42,751 nucleotides of DNA from a virus. A program made the translations under genes and the position numbers. The stretch covers positions 1 to 42,751 of the IMG/VR virus record IMGVR_UViG_3300035698_004386, one strand, 5' to 3'. Numbering within the stretch: the first letter of the stretch is position 1; every line of letters begins with the position of its first letter. Shown piece by piece: positions 1 to 42,751 of this stretch. The notes under the pieces were generated by a model. That model was not told where the DNA came from. It saw only the letters and a list, made by a program, of their open reading frames with translations, and did no database searches.

Positions 1-127
1 AGCAGGCTCTGCGCTCACGGGTGCGCTTCACATTATGGACGGGATAGCAGGAACGCTTTACAGCACGATCAGTCAAAACGGCGACACTCTCCAAATCGGT
101 GCGCTTCTAGGAAATAGCGTTACGGAA
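1..127. repeat. Terminal direct repeat, left copy (assembly overlap)
   Basis: These 127 bases are identical to the last 127 bases of the window (42625-42751). A perfect terminal overlap of this length is what a de Bruijn assembler with k=127 leaves on a circular contig. It therefore marks circular closure rather than a biological terminal repeat. The unique genome length is 42,624 bp. Confidence 0.93.
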
Positions 128-862
128 ATCACGGGGAACCTTGCAGTGAGCGGGACGCTGATTTCGGCGGGGGGCGACACCATCACAATCGGCGAGGTCA
201 TTCACCCGCACTATGCCGAGATGTACGTCTACGATAATTCAACAGCGTTCGCCATCGACGCTGCCAGCGAATGGCATGGGATTGTTGGATTCTCCGCGGG
301 CGATTTTGATAGCGATCATTGGGAAATCCACGGCTCGACCACGTTTATCGCGACCAGTGCGGCGGCAAGCGGGTCGACGGCAGGTGACGTAACGATCACG
401 TATAATGCCCATGGCCTTGACGTTGGCGCATATCTAACGCTGGTAGGTTGGCCGACTATTGATGGGATTTATGCAATTAACAACGTTACCACCAACACGT
501 TCGCGATAACGGCGGCGACGGTGGACACACCCGATGGCGACTCCCGCGTCACGATGCCATCTCATTTTCACGCGCTGTCGGGCGCGGCGGGTAAATATTT
601 CTTTCACGGCAACGCAAGCCTGGCCCCTGCGAATAACAACGACGTGTTCGATTTCGCGCTTTTCGTAAACGCGACGCCACAAACAAAGGGCTTCGCCCGT
701 CACACGTCCGGGGGCGCGGGCGATTACAACACGACCGCGATAAGCATGATGTTTGACGTTGTGGTTGATGACCAGATTTGGATCGGGGTCCGCAATAATT
801 CAGGCACGGGCGATATGACGCCGAAATTTGCAAACATGACCTTGCACGAGGTGTCCAAGTAG
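1..862 (+). CDS. Distal tail fibre / receptor-binding protein, C-terminal part (gene continues from 41561)
   Basis: This is the 3' part of the gene that begins at 41561. The reading frame is open from base 2, and the shared 127 bases carry the same frame at both window ends, so the joined gene encodes 641 residues. The first ATG here (35) is internal and has no ribosome binding site, so it is not a real start. The part seen here is beta-rich and Gly/Thr-rich. It contains a segment around AHGLDVGAYLTLVG followed by DGIYAI. The last 40 residues (VVVDDQIWIGVRNNSGTGD, then an aliphatic NMTLHEV strand) resemble the TNF/C1q-like jelly-roll knob at the tip of many phage fibres. I infer host-surface binding from that ending and from its place last in the tail cluster. 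The exact ligand is unknown. Confidence 0.75.
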   Translation, partial: AGSALTGALHIMDGIAGTLYSTISQNGDTLQIGALLGNSVTEITGNLAVSGTLISAGGDTITIGEVIHPHYAEMYVYDNSTAFAIDAASEWHGIVGFSAGDFDSDHWEIHGSTTFIATSAAASGSTAGDVTITYNAHGLDVGAYLTLVGWPTIDGIYAINNVTTNTFAITAATVDTPDGDSRVTMPSHFHALSGAAGKYFFHGNASLAPANNNDVFDFALFVNATPQTKGFARHTSGGAGDYNTTAISMMFDVVVDDQIWIGVRNNSGTGDMTPKFANMTLHEVSK

Positions 863-870
863 GGTAAGAT
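842..870 (+). promoter_or_regulatory. Possible sigma70-like promoter for the lysis genes
   Basis: TTGCAC (842-847) and TAAGAT (865-870) are separated by 17 bases, just before the lysis genes. The -35 match is weak compared with the exact TTGACA boxes elsewhere in this genome, so this is tentative. Confidence 0.3.
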
Positions 871-916
871 AAAATCAACCACGCGCACGGGCGCTACAAA
901 CTGAGGAGGGCATAAA

Positions 917-1114
917 TTGAAAATTTGGATTAGAAATTTTGCGGACTGGCTCGATGAAAAACAAGAGGACAAAAACGCGGCTATCCTGCGCGACTTTGCC
1001 AACAACCTGGAATTGGTAGAAGTGCGTGAGGGGAAGGATGCTATGCCAGGTGGTTTTTTTGAGAGAGTTTTCATAGCGTACCTTATCGCTGCCTTGATGA
1101 CCGCCGCCGGCTAG
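917..1114 (+). CDS. Small protein with C-terminal hydrophobic segment, lysis cassette
   Basis: This 65-residue protein starts at TTG 917, placed six bases after a strong GAGGAGGG site (903-910). The first 45 residues are charged and helical (WLDEKQEDKNAAILRDF). The last 18 (FERVFIAYLIAALMTAAG) could form one short membrane segment. It is the first gene after the tail fibre and lies upstream of another membrane protein and the endolysin, so a holin, antiholin or related lysis role is plausible. No family is recognised. Confidence 0.6.
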   Translation: MKIWIRNFADWLDEKQEDKNAAILRDFANNLELVEVREGKDAMPGGFFERVFIAYLIAALMTAAG

Positions 1115-1121
1115 GGAAGCA

Positions 1122-1313
1122 ATGAACAACGACGATCGCGATCTCATGATAAAAGAGACCCACGAGGCCGTTACTAAGATGGCGGTCGTCGCTCATAACC
1201 CGTATGAGTGCCCGGCACTGGCGAAGCGTGACGCCCGACATAAGTGGGGGTTAGGAATTCTGTTGACGGTGGCCCTTGCGGCTATCGGGATACTGGCGAA
1301 AATTTATCTATGA
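1122..1313 (+). CDS. Single-TM holin-like / XhlA-like protein
   Basis: This 63-residue protein has a polar N-terminal helix (MNNDDRDLMIKETHEAV), a Cys-containing linker, and a transmembrane segment at about 43-62 (GLGILLTVALAAIGILAKIY). A cytoplasmic amphipathic helix followed by a C-terminal TM is the layout of haemolysin XhlA-type proteins, which help phage lysis. It lies directly upstream of the endolysin gene. Assignment as holin or holin accessory is inferred from topology and position only. Confidence 0.6.
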   Translation: MNNDDRDLMIKETHEAVTKMAVVAHNPYECPALAKRDARHKWGLGILLTVALAAIGILAKIYL

Positions 1314-1323
1314 GGAGGGACCA

Positions 1324-1770
1324 ATGGCAAAAGGCAAACGACTATCTGAGCATTTCAGAAACGGAGAGTTTAGCTGTCGATGCAGTCGAACGTGCAACGG
1401 CAAACACGACCCGGACCCGCGCTTGATCGTAGCACTTGAATGGTTGCGGGTGTTGGCTGATGACGCGGTAAACGTGACGACGGCGCTAGGCAAAAACGGG
1501 GGGAACCGATGCGCTCCGCATAATCGCAAGGTTGGCGGTGCATCCAGGTCGCAGCATATCAAAAACAAAGCAGCGGACATTTACGTCGATGGATTGACCG
1601 GCTTGGAATTGGCCATGTTGGCCGTTCAGGTCGAGCCGTTTCGCAATGGCGGTGTCGGTATCGCTAAAAACCATATCCATGTCGACGTTCGGTGTGGTCC
1701 CGCCAGGTGGGATTACGCAAGTGCTCGCGGGACGGTGGGTAAGCTAAGGAAATTCGAGAGGGGATTGTGA
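1324..1770 (+). CDS. Endolysin, peptidase M15 family (D,D- or L,D-peptidase)
   Basis: This 148-residue enzyme is predicted to cut peptide cross-links in host peptidoglycan at lysis. The zinc-site signature of the M15 family is visible: S76-x-H78 then D85 (SQHIKNKAADIYV), and the HIHVD block with H119 and D121 near the C-terminus, followed by a conserved-looking WDY. The length matches compact M15_3/M15A phage endolysins with no separate wall-binding domain. The start at ATG 1324 follows GAGGAGGG at 1312-1319; the frame is open further upstream but lacks a better site. There is no signal peptide, so it needs a holin. Its stop overlaps the next start. Confidence 0.88.
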   Translation: MAKGKRLSEHFRNGEFSCRCSRTCNGKHDPDPRLIVALEWLRVLADDAVNVTTALGKNGGNRCAPHNRKVGGASRSQHIKNKAADIYVDGLTGLELAMLAVQVEPFRNGGVGIAKNHIHVDVRCGPARWDYASARGTVGKLRKFERGL

Positions 1771-2081
1771 TGGAAAACGTAACGGCAATTCTGCAATGGA
1801 TCACCGACAATGAAGAGCTTGCGAAACAGGCGTGGAAAGTTCTATCGCCCATGGTCGTGACGTTGGCCGGGTCGGTACTCGTGCTCTATTTCAAGCACAA
1901 GGCCAAGAGTGAGGCGCTAGAGATCGTTGGCAAGGGCATTGCGAACTCCCCGCCGACGTTGGGTAAGGACGTTATCAAAGCGAACATCAAAAGCCTCAAG
2001 GCAAACGCCAAAAGTGGGGCAATCAACGCGATCAATAAAATGGTCGTGAAAGTTACACCGGACACAAAAAAGGAGGCATGA
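1770..2081 (+). CDS. Putative holin, single-TM protein
   Basis: This 103-residue protein starts at ATG 1770, overlapping the endolysin TGA; a GTG at 1767 is an alternative. A short acidic N-terminus is followed by one hydrophobic segment at about 27-42 (VVTLAGSVLVLYFKHK), then a long Lys/Ala-rich tail (KANIKSLKANAKSGAI). Its place directly behind the endolysin and the N-terminal TM with a basic cytoplasmic tail fit a holin or a lysis regulator. No family signature is recognised. Confidence 0.6.
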   Translation: MENVTAILQWITDNEELAKQAWKVLSPMVVTLAGSVLVLYFKHKAKSEALEIVGKGIANSPPTLGKDVIKANIKSLKANAKSGAINAINKMVVKVTPDTKKEA

Positions 2082-2083
2082 CC

Positions 2084-2392
2084 ATGGGAGAGTTAGGAGT
2101 TATTTTTACAAGTTCGTCATTGATCGACGGTGAATTTATCATCGTTGACTCTGACGACAATTCAATCAAGTTCAAAATCCAACAGGGGCCGATTAAAGAA
2201 AACGGCGTCAACGGTTGCCAGGTCGATTCCCTGGTAGCGGCGGCACGAAAAATAATTGCGTTTTTCAACGATCAATACCCATGCAGAGAGAACGCCTTGG
2301 CGCTTACCAAGTTGGATGAGGCCGGCCACTGGATGGATACCAGGACAAAAAACAGAACCAAGCGCGGAGTGGAGGGCAAAAATGAACGATAA
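2084..2392 (+). CDS. Acb2/Tad1-like cyclic-nucleotide sponge (anti-CBASS / anti-Thoeris)
   Basis: This 102-residue protein likely sequesters cyclic nucleotide signals made by host CBASS or Thoeris defence. Residues 32-50 (IQQGPIKENGVNGCQVDSL) and the helical block PCRENALALTKLDEAGHW (66-83), ending in RTKRGVEG, match the pattern I know from phage proteins annotated as Acb2/Tad1 hairpin-domain proteins: a long helical hairpin with an R-E-x-x-L-A-x-T-K-L-x-E-A-x-x-W core. The start at ATG 2084 sits seven bases after AGGAGG (2071-2076); ATG 2078 is too close to that site. It is unusual in sitting in the lysis block, not an early operon. The ligand is inferred from family; loss of function cannot be judged from sequence. 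Confidence 0.68.
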   Translation: MGELGVIFTSSSLIDGEFIIVDSDDNSIKFKIQQGPIKENGVNGCQVDSLVAAARKIIAFFNDQYPCRENALALTKLDEAGHWMDTRTKNRTKRGVEGKNER

Positions 2393-2540
2393 AATCACAC
2401 AACTGGACCCTGTCAAAGGCGCACCGCCATGCACCGAAGAGGAGTGCGTAATGAAATGGCGAACGGGAGCAGTGTGCGCTACCAAGCCCGTCCAATCGGG
2501 GCCGACTCTTGGCGATGGCGAATCAGGCACTTTGAAATAG
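2382..2540 (+). CDS. Small protein of unknown function
   Basis: A 52-residue ORF starts at ATG 2382 with GGAGGG five bases upstream and overlaps the end of the Acb2-like gene by 11 bases. It carries CTEEEC and a further Cys (AVCATKP). No family is recognised. The ribosome binding site and tight overlap support translation. Confidence 0.5.
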   Translation: MNDKITQLDPVKGAPPCTEEECVMKWRTGAVCATKPVQSGPTLGDGESGTLK

Positions 2541-2549
2541 GAGGACTAA

Positions 2550-2816
2550 ATGAGTTTATTGTCAAACTGGCTCGAAAAACACGGGATCGAGGAAGTCGAT
2601 ATCATCAAGACCATCAAGGTCGCAGAGGACTTGAGGAACGTCTTTGACGCCTACCAGACGGGAGTCATGACCGGTGGCAGCGATGACGGTCGCACGTATG
2701 TGGAAGCCCTGGACGCTGACGCTGACGACACGGCAGTCAATCTGGTGATATTCTACGCGGGCGCGAAATTACCCGAACAACTTGCCGAAATCCTGGACAA
2801 ACTGTTCAAACGTTGA
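2550..2816 (+). CDS. Conserved-looking small acidic protein, end of lysis operon
   Basis: An 88-residue protein begins at ATG 2550 behind an AGGAGG site at 2540-2545. It is acidic and mostly helical, with a DADADD stretch near residue 53. It is the last gene before a GC-rich hairpin that probably ends the late transcript. Its function is not recognised. Confidence 0.65.
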   Translation: MSLLSNWLEKHGIEEVDIIKTIKVAEDLRNVFDAYQTGVMTGGSDDGRTYVEALDADADDTAVNLVIFYAGAKLPEQLAEILDKLFKR

Positions 2817-2848
2817 TGCTGACGCGGTGCTCTAAGGCTGCGCTCCAA

Positions 2849-2889
2849 GCCCCTCGCCGGTGTTCCCTCCGCTGGCGGGGGGCGCTCTA
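2849..2889 (+). terminator. Probable intrinsic terminator of the late/lysis transcript
   Basis: GCCCCTCGCC (2849-2858) can pair with GGCGGGGGGC (2874-2883), giving a 10-bp stem with one G-U pair and a 15-base loop. The tail after the stem (GCTCTATTT) is only moderately T-rich, so termination may be partial. It lies 32 bases after the stop at 2816 and just before a new promoter. Confidence 0.55.
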
Positions 2890-2890
2890 T

Positions 2891-2919
2891 TTGACAATGG
2901 GCGCGGTTGATGATACCTT
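2891..2919 (+). promoter_or_regulatory. Sigma70-like promoter P1, upstream of a candidate noncoding RNA
   Basis: An exact TTGACA (2891-2896) is followed after 17 bases by TACCTT (2914-2919). The same TTGACA-N17-TACCTT arrangement recurs at 3419-3447, which makes chance less likely. The expected start of transcription is near 2926. Confidence 0.65.
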
Positions 2920-2925
2920 AGATAG

Positions 2926-3218
2926 TAATGAACGTCCGAATTGGAAGCGGGGAGGTTCTGTTCGCATCTCACCTAACATGCTTAGGAGGAGAACCCGCGT
3001 CGTCGGCGGCAAATCTGGCGGCGCTTGCCGGTTTCGCTGCTCCGGTCAAAAGCAGCACTTATGGCGGGTTGATGACATCACCAAAAAGCGGCTATAGACG
3101 TGAGGTGGTCGAGACCTGCCGCCAATCACTCCCCCGTCGCTAGTACCGGCGGGCAGACGCCAGCGGACAATGAGCGGTTGCAACGGCTCACGAGCTCCGA
3201 TGCTGGCGTCGTTTTTTT
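2926..3218 (+). ncRNA. Candidate structured noncoding RNA, about 290 nt
   Basis: The segment is bounded by promoter P1 and a strong terminator and contains no convincing gene. Several local hairpins can be drawn: GGTTCT 2954-2959 with AGAACC 2990-2995, enclosing CCTAA/TTAGG (2972-2976 with 2982-2986); CGGCAA 3007-3012 with TTGCCG 3025-3030; GCTGCT 3036-3041 with AGCAGC 3051-3056; AGGT 3103-3106 with ACCT 3114-3117; and the terminator stem. I recognise no known family: it does not look like tmRNA, RNase P or SRP RNA. A 71-codon ORF at 2928-3143 overlaps it but has no ribosome binding site. Function unknown. Confidence 0.5.
3156..3218 (+). terminator. Intrinsic terminator of the 2926-3218 RNA
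   Basis: GACGCCAGC (3156-3164) pairs perfectly with GCTGGCGTC (3202-3210), followed by seven T residues (3212-3218). The loop itself holds a near-palindrome (TGAGC 3171-3175 with GCTCA 3186-3190). This is the clearest bounded terminator in the control region. Confidence 0.85.
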
Positions 3219-3220
3219 GC

Positions 3221-3279
3221 CTACCAATTAGCATCTACTACCAATTAACGTCCGTTTACCGCCAATTCACAACCAATTA
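3221..3279. repeat. CCAATT(A) iteron-like repeats, candidate origin or operator
   Basis: CTACCAATTA occurs exactly at 3221-3230 and again at 3238-3247. Further CCAATT cores begin at 3262 and 3273, the last being ACCAATTA (3272-3279). Core spacings are 17, 21 and 11 bases. The cluster lies between a terminator and the early promoter, in a stretch with no gene, as expected for a replication origin or a repressor-binding region. Confidence 0.55.
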
Positions 3280-3418
3280 TACGCCGCATGCGACCATTTC
3301 CCCGATACCAAGCAAAAGGTCTGACCCCAACATGTAGTACACGCCCGGCCTTGCCTTGCCGTATCTTGTACCACTGTCAACAAATCTCATATAATAACAG
3401 AAAAAAGCAAAATAAAGC
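3280..3418. other. Noncoding segment with AT-rich tract, candidate DNA unwinding region
   Basis: No gene is visible here. Bases 3387-3418 are strongly AT-rich and lie next to the CCAATT repeats, an arrangement typical of iteron origins. The tract includes an exact TATAAT (3390-3395) with TTGTAC 18 bases upstream (3366-3371), so it could also hold a second early promoter. Confidence 0.4.
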
Positions 3419-3447
3419 TTGACAAGCGATGCCGATAATGTTACCTT
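3419..3447 (+). promoter_or_regulatory. Sigma70-like promoter P2, early operon
   Basis: TTGACA (3419-3424), a 17-base spacer and TACCTT (3442-3447) repeat the layout of P1. Transcription would start near 3454, giving a leader of about 40 bases before the gene at 3493. The leader contains the palindromes GTTAAC and CGATCG, possible operator half-sites. Confidence 0.7.
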
Positions 3448-3492
3448 GAATCATGGACGCGAACGTTAACCGATCGACAAAAAGGAGTGCTA

Positions 3493-4224
3493 ATGTCACA
3501 TTTTACAGTATTGGTCATTGGGAAAAATCCCGAAGATCAACTAGCCCCGTACCAAGAAAAGGACGGAGACAACATACCGATTGAGTGGTGTGGATTCAAT
3601 GAAACGGAAACCGAAAGCAGGAAGGAATACGAGAATGATTCCGTCGAACAAGTCATTATGGACAATGGCGAGATGGTTTGTACATGGGACCATAGATTTA
3701 AGAGGCGGAAGTTTCCATGCGCTGGATCAATCATTCCTGAACATCTGACAAGGATCCAAGTACTGTTTACCGAAATGTTCGAGACTTTTGAGTTGTACAT
3801 GTCCAAGTGGTGCGGCCAAGATTCACGCGACTCCGTCAATGGGGTATACGGATACTGGGCAAATCCTAACTCTAAGTGGGACTGGCATTCATTGGGCGGG
3901 CGATGGACCGGACATTTCAAATTGGTTGCCGGCGGCACTGGCGTTACTGGAAAACCAGGGCTGCTGACAGAAAAACCAGAAGACGGGTACGTCGATCAAG
4001 CGTTAAAGTCGGACATTGACTTTGAGGGCATGCACACACTCGGAAAAGATTGCACGACGTTCGCGGTGGTAAGATACGGACAGTGGTTTGAGCGTGGATC
4101 CATGGGTTGGTGGGGGATCGTTACTGATGAAAAAAGGCCATCAGAGTGGAACGTAGAATTTGACAAGCTAATCGGCGAAATTCCCGATGACGAATTGTTG
4201 TCGGTATATGATTGCCATATCTAA
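3493..4224 (+). CDS. Conserved phage protein of the MSHFTVLVIG family, function unknown
   Basis: This 243-residue protein is the first gene of the early operon. It starts at ATG 3493 after AAAGGAG; a GTG at 3487 lies inside that site. The opening MSHFTVLVIG followed by a QLAPY block, and the later YGYWANPNSKWDWHSLGGRWTG motif (split around residues 116-138), are hallmarks of a family I know from many phages and large plasmids, always unnamed in function. It is rich in Trp and acidic residues and has no membrane segment. A first-expressed position suggests a role in host takeover, but that is inference. Confidence 0.8.
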   Translation: MSHFTVLVIGKNPEDQLAPYQEKDGDNIPIEWCGFNETETESRKEYENDSVEQVIMDNGEMVCTWDHRFKRRKFPCAGSIIPEHLTRIQVLFTEMFETFELYMSKWCGQDSRDSVNGVYGYWANPNSKWDWHSLGGRWTGHFKLVAGGTGVTGKPGLLTEKPEDGYVDQALKSDIDFEGMHTLGKDCTTFAVVRYGQWFERGSMGWWGIVTDEKRPSEWNVEFDKLIGEIPDDELLSVYDCHI

Positions 4225-4263
4225 GCCGGGCGCTGACGAGATAGACAAAAAGGAGAAAAGGAA

Positions 4264-4464
4264 ATGAGCGACGAAATTAAAATGGACGTTGGATTAAAGG
4301 AACTGATTGCGCTTGACCGAGAGTGTTGGCGATGTCACGGCAGGCTAAACGTACGCGACGCCACCGGTGTAGTTTGCGAGGTGTGTGGCGGCGCAGGTTA
4401 TCAGCCAACCGGGGCGGGCAGCGCCATCATGAAACTGATAGCGCGTCACGGGGCCACGTCATGA
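4264..4464 (+). CDS. Small zinc-ribbon protein, DnaJ-type cysteine repeats
   Basis: A 66-residue protein starts at ATG 4264 behind AAGGAG. Two knuckles (CWRCHGR at 21-27 and CEVCGGAGY at 38-46) match the C-x-x-C-x-G zinc-binding repeats of DnaJ. It overlaps the next gene by four bases (ATGA), so they are probably translated together. Function unknown. Confidence 0.75.
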   Translation: MSDEIKMDVGLKELIALDRECWRCHGRLNVRDATGVVCEVCGGAGYQPTGAGSAIMKLIARHGATS

Positions 4465-4766
4465 TTGAGTTCAAAAACAAGGCATGGACTGCCCGATGCG
4501 ACAATGATACGTGCGGGGCGCTACTGGCAAGGGCCGGACACAATTGCGGGGATGTTCAAGTCGAAATTCTAAAGAAAGACAGGGTCGTTGTGTATGATGG
4601 CGACGGGAACATTGACGGGGTTTATTGCGGGGACAATTGCCATAACGCCGCCATCGAAAACGCCGAGGCCGAGGAGGCCACGTCATGTAAAAAATGCGGG
4701 GCATTAATAGGACCTCGCGGCGGGATGAAAACCCTCCAGTGCGATTCATGCGGGGCAGTCCAATGA
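4461..4766 (+). CDS. Small multi-cysteine (zinc finger-like) protein
   Basis: This 101-residue protein starts at ATG 4461, overlapping the previous stop. It has Cys-rich N-terminal and central motifs (CDNDTCGALLA, YCGDNC) and a C-terminal zinc ribbon with CKKCGALIG and CDSCGAV. The N-terminal arrangement resembles phage proteins with a treble-clef-like knuckle. No specific function is recognised. Confidence 0.7.
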   Translation: MIEFKNKAWTARCDNDTCGALLARAGHNCGDVQVEILKKDRVVVYDGDGNIDGVYCGDNCHNAAIENAEAEEATSCKKCGALIGPRGGMKTLQCDSCGAVQ

Positions 4767-4951
4767 CCGCCGTCGACTTGATCCAAGCGGTGCTTGATAG
4801 GAACAATAGGCAAGCTGTTTTGGCTACACAATTGGCTGGCGTGGCTACTGATCATTTGGATGTTTTGAAATGGACTAAACAACGTGATTTTCACTTATTT
4901 GTCATTAGTGAACTTGCACCGCTCCTTGACGTGGCCAGATCCGCCGGATAA
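4763..4951 (+). CDS. Small helical protein of unknown function
   Basis: A 62-residue ORF starts at ATG 4763 with an ATGA overlap to the gene before. It looks helical (AVDLIQAVLDRNNRQAVLA) and has no recognised motif. A different frame overlaps its 3' end (4908-5003) and looks at least as protein-like there, so a past frameshift is possible. Confidence 0.5.
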   Translation: MTAVDLIQAVLDRNNRQAVLATQLAGVATDHLDVLKWTKQRDFHLFVISELAPLLDVARSAG

Positions 4952-5003
4952 GTGCCGTCAGTGTGGGATTGAACTAATCAAGCCAAAGGAGGACGGCGAA
5001 TGA
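4908..5003 (+). CDS. Very short Cys-pair ORF overlapping 4763-4951
   Basis: A GTG-start ORF of 31 residues ends in PPDKCRQCGIELIKPKEDGE, a plausible C-x-x-C knuckle, and its stop makes an ATGA overlap with the gene at 5000. No ribosome binding site is seen at GTG 4908, and the frame is open back to 4869 (GTG at 4884). It may be a real mini-gene or the displaced tail of the gene upstream. Confidence 0.35.
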   Translation: MNLHRSLTWPDPPDKCRQCGIELIKPKEDGE

Positions 5004-5146
5004 TATCAAAAAGGGTAACCACTGTGAAGCGTAAGGGCGGGCCACGGCTCGTGTACGTAGGCTCCGATATGGGGTACTACATTGCCCCGGTAAAAGCCGA
5101 AAACATAATCGGATTTCCGCTGTATATCATGGGGGTGTATCGATGA
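5000..5146 (+). CDS. Small basic protein, 48 residues
   Basis: The ORF starts at ATG 5000 behind a strong AAAGGAGGA site (4985-4993) and ends with an ATGA overlap into the next gene. It encodes MISKRVTTVKRKGGPRLVYV and continues as a beta-rich chain. The ribosome binding site and overlap at both ends make it a likely gene. No family is recognised. Confidence 0.6.
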   Translation: MISKRVTTVKRKGGPRLVYVGSDMGYYIAPVKAENIIGFPLYIMGVYR

Positions 5147-5331
5147 AAACCAAGGATGAAATCACGGTCGAGTTGACGCGGCGGATTAAGGTACGCAAGG
5201 CAAACCGGAAGGCCGCTGAACTTGGAAAAAATGTGGTGTCGCACATGATGCACAATGTCATCGTATTGGAATTGATGGACTTGGCATACAGTCTCGGCAT
5301 TGAAATCGAAAACAAGGAGGATGGAAAGTGA
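5143..5331 (+). CDS. Small helical protein of unknown function
   Basis: A 62-residue, charged, helical protein (TKDEITVELTRRIKVRKANR) starts at ATG 5143. It sits between two genes with four-base overlaps and ends next to the XRE-type regulator. Function unknown. Confidence 0.6.
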   Translation: MKTKDEITVELTRRIKVRKANRKAAELGKNVVSHMMHNVIVLELMDLAYSLGIEIENKEDGK

Positions 5332-5570
5332 CCAAGCACAACGGAACCAAATCATTCACGGCTCGCGTGTACGACGAACTAGCCTCGGCTGGATACTCCC
5401 GCGCCAGTGGATTGGAATTCTTGGCCGAGCGGCTAGGCAAAACCAAGTCAGCGGTATCGGCGATGCTGAACGCTCACAAAACCATATCGACGTGGCCTGG
5501 TGATTCCAAGGTGATGGAATACGCGGCGGCGTTGCAAGTGCCACCGAGTCAGTTGATGCGAGGTGCATGA
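5328..5570 (+). CDS. XRE-type helix-turn-helix regulator
   Basis: This 80-residue protein starts at GTG 5328 after AAGGAGG. The segment FLAERLGKTKSAVSAMLNAH fits the two helices of an XRE/Cro-type helix-turn-helix, followed by the usual L-x-V-P-x-x-x-L ending (ALQVPPSQLM). It is the only evident DNA-binding regulator in the genome. With no integrase visible, a Cro-like control of early transcription is more likely than a lysogeny repressor. Its operator is not identified; the palindromes downstream of P2 are candidates. Confidence 0.75.
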   Translation: MTKHNGTKSFTARVYDELASAGYSRASGLEFLAERLGKTKSAVSAMLNAHKTISTWPGDSKVMEYAAALQVPPSQLMRGA

Positions 5571-5647
5571 TGAGCATACAGCTAAAATACAACGGCAAAG
5601 TGATGGCGGCAAACTATTTAAAAGGAGATAAGAATGAGACACATTGA
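5567..5647 (+). CDS. Possible 26-residue leader peptide
   Basis: An ORF beginning ATGATG at 5567 overlaps the stop of the XRE gene and runs through the ribosome binding site and start of the gene at 5634. It may only couple translation of the two neighbours. No motif is visible. Confidence 0.25.
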   Translation: MMSIQLKYNGKVMAANYLKGDKNETH

Positions 5648-6347
5648 CGAAATGACACACGAAGAGATCATCGGACTGACTGACGATGAACTAAAATTGA
5701 TGGTAGACTTTAGGTGCGCCGAGGAGGGGATAAGGCTACTCAAGGCCCCCGTCTGCCCAATCGAGCCGCAAATGAAAGTTGACAGCGAGGTGTTCAAGGT
5801 CGAGGATATCGTCACCACTAATAAGGAACTTGCCCAACAACTATCTTTAATGTTGATGGAAAATGAGGTCGAGTTCGGAATGGTGGAATATGACTACCAA
5901 CTTGGGTCAAAATACACTTATTACGGTGCGCTTCCATCATACCGTGACGGGTTCGGCAAAATAGCAAAGGTTTCTGTATTTTCCCGCGACATGATGAGCT
6001 CTCATGCTACCGAATTAGCTGACTATAAGCAGAAAAAAGAAATTTACGAGCCTGAGAAAAAAGCGTTTGATGAATCCGTCAAAGAACGGCAAACGCTCGC
6101 CGATTGGGTTTACGATATCTACAATACCCATGTATCCCGCGAACGTGGCTTGAGTCATTCAAAGGATGAATTCTCCCGTTATCTCAAATTAGCCAACGGA
6201 GACGCCGCCATTGCATGGGGATTTTACGATAAAGCATACAAGCCCGAGCCGTGGACTTCCTACCATCTTCGTGCAGCTGTGGGGATTGATGTAGACATCG
6301 ACTGCGAGCCGGAGTTTGATGACAATCGTGAGGATGATGACGAATGA
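5634..6347 (+). CDS. Phage protein of unknown function, 237 residues
   Basis: The gene starts at ATG 5634 behind AAAAGGAGATAAGA. The protein is acidic, with a predicted coiled or helical middle (ADYKQKKEIYEPEKKAFDES at about 128-147) and an acidic tail (DDNREDDDE). It is the second-longest gene of this part of the operon and has no membrane segment. No family is recognised. Confidence 0.7.
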   Translation: MRHIDEMTHEEIIGLTDDELKLMVDFRCAEEGIRLLKAPVCPIEPQMKVDSEVFKVEDIVTTNKELAQQLSLMLMENEVEFGMVEYDYQLGSKYTYYGALPSYRDGFGKIAKVSVFSRDMMSSHATELADYKQKKEIYEPEKKAFDESVKERQTLADWVYDIYNTHVSRERGLSHSKDEFSRYLKLANGDAAIAWGFYDKAYKPEPWTSYHLRAAVGIDVDIDCEPEFDDNREDDDE

Positions 6348-6742
6348 CTTGCCCCGCCTGCAGCGGCTATCTTCGCCATTCCCCCGACGCTCACGGTGTC
6401 GAGGTGATATGCGACCGGTGCGGTAAAGTGTGGGCGGAGAAAGACTTGAAGGGAGGTGGTCGGATGAACTGTTCATGTTCGTGTGAGATGGGAGAAAGCC
6501 CGTCATTTTGCAACGTCACTAATCCGAAAGCCGCCAAGGATTACAAGTGCTGCGAGTGCGGAGATGTTATCAATAAGGGCGATAGATACGAGTACGTCAA
6601 TGGCGCGTGGAATGGAGAGATAGGGGCATTTAAAACGTGCTTGACTTGCTCCCGCGTCCGCGAGGATTATGCCAGAGGATGCGCATATGGTTATCTGTGG
6701 GAAGCCATTGGTGAGTGCTTTGGGTATGAGTTTTCTCCATGA
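6344..6742 (+). CDS. Zinc-ribbon plus MNCSCSC-family cysteine protein
   Basis: The 132-residue product starts at ATG 6344 (ATGA overlap). Residues 1-40 form a zinc ribbon (CPACSGY and CDRCGKVW). From M41 the sequence (MNCSCSC, then CCECGDVI with GDRYEYVNGAW, then CLTCSRVRED and LWEAIGEC) belongs to a small Cys-rich family common in phages. In relatives the family usually starts at that Met. Here ATG 6464 has its own GGAGG site, so a second, shorter product of 92 residues is likely. Function unknown; zinc binding is inferred. Confidence 0.75.
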   Translation: MTCPACSGYLRHSPDAHGVEVICDRCGKVWAEKDLKGGGRMNCSCSCEMGESPSFCNVTNPKAAKDYKCCECGDVINKGDRYEYVNGAWNGEIGAFKTCLTCSRVREDYARGCAYGYLWEAIGECFGYEFSP

Positions 6743-7029
6743 GCATCACCCTTGCCTACCGCGACAAATGGAAAGCCGCGATTGACCGATGCGAGGCACA
6801 ATTAGAGTATGGTAGCGCCGAACACTGCGAACTGTGCAAGGCGCGCCCACTAAATTCTACATGCCAAGAATCTTGTCCGTTCTGGCTATGCTTTGGATCT
6901 GGGTGTGGTGATGTAGTTGGAAAGGCTGTCGGCGGAGTAAGCATAAGAGGTTGTTGGCAGCCCGACAACGTCCGTCCCGTGCTCCGCGAGATGCGAGCGT
7001 GGTTGATGGCCCAGGAGGTGGTCGGATGA
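6739..7029 (+). CDS. Small cysteine-rich protein
   Basis: A 96-residue protein starts at ATG 6739 with an ATGA overlap. It has CELCKARPLNSTCQESCPFW around residue 30, followed by a Gly-rich segment and a C-terminal helix. The Cys spacing suggests a metal site. No family name is recognised. Confidence 0.65.
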   Translation: MSITLAYRDKWKAAIDRCEAQLEYGSAEHCELCKARPLNSTCQESCPFWLCFGSGCGDVVGKAVGGVSIRGCWQPDNVRPVLREMRAWLMAQEVVG

Positions 7030-7238
7030 ATTGGAGCGACGAACAACGTGTGCTAAGGGACGCCCTTGCCAAGAAACACGACCTAGTCGATCACCCAAAG
7101 CTTGACGCGGCTTTCCAAATCGCATGGGACGAAGGACACTCGGCGGGAGCCAACGAGGTCGGTTACTATTTTGACGACTTGGTAGAGTTGCTTGATTGTA
7201 CTGGCTGTAAATTTTTCAACAGCGGACGCAGTAAATGA
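7026..7238 (+). CDS. Small protein of unknown function
   Basis: A 70-residue protein starts at ATG 7026. The preceding GGAGGTGGTCGGATGAA is the same 17-base string found at the internal start at 6464. It is helical (DEQRVLRDALAKKHDL) and ends with CTGCKFF. It overlaps both neighbours by four bases. Confidence 0.65.
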   Translation: MNWSDEQRVLRDALAKKHDLVDHPKLDAAFQIAWDEGHSAGANEVGYYFDDLVELLDCTGCKFFNSGRSK

Positions 7239-7537
7239 AATGCCCTGACTGCCACGGCCACCGAACTTGCGTAACGTCGGCAATGATCCGGCAAGCGCAG
7301 TGGGACGCAGACGGCGACGAATACGAACACCCACACCCGGCTGAGTGCCAACTGTGTCAAGGGTCCGGTGAGGTAGACGATGAATACAAAAGCATAGTAG
7401 AAATAGCCCCGGCGTGGACGGCGCTTTTTCCTGAGGTCGTAAAGGAGTGGGATATGCAATATGACGCCCACGTATCAACCTACAGGATACACAATGACAA
7501 CGAAAGAAAATGGCACCGGCGCTGGCACGGGCATTGA
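7235..7537 (+). CDS. DnaJ-type zinc-knuckle protein
   Basis: The 100-residue protein opens with CPDCHGHRTC and has CQLCQGSGEV at about residues 38-47, together a DnaJ-like C-x-x-C-x-G pair. The rest is aromatic and His-rich at the end (KWHRRWHGH). The start at ATG 7235 is set by an ATGA overlap. Role unknown. Confidence 0.7.
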   Translation: MKCPDCHGHRTCVTSAMIRQAQWDADGDEYEHPHPAECQLCQGSGEVDDEYKSIVEIAPAWTALFPEVVKEWDMQYDAHVSTYRIHNDNERKWHRRWHGH

Positions 7538-7558
7538 GACAGAAAAAAGGAGACGACC

Positions 7559-7843
7559 ATGAAAAAGATCACGAGTAGGAAAATGGAGCGGTCGTGCGAT
7601 GAGGCCACGAGTGAGCTGATGACCATCATTACGAACGCAGAAGCACTGGTTATTCGCGACATCGGGGCAACCGATGCAGCTTGTAAAATCATGAAACTGG
7701 CGTGTGGGCGGATAGACGCCATCAAAAAGCGCCTTGCACAATACGCCGAATACATGGACGTGCTTACCGAACGTCTCGCGACCATCGAAGACGAGGCGGT
7801 AGCGATTAGAGAGGAGGTCGGTGATGAAACAAAAACGAACTGA
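7559..7843 (+). CDS. Helical small protein, possible coiled coil
   Basis: A 94-residue protein starts at ATG 7559 after AAAAAGGAG. It is almost wholly helical (RLAQYAEYMDVLTERLATIE) with heptad-like leucines. It precedes the recombination genes. No family is recognised. Confidence 0.65.
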   Translation: MKKITSRKMERSCDEATSELMTIITNAEALVIRDIGATDAACKIMKLACGRIDAIKKRLAQYAEYMDVLTERLATIEDEAVAIREEVGDETKTN

Positions 7844-8042
7844 AATCAACGCAAATCAATGCGGGAGAGAGGTATATTTTGAAAGAGTAACCCATGCAGA
7901 GTCGACGGGGTATGGCCTAAATGAATTTACAAATAACTCCAAGTTCAATCGTTGGGACTTTATGATTAGTCGCCATTGCAAAGTGACCATTGAGGTTAGT
8001 GAGTCGGGACGCCTTGAGTGGGAAACGGATTACGTCGAATGA
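7824..8042 (+). CDS. Small protein of unknown function before erf
   Basis: A 72-residue protein starts at ATG 7824 behind GAGGAGG (GTG 7821 is less likely). It is beta-rich with several aromatic residues (FNRWDFMISRHCKVTIEV). Its stop overlaps the ERF start. Function unknown. Confidence 0.6.
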   Translation: MKQKRTEINANQCGREVYFERVTHAESTGYGLNEFTNNSKFNRWDFMISRHCKVTIEVSESGRLEWETDYVE

Positions 8043-8731
8043 AAACCTCCGACGCCCTCGACAAAATCGCGCCGGCGATGCTGGCGGTGGCCAAGGCGAT
8101 TGAGCCAGTAGGGAAAAAAACACAGGCGTACGGGTACAAATACGCCGACCTAGTAGCCATATGTAACGAACTCGGGCCGAAACTGATTGCCAATGACTTG
8201 ATAGTTATCGAGGGCGGCGGCGACGACGAAAACGCAAACCCCGAAATGATATCTTGTCAACTACGTATTCAACACGTCAGCGGGCAATGGATCGAAACGG
8301 GAATCTTGAGAGTCAAGGTAAACCCGGCGGTTAAAAAAGATGGATCGCTCAAGCCTCTTGGCCCTCAAGACTACATGATTGTCTACTCGTACCTGAGACG
8401 CTATCTGTTGGTATCGGCGTTTATGATCCCGACAGTTGACGACGACGCGGGCGGAGCGCAGGGGCGCGACGGGGACAACACCCAAAAACAACCGGCAGGG
8501 GGCCAGGTATCGCCGCCACCGCCCGAAAAGGACGTGGCGGTATATGGAACGAAAGCCGAGCGAGCAACGGTAGGCGGCAGGATAGGCGCGGCCATGGCTA
8601 CAAAAAAGCTTGACGCCGCTGACGTACTATCACGGGCGCGTAAGATAGCCAATGACGAAACGATAACGTCGGATGAATTGACGCTTGCTCAGTTCAAAGC
8701 GTTGGCCGACGAATTGGAGGGGAAAACATGA
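8039..8731 (+). CDS. erf: ERF-family single-strand annealing protein
   Basis: This 230-residue protein should anneal complementary single strands in phage recombination, as P22 Erf does. The family signature is visible: KKTQAYGYKYADLVAICNEL (25-44), then LGPQDYMIVYSYLRRYLL, then PTVDDDAGGA. A Pro/Gly linker with PPPPEK separates this core from a C-terminal helical domain. It starts at ATG 8039 (ATGA overlap) and is directly followed by an SSB, its usual partner. The length is normal for the family. Confidence 0.88.
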   Translation: MKTSDALDKIAPAMLAVAKAIEPVGKKTQAYGYKYADLVAICNELGPKLIANDLIVIEGGGDDENANPEMISCQLRIQHVSGQWIETGILRVKVNPAVKKDGSLKPLGPQDYMIVYSYLRRYLLVSAFMIPTVDDDAGGAQGRDGDNTQKQPAGGQVSPPPPEKDVAVYGTKAERATVGGRIGAAMATKKLDAADVLSRARKIANDETITSDELTLAQFKALADELEGKT

Positions 8732-9129
8732 TAACTGATAACCAACACCAGGTGATTGGCTACCTCGACGGCGATCCCGAAGGCAAGGAACTGACCAACG
8801 GATTCGTTTGCAATTTCACAGTATCGACGCGGCGCATGTACAACGGCAAAGAGGTGGGCGGGTGGTTCAAGGTCGCCGCATGGGATGAAATGGGACGGGC
8901 TTGCGTGGACCAACTGAACAACGGCGACAAGGTGCTCGTGATTGGCCCGTCGCATACCAAAAAAGCGAAGGACAGTGACAAAAAATTCACGTCGATCAAC
9001 ATCAGCGATAAAGACGTGGTGGCCGTGATGATCGAGCCGGGGAAAGTTGACCGCGAGGAAGCGCAACCGGACGCCGGTGGTATACCAGATAGCGACATCC
9101 CTTTTTCCCACGGGGCGGGTGAGGTGTAA
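8728..9129 (+). CDS. ssb: Single-stranded DNA-binding protein
   Basis: This 133-residue OB-fold protein covers single-stranded DNA in replication and recombination. Strands such as VCNFTVSTRRMYNGKEV, then WFKVAAWDEMGRACVDQLNN and KVLVIGPS, follow the bacterial SSB pattern. An acidic segment (DSDIPF) resembles the protein-binding tip of host SSB but is followed by seven extra residues (SHGAGEV), so the tip is not terminal. It overlaps erf by four bases. Confidence 0.87.
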   Translation: MITDNQHQVIGYLDGDPEGKELTNGFVCNFTVSTRRMYNGKEVGGWFKVAAWDEMGRACVDQLNNGDKVLVIGPSHTKKAKDSDKKFTSINISDKDVVAVMIEPGKVDREEAQPDAGGIPDSDIPFSHGAGEV

Positions 9130-9131
9130 CC

Positions 9132-9473
9132 ATGAAAGTCATTTTTGATAGAACATTGGTGGCGTGTAAAAATTGCCAACATCTTGACAATTGTGGGGCA
9201 AATGAATGCCCACGGTCGAACAGCTGGCGTTGGGAAATCTTGTTTGCTGAATATCAATACATCCGATCAAATTGCACATATTTCAGCCTCGAATCAGCGA
9301 AACGCGGCGCGGCCCGGTGGCTGGCGGCGATGGCTGATGAAATTGATGAATTATGGGACACGGGTAACGCAATCAAAAACGGTGGCGACGAAATCTTAGA
9401 TAACAAGCCGACAGACTGGGAATCTATTCTCGCCGGGTTGGAAGCACTAGGGAAAATCGAGGTGGTGACATGA
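9132..9473 (+). CDS. Small cysteine-motif protein
   Basis: A 113-residue protein has an N-terminal cluster CKNCQHLDNCGANECP (12-27) that could hold zinc, a Trp-rich middle and an acidic helical tail. It starts at ATG 9132, two bases after the ssb stop. No family is recognised. Confidence 0.6.
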   Translation: MKVIFDRTLVACKNCQHLDNCGANECPRSNSWRWEILFAEYQYIRSNCTYFSLESAKRGAARWLAAMADEIDELWDTGNAIKNGGDEILDNKPTDWESILAGLEALGKIEVVT

Positions 9474-9706
9474 CCGGCTATCACGCAACGACCCCAAAGA
9501 AGCTTGCTCGCTACCAATCCACGGGGGCGATACTGCCAGCCGTCCGGTTTTGGAGCACTGAATACAAGGCCCGTAAGTGGATGATCCGTACGGGGCGCAC
9601 TGTGTTGTTACGCATTCAATCAGGAGTTCGCACGTGGCCGTTACCGATCAAGGGCGGCGCGTTTTGGACGGATCAAATGATTAGGGAATGGGAGGTAGTG
9701 ACATGA
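9470..9706 (+). CDS. Small protein with ART-like N-terminal pattern
   Basis: The 78-residue protein (YHATTPKKLARYQSTGAILP, later GRTVLLRI) resembles the start of ADP-ribosyltransferase-like or RNA 2'-phosphotransferase-like folds, where a His-x-Thr/Ser precedes a helix and a G-x-I-x-P turn. The chain is too short for a full enzyme of those families. The assignment is weak; the start at ATG 9470 rests on the ATGA overlap. Confidence 0.6.
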   Translation: MTGYHATTPKKLARYQSTGAILPAVRFWSTEYKARKWMIRTGRTVLLRIQSGVRTWPLPIKGGAFWTDQMIREWEVVT

Positions 9707-9975
9707 ACACTTACGCTTTCAAAAACATTCGCGGATCCATAGTGAACATCTCACCCATGGACGACCCCGGCGGTGACGTTTTACAGGCGTATCGGGAAAT
9801 GGGCTGCGACGTGGTTCGCGTGGTCGTTATCGAAACCAAGCTTGCCGCTGAGATCATCAGCACTATCGAAAGTATGTGTCTGTTGTGTGACATGCACTCA
9901 GGAACGGCGCTGACGTGTAGGGCTGATTGTTTGCACCGAAGGCGGTATGCGAAATTATGGGAGGCGACGAAATGA
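9703..9975 (+). CDS. Small cysteine-rich protein
   Basis: A 90-residue protein starts at ATG 9703 with an ATGA overlap. A C-terminal CLLCDMHSGTALTCRADCLH segment could form a zinc site. The N-terminal half is beta/alpha without a known motif. Confidence 0.6.
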   Translation: MNTYAFKNIRGSIVNISPMDDPGGDVLQAYREMGCDVVRVVVIETKLAAEIISTIESMCLLCDMHSGTALTCRADCLHRRRYAKLWEATK

Positions 9976-10220
9976 ACATCAACGACGTGGACATTGACAT
10001 GATCGAGGAAACGGCATTGCGAGCAAAATGCGATGATTGGTCAGTCGAATTGAATCATAACAAGGTGCTCGCATGGGTAGCCCGCGACCGCGCCCACGTT
10101 AAAGAGATCGAAGACCTACGAAACGAGATTGACCGGATCGACGCCATCAACGGCGAGCTTGAGGACAAACTTAACGGCAACCACCACGGGGCCGACGACG
10201 CGGGAGACGACAATGAGTAA
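9972..10220 (+). CDS. Acidic coiled-coil protein
   Basis: An 82-residue protein starts at ATG 9972. Residues 42-70 (HVKEIEDLRNEIDRIDAING and beyond) form a strong coiled-coil pattern and the C-terminus is His/Asp-rich. It overlaps the methyltransferase gene by eight bases. Confidence 0.6.
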   Translation: MNINDVDIDMIEETALRAKCDDWSVELNHNKVLAWVARDRAHVKEIEDLRNEIDRIDAINGELEDKLNGNHHGADDAGDDNE

Positions 10221-10809
10221 AATCATACTAGACCTTTGTGGTGGGACTGGAGCATGGTCAAGGCCGTATGTTGACGCTGGCTATCATGTAATTGTGGTTG
10301 ACCTCAACGTTAAATCTAATTATGGATATGCAAGCCCTGAGTTAGTTGGGGTTGACGTTCGCAAGTGGAGCCTAATGGCAGACACACACCCTAGTTTTAA
10401 TGTTCATGGCGTTTTAGCCGCCCCCCCGTGCACTCATTTTGCATCGTCTGGCGCAAGGTGGTGGGCAGGCAAAGGTGATGGGCCATACCTTGACGGGATA
10501 TCAATTGTAGATGCCTGCATGAGATTAATTTTGATTAGCAAGCCTAAGTGGTGGGCGCTTGAAAACCCGGTCGGTCGTCTAATAAACGTCATTGGTCATT
10601 GGGACCACGTTTTTAACCCATGCGACTATGGCGATCCGTATACAAAAAAGACGTGCTTGTGGGGCAATTTCAACATGCCAGAAAAAACACCAGTCTACCC
10701 CGCTGGCGGTAGCAAGATGCACACAATGCCGCCATCAAAAGAGCGGGCAAGATTAAGGTCTGTTACTCCATCTGGTTTTGCAAAAGCTTTTTTTGAGGCC
10801 AACCCGTAA
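10213..10809 (+). CDS. DNA (cytosine-5)-methyltransferase-like protein
   Basis: This 198-residue protein would methylate cytosine in phage DNA. Motif I is LDLCGGTGAWSRPY (6-19), motif IV is APPCTHFASSG with the catalytic Cys at 73, and ENPVG (117-121) stands for motif VI. The usual ENV is ENP here. The chain is short for a C5 enzyme, and a target-recognition region is minimal or absent. The start at ATG 10213 was chosen because the upstream frame is Thr-rich junk without a site. The stop TAA shares a base with the next ATG, coupling it to an ERCC4-type nuclease. The likely purpose is protection from restriction. Confidence 0.78.
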   Translation: MSKIILDLCGGTGAWSRPYVDAGYHVIVVDLNVKSNYGYASPELVGVDVRKWSLMADTHPSFNVHGVLAAPPCTHFASSGARWWAGKGDGPYLDGISIVDACMRLILISKPKWWALENPVGRLINVIGHWDHVFNPCDYGDPYTKKTCLWGNFNMPEKTPVYPAGGSKMHTMPPSKERARLRSVTPSGFAKAFFEANP

Positions 10810-11441
10810 TGACTCGCTTAACCGCCGCCGGTAAACGCTATTTGCGCGAGTGCATTATCCTGGTAGACTCCCGCGAGCAGACGCCGTGGACGTTCACGAA
10901 CCACGAAACACGCGAGGCCAAGCTTGGCAACGAATACCCGCACCTGTTCGTAGGCGACTACTCGATAGCGCATCCGTCAAGTGAGGAGTTTCCCGACGCC
11001 CGCTCTTGGGCTCCCGGCGAGGCTGACGGAGTATTTGTCGAGCGTAAAACGTTACCCGACCTGATTGGCAGCATATCGCAAGGGCGCGAACGGTTTGGGC
11101 GTGAGTGGGTAAAGGCGCATGAATTGAACGTCAAGGGCAACGGAAGGAACATGGTTGTCGAGTGCACATGGGGCGACATATTTGCGGGCGATTACAGGTC
11201 AAAGATGAGTGTGGCGTCTATCGTGCAAACGTTGGTTACGTGGCCACGGACGTTCGGATTTCATTTAGACATCCTTGGTGATCAGCCCAATTGCGAAGGG
11301 TGTGAAAATCGGTGTAATGCCATGGGGAGCATACAGACGGACGCAAAGCGACAAGAGATGAATCGTAAATTAGCGGCGCGGATGGCTGAGTCGATCTTGG
11401 AAAAACACGTCGCGAGGATTTTGAAAAGGGAGGGTATGTAA
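10809..11441 (+). CDS. ERCC4-domain (XPF-type) nuclease
   Basis: This 210-residue protein has the XPF/ERCC4 nuclease signature: D20-S-R-E-Q near the N-terminus, VGDYSI around 48-53, and VERKTLPDLIGSI with E78-R79-K80 and D84. These residues bind metal and cut branched or structured DNA. No helix-hairpin-helix follows; instead there is a Cys cluster (CEGCENRC). It overlaps the methyltransferase stop by one base and probably acts in recombination, replication-fork processing or host DNA attack. Confidence 0.83.
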   Translation: MTRLTAAGKRYLRECIILVDSREQTPWTFTNHETREAKLGNEYPHLFVGDYSIAHPSSEEFPDARSWAPGEADGVFVERKTLPDLIGSISQGRERFGREWVKAHELNVKGNGRNMVVECTWGDIFAGDYRSKMSVASIVQTLVTWPRTFGFHLDILGDQPNCEGCENRCNAMGSIQTDAKRQEMNRKLAARMAESILEKHVARILKREGM

Positions 11442-11776
11442 TGAAACCAACCAAAGAACAAACCATCACGGCGCTGGTTGAATGTATCGCGCACTGGACG
11501 CGGGCGGAGCGCGTTGATGGTATATATTGTGACAACGGTCATCGGTGCAACGCCGGGAATTGTGCTTTGTGTATGTTGTTTTCGTATCGAGAACTTGATT
11601 GCCGCAATTGCCCACTTTGTATAATGGCTGGCGGCAAATGCTGCGATTACAATAACGTTGAAACTGACAGGAGTGGTATGTGGGTACAGGTTCAGCACCG
11701 CGGAGTCGACAAGTCCGTCATGATCAACGCGCTCAATCGCGCACTGACGATGGTAAAGGAGGCCGACGATGAATGA
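11441..11776 (+). CDS. Cysteine-rich protein, first of two tandem paralogues
   Basis: The 111-residue protein opens KPTKEQTITALVECIAHW, has a Cys-rich centre (GNCALCMLFSY, CRNCPLC) and ends INALNRALTMVKEADDE. The gene at 11929 has the same beginning, centre and end, so the two arose by duplication. The Cys pattern suggests one or two metal sites. Function unknown. Confidence 0.7.
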   Translation: MKPTKEQTITALVECIAHWTRAERVDGIYCDNGHRCNAGNCALCMLFSYRELDCRNCPLCIMAGGKCCDYNNVETDRSGMWVQVQHRGVDKSVMINALNRALTMVKEADDE

Positions 11777-11915
11777 CCACTGTCAATTTTATCGACTGGA
11801 CAACAACGTCAAAATAGAGTACATGTCAATCGAGTGTCGTAAACAACAGTTGCTATCGAGGGGGACGTGCGGCGCTTGCATGGCCAACCGATGGCGGGGA
11901 ATAGCGTGGCGGTAA
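11769..11915 (+). CDS. Small protein between the tandem paralogues
   Basis: A 48-residue ORF starts at ATG 11769, overlapping the previous stop by eight bases. It has four Cys residues, including CGAC, and a basic C-terminus (NRWRGIAWR). It may be the partner of the paralogue pair. No family is recognised. Confidence 0.5.
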   Translation: MNDHCQFYRLDNNVKIEYMSIECRKQQLLSRGTCGACMANRWRGIAWR

Positions 11916-11928
11916 AGGTGGTGAAATA

Positions 11929-12252
11929 ATGAGTAAGCCAACCAAAGACCAAACAATCGCGGCGATCGAGGACTGTATCGCGCACTGGAAGCGGGCGGAG
12001 CGACGAGCTCATGTCTATTGTGACGATGGGGACTTTTGCGGCGGAAACAATTGCGCATTGTGTAAGCTGTTTTCCTATGACGATGACAATACTGAATGTA
12101 GTCTTTGTCCTCTGTTTATCAGCGAGCGGGCCGCGTGTGGACAACATGATAGCGTGTTCTCGTTAGTCCAGGACTGTGGCCACGACAAGTCCTTCATGAT
12201 CGACGCGCTCAATCGCGCGCTGGCGATGGTAAAGGAGGCAGACGATGACTGA
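11929..12252 (+). CDS. Cysteine-rich protein, second of two tandem paralogues
   Basis: This 107-residue protein repeats the features of the gene at 11441: KPTKDQTIAAIEDCIAHWKR at the start, NNCALCKLFSY in the middle and DALNRALAMVKEADDD at the end. The Cys centre has diverged (CSLCPLF). It starts at ATG 11929. The pair suggests a recent duplication. Confidence 0.7.
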   Translation: MSKPTKDQTIAAIEDCIAHWKRAERRAHVYCDDGDFCGGNNCALCKLFSYDDDNTECSLCPLFISERAACGQHDSVFSLVQDCGHDKSFMIDALNRALAMVKEADDD

Positions 12253-12712
12253 CCTTACCCGCGAAAACAAACGCCTTGAAGCCGAGATATCCACGCTTAA
12301 GAAACCGAAATCGCCGGGGCCTGGATGGTCCGTGTTTAAGGGTGATTATATGGACAAGGAAAAACGAGACGAAACGAGGGAAGAGATTGAACTGCAGCAA
12401 TCGTCACCGGGGCACGAGAATCACTGGCTTGAGATGGATTTTGTGGAACTGGCCGACCACGCGGACAAGCAGGACGCCGAGGTCGAACGCCTTGACGCCC
12501 TGCTGACTCACCAACGCCACGAAACCGAACATTGGGCGCGGCAATACCTGGAACTGGCAACCGACCATGACGCCGTGTGCCTGATCGAATTCAACTCGGC
12601 AGATTGCCTTATTCAACGGGAATCCACTAAGCAGGCGTGTGGCGTTTGCATGTTCAATCACTGGCGGGTAGAAGCCGAGGCCGGGGAAATCGTCCCGATA
12701 GGAGGAACGTGA
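12245..12712 (+). CDS. Coiled-coil protein with C-terminal Cys motif
   Basis: The 155-residue protein begins with a short helix (LTRENKRLEAEISTLKK), has a Pro/Gly break, then a long coiled coil (EVERLDALLTHQRHETEHWA) and a C-terminal CGVC. It overlaps the previous gene by eight bases. Function unknown. Confidence 0.65.
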   Translation: MTDLTRENKRLEAEISTLKKPKSPGPGWSVFKGDYMDKEKRDETREEIELQQSSPGHENHWLEMDFVELADHADKQDAEVERLDALLTHQRHETEHWARQYLELATDHDAVCLIEFNSADCLIQRESTKQACGVCMFNHWRVEAEAGEIVPIGGT

Positions 12713-12894
12713 TGGATGATTTGAAACCATGCCCATTTTGCGGGGATAAGTGGCCAAGCCAAGATAAGCATTGTATCAAGGTGGTAAGGTGCGGCATGTG
12801 CGGCGCATCCGGTCCCATAGAAAATAAAACTCGCGACCTGACGAATAATGAAATGGCCGCCGCTTGGAACGCACGGAAGGGGGATGAATTATGA
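12712..12894 (+). CDS. Lar-like restriction alleviation / zinc-ribbon protein
   Basis: This 60-residue protein matches the small Lar family: LKPCPFCGDKW at the start, VVRCGMCGASGP in the middle and AAAWNARK at the end. Members carry a zinc ribbon; the name comes from the Rac prophage protein that eases type I restriction. Many phage members have no tested function, so counter-restriction is only suggested. It starts at ATG 12712 after AGGAGG. Confidence 0.75.
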   Translation: MDDLKPCPFCGDKWPSQDKHCIKVVRCGMCGASGPIENKTRDLTNNEMAAAWNARKGDEL

Positions 12895-12962
12895 CCCGGC
12901 GCCAACGATGCGTTAATTGCGATCACCTCGCCGACACGCTCACTACAAAGGAGAATAAATGA
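12891..12962 (+). CDS. Possible 23-residue Cys-pair peptide
   Basis: The ORF MTRRQRCVNCDHLADTLTTK (continuing three residues) overlaps both neighbours with ATGA junctions. The C-x-x-C fits the many mini-proteins around it. It could be only a translational bridge. Confidence 0.35.
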   Translation: MTRRQRCVNCDHLADTLTTKENK

Positions 12963-13156
12963 CGACTGACCAAATCTTTGAACGCGGACACATTCGGGTA
13001 GCGCTGACCGAAAAAAACCGGTGTACGAAACGCTTCTACGATCCCGACGCCCTGTTAGAGTGGATCAAGTTTTACATCAAGCAAAAAACGTTGTGGGCGC
13101 TCGCAAGGAATCCATCGGGATATTACGCGCTGTATATCGAGAGGAGACGTGATTAA
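12959..13156 (+). CDS. Small basic protein of unknown function
   Basis: A 65-residue, basic, aromatic-rich protein (FYDPDALLEWIKFYIKQKTL) starts at ATG 12959 after AAAGGAG. No motif is recognised. Confidence 0.6.
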   Translation: MTTDQIFERGHIRVALTEKNRCTKRFYDPDALLEWIKFYIKQKTLWALARNPSGYYALYIERRRD

Positions 13157-13157
13157 A

Positions 13158-13328
13158 ATGCTAAGCGATAAATGCCCAACATGTGAAGGCAAGGGGTTCG
13201 TGCTTGTATCCAAGGGCTGGCTATTCAAAATCACCAGTATAGTGGAATGCGACAAGTGCGGCGGGTCCGGCGGCAACTACATTTTCGGTCAGACCATGGA
13301 CCGGGTTCTTGGATTGTGCCATGACTGA
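13158..13328 (+). CDS. DnaJ-type zinc-knuckle mini-protein
   Basis: A 56-residue ORF has CPTCEGKGFV at 6-15 and CDKCGGSGGN at 31-40, a clean DnaJ-like zinc-knuckle pair. ATG 13158 is preferred; GTG 13149 sits too close to the GAGGAG site. It overlaps the next ORF by eight bases. Confidence 0.65.
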   Translation: MLSDKCPTCEGKGFVLVSKGWLFKITSIVECDKCGGSGGNYIFGQTMDRVLGLCHD

Positions 13329-13416
13329 AATCATCCAACGTTGGCAGTACAAAAACGGACCACCGCCGTCGGCTCGACGCGGGAAAATAATTGAGATCAT
13401 GCGAGAAATAGCTTGA
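13321..13416 (+). CDS. Small 31-residue protein
   Basis: The ORF starts at ATG 13321 inside the end of the previous gene and encodes MTEIIQRWQYKNGPPPSARR plus a short helix. Its TGA stop is part of the TTGACA box of promoter P3, the same layout as at 22403. No family is recognised. Confidence 0.45.
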   Translation: MTEIIQRWQYKNGPPPSARRGKIIEIMREIA

Positions 13417-13441
13417 CAAGACCGTGAGGAACTGTTAGTAT
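13413..13441 (+). promoter_or_regulatory. Sigma70-like promoter P3, upstream of a small RNA
   Basis: TTGACA (13413-13418), a 17-base spacer and TAGTAT (13436-13441) form a strong promoter. It overlaps the stop of the gene before and points into a 150-base stretch without a credible gene. Transcription should start near 13447-13448. Confidence 0.75.
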
Positions 13442-13446
13442 AAAAG

Positions 13447-13577
13447 GTAGCCAGGTAGAGTGAAAATGAGTACATTGAAAATCTATAGCTTTGAAAAGAC
13501 CCCGCCGAGGGGACGTATCGGGACTTTACCTGGCCGTGAAGTGCTCACCCGATACGCCTTCGGCAGGGTCTTTTTTT
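13447..13577 (+). ncRNA. Candidate small noncoding RNA with terminator hairpin and pseudoknot
   Basis: The RNA of about 130 nt runs from promoter P3 to a T7 tract. Its 3' half is one long hairpin (13495-13573) of about 25 pairs. GCCAGGTA near the 5' end (13450-13457) is exactly complementary to TACCTGGC in the hairpin loop (13527-13534), so the 5' end can pair with the loop as a pseudoknot. A 45-codon ORF (13466-13603) overlaps it, but the hairpin better explains the sequence. The next gene starts 16 bases after the T tract. The RNA could act in trans or attenuate the downstream genes. I do not recognise the family. Confidence 0.6.
13495..13577 (+). terminator. Strong intrinsic terminator of the P3 RNA
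   Basis: AAAGACCC 13495-13502 pairs with GGGTCTTT 13566-13573, GCCGA 13504-13508 with TCGGC 13560-13564, three further pairs continue the helix, and CGTATCGGG 13514-13522 pairs with CCCGATACG 13548-13556. The loop is 25 bases and seven T residues end at 13577. The long broken stem is more than termination needs. Confidence 0.85.
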
Positions 13578-13592
13578 GTCCGGGGGTGAGTG

Positions 13593-13784
13593 ATGAAAGC
13601 TAATGTTTATTGCAATGCCTTGACGTGTAAGCACAATGATAAAGTCGGTAATGATGTGGGCGAATGCTTGAAAGAGTTGGTAGACCTCAGGGTCATCAGC
13701 GACAATGAGATCATGCTGCTAGCTTGTGCAACTTTTGAACCTGTTATGATGGATGAAGCAACCGCGACGGGGGTGAGTGAATGA
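13593..13784 (+). CDS. DUF1540-like small cysteine protein
   Basis: A 63-residue protein starts at ATG 13593 after GGGGGTGAG. The order C-x4-C-K-H-N (CNALTCKHND), a middle Cys, then CATFEP near the end resembles the DUF1540 metal-binding pattern. Function unknown. Confidence 0.6.
   Translation: MKANVYCNALTCKHNDKVGNDVGECLKELVDLRVISDNEIMLLACATFEPVMMDEATATGVSE
13763..13780 (+). repeat. Junction repeat with ribosome binding site, copy 1
   Basis: CGCGACGGGGGTGAGTGA here is identical to 14159-14176, and each lies at a gene junction just before or over a start codon. Shorter forms occur at 13581-13592 and 14400-14411. The GGGGGTGA core is the ribosome binding site. Confidence 0.7.
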
Positions 13785-14176
13785 ACGACGACATTAAAGC
13801 CACTGGATATATGGTTGCGCACGTTGATGAATTTCAAAAGGCCGGGGTCGTGATCGTTCAAATACACTTTCCGGTAGAATGGAAGGGCATCGACCAACTG
13901 AAGCAAATTAGAAAAGTTTGCGCGGCTGGCTTCGACCATCCAATGACGTTAATCGTGGGAGAGGGGGACGTGATGGACAAACCAAATATGTACGGATGTA
14001 TTATCTCAGAAGACGTTTGCATGGCGCATTCCGAACCTCTTGTGTGTGAGCATGGATGCGGTGATGCCGAACCACATTATTGCAAAGAACGTGAAGAGTT
14101 GGGCCTTTTGCTTAGCTCTGATCCGCTTGGGTACGAAGATGAATACAGTGGTGGCCATCGCGACGGGGGTGAGTGA
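13781..14176 (+). CDS. Phage protein of unknown function with Cys/His cluster
   Basis: A 131-residue protein starts at ATG 13781. The N-terminal half is alpha/beta; the C-terminal half has CMAHSEPLVCEHGCGDAEPH and a further HYC, a possible metal site. It lies between two copies of the junction repeat. No family is recognised. Confidence 0.65.
   Translation: MNDDIKATGYMVAHVDEFQKAGVVIVQIHFPVEWKGIDQLKQIRKVCAAGFDHPMTLIVGEGDVMDKPNMYGCIISEDVCMAHSEPLVCEHGCGDAEPHYCKEREELGLLLSSDPLGYEDEYSGGHRDGGE
14159..14176 (+). repeat. Junction repeat with ribosome binding site, copy 2
   Basis: This is an exact 18-base copy of 13763-13780. It ends on the first base of the ATG at 14176, so repeat, ribosome binding site, stop and start all overlap. 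Confidence 0.7.
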
Positions 14177-14415
14177 TGGACTGCTACGATTGGAATAAGT
14201 GCCCGGACGATTGCGATATATGCCCGATCAATGAATACCTCGCATTGGCTCCACTGGACGAATCAACACATGAGTTACACTTGTCGTTCGTAGAAAAGCT
14301 CATTGCCATAGACCCGAACCCACAATCGCCCGAGGGCGTCGCGCTCGACTGGGCGGCAAGGACCGTGGAGGATTATGAAAAGGCTAAATTTCCGGTTGAC
14401 GACGGGGGTGATTAG
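14176..14415 (+). CDS. Small cysteine-motif protein
   Basis: A 79-residue protein opens MDCYDWNKCPDDCDICPINE, four Cys in a likely metal site, followed by helices. ATG 14176 is preferred over GTG 14173. It shares a base with the start of the replication gene downstream. Confidence 0.6.
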   Translation: MDCYDWNKCPDDCDICPINEYLALAPLDESTHELHLSFVEKLIAIDPNPQSPEGVALDWAARTVEDYEKAKFPVDDGGD

Positions 14416-15143
14416 TGCGGTGGTTTAAGCACATGAGTGACGCCCGCGACGACGAACGCCTAGCCGAAGTAATGGAAGAATTAGGGCCGGAAGCAATCGG
14501 TGTCTATTGGATCATCCTTGAAATAATCGCGGATAAAATGGACGGCTCAGACCTATGCTCGGCTCAGTTTCCCATCAAGAAATGGAAGGAAAAGTGCGGG
14601 GTTTCCACTGGAAAGTTCACCAAAATTGCACAGAAACTTGCCGAAAAACCAACAGGTTTTGGACCAAAAGTTGACAAGAAGCCGTTAGTTTATCTAAAGA
14701 TAGTTGGCGAAAAAATGATGATAAAATGCCCTAACCTATTGAAATTTAGGGATGAACACACAAGCCGGCTCAGTAGAAAGTCCGTAGCAAATCCCGAGCA
14801 AGAGTTAGAGTTAGAGTTAGAGTTAGAGTTAGAGTTAGAGGGAGAACCAGAAACAGAGCCCCCCGACAACAACTATTCAATCGACGAAGTTACCTATCTC
14901 GAATCAACGTTCGGCACCGACCGGGCCTTCGGAGTTGTTGATAGGGGTTTTTCTTTTTCTTTTGTCAAACACATAATCGAGAAAACCAAGAAGCGTCCAG
15001 GGGTAGAAGATTGGAGGGCATACGCCTACAAAGTTTTGATGGGCGTTACCGATGGACAAGCCCAGGAGTTCACTGAGGACGATGGGTTGGATTGGCTTGA
15101 CAAGATAGCGAAAGAATTCGCGGAAAGGGGACGTGATGAATAA
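14415..15143 (+). CDS. DnaD-like replication initiation protein
   Basis: This 242-residue protein starts at GTG 14415. Its N-terminus (MRWFKHMSDARDDERLAEVM, then GPEAIGVYWIILEIIADK) is the winged-helix start typical of phage replisome organisers of the DUF4373/DnaD-like type, which bind the phage origin. A linker of alternating Glu-Leu (residues 130-142) separates it from a C-terminal helical domain (VEDWRAYAYKVLMG). The linker is encoded by a perfect hexamer repeat. It precedes a possible helicase loader, as expected for an initiation module. Confidence 0.72.
   Translation: MRWFKHMSDARDDERLAEVMEELGPEAIGVYWIILEIIADKMDGSDLCSAQFPIKKWKEKCGVSTGKFTKIAQKLAEKPTGFGPKVDKKPLVYLKIVGEKMMIKCPNLLKFRDEHTSRLSRKSVANPEQELELELELELELEGEPETEPPDNNYSIDEVTYLESTFGTDRAFGVVDRGFSFSFVKHIIEKTKKRPGVEDWRAYAYKVLMGVTDGQAQEFTEDDGLDWLDKIAKEFAERGRDE
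14802..14840 (+). repeat. GAGTTA hexamer repeat inside the replication gene
   Basis: Six exact GAGTTA units plus GAG run without interruption. They are in frame and encode Glu-Leu pairs. Unit changes would alter linker length without a frameshift. The position inside an initiator gene recalls lambda O, whose own gene holds the origin iterons. Confidence 0.9.
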
Positions 15144-15519
15144 AATCTACTTTGCAGTGATAGGGAAAACCGGTATCGAAACGGGATTAGGACCACTTAT
15201 TGCAGACAATGAGGCAGACCCACTGGAATGGGTGGTGAAAGTAAATAGACGTTACGGCAGGGACAAGGCGGACGTTGCAACCGTCGTTCCCGTCGCGGTG
15301 ATCCCCGTGGCCGTGTTGGACTTTAGCAAAATAGAGGCGGCACTATCGAGGCTCAATCACGACATCCCGCATGGAACGATAAAAGAGCCGTGGGATGGGG
15401 ACGTTTGGGAATTGATAGAATTTATTGACAAACTCAAGGCCGCGCTGGTATATTGCGAAAACACAGAATCTAGGGACGCCCTATGCCAATTAATTAAAGA
15501 ATGCCCGAAGGAGGGATGA
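15136..15519 (+). CDS. Protein of unknown function in replication module
   Basis: A 127-residue protein starts at ATG 15136 (GTG 15133 possible) and overlaps the initiator by eight bases. It has a hydrophobic beta segment (ATVVPVAVIPVAVLDF) and a C-terminal helical half. No domain is recognised. Confidence 0.6.
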   Translation: MNKIYFAVIGKTGIETGLGPLIADNEADPLEWVVKVNRRYGRDKADVATVVPVAVIPVAVLDFSKIEAALSRLNHDIPHGTIKEPWDGDVWELIEFIDKLKAALVYCENTESRDALCQLIKECPKEG

Positions 15520-15522
15520 TTG

Positions 15523-15816
15523 ATGGATGGCAACAAACGAAAACTTACAGGGTGGCAACCGGACGGCAAACAACTTGATACTACCAACCCACCAGAAAGC
15601 AAGCAAAAGGCGATGAATGAAAACGAAATTAAAGCGGCGCGCCATTGCGTCAAGAAATTAGCCACCAACCACGACGTTGACATAAACACATTGTGCTTCT
15701 ACGCGGACAAGGCGCTTGATGAACGTGCGCGGTACCGAGAGGCCCTTGAATCTATCGAGCTTCACGGCAATCTGATGGCAGCGTCTATCGCGTCGGAGGC
15801 TTTGGGCGATGAATAA
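15523..15816 (+). CDS. Small helical protein of unknown function
   Basis: A 97-residue protein starts at ATG 15523, eight bases after GGAGGG; TTG 15520 is the alternative. A polar N-terminal region is followed by helices (ENEIKAARHCVKKLATNH). It overlaps the next gene by eight bases. Confidence 0.6.
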   Translation: MDGNKRKLTGWQPDGKQLDTTNPPESKQKAMNENEIKAARHCVKKLATNHDVDINTLCFYADKALDERARYREALESIELHGNLMAASIASEALGDE

Positions 15817-16333
15817 CCACGAATTCGGCAAACTCATGACCGACCTCCGCCGTCACCGGTCCATACCGCCAGGCGTCGACGAAATGAGCGTCGCCAAGTC
15901 CGACCACTATTTTGAACTGATGCGTAATTGCAGTGACGACAACATCCGCCGGGCGTTTGACCGCGCCCGTAAATGCAAGTGGTTTCCTAGTGAGGGCGAG
16001 TTGTTCAACCTGGCAAAGCCCGACCCCATCGATCCCGCGACCGAACGTGCGAAAAATCACGATGCGAGTCAAAAGCGGGTGCAAGCCGAGCACAAGGATG
16101 ACGACGACGCCGTAAAATTGAGCAAGGACGCGGCCTACAATGACATGGGAGCCACGCAACGGACGTGGGTAGACTGGGCGGCCATATGGGCAATACTGTT
16201 CGATCAACATGAGGGGTGGGGGCCGATTGATTACAGGCGGTGGGCAGTGGGGTTGTATTGGGCCAAAGAGGCGCGGGCCAAATTGGCGAAATGGGCCATG
16301 CCGGGCGTTGGCGAAAACGAAAAGGAGGGATGA
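15809..16333 (+). CDS. Possible helicase loader / replication accessory protein
   Basis: This 174-residue protein starts at ATG 15809. The helical N-terminal domain ends with RKCKWFPSEGELFNLA (54-69), resembling the xWFPxxxEL motif of G39P-type helicase loaders and related primosome proteins. A charged linker and a Trp-rich C-terminal region (RTWVDWAAIWAILF) follow. Position two genes after the initiator fits. No ATPase motif is seen, so the call rests on one motif plus context. Confidence 0.5.
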   Translation: MNNHEFGKLMTDLRRHRSIPPGVDEMSVAKSDHYFELMRNCSDDNIRRAFDRARKCKWFPSEGELFNLAKPDPIDPATERAKNHDASQKRVQAEHKDDDDAVKLSKDAAYNDMGATQRTWVDWAAIWAILFDQHEGWGPIDYRRWAVGLYWAKEARAKLAKWAMPGVGENEKEG

Positions 16334-16335
16334 TC

Positions 16336-16527
16336 ATGGAAATCAAAATAGAATACGCGGCTTACCAGGACGGCGTTCGTGTGTCGGACGCGGTTGCAGA
16401 TGGTCATGAACGCGCTGTGCTCAAAGTATGGTGTGAGGGACACGATGCGGAAATTGTGGCGGTGGTCGTATTGCCGGTGTTGGTCGTTTCTGCGGCGCGA
16501 GAATCAACCGGGATAAAGGAGGAGTGA
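16336..16527 (+). CDS. Small beta-rich protein
   Basis: A 63-residue protein starts at ATG 16336, seven bases after AAAGGAGGG; nearby ATG codons at 16330 and 16333 are too close. It carries a hydrophobic strand (EIVAVVVLPVLVVSA) that may be a beta segment or weak membrane anchor. Function unknown. Confidence 0.55.
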   Translation: MEIKIEYAAYQDGVRVSDAVADGHERAVLKVWCEGHDAEIVAVVVLPVLVVSAARESTGIKEE

Positions 16528-16530
16528 GTG

Positions 16531-16689
16531 ATGAGAAAGGTTAAATGTAAATTGTCCATTGGTCTTAGTAACGCTTATCAAGACGATGAATGGGAAATCC
16601 CCGACGATTATGACGAGTCCGACATCGAACAAGAGGTCCAGGATTGGGCAAATAATTACATTGATCTCGGATGGGAGGTGGTAGAATGA
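16531..16689 (+). CDS. Small acidic protein resembling the DUF7167 family
   Basis: A 52-residue ORF starts at ATG 16531 after GGAGGAG. A first strand (VKCKLSIGLSNAYQDDEWEI) and a helical VQDWANNYIDLGWE ending are typical of a very common short phage family known to me as DUF7167-like. Function unknown. Confidence 0.65.
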   Translation: MRKVKCKLSIGLSNAYQDDEWEIPDDYDESDIEQEVQDWANNYIDLGWEVVE

Positions 16690-16808
16690 AACGCCATAGA
16701 CCGTCAACCGTCACCGTCGTCATCAACGGGTACCGTTACACGCTGACTGAAGCCGCCGCGATTTACCATAACAAGGGCAAGGCGATGATCAAGGGGGGTA
16801 CGTCATGA
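16686..16808 (+). CDS. Small basic protein, 40 residues
   Basis: The ORF MKRHRPSTVTVVINGYRYTL continues as a helix with basic end. Both ends make ATGA overlaps with neighbours, which supports translation. No family is recognised. Confidence 0.5.
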   Translation: MKRHRPSTVTVVINGYRYTLTEAAAIYHNKGKAMIKGGTS

Positions 16809-17023
16809 CCGGCCAAGCCATATCGGTCCCCGTCGCCACGATCAAAGACGCCATCAGGTTCGCCCTGGTACGCTGCGTGGGATGTCCAAAGCTTTCCTCA
16901 TACAAGTGCGCGTGTTTGGAGTCGGAGGGCCGTAGGCGGGACCGTGGGTGCCTTGACGAGCAATTTAAGGCGGCGGAGTGCGCGAGGGAATTGATGGAAA
17001 TGATAAAGGAGGCCATGGAATGA
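16805..17023 (+). CDS. Small cysteine-rich protein
   Basis: A 72-residue protein starts at ATG 16805 and has five Cys in the middle (CVGCPKLSSYKCACLES, later GCLDEQ), a likely zinc site, then a helix. ATGA overlaps join it to both neighbours. Confidence 0.6.
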   Translation: MTGQAISVPVATIKDAIRFALVRCVGCPKLSSYKCACLESEGRRRDRGCLDEQFKAAECARELMEMIKEAME

Positions 17024-17649
17024 AAACCAACAAAATCTTAATCGTCGCGTGTGCGGTCATCACCACCTTCGCCCTCGCGGTCCTTGCCTTGATCTTCGCC
17101 CGGTCAGTGCCCACAGTCGATCAGGCCGACGGATTCGAGCAATGCATCGCCGGGTGGTCGGAGTGCGTTTTGATGGCGGATGACGTTTTGGCTAAATACC
17201 ACGAGCTTGAGGCAACGACGGTGGACACCGATAAGCCGATTGGTTTATTAAGGGTAAAAGACGGGGACTCGATGGGAAAGATGATTTTCGACCCGCCAGA
17301 GTTTGAGATAACCCGTATTCGTGATCCCGACACTTATGAAATCTTAGCTCATGTCAGCGACTACCACGGCAACATCACAAGCGATCAACCCATGAGGTAC
17401 ATCTTTGGAGTCGGAAATGTAGAATCAATTTTGCGCGTCCTTCCAGACGGCTCGACAGTGGCCCCGTTGTGGCCGACTTACAATGCCGATGGAGACTACC
17501 TAGCAGGCCCAGGCGAGCCGCTTGAACTCGACCTCATGTATTTTGACGAACTAAAAGTCACGGTCGACGGCGACACCAAGGGAAACGTTCACGAGGTGGT
17601 CGTGTTTTGCGAGGGCGGAGAAACCGTGAGCATGGGGTGTGACCGATGA
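17020..17649 (+). CDS. Membrane-anchored protein with large extracytoplasmic domain
   Basis: This 209-residue protein starts at ATG 17020. Residues 5-27 (KILIVACAVITTFALAVLAL and on) form a signal anchor; no clear cleavage site follows. The remaining 180 residues are beta-rich and acidic and would lie outside the cytoplasmic membrane. An early-expressed anchored protein could block superinfection or alter the envelope, but no family is recognised. Confidence 0.65.
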   Translation: MKTNKILIVACAVITTFALAVLALIFARSVPTVDQADGFEQCIAGWSECVLMADDVLAKYHELEATTVDTDKPIGLLRVKDGDSMGKMIFDPPEFEITRIRDPDTYEILAHVSDYHGNITSDQPMRYIFGVGNVESILRVLPDGSTVAPLWPTYNADGDYLAGPGEPLELDLMYFDELKVTVDGDTKGNVHEVVVFCEGGETVSMGCDR

Positions 17650-18128
17650 AAATCATAGATGATCTTCGTGAAATAGTACGCCTGTTGGAGGTCATCGACG
17701 CTGCTAAAAAGCGCGATAAGGTTCATTGGTGGTGGGGGCTGACGATTGAACAGAGGCTGGTGACAATTTCCTATGTTGTTTTGGCATTGTTTGTGATTTG
17801 TTGCGCATTGCACTTTAGCTTAACCGACCCTAGGGATGTTATCAACGAACGCGACCAATTCTTAACACTGGAAAGCGGGTCAACTCTGCTAATGAGCATC
17901 GCATACGAAAACAGTAGCCTTTCAATCGCTTCACATACAGATAAAGAACTTATCCCGCAAGCAGGAATTGACTCCGGCGATACCATTAAGTGGTTTGACC
18001 TTAACGCGGTTGAGGGTGGCGGGTATGATCATTACCCATATATTAAGGCTGACCATTTTAGGGTTAGCGCGCTACCGCGTGTGAGGTGTCCACGGTGTCG
18101 GCGTAAATTAAAAGGAGGGACCAAATGA
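17646..18128 (+). CDS. Single-TM protein with C-terminal zinc knuckle
   Basis: The 160-residue protein has an N-terminal helix, a TM segment at 38-58 (LVTISYVVLALFVICCALHF) and a C-terminal CPRCRRKLKGG. It overlaps the gene before by four bases, and the two membrane proteins may act together. Function unknown. Confidence 0.6.
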   Translation: MKIIDDLREIVRLLEVIDAAKKRDKVHWWWGLTIEQRLVTISYVVLALFVICCALHFSLTDPRDVINERDQFLTLESGSTLLMSIAYENSSLSIASHTDKELIPQAGIDSGDTIKWFDLNAVEGGGYDHYPYIKADHFRVSALPRVRCPRCRRKLKGGTK

Positions 18129-18277
18129 AAGTCAGCGACATAAAACTTGAGGACTTAACGCCGGAAAAGATGACGGAAATAACGCGGTTTAGGACAGAAT
18201 TTAACGCCGCCAAGGATTACAAAGATTTTGCCAACGCAATATCGCCATATAGGAGGGAAGATGAAAATAACGATTGA
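18125..18277 (+). CDS. Small protein overlapping the beta clamp gene
   Basis: A 50-residue ORF (MKVSDIKLEDLTPEKMTEIT and a helical tail) starts at ATG 18125 with an ATGA overlap and ends 17 bases inside the clamp gene. It has a good upstream GGAGGG. Function unknown. Confidence 0.55.
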   Translation: MKVSDIKLEDLTPEKMTEITRFRTEFNAAKDYKDFANAISPYRREDENND

Positions 18278-19358
18278 GCGCGACGCGCTTGTCGCAGGGC
18301 TGGCGTCGGCAAAGCGCCTTGTGTCGCACGGCAACGTAATGGACGTGCTGAAATGCTGTCTACTAACCGCCGAAGACAACTCGTTGTTGATAGCAGCCAC
18401 CGACTTGAACGTATCGACCACCAACAAAATCCCGGTTGATTGCCAGAGTCATGGGTCCGTCGTGGTTGACACTGTGCGGCTATTTAAGGTTGCGAGCGCC
18501 CTCGCTCCCGGCCCTGTTGACATCGAATTCATGCCCGATGATTTTGCAATCAAGGTAAAAAGCGGCAAGCGGGTGGCGAAGATCAAGACACTGGACGCCG
18601 AGGATTATCCCAAAATTGACACTGGCGACGATCAAAAATATTGCGAGATTCCACCAGGCGTCCTAGTTGAAATGATAACGAAGGTTATAGGGGCCATCGG
18701 CGAAGAGATTGGGCGTTACGTGCTAGCCGGGGCCTACATTGAATTTGTCGAGGATGGCGGTTTGTTGATGGCCGCGACCGATGGGCACATTATGTGTAGG
18801 GTTTCAAGGGAAATTAACCATAACGGACTTACCGCAGACGGAGTTATAGTTCCCCGTGATGGTATTGTCGAGATTTTAGAGGCGTCAAGGTGCTCGCCTG
18901 ATTCGGCAAGCGTGGCCATCAGTGAAAAAAGCTTCTATTTCAAGACAGACGATTTTTCCATAGCGGCGCGAACTATAAGCGGCAAGTTTCCATTGAGGAG
19001 CATTAATCAAATAGTTGACCTTGGATGGCAAAGCAAAGCGGTCGTTGATACCGCTCAGATGGTTGATGCTGTAAAATTCGCATCAATAGGAAACCTTCTT
19101 TCAATAACCATGGAATTCAAGCCAGAATCAATCATCGTCAGTGGGAACAACCCGTTAACCGGCAAAGCCGAAAATGAGGTAGACGCCAAGCATGATGGCG
19201 ATGAAATGAAATTTAACGTTAATCCGTCGCTGATGATAGGATCGTTGAAAAACATGGGAGAAAAAACGACAATCGAGACTATAGACGAATTGTCCCCATT
19301 GCTTTTTAGGTCTGATGACAAGGACTATTTGGCAGCGGTGATGATTCAACGGCGATAA
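18261..19358 (+). CDS. dnaN: DNA polymerase III beta sliding clamp
   Basis: This 365-residue protein follows the whole bacterial clamp pattern of three repeated domains. It opens MKITIERDALVAGLASAKRL, has a LLIAATDLNVSTT strand in domain 1, LLMAATDGHIMCRV in domain 2 and ends YLAAVMIQRR where host clamps have a similar C-terminal strand. It would hold a polymerase on DNA. No DNA polymerase gene is visible in the genome, so it presumably serves, or competes for, the host replicase. ATG 18261 follows AGGAGGG. Confidence 0.9.
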   Translation: MKITIERDALVAGLASAKRLVSHGNVMDVLKCCLLTAEDNSLLIAATDLNVSTTNKIPVDCQSHGSVVVDTVRLFKVASALAPGPVDIEFMPDDFAIKVKSGKRVAKIKTLDAEDYPKIDTGDDQKYCEIPPGVLVEMITKVIGAIGEEIGRYVLAGAYIEFVEDGGLLMAATDGHIMCRVSREINHNGLTADGVIVPRDGIVEILEASRCSPDSASVAISEKSFYFKTDDFSIAARTISGKFPLRSINQIVDLGWQSKAVVDTAQMVDAVKFASIGNLLSITMEFKPESIIVSGNNPLTGKAENEVDAKHDGDEMKFNVNPSLMIGSLKNMGEKTTIETIDELSPLLFRSDDKDYLAAVMIQRR

Positions 19359-19369
19359 AGGAGGATGAA

Positions 19370-19666
19370 ATGATCGAGAAATGGATCGAGTCAATGGTAT
19401 GGGTTGGTAGCGGGTTCCATTATACGACACACTCCGCCAGGGAATGCCCAAAGTGTGAGCAGATACATACGTATATGGGGCCGCCGCCTGATGAATGCAA
19501 GTCTTGTGGGTGGCGTCCGACCGACCGGTTAACGGAGTTGGAGGATGAACTAAATTTGACACTGATAGAACGGCTATCTGGGCGTATGCCTGTCAAGGGC
19601 GACGTTTCGCTTGTCATAGAGGCCGTGCTGTTGTTGATCAAAGCGGAAAAGGAGCGAGCGGGATGA
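19370..19666 (+). CDS. Small zinc-ribbon protein
   Basis: The 98-residue protein has CPKCEQIH (26-33) and CKSCGWRP (43-50), a zinc ribbon, followed by two helices. It starts at ATG 19370 after AGGAGG. No family is recognised. Confidence 0.65.
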   Translation: MIEKWIESMVWVGSGFHYTTHSARECPKCEQIHTYMGPPPDECKSCGWRPTDRLTELEDELNLTLIERLSGRMPVKGDVSLVIEAVLLLIKAEKERAG

Positions 19667-19956
19667 ATGGCCCAAAACCATGTTGTGGCGATAGCATCAT
19701 CTACGTTGGAGGCGGCAAATTTAGCACGTATGACGAAACATTTACACTAAATGGGACATGCCACAATTGCGGCGTTGAAATGACAGTTGAGGTAACTGGA
19801 TGGACTGTAATGGATATTGAAAAGGCCGAACGCGGCAAACCGACCGACGACAATGAGACTGACCTTAAATCATACTTGCGTAGATACGAGGAGTACGAGC
19901 GTAAATGCGATGATATCAAGTTCACTTGTAAACCGACCGACGACAAGGAGGGGTAG
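19663..19956 (+). CDS. Small Cys-pair protein with duplicated KPTDD motif
   Basis: A 97-residue protein starts at ATG 19663. It has CCGDSI at the N-terminus and CHNCGVEM in the middle, then two KPTDD segments encoded by near-identical DNA (about 19849 and 19931). The second copy leads into a GACGACAAGGAGGG string that recurs before the gene at 20198. Function unknown. Confidence 0.6.
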   Translation: MNGPKPCCGDSIIYVGGGKFSTYDETFTLNGTCHNCGVEMTVEVTGWTVMDIEKAERGKPTDDNETDLKSYLRRYEEYERKCDDIKFTCKPTDDKEG

Positions 19957-19959
19957 TTT

Positions 19960-20142
19960 ATGAAAAAGGGTGTGGTGATTTATACAGACAGCGGTGGTGG
20001 GTATGCAGTGATGACGGCCATAGACTTGCGTGAAATAGCCAAGGGCTTAGATGCGGTAAATGTAAGAAAGGAAAAGCAGCGCAATATTCGCGTGTTTATT
20101 GATGGGTGCATAGAGGAATTTGAACTTGAGGACATAACCTAG
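19960..20142 (+). CDS. Small protein of unknown function
   Basis: A 60-residue protein starts at ATG 19960 after AAGGAGGGG. It is alpha/beta (KKGVVIYTDSGGGYAVMTAI). Its stop lies two bases before promoter P4. Confidence 0.55.
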   Translation: MKKGVVIYTDSGGGYAVMTAIDLREIAKGLDAVNVRKEKQRNIRVFIDGCIEEFELEDIT

Positions 20143-20143
20143 C

Positions 20144-20173
20144 TTGACAACCACCGCCAAAGCGCGGTAAACA
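20144..20173 (+). promoter_or_regulatory. Sigma70-like promoter P4
   Basis: TTGACA (20144-20149) is followed by TAAACA (20168-20173) after 18 bases. TTGACAACCACCGCC and a later CGGTAAA are shared with P5 at 21023, so one promoter seems copied from the other. It precedes the ParB-like gene. Confidence 0.5.
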
Positions 20174-20197
20174 GATCGACGACAAGGAGGGATGAAG

Positions 20198-21040
20198 ATG
20201 GAATATATTAAAACGGCCAACGGAACTATTGGAGTAAGCATTAAACTCGTTACGCCAAAAATGGCAGATGCTTGGCTTGGCAAAATGGGACCAAACAGAA
20301 ACTACCGTTCTGCCAGCTCAAAAATGATGGCCGACGACATTATTCGTGGTTGGTGGAAAACGACTCACCAAGGAATTGCGTTTGATGAAAACGGCGATTT
20401 AATAGATGGCCAACACCGGTTACATGCAATTATAATTGCTGGCAAGCCGGTTGAAATGTTGGTGTTTACGGGTGTGCTCAAAAACACCAGGATAGCAATC
20501 GACCAACATAGTCGAAGGTCACCAGCAGACAATATATTTTTTGAGACTGGGCAAAAGCCACCCAAGTCAGCGATCGGTTCATTGCAAAGATTTTTGGCAG
20601 GCCCAAACAGGGGTCATCCCAAGTTATCGGTGTCTGCCATTAACCAAATGTATGCAAGGCATTCCGATGCGATTAGTTTTGTAACGTCATCAATCCCGGG
20701 CGATAACTCCAAATTGTCTGGAATCAGGATAGCGTCCGTTTTCGGAGCATTGATGCGGGCATACTACAACGAAGATCATGTGTTGCTTGCCCGGTTTGGT
20801 GGAATTCTTGGTAGTGGATTTTCTACAGGGGATGATCGTGACCGCGCAGTAATTTATTTGCGTGATTATTTAAAAAACACATGTGATGAAACCGGTGCGT
20901 CGGTGAGGCTCAAAAAGTACCTTAAGACAGAACGTGCGGTAGTGGCATTTTGTGGCAATGAACACTTGAAAAAATTAGTGTGTCCATCAACTGAACTTTA
21001 CCCAAACATTAGAAGAGCCGACTTGACAACCACCGCCTAG
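20198..21040 (+). CDS. ParB-like nuclease-domain protein
   Basis: This 280-residue protein carries the phage ParB/sulfiredoxin-like core: a W-x-x-T-x-Q-G-I-A-F-D strand, the hallmark DGQHRLHAI (about 69-77), a VFTGV strand and DQHSRRSPADN. Such proteins occur in many phages with no settled role; NTPase, nuclease and DNA-binding roles are known in the superfamily. ATG 20198 sits seven bases after AAGGAGGG; ATG 20192 is too close. The gene lies between two related promoters, P4 and P5, and the -35 box of P5 is inside its last codons. Confidence 0.72.
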   Translation: MEYIKTANGTIGVSIKLVTPKMADAWLGKMGPNRNYRSASSKMMADDIIRGWWKTTHQGIAFDENGDLIDGQHRLHAIIIAGKPVEMLVFTGVLKNTRIAIDQHSRRSPADNIFFETGQKPPKSAIGSLQRFLAGPNRGHPKLSVSAINQMYARHSDAISFVTSSIPGDNSKLSGIRIASVFGALMRAYYNEDHVLLARFGGILGSGFSTGDDRDRAVIYLRDYLKNTCDETGASVRLKKYLKTERAVVAFCGNEHLKKLVCPSTELYPNIRRADLTTTA

Positions 21041-21051
21041 CACGGTAAAAT
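21023..21051 (+). promoter_or_regulatory. Sigma70-like promoter P5
   Basis: TTGACA (21023-21028), a 17-base spacer and TAAAAT (21046-21051) make one of the best promoters in the genome. It overlaps the last codons and stop of the ParB-like gene. The expected start is G21058, the first base of a long stem. Confidence 0.78.
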
Positions 21052-21057
21052 ACAATC

Positions 21058-21118
21058 GGTGGTGGCAGGCGGGTCTTTCTCCTTTTCGCCCGTGCTTACC
21101 CAGGCAACTGCCACCACT
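21058..21118 (+). promoter_or_regulatory. 5' leader stem-loop at the P5 transcript start
   Basis: GGTGGTGGCAG (21058-21068) pairs with CTGCCACCACT (21108-21118), 11 pairs with one G-U, closing a 39-base pyrimidine-rich loop. The helix would begin at the very 5' end of the P5 RNA and finish 18 bases before the start at 21137. There is no T tract, so it looks like an RNA-stabilising or regulatory leader and not a terminator. Confidence 0.6.
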
Positions 21119-21136
21119 GTCTTAAAAAGGGGGTTC

Positions 21137-29179: not shown

Positions 29180-30475
29180 ATGCCGACGCCCGAAGAGCAA
29201 ATCACCGAAGAAATCAAAAACTGGACCGGCTTGATGGACGGCTACAAAACCGAAGCTGAAAGCCAGGTCAAGATTGTTGACGGTCTCGTAAAAACCAACT
29301 CGGAAACCAAGGTCAAACTTGAGAAGATGGAAGTCGACTTGGCCGCGTCCGAAGCCAAACACGCCACGTATGTCGAAGACGCCAAGACCATCGCTGACGC
29401 CAACGCCAAGCGCGACGAATACCTCAATGCGATAGAAGCCAAGTTGCAGAGGACCACCACTGGCAACGCTACCAAGTTTAACCCCGAAGACTTTTTCCAC
29501 AAAACGCTCTACGATGGCGCGTGTGCGGAGAATGCTGACGAGGTTAAGACCGTTTTTGAGAAATACCTCCGCCAGGACAAGCAGGGCATGACCGCCGAAG
29601 AGATGAAGGTCTTGACACTTGGAGACGCCACCACCGGTGGCTATCTCGCCTATCCCGAATTGGTAAACAAGATCATCAAAGAGGCCCGCGACATTACGCC
29701 AGTTATGCAGCTTGCCAAGACTCAAACCACCAGCGCGAACACCGTGCAAATGCCGCGCAAGACCGGCACCGTTACTTGTGTGAAGCGCGGAGAGTCCGAG
29801 GCCAAGACCGCCACCACCGGTTACGCAGTGACCATGGAGACTATCCAGTTGGCTGAGGGATATTGCTTCGATGACATCACCACTCAGAACCTGGAAGACT
29901 CCGCTTTTGACCTTGAATCCGAACTCAAGGAAGAGTTTAGGGACGCCTTCGCCGCCAAGATGGGCACCGAGTTTATCAGCGGCACCGGCCCCTTGCAGCT
30001 TGAGGGAATCGCGGTTAACGCTACCTTGCAGGATGCCGCCACATCCAGCGGACACGCTACCGAGTTGATGCCGGGAACCCTCGTGACGTTCATGGACAGC
30101 TACCTTAAGCCCCAGTTTAACCGTAGCAAAACGTTGCTCTTTACCAAGGAAACACGCGCGGCCATCAGGATTCTTTCCAACAGTACAGGAAACTACCATT
30201 GGGCACCTGGTTTCGACGCCACCCCGGGTGAGCTTGCCGGGATCAATTACGTCATCTGCGTGGACATGCCAGCTATCGGCGCGGGCCTTTATCCCATCGC
30301 CATGGGCGATTTCAAGCAGGGCTATCGTTTCGCGAGCAAGCCTAAAGTCACCATGAAGCGCATCGAGGACACCGTGACCGACGCCGCCGGGACAGTCCGC
30401 ATCAGCGGAACCATGCGATGGGGCGGAATCATCGTCCTTACCAACGCGATTGGCCTTTACAAAGTCGCCGCTTAA
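29180..30475 (+). CDS. Major capsid protein, HK97 fold
   Basis: This 431-residue protein builds the head shell. Residues 1-95 form the coiled-coil delta (scaffold) domain that the upstream protease would remove. The shell part contains TTGGYLAYPELVNKIIKEAR, VQMPRKTGT, and a late SKPKVTMKRIEDTV, typical of phage major capsid family PF05065. It starts at ATG 29180 after AAGGAGG. Confidence 0.93.
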   Translation: MPTPEEQITEEIKNWTGLMDGYKTEAESQVKIVDGLVKTNSETKVKLEKMEVDLAASEAKHATYVEDAKTIADANAKRDEYLNAIEAKLQRTTTGNATKFNPEDFFHKTLYDGACAENADEVKTVFEKYLRQDKQGMTAEEMKVLTLGDATTGGYLAYPELVNKIIKEARDITPVMQLAKTQTTSANTVQMPRKTGTVTCVKRGESEAKTATTGYAVTMETIQLAEGYCFDDITTQNLEDSAFDLESELKEEFRDAFAAKMGTEFISGTGPLQLEGIAVNATLQDAATSSGHATELMPGTLVTFMDSYLKPQFNRSKTLLFTKETRAAIRILSNSTGNYHWAPGFDATPGELAGINYVICVDMPAIGAGLYPIAMGDFKQGYRFASKPKVTMKRIEDTVTDAAGTVRISGTMRWGGIIVLTNAIGLYKVAA

Positions 30476-30486
30476 GGAGGTGTGTG

Positions 30487-32016
30487 ATGTTTAGTCACAA
30501 AAAGAAAATCCTCGCGGTGCTTGTAGTCGTGCTCATTGCGACCGTCGTTTACGCTGGGGTAGACATCGGAATCTATACCGAAAACGTCGGTACTTATGGG
30601 CGCAAAATGCACGTAGGCAATACTGGAAACAGCGCCCCTGGCGAAATCCAGATTAACGCGACTGGCACCTTGGACGTTGATGGAACCTTCACCGCTGTTG
30701 ACTTTACCGCCACGGGCGCGATCCAGGGCGCAACCATCACCGCTACTGGCGCTCTCGTGGGCGCATCCCTTGACGTTAACGGAGACGCCGACGTTAGCGG
30801 GACTCTTAACGCCGACACTCTCGACATTGATGGAGCCGCTGATTTTGCATCCACGGTAAATATCACTGGCGCACTTACCGCTGTTGACGTAAGCAGCACC
30901 GGAACTCTGGACGCTGACACTCTGGACGTCGACGGCACCTCTAATTTTGCTGGCACGATGACCGTCGCGGGCGCATGTAACATTACTGGAACTGCGACCG
31001 TAAACGGCGGAACGTTGGATCAAGACACTATCATTTATGGCAATACGACCGTTCAGCTTGTCCATATCAACGGTGGTGATTTGCGCGTTGGCATCCTTAA
31101 CCCAACTCCGAACACCGAACTTGACGTGACCGGAGACGTTACATGCACTGGCGCAGACATCAACGGTAACGCCGACGTGAGCGGCACTTTGAATGCTGAC
31201 ACATTGGACCTCGATGGAGCCGCTGATTTTGCATCGACCGTGGCCATCGCGGGCGCGGTTACTATCAATGGCTTGACCGTCGACGTTGACACCACGATTT
31301 ATGGCAACTCTACCAGCCCCATGATCCACGTTGATGGATTGCTTGAAGCGGTTGGTATCGGTACGCTCACGCCCACGACTATCCTGGATGTTGACGGCAC
31401 GGTGACCGCCACGGGTGCGGATGTAAACGGTGATGCTGACGTGTCTGGAACGCTTAATGGCGACACCCTGGACATCGACGGTCCCACCGACCTTGCAGGA
31501 ACTCTCTCGATTGGAAGTACGGTATCAACCGACGCGGGCTCCGGTCATTTGGTCATGGGCCGCAAGGTTGACGTGAAGCACACCCTTGATGACGGCACGA
31601 CCGTTGTTGACGCTTCTACCGTGGTCTACACCTTGCCCGACACCGGCGGTGCGGTAGAGGTTATCTGTGGCGGCACGTCAAGTGGAACTACCGACGCATA
31701 CTCGCTGATCTTTTACGCGGTCGACACCATCGGGGGCGGGACTGAAACCGCTATCTTGACTCTCACAACCGACGATGGTTCACTTGGCGATTGGCATGCA
31801 CAAGCCATTTTTGCGACCATCGACGGCGCGGCTATGTCGGCGTCTGGATCAATGGAGTTTGCTACTGGCGATCCTGCCGTCGCAGGGCTCCCGGTTGGCC
31901 AACAAAATACCACTATTGACCTGAGTTTGTACGAGCAAGTAATGGTATCAATCGACCTTGAAGGCACGACCGACGCATTCGCCGTCGAATACTGTGTCTG
32001 GAAAGTACTTTACTAA
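30487..32016 (+). CDS. Repetitive beta-helix fibre-like protein with signal peptide
   Basis: The 509-residue protein starts at ATG 30487 after AAGGAGG; the frame runs upstream into the capsid end but has no other site. Residues 1-23 (HKKKILAVLVVVLIATVVYA) are a Sec signal peptide. The chain then repeats a Gly-Thr-Leu-x-A/G-D-T-L-D-x-D-G block four times, interspersed with ITGA and VDG units, as in right-handed beta-helix fibres. The last 170 residues are a non-repetitive beta domain. Its place right after the capsid gene suggests a head fibre or decoration. A signal peptide on a virion protein is odd. Confidence 0.72.
   Translation: MFSHKKKILAVLVVVLIATVVYAGVDIGIYTENVGTYGRKMHVGNTGNSAPGEIQINATGTLDVDGTFTAVDFTATGAIQGATITATGALVGASLDVNGDADVSGTLNADTLDIDGAADFASTVNITGALTAVDVSSTGTLDADTLDVDGTSNFAGTMTVAGACNITGTATVNGGTLDQDTIIYGNTTVQLVHINGGDLRVGILNPTPNTELDVTGDVTCTGADINGNADVSGTLNADTLDLDGAADFASTVAIAGAVTINGLTVDVDTTIYGNSTSPMIHVDGLLEAVGIGTLTPTTILDVDGTVTATGADVNGDADVSGTLNGDTLDIDGPTDLAGTLSIGSTVSTDAGSGHLVMGRKVDVKHTLDDGTTVVDASTVVYTLPDTGGAVEVICGGTSSGTTDAYSLIFYAVDTIGGGTETAILTLTTDDGSLGDWHAQAIFATIDGAAMSASGSMEFATGDPAVAGLPVGQQNTTIDLSLYEQVMVSIDLEGTTDAFAVEYCVWKVLY
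30789..31500 (+). repeat. Imperfect tandem repeats in the fibre gene
   Basis: Near-identical units of about 60 bases begin near 30789, 30891, 31170 and 31431. They encode TLNADTLDIDGAADFAST and close variants. Identity is high between the first and third units (GATGGAGCCGCTGATTTTGC is shared). Confidence 0.75.
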
Positions 32017-32029
32017 GGAGGCATGAATC

Positions 32030-32473
32030 ATGGCCGGAACTTTCACAGGCGGATTTTATTCTGACGGCACTCAAGAGGGGCTGTTTGGAACCGACAACGA
32101 CACCAACAATGTCGTAGAAACAATTAATTCAGACACCACGACCGAGGGTGCAATCATCGACACTAATGGCTTTTGGAGGGCCCTGTGTTTGGTCGGGACT
32201 GGAACCGTCACAGATGGCGACTATGCTTTTAGCATGACTCAAGGAGACGACGTTGCGTTGTCTGATGAAGAGGCCGTCCCCGCCGCAAGTCTTAACGGCA
32301 CATTCCCGACCTATACGGCTGATACCGACGACGATAAAGACGCTCGTGTGGAAGTGATTCTTACTAAGCGTTACCTCCGGCTCGAAGTCGTGTCTACCAA
32401 CCATTCCAGTTCTGGCGCAGTTGTGTGGGCCATTATTGTATTGCTCAAGCCCGCGCATGGCGCAAAAACCTAA
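32030..32473 (+). CDS. Putative capsid decoration or structural protein
   Basis: A 147-residue, Thr/Asp-rich beta protein (TDNDTNNVVETINSDTTTEG, later KRYLRLEVV) starts at ATG 32030 after AAGGAGG. It lies between the fibre-like protein and the first connector, where decoration proteins are common. No family is recognised. Confidence 0.6.
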   Translation: MAGTFTGGFYSDGTQEGLFGTDNDTNNVVETINSDTTTEGAIIDTNGFWRALCLVGTGTVTDGDYAFSMTQGDDVALSDEEAVPAASLNGTFPTYTADTDDDKDARVEVILTKRYLRLEVVSTNHSSSGAVVWAIIVLLKPAHGAKT

Positions 32474-32480
32474 CTTGCTA

Positions 32481-32541
32481 CCTGGAACGGCCCCCGTCCG
32501 ACAATTGGATAAACCGGGGCGGGGGCCTACCAGGATTATTT
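32481..32541 (+). terminator. Strong hairpin after the head genes, possible terminator
   Basis: CCTGG 32481-32485 pairs with CCAGG 32530-32534 outside GGCCCCCG 32489-32496 paired with CGGGGGCC 32520-32527; three more pairs extend inward. The tail is ATTATTT, only weakly T-rich. It could end part of the head transcript or stabilise it. Confidence 0.55.
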
Positions 32542-32551
32542 AGGGGGCAAC

Positions 32552-33157
32552 TTGGCTGATTTCAAAGTAGTATCTAAGGCGCTGGTACGCAAGTATCTGA
32601 AAATGTCCGCGTCATTCACGACCGACGACGACATAATTGACGACTTGATCAACGGCGTGACTGAGGACTTAGAACAGATTAGCGGGCGCGGACTTGAACT
32701 AAAAGAACGCACTGAATACTTTGACGTTGAAAATGGCACCGACCGCATCAAGCTTGGCGCGTGGCCCGTGTCGGCGTCCCCCTTGATAGACATTCGACAG
32801 GACACGTCAAGGGCGTGGGGAACTACCGCGGCGGTGGCGACTACCAGTTACTATTTAGACAGCATCAACGGCGTCGTATTGCTCTATAACGCCTATCCAA
32901 TATCAGATTACTCGATCAAGGTCGTCTACACCGGCGGGACCGGGGGCGAGGAAACTAGCGATCAATTTGCCGGAACGTATTCATCCGCCGCGCGGGTGGT
33001 GGTGCAACAGGTGGTATACGAGTACCGCAATCTCAAAATGATTGGCAAGTCAGGCGTTGATGTCAAGAACTCACGCGCAACGTCGTCGGGACGGCTCCGG
33101 CTACTGCCGTTGTTCTTGTCAACCGCCAAGCGATTTGGACGGGGACCGATGGATTAA
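32552..33157 (+). CDS. Head-tail connector, gp6-like adaptor
   Basis: This 201-residue protein starts at TTG 32552 after AGGGGGC. A helical N-terminus with DDIIDDLINGVTEDLEQISG, then LELKERTEYFD and LGAWPVSASPLIDI, matches the gp6-type connector family that caps the portal. It is the first gene of the neck and tail group. The stop overlaps the next start. Confidence 0.78.
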   Translation: MADFKVVSKALVRKYLKMSASFTTDDDIIDDLINGVTEDLEQISGRGLELKERTEYFDVENGTDRIKLGAWPVSASPLIDIRQDTSRAWGTTAAVATTSYYLDSINGVVLLYNAYPISDYSIKVVYTGGTGGEETSDQFAGTYSSAARVVVQQVVYEYRNLKMIGKSGVDVKNSRATSSGRLRLLPLFLSTAKRFGRGPMD

Positions 33158-33648
33158 TGAGCCGTGAGATTGAAATAAAGGTTGACCAAAAAGACCTGCA
33201 AGCACTTCAAGACAAGCTTGACACTAAGCGCATATTCATGGGCATTCACAGGGCGTGGGGCGACGAAGGTAACGAGTTCCGTAACCTCATGATGAACCGC
33301 CATCTAAGGGACGGCACTACCAGTGATCGACTCGAATCATTTGGCGGACTTCGTAATGCCCTGCAAGTTGAATCGAGATTGACTGGCAACCCGCGCGAGC
33401 GCGTGCGTGTACGCATAGGCTTTACCCAGGACGTTAAAGATTATGCGTGGATTCACGAGTTCGGCGGGACCATCAAGCCCAAAAAAGGGGAGTTCCTTAC
33501 GTTCCAAACTAAGGGCGGCAATTGGGTACGAGTGCGGGAAGTAACCATCCCCCCGCGCCTACATATGCGAGACGAATTCAAACAGTCCCATCCTAAGTGG
33601 CTCAAGGCCGCACAGAGCGCGGTTGATGCGGAGTTGGCCCGTGGCTGA
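33157..33648 (+). CDS. Tail completion / neck protein, HK97 gp10-like
   Basis: The 163-residue protein starts at ATG 33157. An extended basic N-terminal half is followed by YAWIHEFGGTIKPKKGEFLT and TIPPRLHMRDEFKQ, typical of virion morphogenesis or gp10-type tail completion proteins. Its place right after the connector agrees. Confidence 0.72.
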   Translation: MSREIEIKVDQKDLQALQDKLDTKRIFMGIHRAWGDEGNEFRNLMMNRHLRDGTTSDRLESFGGLRNALQVESRLTGNPRERVRVRIGFTQDVKDYAWIHEFGGTIKPKKGEFLTFQTKGGNWVRVREVTIPPRLHMRDEFKQSHPKWLKAAQSAVDAELARG

Positions 33649-34096
33649 CACAGTACAAGAAACCATCCTGGCGCGGCTACAAACCGTGTTCAAGGGCATT
33701 ACAACTGTGGCGGGGTATAACCGGACCATCTATGACGCCTTGCGTTACACGGTGTCGGGCGCTCAATACGATATGTACCCGTCAATCGGATTCCAGGCTG
33801 TTCAAGAGTCGGTCAAAGCTGGCATTTACCCGGTGCTTGAATACGAAATGACCGTCATTGCTGAGGTGTGGCAGGAAATGGAGGATGGGCAATATCTCGA
33901 CAAGGAGCTAAATATTTTAATGGGCGATATGCAAAAGGCCATCATGCTCGATCCGCAACTGAACAACCTATGCCGTTATTGTGCGCTCACGAGGCGCGAG
34001 TACGGTCGATCAGAGGGCGCGATCTATGGCGTTGGCATGGTCACGCTAGAAATAGGGTACGCGGCCGACGCTGACGACCCGACGACGGGAAAATAA
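33641..34096 (+). CDS. Neck protein, tail-terminator-like
   Basis: A 151-residue protein starts at GTG 33641 within the previous gene's end; ATG 33626 is possible. It begins ADTVQETILARLQTVFKGIT and is alpha/beta like gpU-type tail terminators (about 130 residues). The next gene has similar size and plan, so which one is the true terminator is open. Confidence 0.6.
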   Translation: MADTVQETILARLQTVFKGITTVAGYNRTIYDALRYTVSGAQYDMYPSIGFQAVQESVKAGIYPVLEYEMTVIAEVWQEMEDGQYLDKELNILMGDMQKAIMLDPQLNNLCRYCALTRREYGRSEGAIYGVGMVTLEIGYAADADDPTTGK

Positions 34097-34537
34097 ATGG
34101 CGTTATATGACACCATAGACCTGATCATCCAACAGATTGCACAACAGATTATTGATGCTTCGATAAGCGGGATTAATGGCGTTGTGCTTGACCGCGCGCT
34201 CAAAAGCGGGACTACCCATCCGCCTTACTTGCGGATATTCCTTGACCCGTCACCAATCGAGGACATCACAATGGGCGCGGGCGGGGAAATTTGGGTGATC
34301 CGTTATACCATCCAGGCGGTTACGAACCCGTCGGCGGACGCTGATTCAAGTCAAGCGCGTGACTTGGCGTTACAAGCATCGAGCGCGATTATCGCGGACC
34401 GGTCACTAAATAACACTGCTAATCAGGACACCAGGCGCATAGCATTTACGCCGAACTTTAACAAAGAGATTGACAACGACCAACTGCATGGCGCAGCGGT
34501 CACAATGGAAACGCAAACGATTTTACACTTAACGTAG
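34097..34537 (+). CDS. Tail terminator-like protein
   Basis: A 146-residue protein starts at ATG 34097, immediately after the previous stop. It has an N-terminal helix (DLIIQQIAQQIIDASISG) and alternating strands (WVIRYTIQAVTNPS), the plan of tail terminators. It lies directly before the tail tube gene, the usual terminator place. Confidence 0.62.
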   Translation: MALYDTIDLIIQQIAQQIIDASISGINGVVLDRALKSGTTHPPYLRIFLDPSPIEDITMGAGGEIWVIRYTIQAVTNPSADADSSQARDLALQASSAIIADRSLNNTANQDTRRIAFTPNFNKEIDNDQLHGAAVTMETQTILHLT

Positions 34538-34549
34538 GAGGTTTTTACC

Positions 34550-35830
34550 ATGGCGAGACGGAAATATTTAGGAGTGAGCTTGGAAGCGGCGGCATATGGA
34601 ACCAATACCGCGCTTGCCTACTACCTTGACATTGCGGGATCGAGCTTGGATACTCCCGACTCGCCCGAACTGATTCACCCCGGCGGATTGTCAAGGTTCC
34701 CCAAAAACCATCAGGCGGGCGCGTACGTACCGGCGGGTAACGCTGAATGGATATTTGGTGTGTCTACCATGCAGCACGTTTTGGAAATGTGTTTGGGCGG
34801 GACGGTGACTTACACCGACAACACCACGGGGGTATTGGCCGAAGAGCTTGGCACCCCGGCGGCTGGCATAACGGTGCTAACTTCCACCTTGTCTAAAATT
34901 CCCGCCGTCCCCGGCGACTTGGTTGTTCAAACGGACGCGCCCGCCGACGTGGCCGAAGATGACGGATTCGGGGCAATCACCGAACTGAACTCAAGCGGCG
35001 TCACAGGCACTATCAATTATACGACGGGCGTGGTTATCCTTGCCGGACTTACCCCGGAAGAAACCTATGAGGCCGATTATAGTGAGGTCGATACCTCTGG
35101 TTTCCATAACACTGTGATAGTGCCTAGTGTCGCCGACGAACAGAAAGACGTTACCTTGTCGGTCGGTAAAGATCAATTTATGCACACGTTCGATGGGTCT
35201 GTCTTTGACGCCCTGACCATCTCAATTGAAAAAGAGTTTGTCATGGTATCAACCGACGTGATCTCACAGATCGACAGTAAGGAAACCATCGCCACCCAGG
35301 CCGTCGTACTTGCGAAAATGCCGCGACCTGAAAAGGGCAATGAATACTACGTGCCGTTCCACAAGGTCACTGCCAAGATGATCGACTATGGCGGGACGTT
35401 GGCCGCGTTCGAGACCACGCTTGAATCAATGACGATCAGCATTGCCAACGGCGGTGACGGTGAATCAGGCGTAACGCTCGGAAGCCGTAACCCGCGCCGC
35501 CAGTTCCTTGGAGAGATGGAAGTCAGCGGGGATATGTCGTTGGTGTTTGATGGCACCGATGAACTTGAGGACTTTTGGGGTGGGGCCACTGGGCCGGACA
35601 ATGCCGGGACCACAGAAAAGGCGCTTGAAGTTACCTTCACAGCTAACACCGATATCGGCTCCATTGTTCTATTGTTTCCGAAAGTGATTTTTCAACAGGT
35701 CGCAATACAGGGAAGCGGGCGAGAGCGCATCATTCAGGAGCTAAAATGGGTGGCATTGTATGACGACAGCGTAACCCAAATCATGCAGGCCACTTGCAAT
35801 TGTCTTTACAATTGGGAGACGAACACCTAA
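34550..35830 (+). CDS. Major tail tube protein
   Basis: This 426-residue protein starts at ATG 34550 after AGGAGG. It opens YLGVSLEAAAYGTNTALAYY, then PELIHPGGLSRFPKNHQAG, the usual beginning of large phage tail tube proteins. A central inserted beta domain (TGVVILAGLTPEETYEADYS) makes it longer than lambda gpV. Its place before the tail chaperone and tape measure supports the call. Confidence 0.78.
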   Translation: MARRKYLGVSLEAAAYGTNTALAYYLDIAGSSLDTPDSPELIHPGGLSRFPKNHQAGAYVPAGNAEWIFGVSTMQHVLEMCLGGTVTYTDNTTGVLAEELGTPAAGITVLTSTLSKIPAVPGDLVVQTDAPADVAEDDGFGAITELNSSGVTGTINYTTGVVILAGLTPEETYEADYSEVDTSGFHNTVIVPSVADEQKDVTLSVGKDQFMHTFDGSVFDALTISIEKEFVMVSTDVISQIDSKETIATQAVVLAKMPRPEKGNEYYVPFHKVTAKMIDYGGTLAAFETTLESMTISIANGGDGESGVTLGSRNPRRQFLGEMEVSGDMSLVFDGTDELEDFWGGATGPDNAGTTEKALEVTFTANTDIGSIVLLFPKVIFQQVAIQGSGRERIIQELKWVALYDDSVTQIMQATCNCLYNWETNT

Positions 35831-35860
35831 ACCGACCGCAAACTAAGGGGGGAATGAACG

Positions 35861-36382
35861 ATGACGATTGATCAAAACGAGGTTATTTTAACCAAAGCGA
35901 TGCTCCTTGAGGGCAAATCCCTTGTCCACAAACTCAAAACCGAAATGGGCACATTTGAATTAAGGCCGCTTGGAATTGACGAACAAAACCACGCCGACGA
36001 ATTGAAGCTTGCGGGACTCAAGGCCAAGGGTACGCCCCAACAAATCGAGGACGGCGAGAGCGAGCTTGATTTCAAGGCCGACCAGTTCACCAAAAACCAA
36101 AACGCCTACACCCTTTATATCGTCTCGTGCGGGATGTCAATTGACAAGGGCTTGCCCGTGACGGTCAAGGACGTTGGCAATTTCAAGATCAAGCCACTGG
36201 TACTTGCCGCCGTGCTTAAAGAGATCGAGGATATTTCAGGCATGACGGAGGCGACGGAGGAGAAAATCCGTTTGTTTCGCGAAAACAAGGGAGGGAACGC
36301 GGCTGATGAACCTGATAACGATGGGGATACCGCTGGTGAAAACGATGGCGGAATTGACTCCGTTCCAGCAACTGTTTCTTGA
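35861..36382 (+). CDS. Tail assembly chaperone, upstream frame (gpG-like)
   Basis: The 173-residue protein starts at ATG 35861 (GGGGGG upstream). It binds the tape measure during tail assembly in relatives. ELRPLGIDEQNHADELKLAG at 28-47 and an acidic, Asn/Gly-rich tail fit the family. A second frame overlaps the last 77 bases (see 36306). Confidence 0.72.
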   Translation: MTIDQNEVILTKAMLLEGKSLVHKLKTEMGTFELRPLGIDEQNHADELKLAGLKAKGTPQQIEDGESELDFKADQFTKNQNAYTLYIVSCGMSIDKGLPVTVKDVGNFKIKPLVLAAVLKEIEDISGMTEATEEKIRLFRENKGGNAADEPDNDGDTAGENDGGIDSVPATVS

Positions 36383-36422
36383 GTGGACGGCTTATAAGAC
36401 GCAACCTAAAACGGGGAGCTAA
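36306..36422 (+). CDS. Tail assembly chaperone second frame (gpT-like extension)
   Basis: In the +1 frame relative to the gene at 35861 there is an ORF open from 36250 to a TAA at 36420-36422. It contains MAELTPFQQLFLEWTAYKTQ, which looks like the second segment of tail chaperones. It could be made by a +1 or -2 frameshift from the first frame, or start at ATG 36306 behind GGAGGG. The TAA shares its last base with the tape measure ATG, good evidence that it is translated. Confidence 0.6.
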   Translation: MNLITMGIPLVKTMAELTPFQQLFLEWTAYKTQPKTGS

Positions 36423-39016
36423 TGGGTACTGCGATATCAGAGCTTGAGATTCTCATACGCGCACGCGACATGGCAAGCAAGCAGTTTGCGGCTGCTGGTG
36501 CGGCTGCTACCGCTATGTCCGGTAAGCTTACGAGCGCGGGCAAGTCCATGAGCGCGACGGGCAAGTCTATGACCATCGGGTTAACCTTGCCTATCGTCGG
36601 TTTCGGCGCGGCTGTATTGAGCGCGGGCGCTAAGTTCGAGTCAAGCATGAATCGCGTGGGCGCGTTGTCTGAGGCCACCGGCGATCAAATGGCGAAGCTA
36701 TCTGGACAGGCTAAAGAGCTTGGTAGATCAACAGAGCATAGCGCGTCACAGGCTGCAAGCGCCCAAGCATTTTTGGCCCAAGCTGGTTTCAAAACCAATC
36801 AAATTCTTGGGGCCATGCCGGGCACGTTGTCGCTCGCTAGCGCAGCCCAATTAGAACTTGGCGCGACCGCTGATATTGCCAGCAATATTTTGACAGGTTT
36901 CCAAATGAAGGCCGAGGACATGGCCAACGTAGCCAACGTATTGACGGGAACGTTCACCAAAACAAACACCGACCTTGCCATGCTTGGAGAGTCGTTTAAG
37001 GTTGTCGGCCCACTTGCGGTTGGCGCTGGCATATCGTTTGAGGAAACCGCCGCATGGATAGGGCTACTTGGCAACGCGGGAATCCAAGCGTCATTGGCTG
37101 GTACCAGTCTTAAAGGGTCAATCATGGCATTGATCAATCCGACCGCCCAACAGGCCACCATGATGAAACAATTGGGGTTAAACGTTACCGACGCCAGCGG
37201 GAATATAACATCAATGGCCGACGTTATGCACCAGTTGAAGGCCAGCGGGGCCGGGACCACTGAGGTGATGGCGTTATTTGGTAAGATCGCGGGGCCGGGG
37301 ATGTTGGCCGCGTTGTCTCAGGGCGAGGGCGCATTGACTGGTTTGACCAATGACTTAAAAAACATCGGAGACATTTCTGGCAAGATTGCAGAGCAACAAA
37401 TGCAGGGCTTGTCTGGTCAACTCAAGAAATTAAAGTCTGCTTTCGAGGGTCTAGCTATTGCCATATCAGAGGCCGGGATTTTAACATTTTTTACCAAGAT
37501 CGCTACCGCTGTAACGTCCGCCATCGCATCGCTTGGCGAGTTGTCGCCGACGCTGTTGAATGTTGGTGTGGCAATCCTTGGTATCGTCGCGGTGATCGGC
37601 CCCTTGCTCGCGATCATGGGGGCAATGGCCACCGGCATAGGGGCGCTTATCCCAGCCGTGGGGACGTTGATAGGGCTAGCCCCTGCCGTTGTCGCGGGTA
37701 TCGCATCAATCGGCGCGGCGTTGGGCGTGAGCACTGGCGGGTTAATATTCATCCTCGGAGCGGTCGTCGCTGGCATCATGGCGCTCAAGGCCGCGTGGGA
37801 TGCAAACCTCGGCGGTATCCAGGAGAAGGTAGCCAAGGCCAACGCGCTTTTAATGGCCGATTTTGACCGGGCGATATCGTTTATCAAGGACAAGTTCGAG
37901 TCGTTGTTTAGCCTGTTCAGATCGGGTGAAGCGTTGGGCGGCGAAGCGGGCGCGTCTATGGGGGCATCTTTTGCCACCGGCGTTCAAGCGTCGATACCGC
38001 AAGTCAACGCGGCCAAGCTCGCACTCACTGACATGACGGCGGCCAACACTCAGCAACTTGAACAAACAAGAACACAAGCAGAAGCGATCATAGCTCAAAG
38101 GGCGTTTGGAAACCTTACCCAACTCGAACAGCTTCAAGTGCAAAAAGCCGCTGAGCTTGAAATGCTTAACGCTCACGGGTTATCGACCATCGAATCCGAG
38201 GCGTTTTGGAACGCCCAAATCGACGCAATCAAAAACGAGGCCGCGATTAAGCGCCAAAAAGCTGCGCAAGTAATCCTTGGTAACGCGGTCAAAATGGAGC
38301 ATGATTTGTGGATTGGCAAGGTGGCGGTTTTAGAAGAGGGCATGGCCGCCGAGCTTGCCTTACTAGAAGAACATGGCCTTTCAACGTGGGAAGTTCGCGC
38401 CGGTTGGATGCGGCAAATCCGGGACGAAGAAGCCAGGATAGAGGCCGAACGTGTCGCGTCGCAACGGGCGGCGGTCAATGAACAGGCCGCGATTGTCAAG
38501 AGCTACGTTGATACCGCGAGCGCCCACTTTGAAAAGTTCTGGTCCGGAATGATTCAAGGACAAAAAGGATTTGAACGTAATTTCATGGAGGGCGTCAAGG
38601 CGCTTATCAATAAAATCATTGACGCTTACGTTCAGTTGATTCAAGGTGAGATGATCAAGGAAATCGCGCGGGCGCAAATCAGCGGCCCCATGAGCTTCGG
38701 CGCTTCTTTGGGGGCTATCGGGGCCATTGCGGCGGCTGGCGCGGCGGCTAAAGCGGCTTTGAGCGCGGTCAAGTTTGCCGATGGCGGTATCGTAACCGGC
38801 CCGACGTTGGGCATGGTTGGTGAGGCAGGGCCGGAAGCGATCATCCCGCTGAGCAAGGCCGGGGGCATGGGCATTGGTGGCGGTGGCAACGTGTTTAATA
38901 TCAACGTCACTGCGACAATGGATTTAACCACGCCCAATGGACAGCGGCAAGTGGCGCGTAAGTTGGGCAGAGCAATCAAGGACGAACTCGCGTTCTTTGG
39001 GGTGGTACAAGCATGA
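36422..39016 (+). CDS. Tape measure protein
   Basis: This 864-residue protein sets tail length, suggesting a tail of roughly 130 nm by the usual 0.15 nm per residue. The N-terminal part (TAISELEILIRARDMASKQF, then the SMNRVGALSEATGDQM region) is the phage tape measure core of TIGR01760. Hydrophobic helices fill about 360-480, then coiled coil, and a C-terminal DGGIVTGPTLGMVGEAGPEA with IIPL, found at the end of many tape measures. No lytic or peptidase motif is seen. It starts at ATG 36422 in a TAATG overlap. Confidence 0.92.
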   Translation: MGTAISELEILIRARDMASKQFAAAGAAATAMSGKLTSAGKSMSATGKSMTIGLTLPIVGFGAAVLSAGAKFESSMNRVGALSEATGDQMAKLSGQAKELGRSTEHSASQAASAQAFLAQAGFKTNQILGAMPGTLSLASAAQLELGATADIASNILTGFQMKAEDMANVANVLTGTFTKTNTDLAMLGESFKVVGPLAVGAGISFEETAAWIGLLGNAGIQASLAGTSLKGSIMALINPTAQQATMMKQLGLNVTDASGNITSMADVMHQLKASGAGTTEVMALFGKIAGPGMLAALSQGEGALTGLTNDLKNIGDISGKIAEQQMQGLSGQLKKLKSAFEGLAIAISEAGILTFFTKIATAVTSAIASLGELSPTLLNVGVAILGIVAVIGPLLAIMGAMATGIGALIPAVGTLIGLAPAVVAGIASIGAALGVSTGGLIFILGAVVAGIMALKAAWDANLGGIQEKVAKANALLMADFDRAISFIKDKFESLFSLFRSGEALGGEAGASMGASFATGVQASIPQVNAAKLALTDMTAANTQQLEQTRTQAEAIIAQRAFGNLTQLEQLQVQKAAELEMLNAHGLSTIESEAFWNAQIDAIKNEAAIKRQKAAQVILGNAVKMEHDLWIGKVAVLEEGMAAELALLEEHGLSTWEVRAGWMRQIRDEEARIEAERVASQRAAVNEQAAIVKSYVDTASAHFEKFWSGMIQGQKGFERNFMEGVKALINKIIDAYVQLIQGEMIKEIARAQISGPMSFGASLGAIGAIAAAGAAAKAALSAVKFADGGIVTGPTLGMVGEAGPEAIIPLSKAGGMGIGGGGNVFNINVTATMDLTTPNGQRQVARKLGRAIKDELAFFGVVQA

Positions 39017-39597
39017 CCGATCCGGCGACATATACAATCCAAGAAGTGGTGAGAGATACCGACACGTCTACCAGCGTTCCCGGCACTTATCATAGATTTG
39101 GATACATTGGCGGCAAAACGTATGGATATCTTTTGGGTTTCCACGTTGCGGCGGGATCAAGCATAACCGTGTCAGACTTTACCATCTATTTGGCCGAGGT
39201 TGGGACGTTACCGGCGGGCGTAACAATTAAAAGCGCAATTTGGGCTACCGCCAATTTAGTAGTGCCGGTCGACGCAGCCGATTCTGTTAGTTCGGACACC
39301 TACGATACGAGTGATTCGTTTGATACTGACATATCATTTACGTTCAATGATGTTATACCGGCTGGCTACTATTTATGGATAGCCGTTTACGGGACAACCG
39401 TAGCCGCCGATGGCATATCCAACCATTTACAGATTGAAATGCACAATGCGGCTACGACCGACGCCTCCATTGATGCAAATTATAAGGCATATTACACACT
39501 CAGCGCGTCTGGAGCCATCGAGGGTAGTCCGGCTACTTGGACACAGTTGACGGAAACCTATGGATATGCAGGTCGATGGACAATAACGTACACATAA
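39013..39597 (+). CDS. Distal tail beta-sandwich protein, paralogue of the hub N-terminal domain
   Basis: The 194-residue protein starts at ATG 39013. It is beta-rich: YGYLLGFHVAAGSSITVSDF, IPAGYYLWIAVYGTT, then a HLQIEMHNAATTDASIDANY strand and WTQLTETYGYAGRW. The same order of elements forms the first 165 residues of the next gene product. The fold looks like a carbohydrate-binding beta sandwich, but no family is recognised. It is probably a tail-tip component. Confidence 0.6.
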   Translation: MTDPATYTIQEVVRDTDTSTSVPGTYHRFGYIGGKTYGYLLGFHVAAGSSITVSDFTIYLAEVGTLPAGVTIKSAIWATANLVVPVDAADSVSSDTYDTSDSFDTDISFTFNDVIPAGYYLWIAVYGTTVAADGISNHLQIEMHNAATTDASIDANYKAYYTLSASGAIEGSPATWTQLTETYGYAGRWTITYT

Positions 39598-39601
39598 TAT
39601 T

Positions 39602-41074
39602 ATGGCAACTTTAACAGCATCATATACCGCAAGTCAGAGAGAATCTTTTGTATTAAAAACAGAAGATGACGTGTACGGATACGCCCAAAAATACCAATGG
39701 GATCACGCGGTACGGATTGTTGGATTTCACATTGACCTCAGAGAGGTTGATGTTGGGGGCGAAACGTTTGACGTTAAGTGTACGTTACGCCTATCACGTC
39801 AAGGTGCGGCGGCGGCAACTAGCTCTGATGTTTATGATGAAACCGACACGTTCGTGCCTAGTATGTCGTTTGGATTCGACTATGATCTAGCCGCGTCAAC
39901 TGATATATGGGTGGCCATTCACACTGACGGCACATTGATTTCAAATATCCATTACTTAACAATAGATGCTGCTAATAGTGGCGATATCCCGACAGTGTTT
40001 CAGTCAAAAGCCGATAGCATCGACAACGCTACTCTCGATTCTTGGACGTTGATGACGGGAGCAAATGATTATTTCGGTAGCCTAGAAGCTCATACCGACT
40101 ACCCAGGATCAAGTATCACTGACGATATCAGGTCTATTTCTATCAGGTCGGGCATGAATGACGTTTCAGGCTCTATGACCGGCGCGACGTGTGACCTTGT
40201 GCTTGATGACCACGACGGCGATTACACAGTCCCCGACCCAGCCAATTCTTTTTGGAAATTGAACGCCAGGGTTAAAGTGGTCGCGACATATGACAGCGTT
40301 GACTATCCGTTATTTTTTGGAACCATTGACGAGGTGGTACCTGATTTGACAATAGGCGCCAAGCGATCAGTCCAAGTACATTGTAATTCATGGTTTGATC
40401 AATTTTCAGCACAAAGAGTTACCATTGGTGCGGGGTCGACGGCGCAGGATATAGTGGCAAATATGGGGCTGTTCAATGACTCTGAGGCTGACGTGGCGGA
40501 CGTAACGGACGAAATCACAGTAACCAATGAGGCCGCGTTGGCTGCACTCAGTAGGATTGTCAAGAATGGTGTTCACTATCATTACGTCGATGGCTCCGGC
40601 GTATACACAATGAAACCATATTCTTGGCTTGATGCGGCTGGCGTGGAAAATTATGCAGAGAAAACGCCAGACAGCGTGATAGTTGAGTTCAATAAAAATG
40701 ACTTATTCAATTACATCATAGTCACTAACGGAGCGGGGTCAGTTGTCGCCGCAGCCGGCACGAGCGTCGGAAACTATGGAATCAGGATGCTAGAGATTTC
40801 AGACACTGACATTGCGGACGGAGACCGGGCGACAATTGCAGCGCGTTACGCGTTGGCTAAGAGGAATCAGGTGAACTTGCCAACATTTGAATTTAACAAC
40901 CTTTATCCAGACGTGTTCGAAATAGACTTTGGAACGGTGATTCAATACACAAACAGTAGGCTGAGTTGGACTAACAAAAAGTTCATAGTGGTGCAAATAG
41001 AACGATCTATAACACCGCCGAGCGACCACGTTATAACTTTGGTTACGCGGGAATGGTTTGACATGACGCCATAG
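39602..41074 (+). CDS. Tail hub / distal tail protein
   Basis: This 490-residue protein starts at ATG 39602. Residues 1-165 repeat the beta domain of the gene before (RIVGFHIDLREVD, STDIWVAIHTDGT, SIDNATLDSWTLMTG). From 170 on, SGMNDVSGSMTGATCDLVLD, VQVHCNSWFDQFS and FNYIIVTNGAG follow the pattern of phage hub proteins related to gp27/Tal, which join the tube to fibres. The fused accessory domain probably contacts the host surface. Confidence 0.7.
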   Translation: MATLTASYTASQRESFVLKTEDDVYGYAQKYQWDHAVRIVGFHIDLREVDVGGETFDVKCTLRLSRQGAAAATSSDVYDETDTFVPSMSFGFDYDLAASTDIWVAIHTDGTLISNIHYLTIDAANSGDIPTVFQSKADSIDNATLDSWTLMTGANDYFGSLEAHTDYPGSSITDDIRSISIRSGMNDVSGSMTGATCDLVLDDHDGDYTVPDPANSFWKLNARVKVVATYDSVDYPLFFGTIDEVVPDLTIGAKRSVQVHCNSWFDQFSAQRVTIGAGSTAQDIVANMGLFNDSEADVADVTDEITVTNEAALAALSRIVKNGVHYHYVDGSGVYTMKPYSWLDAAGVENYAEKTPDSVIVEFNKNDLFNYIIVTNGAGSVVAAAGTSVGNYGIRMLEISDTDIADGDRATIAARYALAKRNQVNLPTFEFNNLYPDVFEIDFGTVIQYTNSRLSWTNKKFIVVQIERSITPPSDHVITLVTREWFDMTP

Positions 41075-41083
41075 GAGGTGAGT

Positions 41084-41560
41084 ATGAGGATTTTTAAGGT
41101 ATTTGTTTATGGAATGGCTGGCGCAGTTGTCGTGGTGATGTTGGGGATTATGTCCGTCTGGACGGCTGCAATGGCCGGGAGTCAAGGCGATCCAAACAAG
41201 CCCGCGAACAGTGAGGCTCAATCACGCACCCGCGACTTTGGCCCCATCCATATCCTAGTAGGCGTTGCCGCAAACGAATCCGATGGCGACACAGTGAACT
41301 TTCAGGGCGTGACTCAAAACACTATCGTGGCCCGCGACTCTGGCGGCACGTCGGTTATTACGCCACAGATCAAGCCCGCGCAAGGCAGCACGGTTTCAGC
41401 CACTGACTGGATACCATTAACCGCCATTACGTTGTCGGGCACCACGAGCGAGGTGTCGGCCTACCCGCAAATCAACGGCAATTACATGATGCGCTTTGTC
41501 GTTACGTCGTGCTCAAGTTGCGTGATTGACTTGTGGTGGTCTGGACAGCGGGAGAACTAA
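41084..41560 (+). CDS. Small tail-region protein with signal peptide
   Basis: The 158-residue protein starts at ATG 41084 after AGGAGG; GTG 41078 lies inside that site. Residues 1-31 (VYGMAGAVVVVMLGIMSVWT followed by AAMA) are a Sec signal peptide cut before GSQG. The mature chain is a beta protein ending with CSSC, which could form a disulfide outside the cytoplasm, and DLWWSGQREN. It lies between the hub and the fibre, also signal-bearing. Confidence 0.65.
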   Translation: MRIFKVFVYGMAGAVVVVMLGIMSVWTAAMAGSQGDPNKPANSEAQSRTRDFGPIHILVGVAANESDGDTVNFQGVTQNTIVARDSGGTSVITPQIKPAQGSTVSATDWIPLTAITLSGTTSEVSAYPQINGNYMMRFVVTSCSSCVIDLWWSGQREN

Positions 41561-42751
41561 ATGAAAAAAACAGCATTATGGAAAGGGGTCGCTTCGCTCA
41601 TTGCCATCGTTGTCGTTTGTTGGTCCGTGCCCGCGTGGGTGGGGGCTGGCGGATATGTCAACCATGGAGCAAGCGCCATACCCGAACCGCTCGTGGTCGA
41701 CGTGCTCACCGCCTCGACAATCAACGTGGCGAACGTAATCGCATCCGAGGAGTTGTCGAGCGCAAGCCTTGCAATAAGTGGCGGGTCGTCGCTCACCGGC
41801 TCAGTCATAACAGGAACTACACTAGCAGTTGGCGGGACTGTGACTGTGGCTAATGGCGCGTCGATTGAGAAAACGTTGGGCGTGGGTGGAGAGGTATCGT
41901 TTGGCAGCACGTTAACCGTTAGTGCCAATCTCGTGGCAACCGGGAGCCTCATATCTGGCGCTGGCGCTAATCTCGTGGCTTTCGGATCAGTAGCACAGAC
42001 CACTGAGTCGAATTATCTCGGAGCGTTTACCGCCCCGACGTCAAAGTTATTTACATTCACTGGGGCCACAAATCCAACCTTGTATGATAGTCTATTGCCA
42101 GACGCGGTTAACCCCACTATAAACATTTATTCGTCTACATTGTGGAACGTAGCTACGGACGAAAAGCTTTCTTTGACTCACGACGTAACCGACGGAGTAA
42201 TAACTACCGGGTCGGGAATGATCAAGCTTGACGCCGCGACTGGTGTGGCGAGGTCAACCGGTCGTATGGAGGCGAGGACAAGCTTTGATGTGCTCAGAGT
42301 TTTGTCCGGCGACTCGACAGAGGACGCTGATTTGCTTAGGTTGACGGATGGGAGCACGGTTGAAATGAAGTTCTGGTGGGATGACAACATCTTGACCACT
42401 AAATGCACATCTACATTCGACGCGCCGAACCTGAAAACGAACTCGATCAATGCAGCTGTGGCAGTGTATGGCGTCAAATTCTACCCGAATACATCTGGCG
42501 GACACATGCGGCTTGGCCCCCGGGGCGACGCTTACGACACGTACTTTGAGGACAAATCAGGGTACGTCAACGCGGCTATTGTCTCTGACCAGGGTACCTT
42601 CATCCTTGCAGGCTCGACAGGGGCAGCAGGCTCTGCGCTCACGGGTGCGCTTCACATTATGGACGGGATAGCAGGAACGCTTTACAGCACGATCAGTCAA
42701 AACGGCGACACTCTCCAAATCGGTGCGCTTCTAGGAAATAGCGTTACGGAA
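41561..42751 (+). CDS. Distal tail fibre protein with signal peptide, N-terminal part (continues at 1-862)
   Basis: This ORF starts at ATG 41561, right after the previous stop, and runs off the window. Because the genome is circular it continues at base 1 to the stop at 862, giving 641 residues. The first 29 (KKTALWKGVASLIAIVVVCW then SVPAWVGA) look like a Sec signal peptide. Next come short Gly/Ser/Thr strand repeats (LAVGGTVTVANG, LTVSANLVATGSLIS) as in beta-helix fibres. The middle is alpha/beta. The ORF is broken only by the way the contig was opened. Confidence 0.78.
   Translation, partial: MKKTALWKGVASLIAIVVVCWSVPAWVGAGGYVNHGASAIPEPLVVDVLTASTINVANVIASEELSSASLAISGGSSLTGSVITGTTLAVGGTVTVANGASIEKTLGVGGEVSFGSTLTVSANLVATGSLISGAGANLVAFGSVAQTTESNYLGAFTAPTSKLFTFTGATNPTLYDSLLPDAVNPTINIYSSTLWNVATDEKLSLTHDVTDGVITTGSGMIKLDAATGVARSTGRMEARTSFDVLRVLSGDSTEDADLLRLTDGSTVEMKFWWDDNILTTKCTSTFDAPNLKTNSINAAVAVYGVKFYPNTSGGHMRLGPRGDAYDTYFEDKSGYVNAAIVSDQGTFILAGSTGAAGSALTGALHIMDGIAGTLYSTISQNGDTLQIGALLGNSVTE
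42625..42751. repeat. Terminal direct repeat, right copy (assembly overlap)
   Basis: This segment is identical to bases 1-127 and duplicates codons of the fibre gene in the same frame. It should be counted once when the circle is closed. Confidence 0.93.

Follow-up and report, generated by a model that had tools for sequence, protein, structure and literature searches.

In phage lambda, the pR'-tR' leader (6S RNA) and Q represent an arrangement in which a promoter, a short leader RNA, a terminator, and an operon follow one another. In E. coli pyrBI, the terminator lies inside a 135-bp leader gene, and ribosomes seldom catch up with polymerase in the first 100 bp of a gene (PMC4824070). Some transcripts of isrK, in the Gifsy-1 prophage, continue past the IsrK terminator into orf45-anrP (PMC4825925, where Q is also summarised).

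Here, we describe a locus with a related layout. The window, by which we mean the whole stretch of DNA analysed, is a 42.7-kb virus record that encodes a terminase, portal, capsid, tail tape measure, Erf, SSB, a DnaN-like clamp, an endolysin, and a replication-initiation-like protein (14415-15143). The locus lies in the early/replication region among co-directional genes. It consists of a promoter consensus (P3), a long hairpin with a U-tract, a 12-pair match between the hairpin loop and the region of the predicted RNA 5' end, and an SD 5 nt past the U-tract. We tentatively consider a cis-acting terminated phage leader RNA that attenuates the downstream replication genes to be the most likely reading, one that we lean toward without full conviction. 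The attenuator is possibly translation-gated, since the terminator, like that of pyrBI, lies within an open frame, here of 45 codons.

Promoter P3 and the terminator hairpin

P3 and the terminator share the same gap and the same strand within a run of co-directional genes (Table 1). Sites of the P3 type (extended -10, at least 10/12) occur twice on the + strand, compared with 0.05 expected per strand from mononucleotide shuffles. The transcription start predicted from the P3 sequence is 13447-13449, and a discrete ~130-nt RNA from this promoter is well predicted. The first-pass annotation had proposed that P3 drives an RNA ending in a terminator hairpin; the promoter consensus, hairpin, and U-tract are all in place, with the transcript as a prediction from them. 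The feature as a whole is confirmed as real and is slightly stronger than first described. A search of the predicted RNA against Rfam gave nothing that reaches a gathering threshold, the weak matches being hairpin-only miRNA models, and a tRNA/tmRNA search found none.

Table 1. Positions of the features of the locus in the window
Feature	Positions	Strand	Remarks
Promoter P3	13413..13441	+	TTGACA, 17-nt spacer, TAGTAT with TGn (extended -10); sigma70-type, by consensus match only
Predicted terminated leader RNA	13448..13577	+	~130 nt; predicted from promoter and terminator
5' strand of loop match	13450..13461	+	GCCAGGUAGAGU; covers the weak SD (AGGU) of the leader frame
Open leader frame	13466..13603	+	45 codons from ATG 13466 (47 from GTG 13460); spans the whole hairpin and overlaps the start of the next gene
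Terminator hairpin	13493..13575	+	27-pair stem, arms 13493-13522 / 13548-13575, 25-nt loop
Loop strand of match	13523..13534	+	ACUUUACCUGGC; complements 13450-13461; first 7 nt alternatively pair with 13536-13542 in the loop
U7 tract	13571..13577	+	sequence
SD and first downstream gene	13582..13784	+	ATG 13593; SD begins 5 nt after the U-tract

The GC-rich hairpin is followed immediately by U7, as in an intrinsic (Rho-independent) terminator. Its 25-nt loop, ACUUUACCUGGCCGUGAAGUGCUCA (13523-13547), has the size originally given, but the stem counts 27 pairs and not 25. In the nested minimum-energy fold, 7 further pairs form inside this loop and leave a CUGGCC loop and a GCUCA bulge. At -50.8 kcal/mol, the hairpin is the lowest-energy 100-nt fold on either strand of the 42.7 kb, against a mean of -24.1 kcal/mol (sd 6.1) for 100-nt folds of the + strand. 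The predicted RNA has a fold z of -4.3 relative to dinucleotide shuffles. A second strong hairpin, of 14 pairs, lies at window 2849-2920, and then a TTGACA element at ~2892 with a possible -10; it probably marks where the late/lysis operon ends and the early one starts.

These elements could also be a plain strong promoter and intrinsic terminator in an early operon, where the hairpin would insulate the replication genes from upstream transcription and be slightly leaky, and where the loop complement would be a functionless product of chance. In its lower part, AAAAGACCC..GGGTCTTTT, the stem has the sequence of an ordinary terminator, in agreement with this reading. A stem of this length, however, far exceeds what termination needs, and a promoter that serves only to feed a terminator calls for explanation. 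On this evidence, together with that on the loop match given below, we consider a plain terminator unlikely, yet the strongest of the rivals.

Pairing between the loop and the 5' end

That the loop carries an exact complement of a sequence near the 5' end was noted in the earlier annotation, and the 8-base match stands: GCCAGGTA (13450-13457) and TACCTGGC (13527-13534) are exact complements. The match in fact grows to 12 contiguous pairs, one of them G-U (Table 1), and its 5' strand lies 1-3 nt in from the predicted start of the RNA, where ten bases had been given. The strands connecting a candidate pseudoknot would be ~32 and 13 nt long. The loop's first base is also where the 3' strand of the match starts, which would place the two helices directly against each other in the manner of an H-type pseudoknot.

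The proposed pseudoknot closing the RNA is permitted, but its energy is marginal. By a rough energy sum, the pseudoknot differs from the nested fold by -5 to +0.4 kcal/mol, according to the penalty assumed: a pseudoknot penalty of 9.6 kcal/mol puts it 5 kcal/mol below the nested fold, and one of 15 kcal/mol makes the two approximately equal. In nested folds of growing transcripts, the 5'/loop helix has a probability of ~99% for 3' ends at 13536-13552, beyond which the terminator stem takes over. The match is then absent from the nested model because the match and the terminator stem cannot both be represented in it. The match could tie down the 5' end while the terminator remains formed.

A switch between two folds, the other possibility raised at the outset, applies in one respect. 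The match competes with the 7-pair helix inside the loop, but it uses neither arm of the terminator stem, so there is no competition with the terminator and a classical terminator/antiterminator switch is excluded. We rejected the antiterminator switch as a candidate on this ground.

All chance figures for the loop match were calculated after the feature had been noticed and should be read as post hoc. In dinucleotide shuffles of the leader and loop, 8 Watson-Crick pairs arise with p = 0.009, and 12 pairs with G-U allowed with p = 0.003. Among 6092 places in the window with the same geometry, the 8-pair length is reached in 38 and the 12-pair length in 29 (~0.5-0.6%). A duplex at least as stable occurs in 240 of the 6092 (4%). 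These values, like the marginal energy gain of the pseudoknot, leave room for the plain terminator described above; against it, the match is flush with both the start of the RNA and that of the loop, and for 12 pairs flush with the loop start mononucleotide shuffles give p ~0.0003. The chance statistics are suggestive and not decisive. The putative self-pairing loop is the sole unusual element of the feature.

Read-through and the leader frame

The first-pass annotation had included an attenuator for the genes from 13593 among its suggestions, and this is the reading best supported by position. As in an attenuator or other terminated leader, a same-strand promoter lies just upstream of the terminator and a gene without its own promoter, as judged by consensus, just downstream. 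Besides P3, no + strand promoter with at least 9/12 matches and 16-18 spacing was found between 11000 and 15425; at looser settings, the closest candidate is at 13974 and has a 19-nt spacer. Since the downstream SD follows so closely on the U-tract and no comparable promoter precedes 15425, the genes from 13593, including the replication-initiator-like gene, probably need read-through. Barring an unrecognised promoter, only transcripts passing the terminator would reach them, though unrecognised (non-sigma70) promoters could serve them. It is chiefly this dependence on read-through that argues for a cis role. Among small genes behind the replication-initiator-like gene, at window 15425-15454, lies the region's best consensus promoter, TTGACA-18-TATATT with TGn.

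In the proposed attenuator, polymerase starting at P3 would meet a very strong intrinsic terminator after 130 nt, and because of this most transcripts would end short and highly structured. Gene 13593 and the co-directional genes that follow, among them the replication-initiator-like gene at 14415, would be expressed from read-through transcripts alone. Translation across the hairpin, along the 45-codon frame, would be the most plausible trigger. A ribosome following polymerase closely would, as in pyrBI, prevent the hairpin from closing, and the start of gene 13593, otherwise buried, would be opened as well. Without a loaded ribosome, the loop would pair with the ribosome-binding region of the leader as the terminator is completed, and the RNA would be locked "off". 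Since the 5' strand of the match covers the weak SD of the leader frame, pairing would shut off leader initiation, which may be the role of the match.

Two observations bear on this gating. Among 36 gene starts, that of gene 13593 lies in the least accessible region (0.23 unpaired in local folds), and the modeled burial would fit a need for translational coupling, with the leader frame ending at 13601-13603, ~10 nt inside the gene. The coding status of the leader frame itself, as judged from sequence, is equivocal. Its codon score ranks at the 9th percentile among coding stretches and at the 89th among open off-frame ones, open frames of this length follow 5.5% of off-frame ATGs, and no protein relatives of the frame were found. 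We note that its SD energy, -4.0, is weaker than that of 31 of the 36 gene starts. Moreover, a pyrBI-like system needs a pause site at which the ribosome can catch up, and 13466-13493, with no U run longer than 3, shows no U-rich pause region of the pyrBI type. The weak SD and ambiguous codon usage of the leader frame, the need for a pause site, the chance of unrecognised promoters downstream, and the failure to find homologues (see below) all count against the attenuator reading. The translation-gating step is its weakest part and, even if the locus is an attenuator, seems rather unlikely to us. We also considered the loop as an anti-SD for the next gene and do not claim it; the match is 7 nt, with p = 0.025 by length and 0.32 by energy. 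The start-region word GGGGGTGAGTG(A)ATG is common to three successive genes (window 13582, 13769, 14165), where it overlaps the end of the preceding gene, and looks like a duplicated gene-boundary module.

At its boldest, the attenuator would be self-locking: the terminator loop would capture the ribosome-binding 5' end of its own nascent transcript, and only a pre-loaded ribosome would prevent the lock and break the terminator, with an all-or-none outcome of short RNA or replication-gene mRNA. We regard this form as very doubtful. If the loop match is functional, the terminator loop would be a regulatory strand, sequestering the beginning of the transcript to which it belongs, and would offer simple timing of the replication genes. 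If it is not, the locus is a strong phage terminator behind a strong promoter and of modest interest. Either way, it is a probable control point before the replication genes of a phage with almost no sequenced relatives.

Relatives and comparison with known systems

No near relatives of the window were found among 50,697 phage records, and blastn of the feature locus against phages and plasmids returned no homologue. A stem pattern scan of viral contigs gave none, and a pattern combining the 5'/loop pair with the U-tract gave 4 matches in viral contigs, none of which resembles the RNA of the window once folded. Protein-based scans of viral contigs (rep, DnaN-like, leader frame, gene 13781, TerL, and Erf), together with TerL in genomes, led to no RNA homologue; the rep and TerL scans returned only distant relatives. 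A 17-mer from the loop has 54 matches in genomes, none aligning to the RNA much past the 17-mer itself. One IMG/VR contig (L003 1-8708) is 99.99% identical to window 17106-25813 and is an independent assembly of the same phage that stops short of the feature. A distant phage (L002), whose rep is 29% identical, has a long hairpin just before rep (1383-1456). The 5' arm of this hairpin (TCTCCC) also complements the rep SD (GGGAGA), and the hairpin is a possible translational switch. We considered it (about 1383-1440) as a relative of the feature and rejected it, as the two are unrelated in sequence.

The first-pass annotation had also suggested a decoy RNA or a trans-acting sRNA. The locus could instead be an autonomous promoter-RNA-terminator unit for a stable trans-acting phage sRNA (or sponge), in which the pseudoknot would shield the 5' end from decay in a RydC-like manner. 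A discrete unit of typical sRNA size that ends in a U-tract is consistent with this reading, prophages encode such RNAs (AgvB, PMC4104026), and the pseudoknot of RydC is required for stability in vivo (PMC4337610). Against it, no conserved seed, Rfam match, or homologue was found, and a search of the window for targets in the phage itself gave nothing beyond chance. A cis role is also suggested by the position of the terminator, immediately before the next gene's SD. We judge a trans-acting RNA to be distinctly unlikely.

Just upstream of the feature, window 13149-13328 encodes a 59-aa zinc-ribbon (CxxCxGxG) protein with weak matches to DnaJ, anti-TRAP, Lar, and Q-like zinc fingers. Least probable is a leader like lambda pR'-tR', in which a phage Q-type antiterminator would load near the promoter and carry polymerase through the terminator; the promoter-leader-terminator-operon layout is the same and the zinc-finger gene with its weak Q-like and anti-TRAP matches lies next to it, but those matches reflect a generic CxxCxGxG zinc finger (best Pfam DnaJ, below its cutoff) in a very short protein, no other antiterminator was seen among the scanned proteins, and the genes downstream are replication genes and not the late genes of a Q-dependent leader.

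The attenuator that we favour can be set beside the described systems. Unlike the phage that carries lambda pR'-tR', the phage studied here has no convincing Q-family protein, and its terminator precedes replication genes. The likeness to RydC (PMC4337610) is that of a small RNA with a pseudoknot fold, a candidate one here, and a 3' U tail. RydC, however, has an exposed 5' seed, is about half the length, and is conserved, whereas the 5' end of the leader would be paired; the two have no sequence relation. IsrK of the Salmonella prophage Gifsy-1 (PMC4825925) is similar more loosely, in that a phage promoter gives both a short terminated RNA and a read-through mRNA and a small ORF overlaps the next gene, to which it is coupled in IsrK. 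In IsrK the small ORF lies after the terminator instead, and the target of the short RNA, acting in trans, is the long one; a sequence relation was neither found nor expected. Leader variants of S. gallolyticus pil1 share the architecture of a terminator within a leader frame (PMC3894217). The layout also matches that of the pyrBI attenuator (PMC4824070, PMC5021804), where an intrinsic terminator also lies within a short leader gene that runs to the next gene, 135 bp in both cases (counted here from ATG 13466). In pyrBI, a trailing ribosome can suppress termination; our frame is a putative counterpart by layout alone. The locus differs from pyrBI in having neither pyrimidine genes nor an evident U-rich pause tract, and in a much longer stem and a loop that complements the 5' end of its own RNA.
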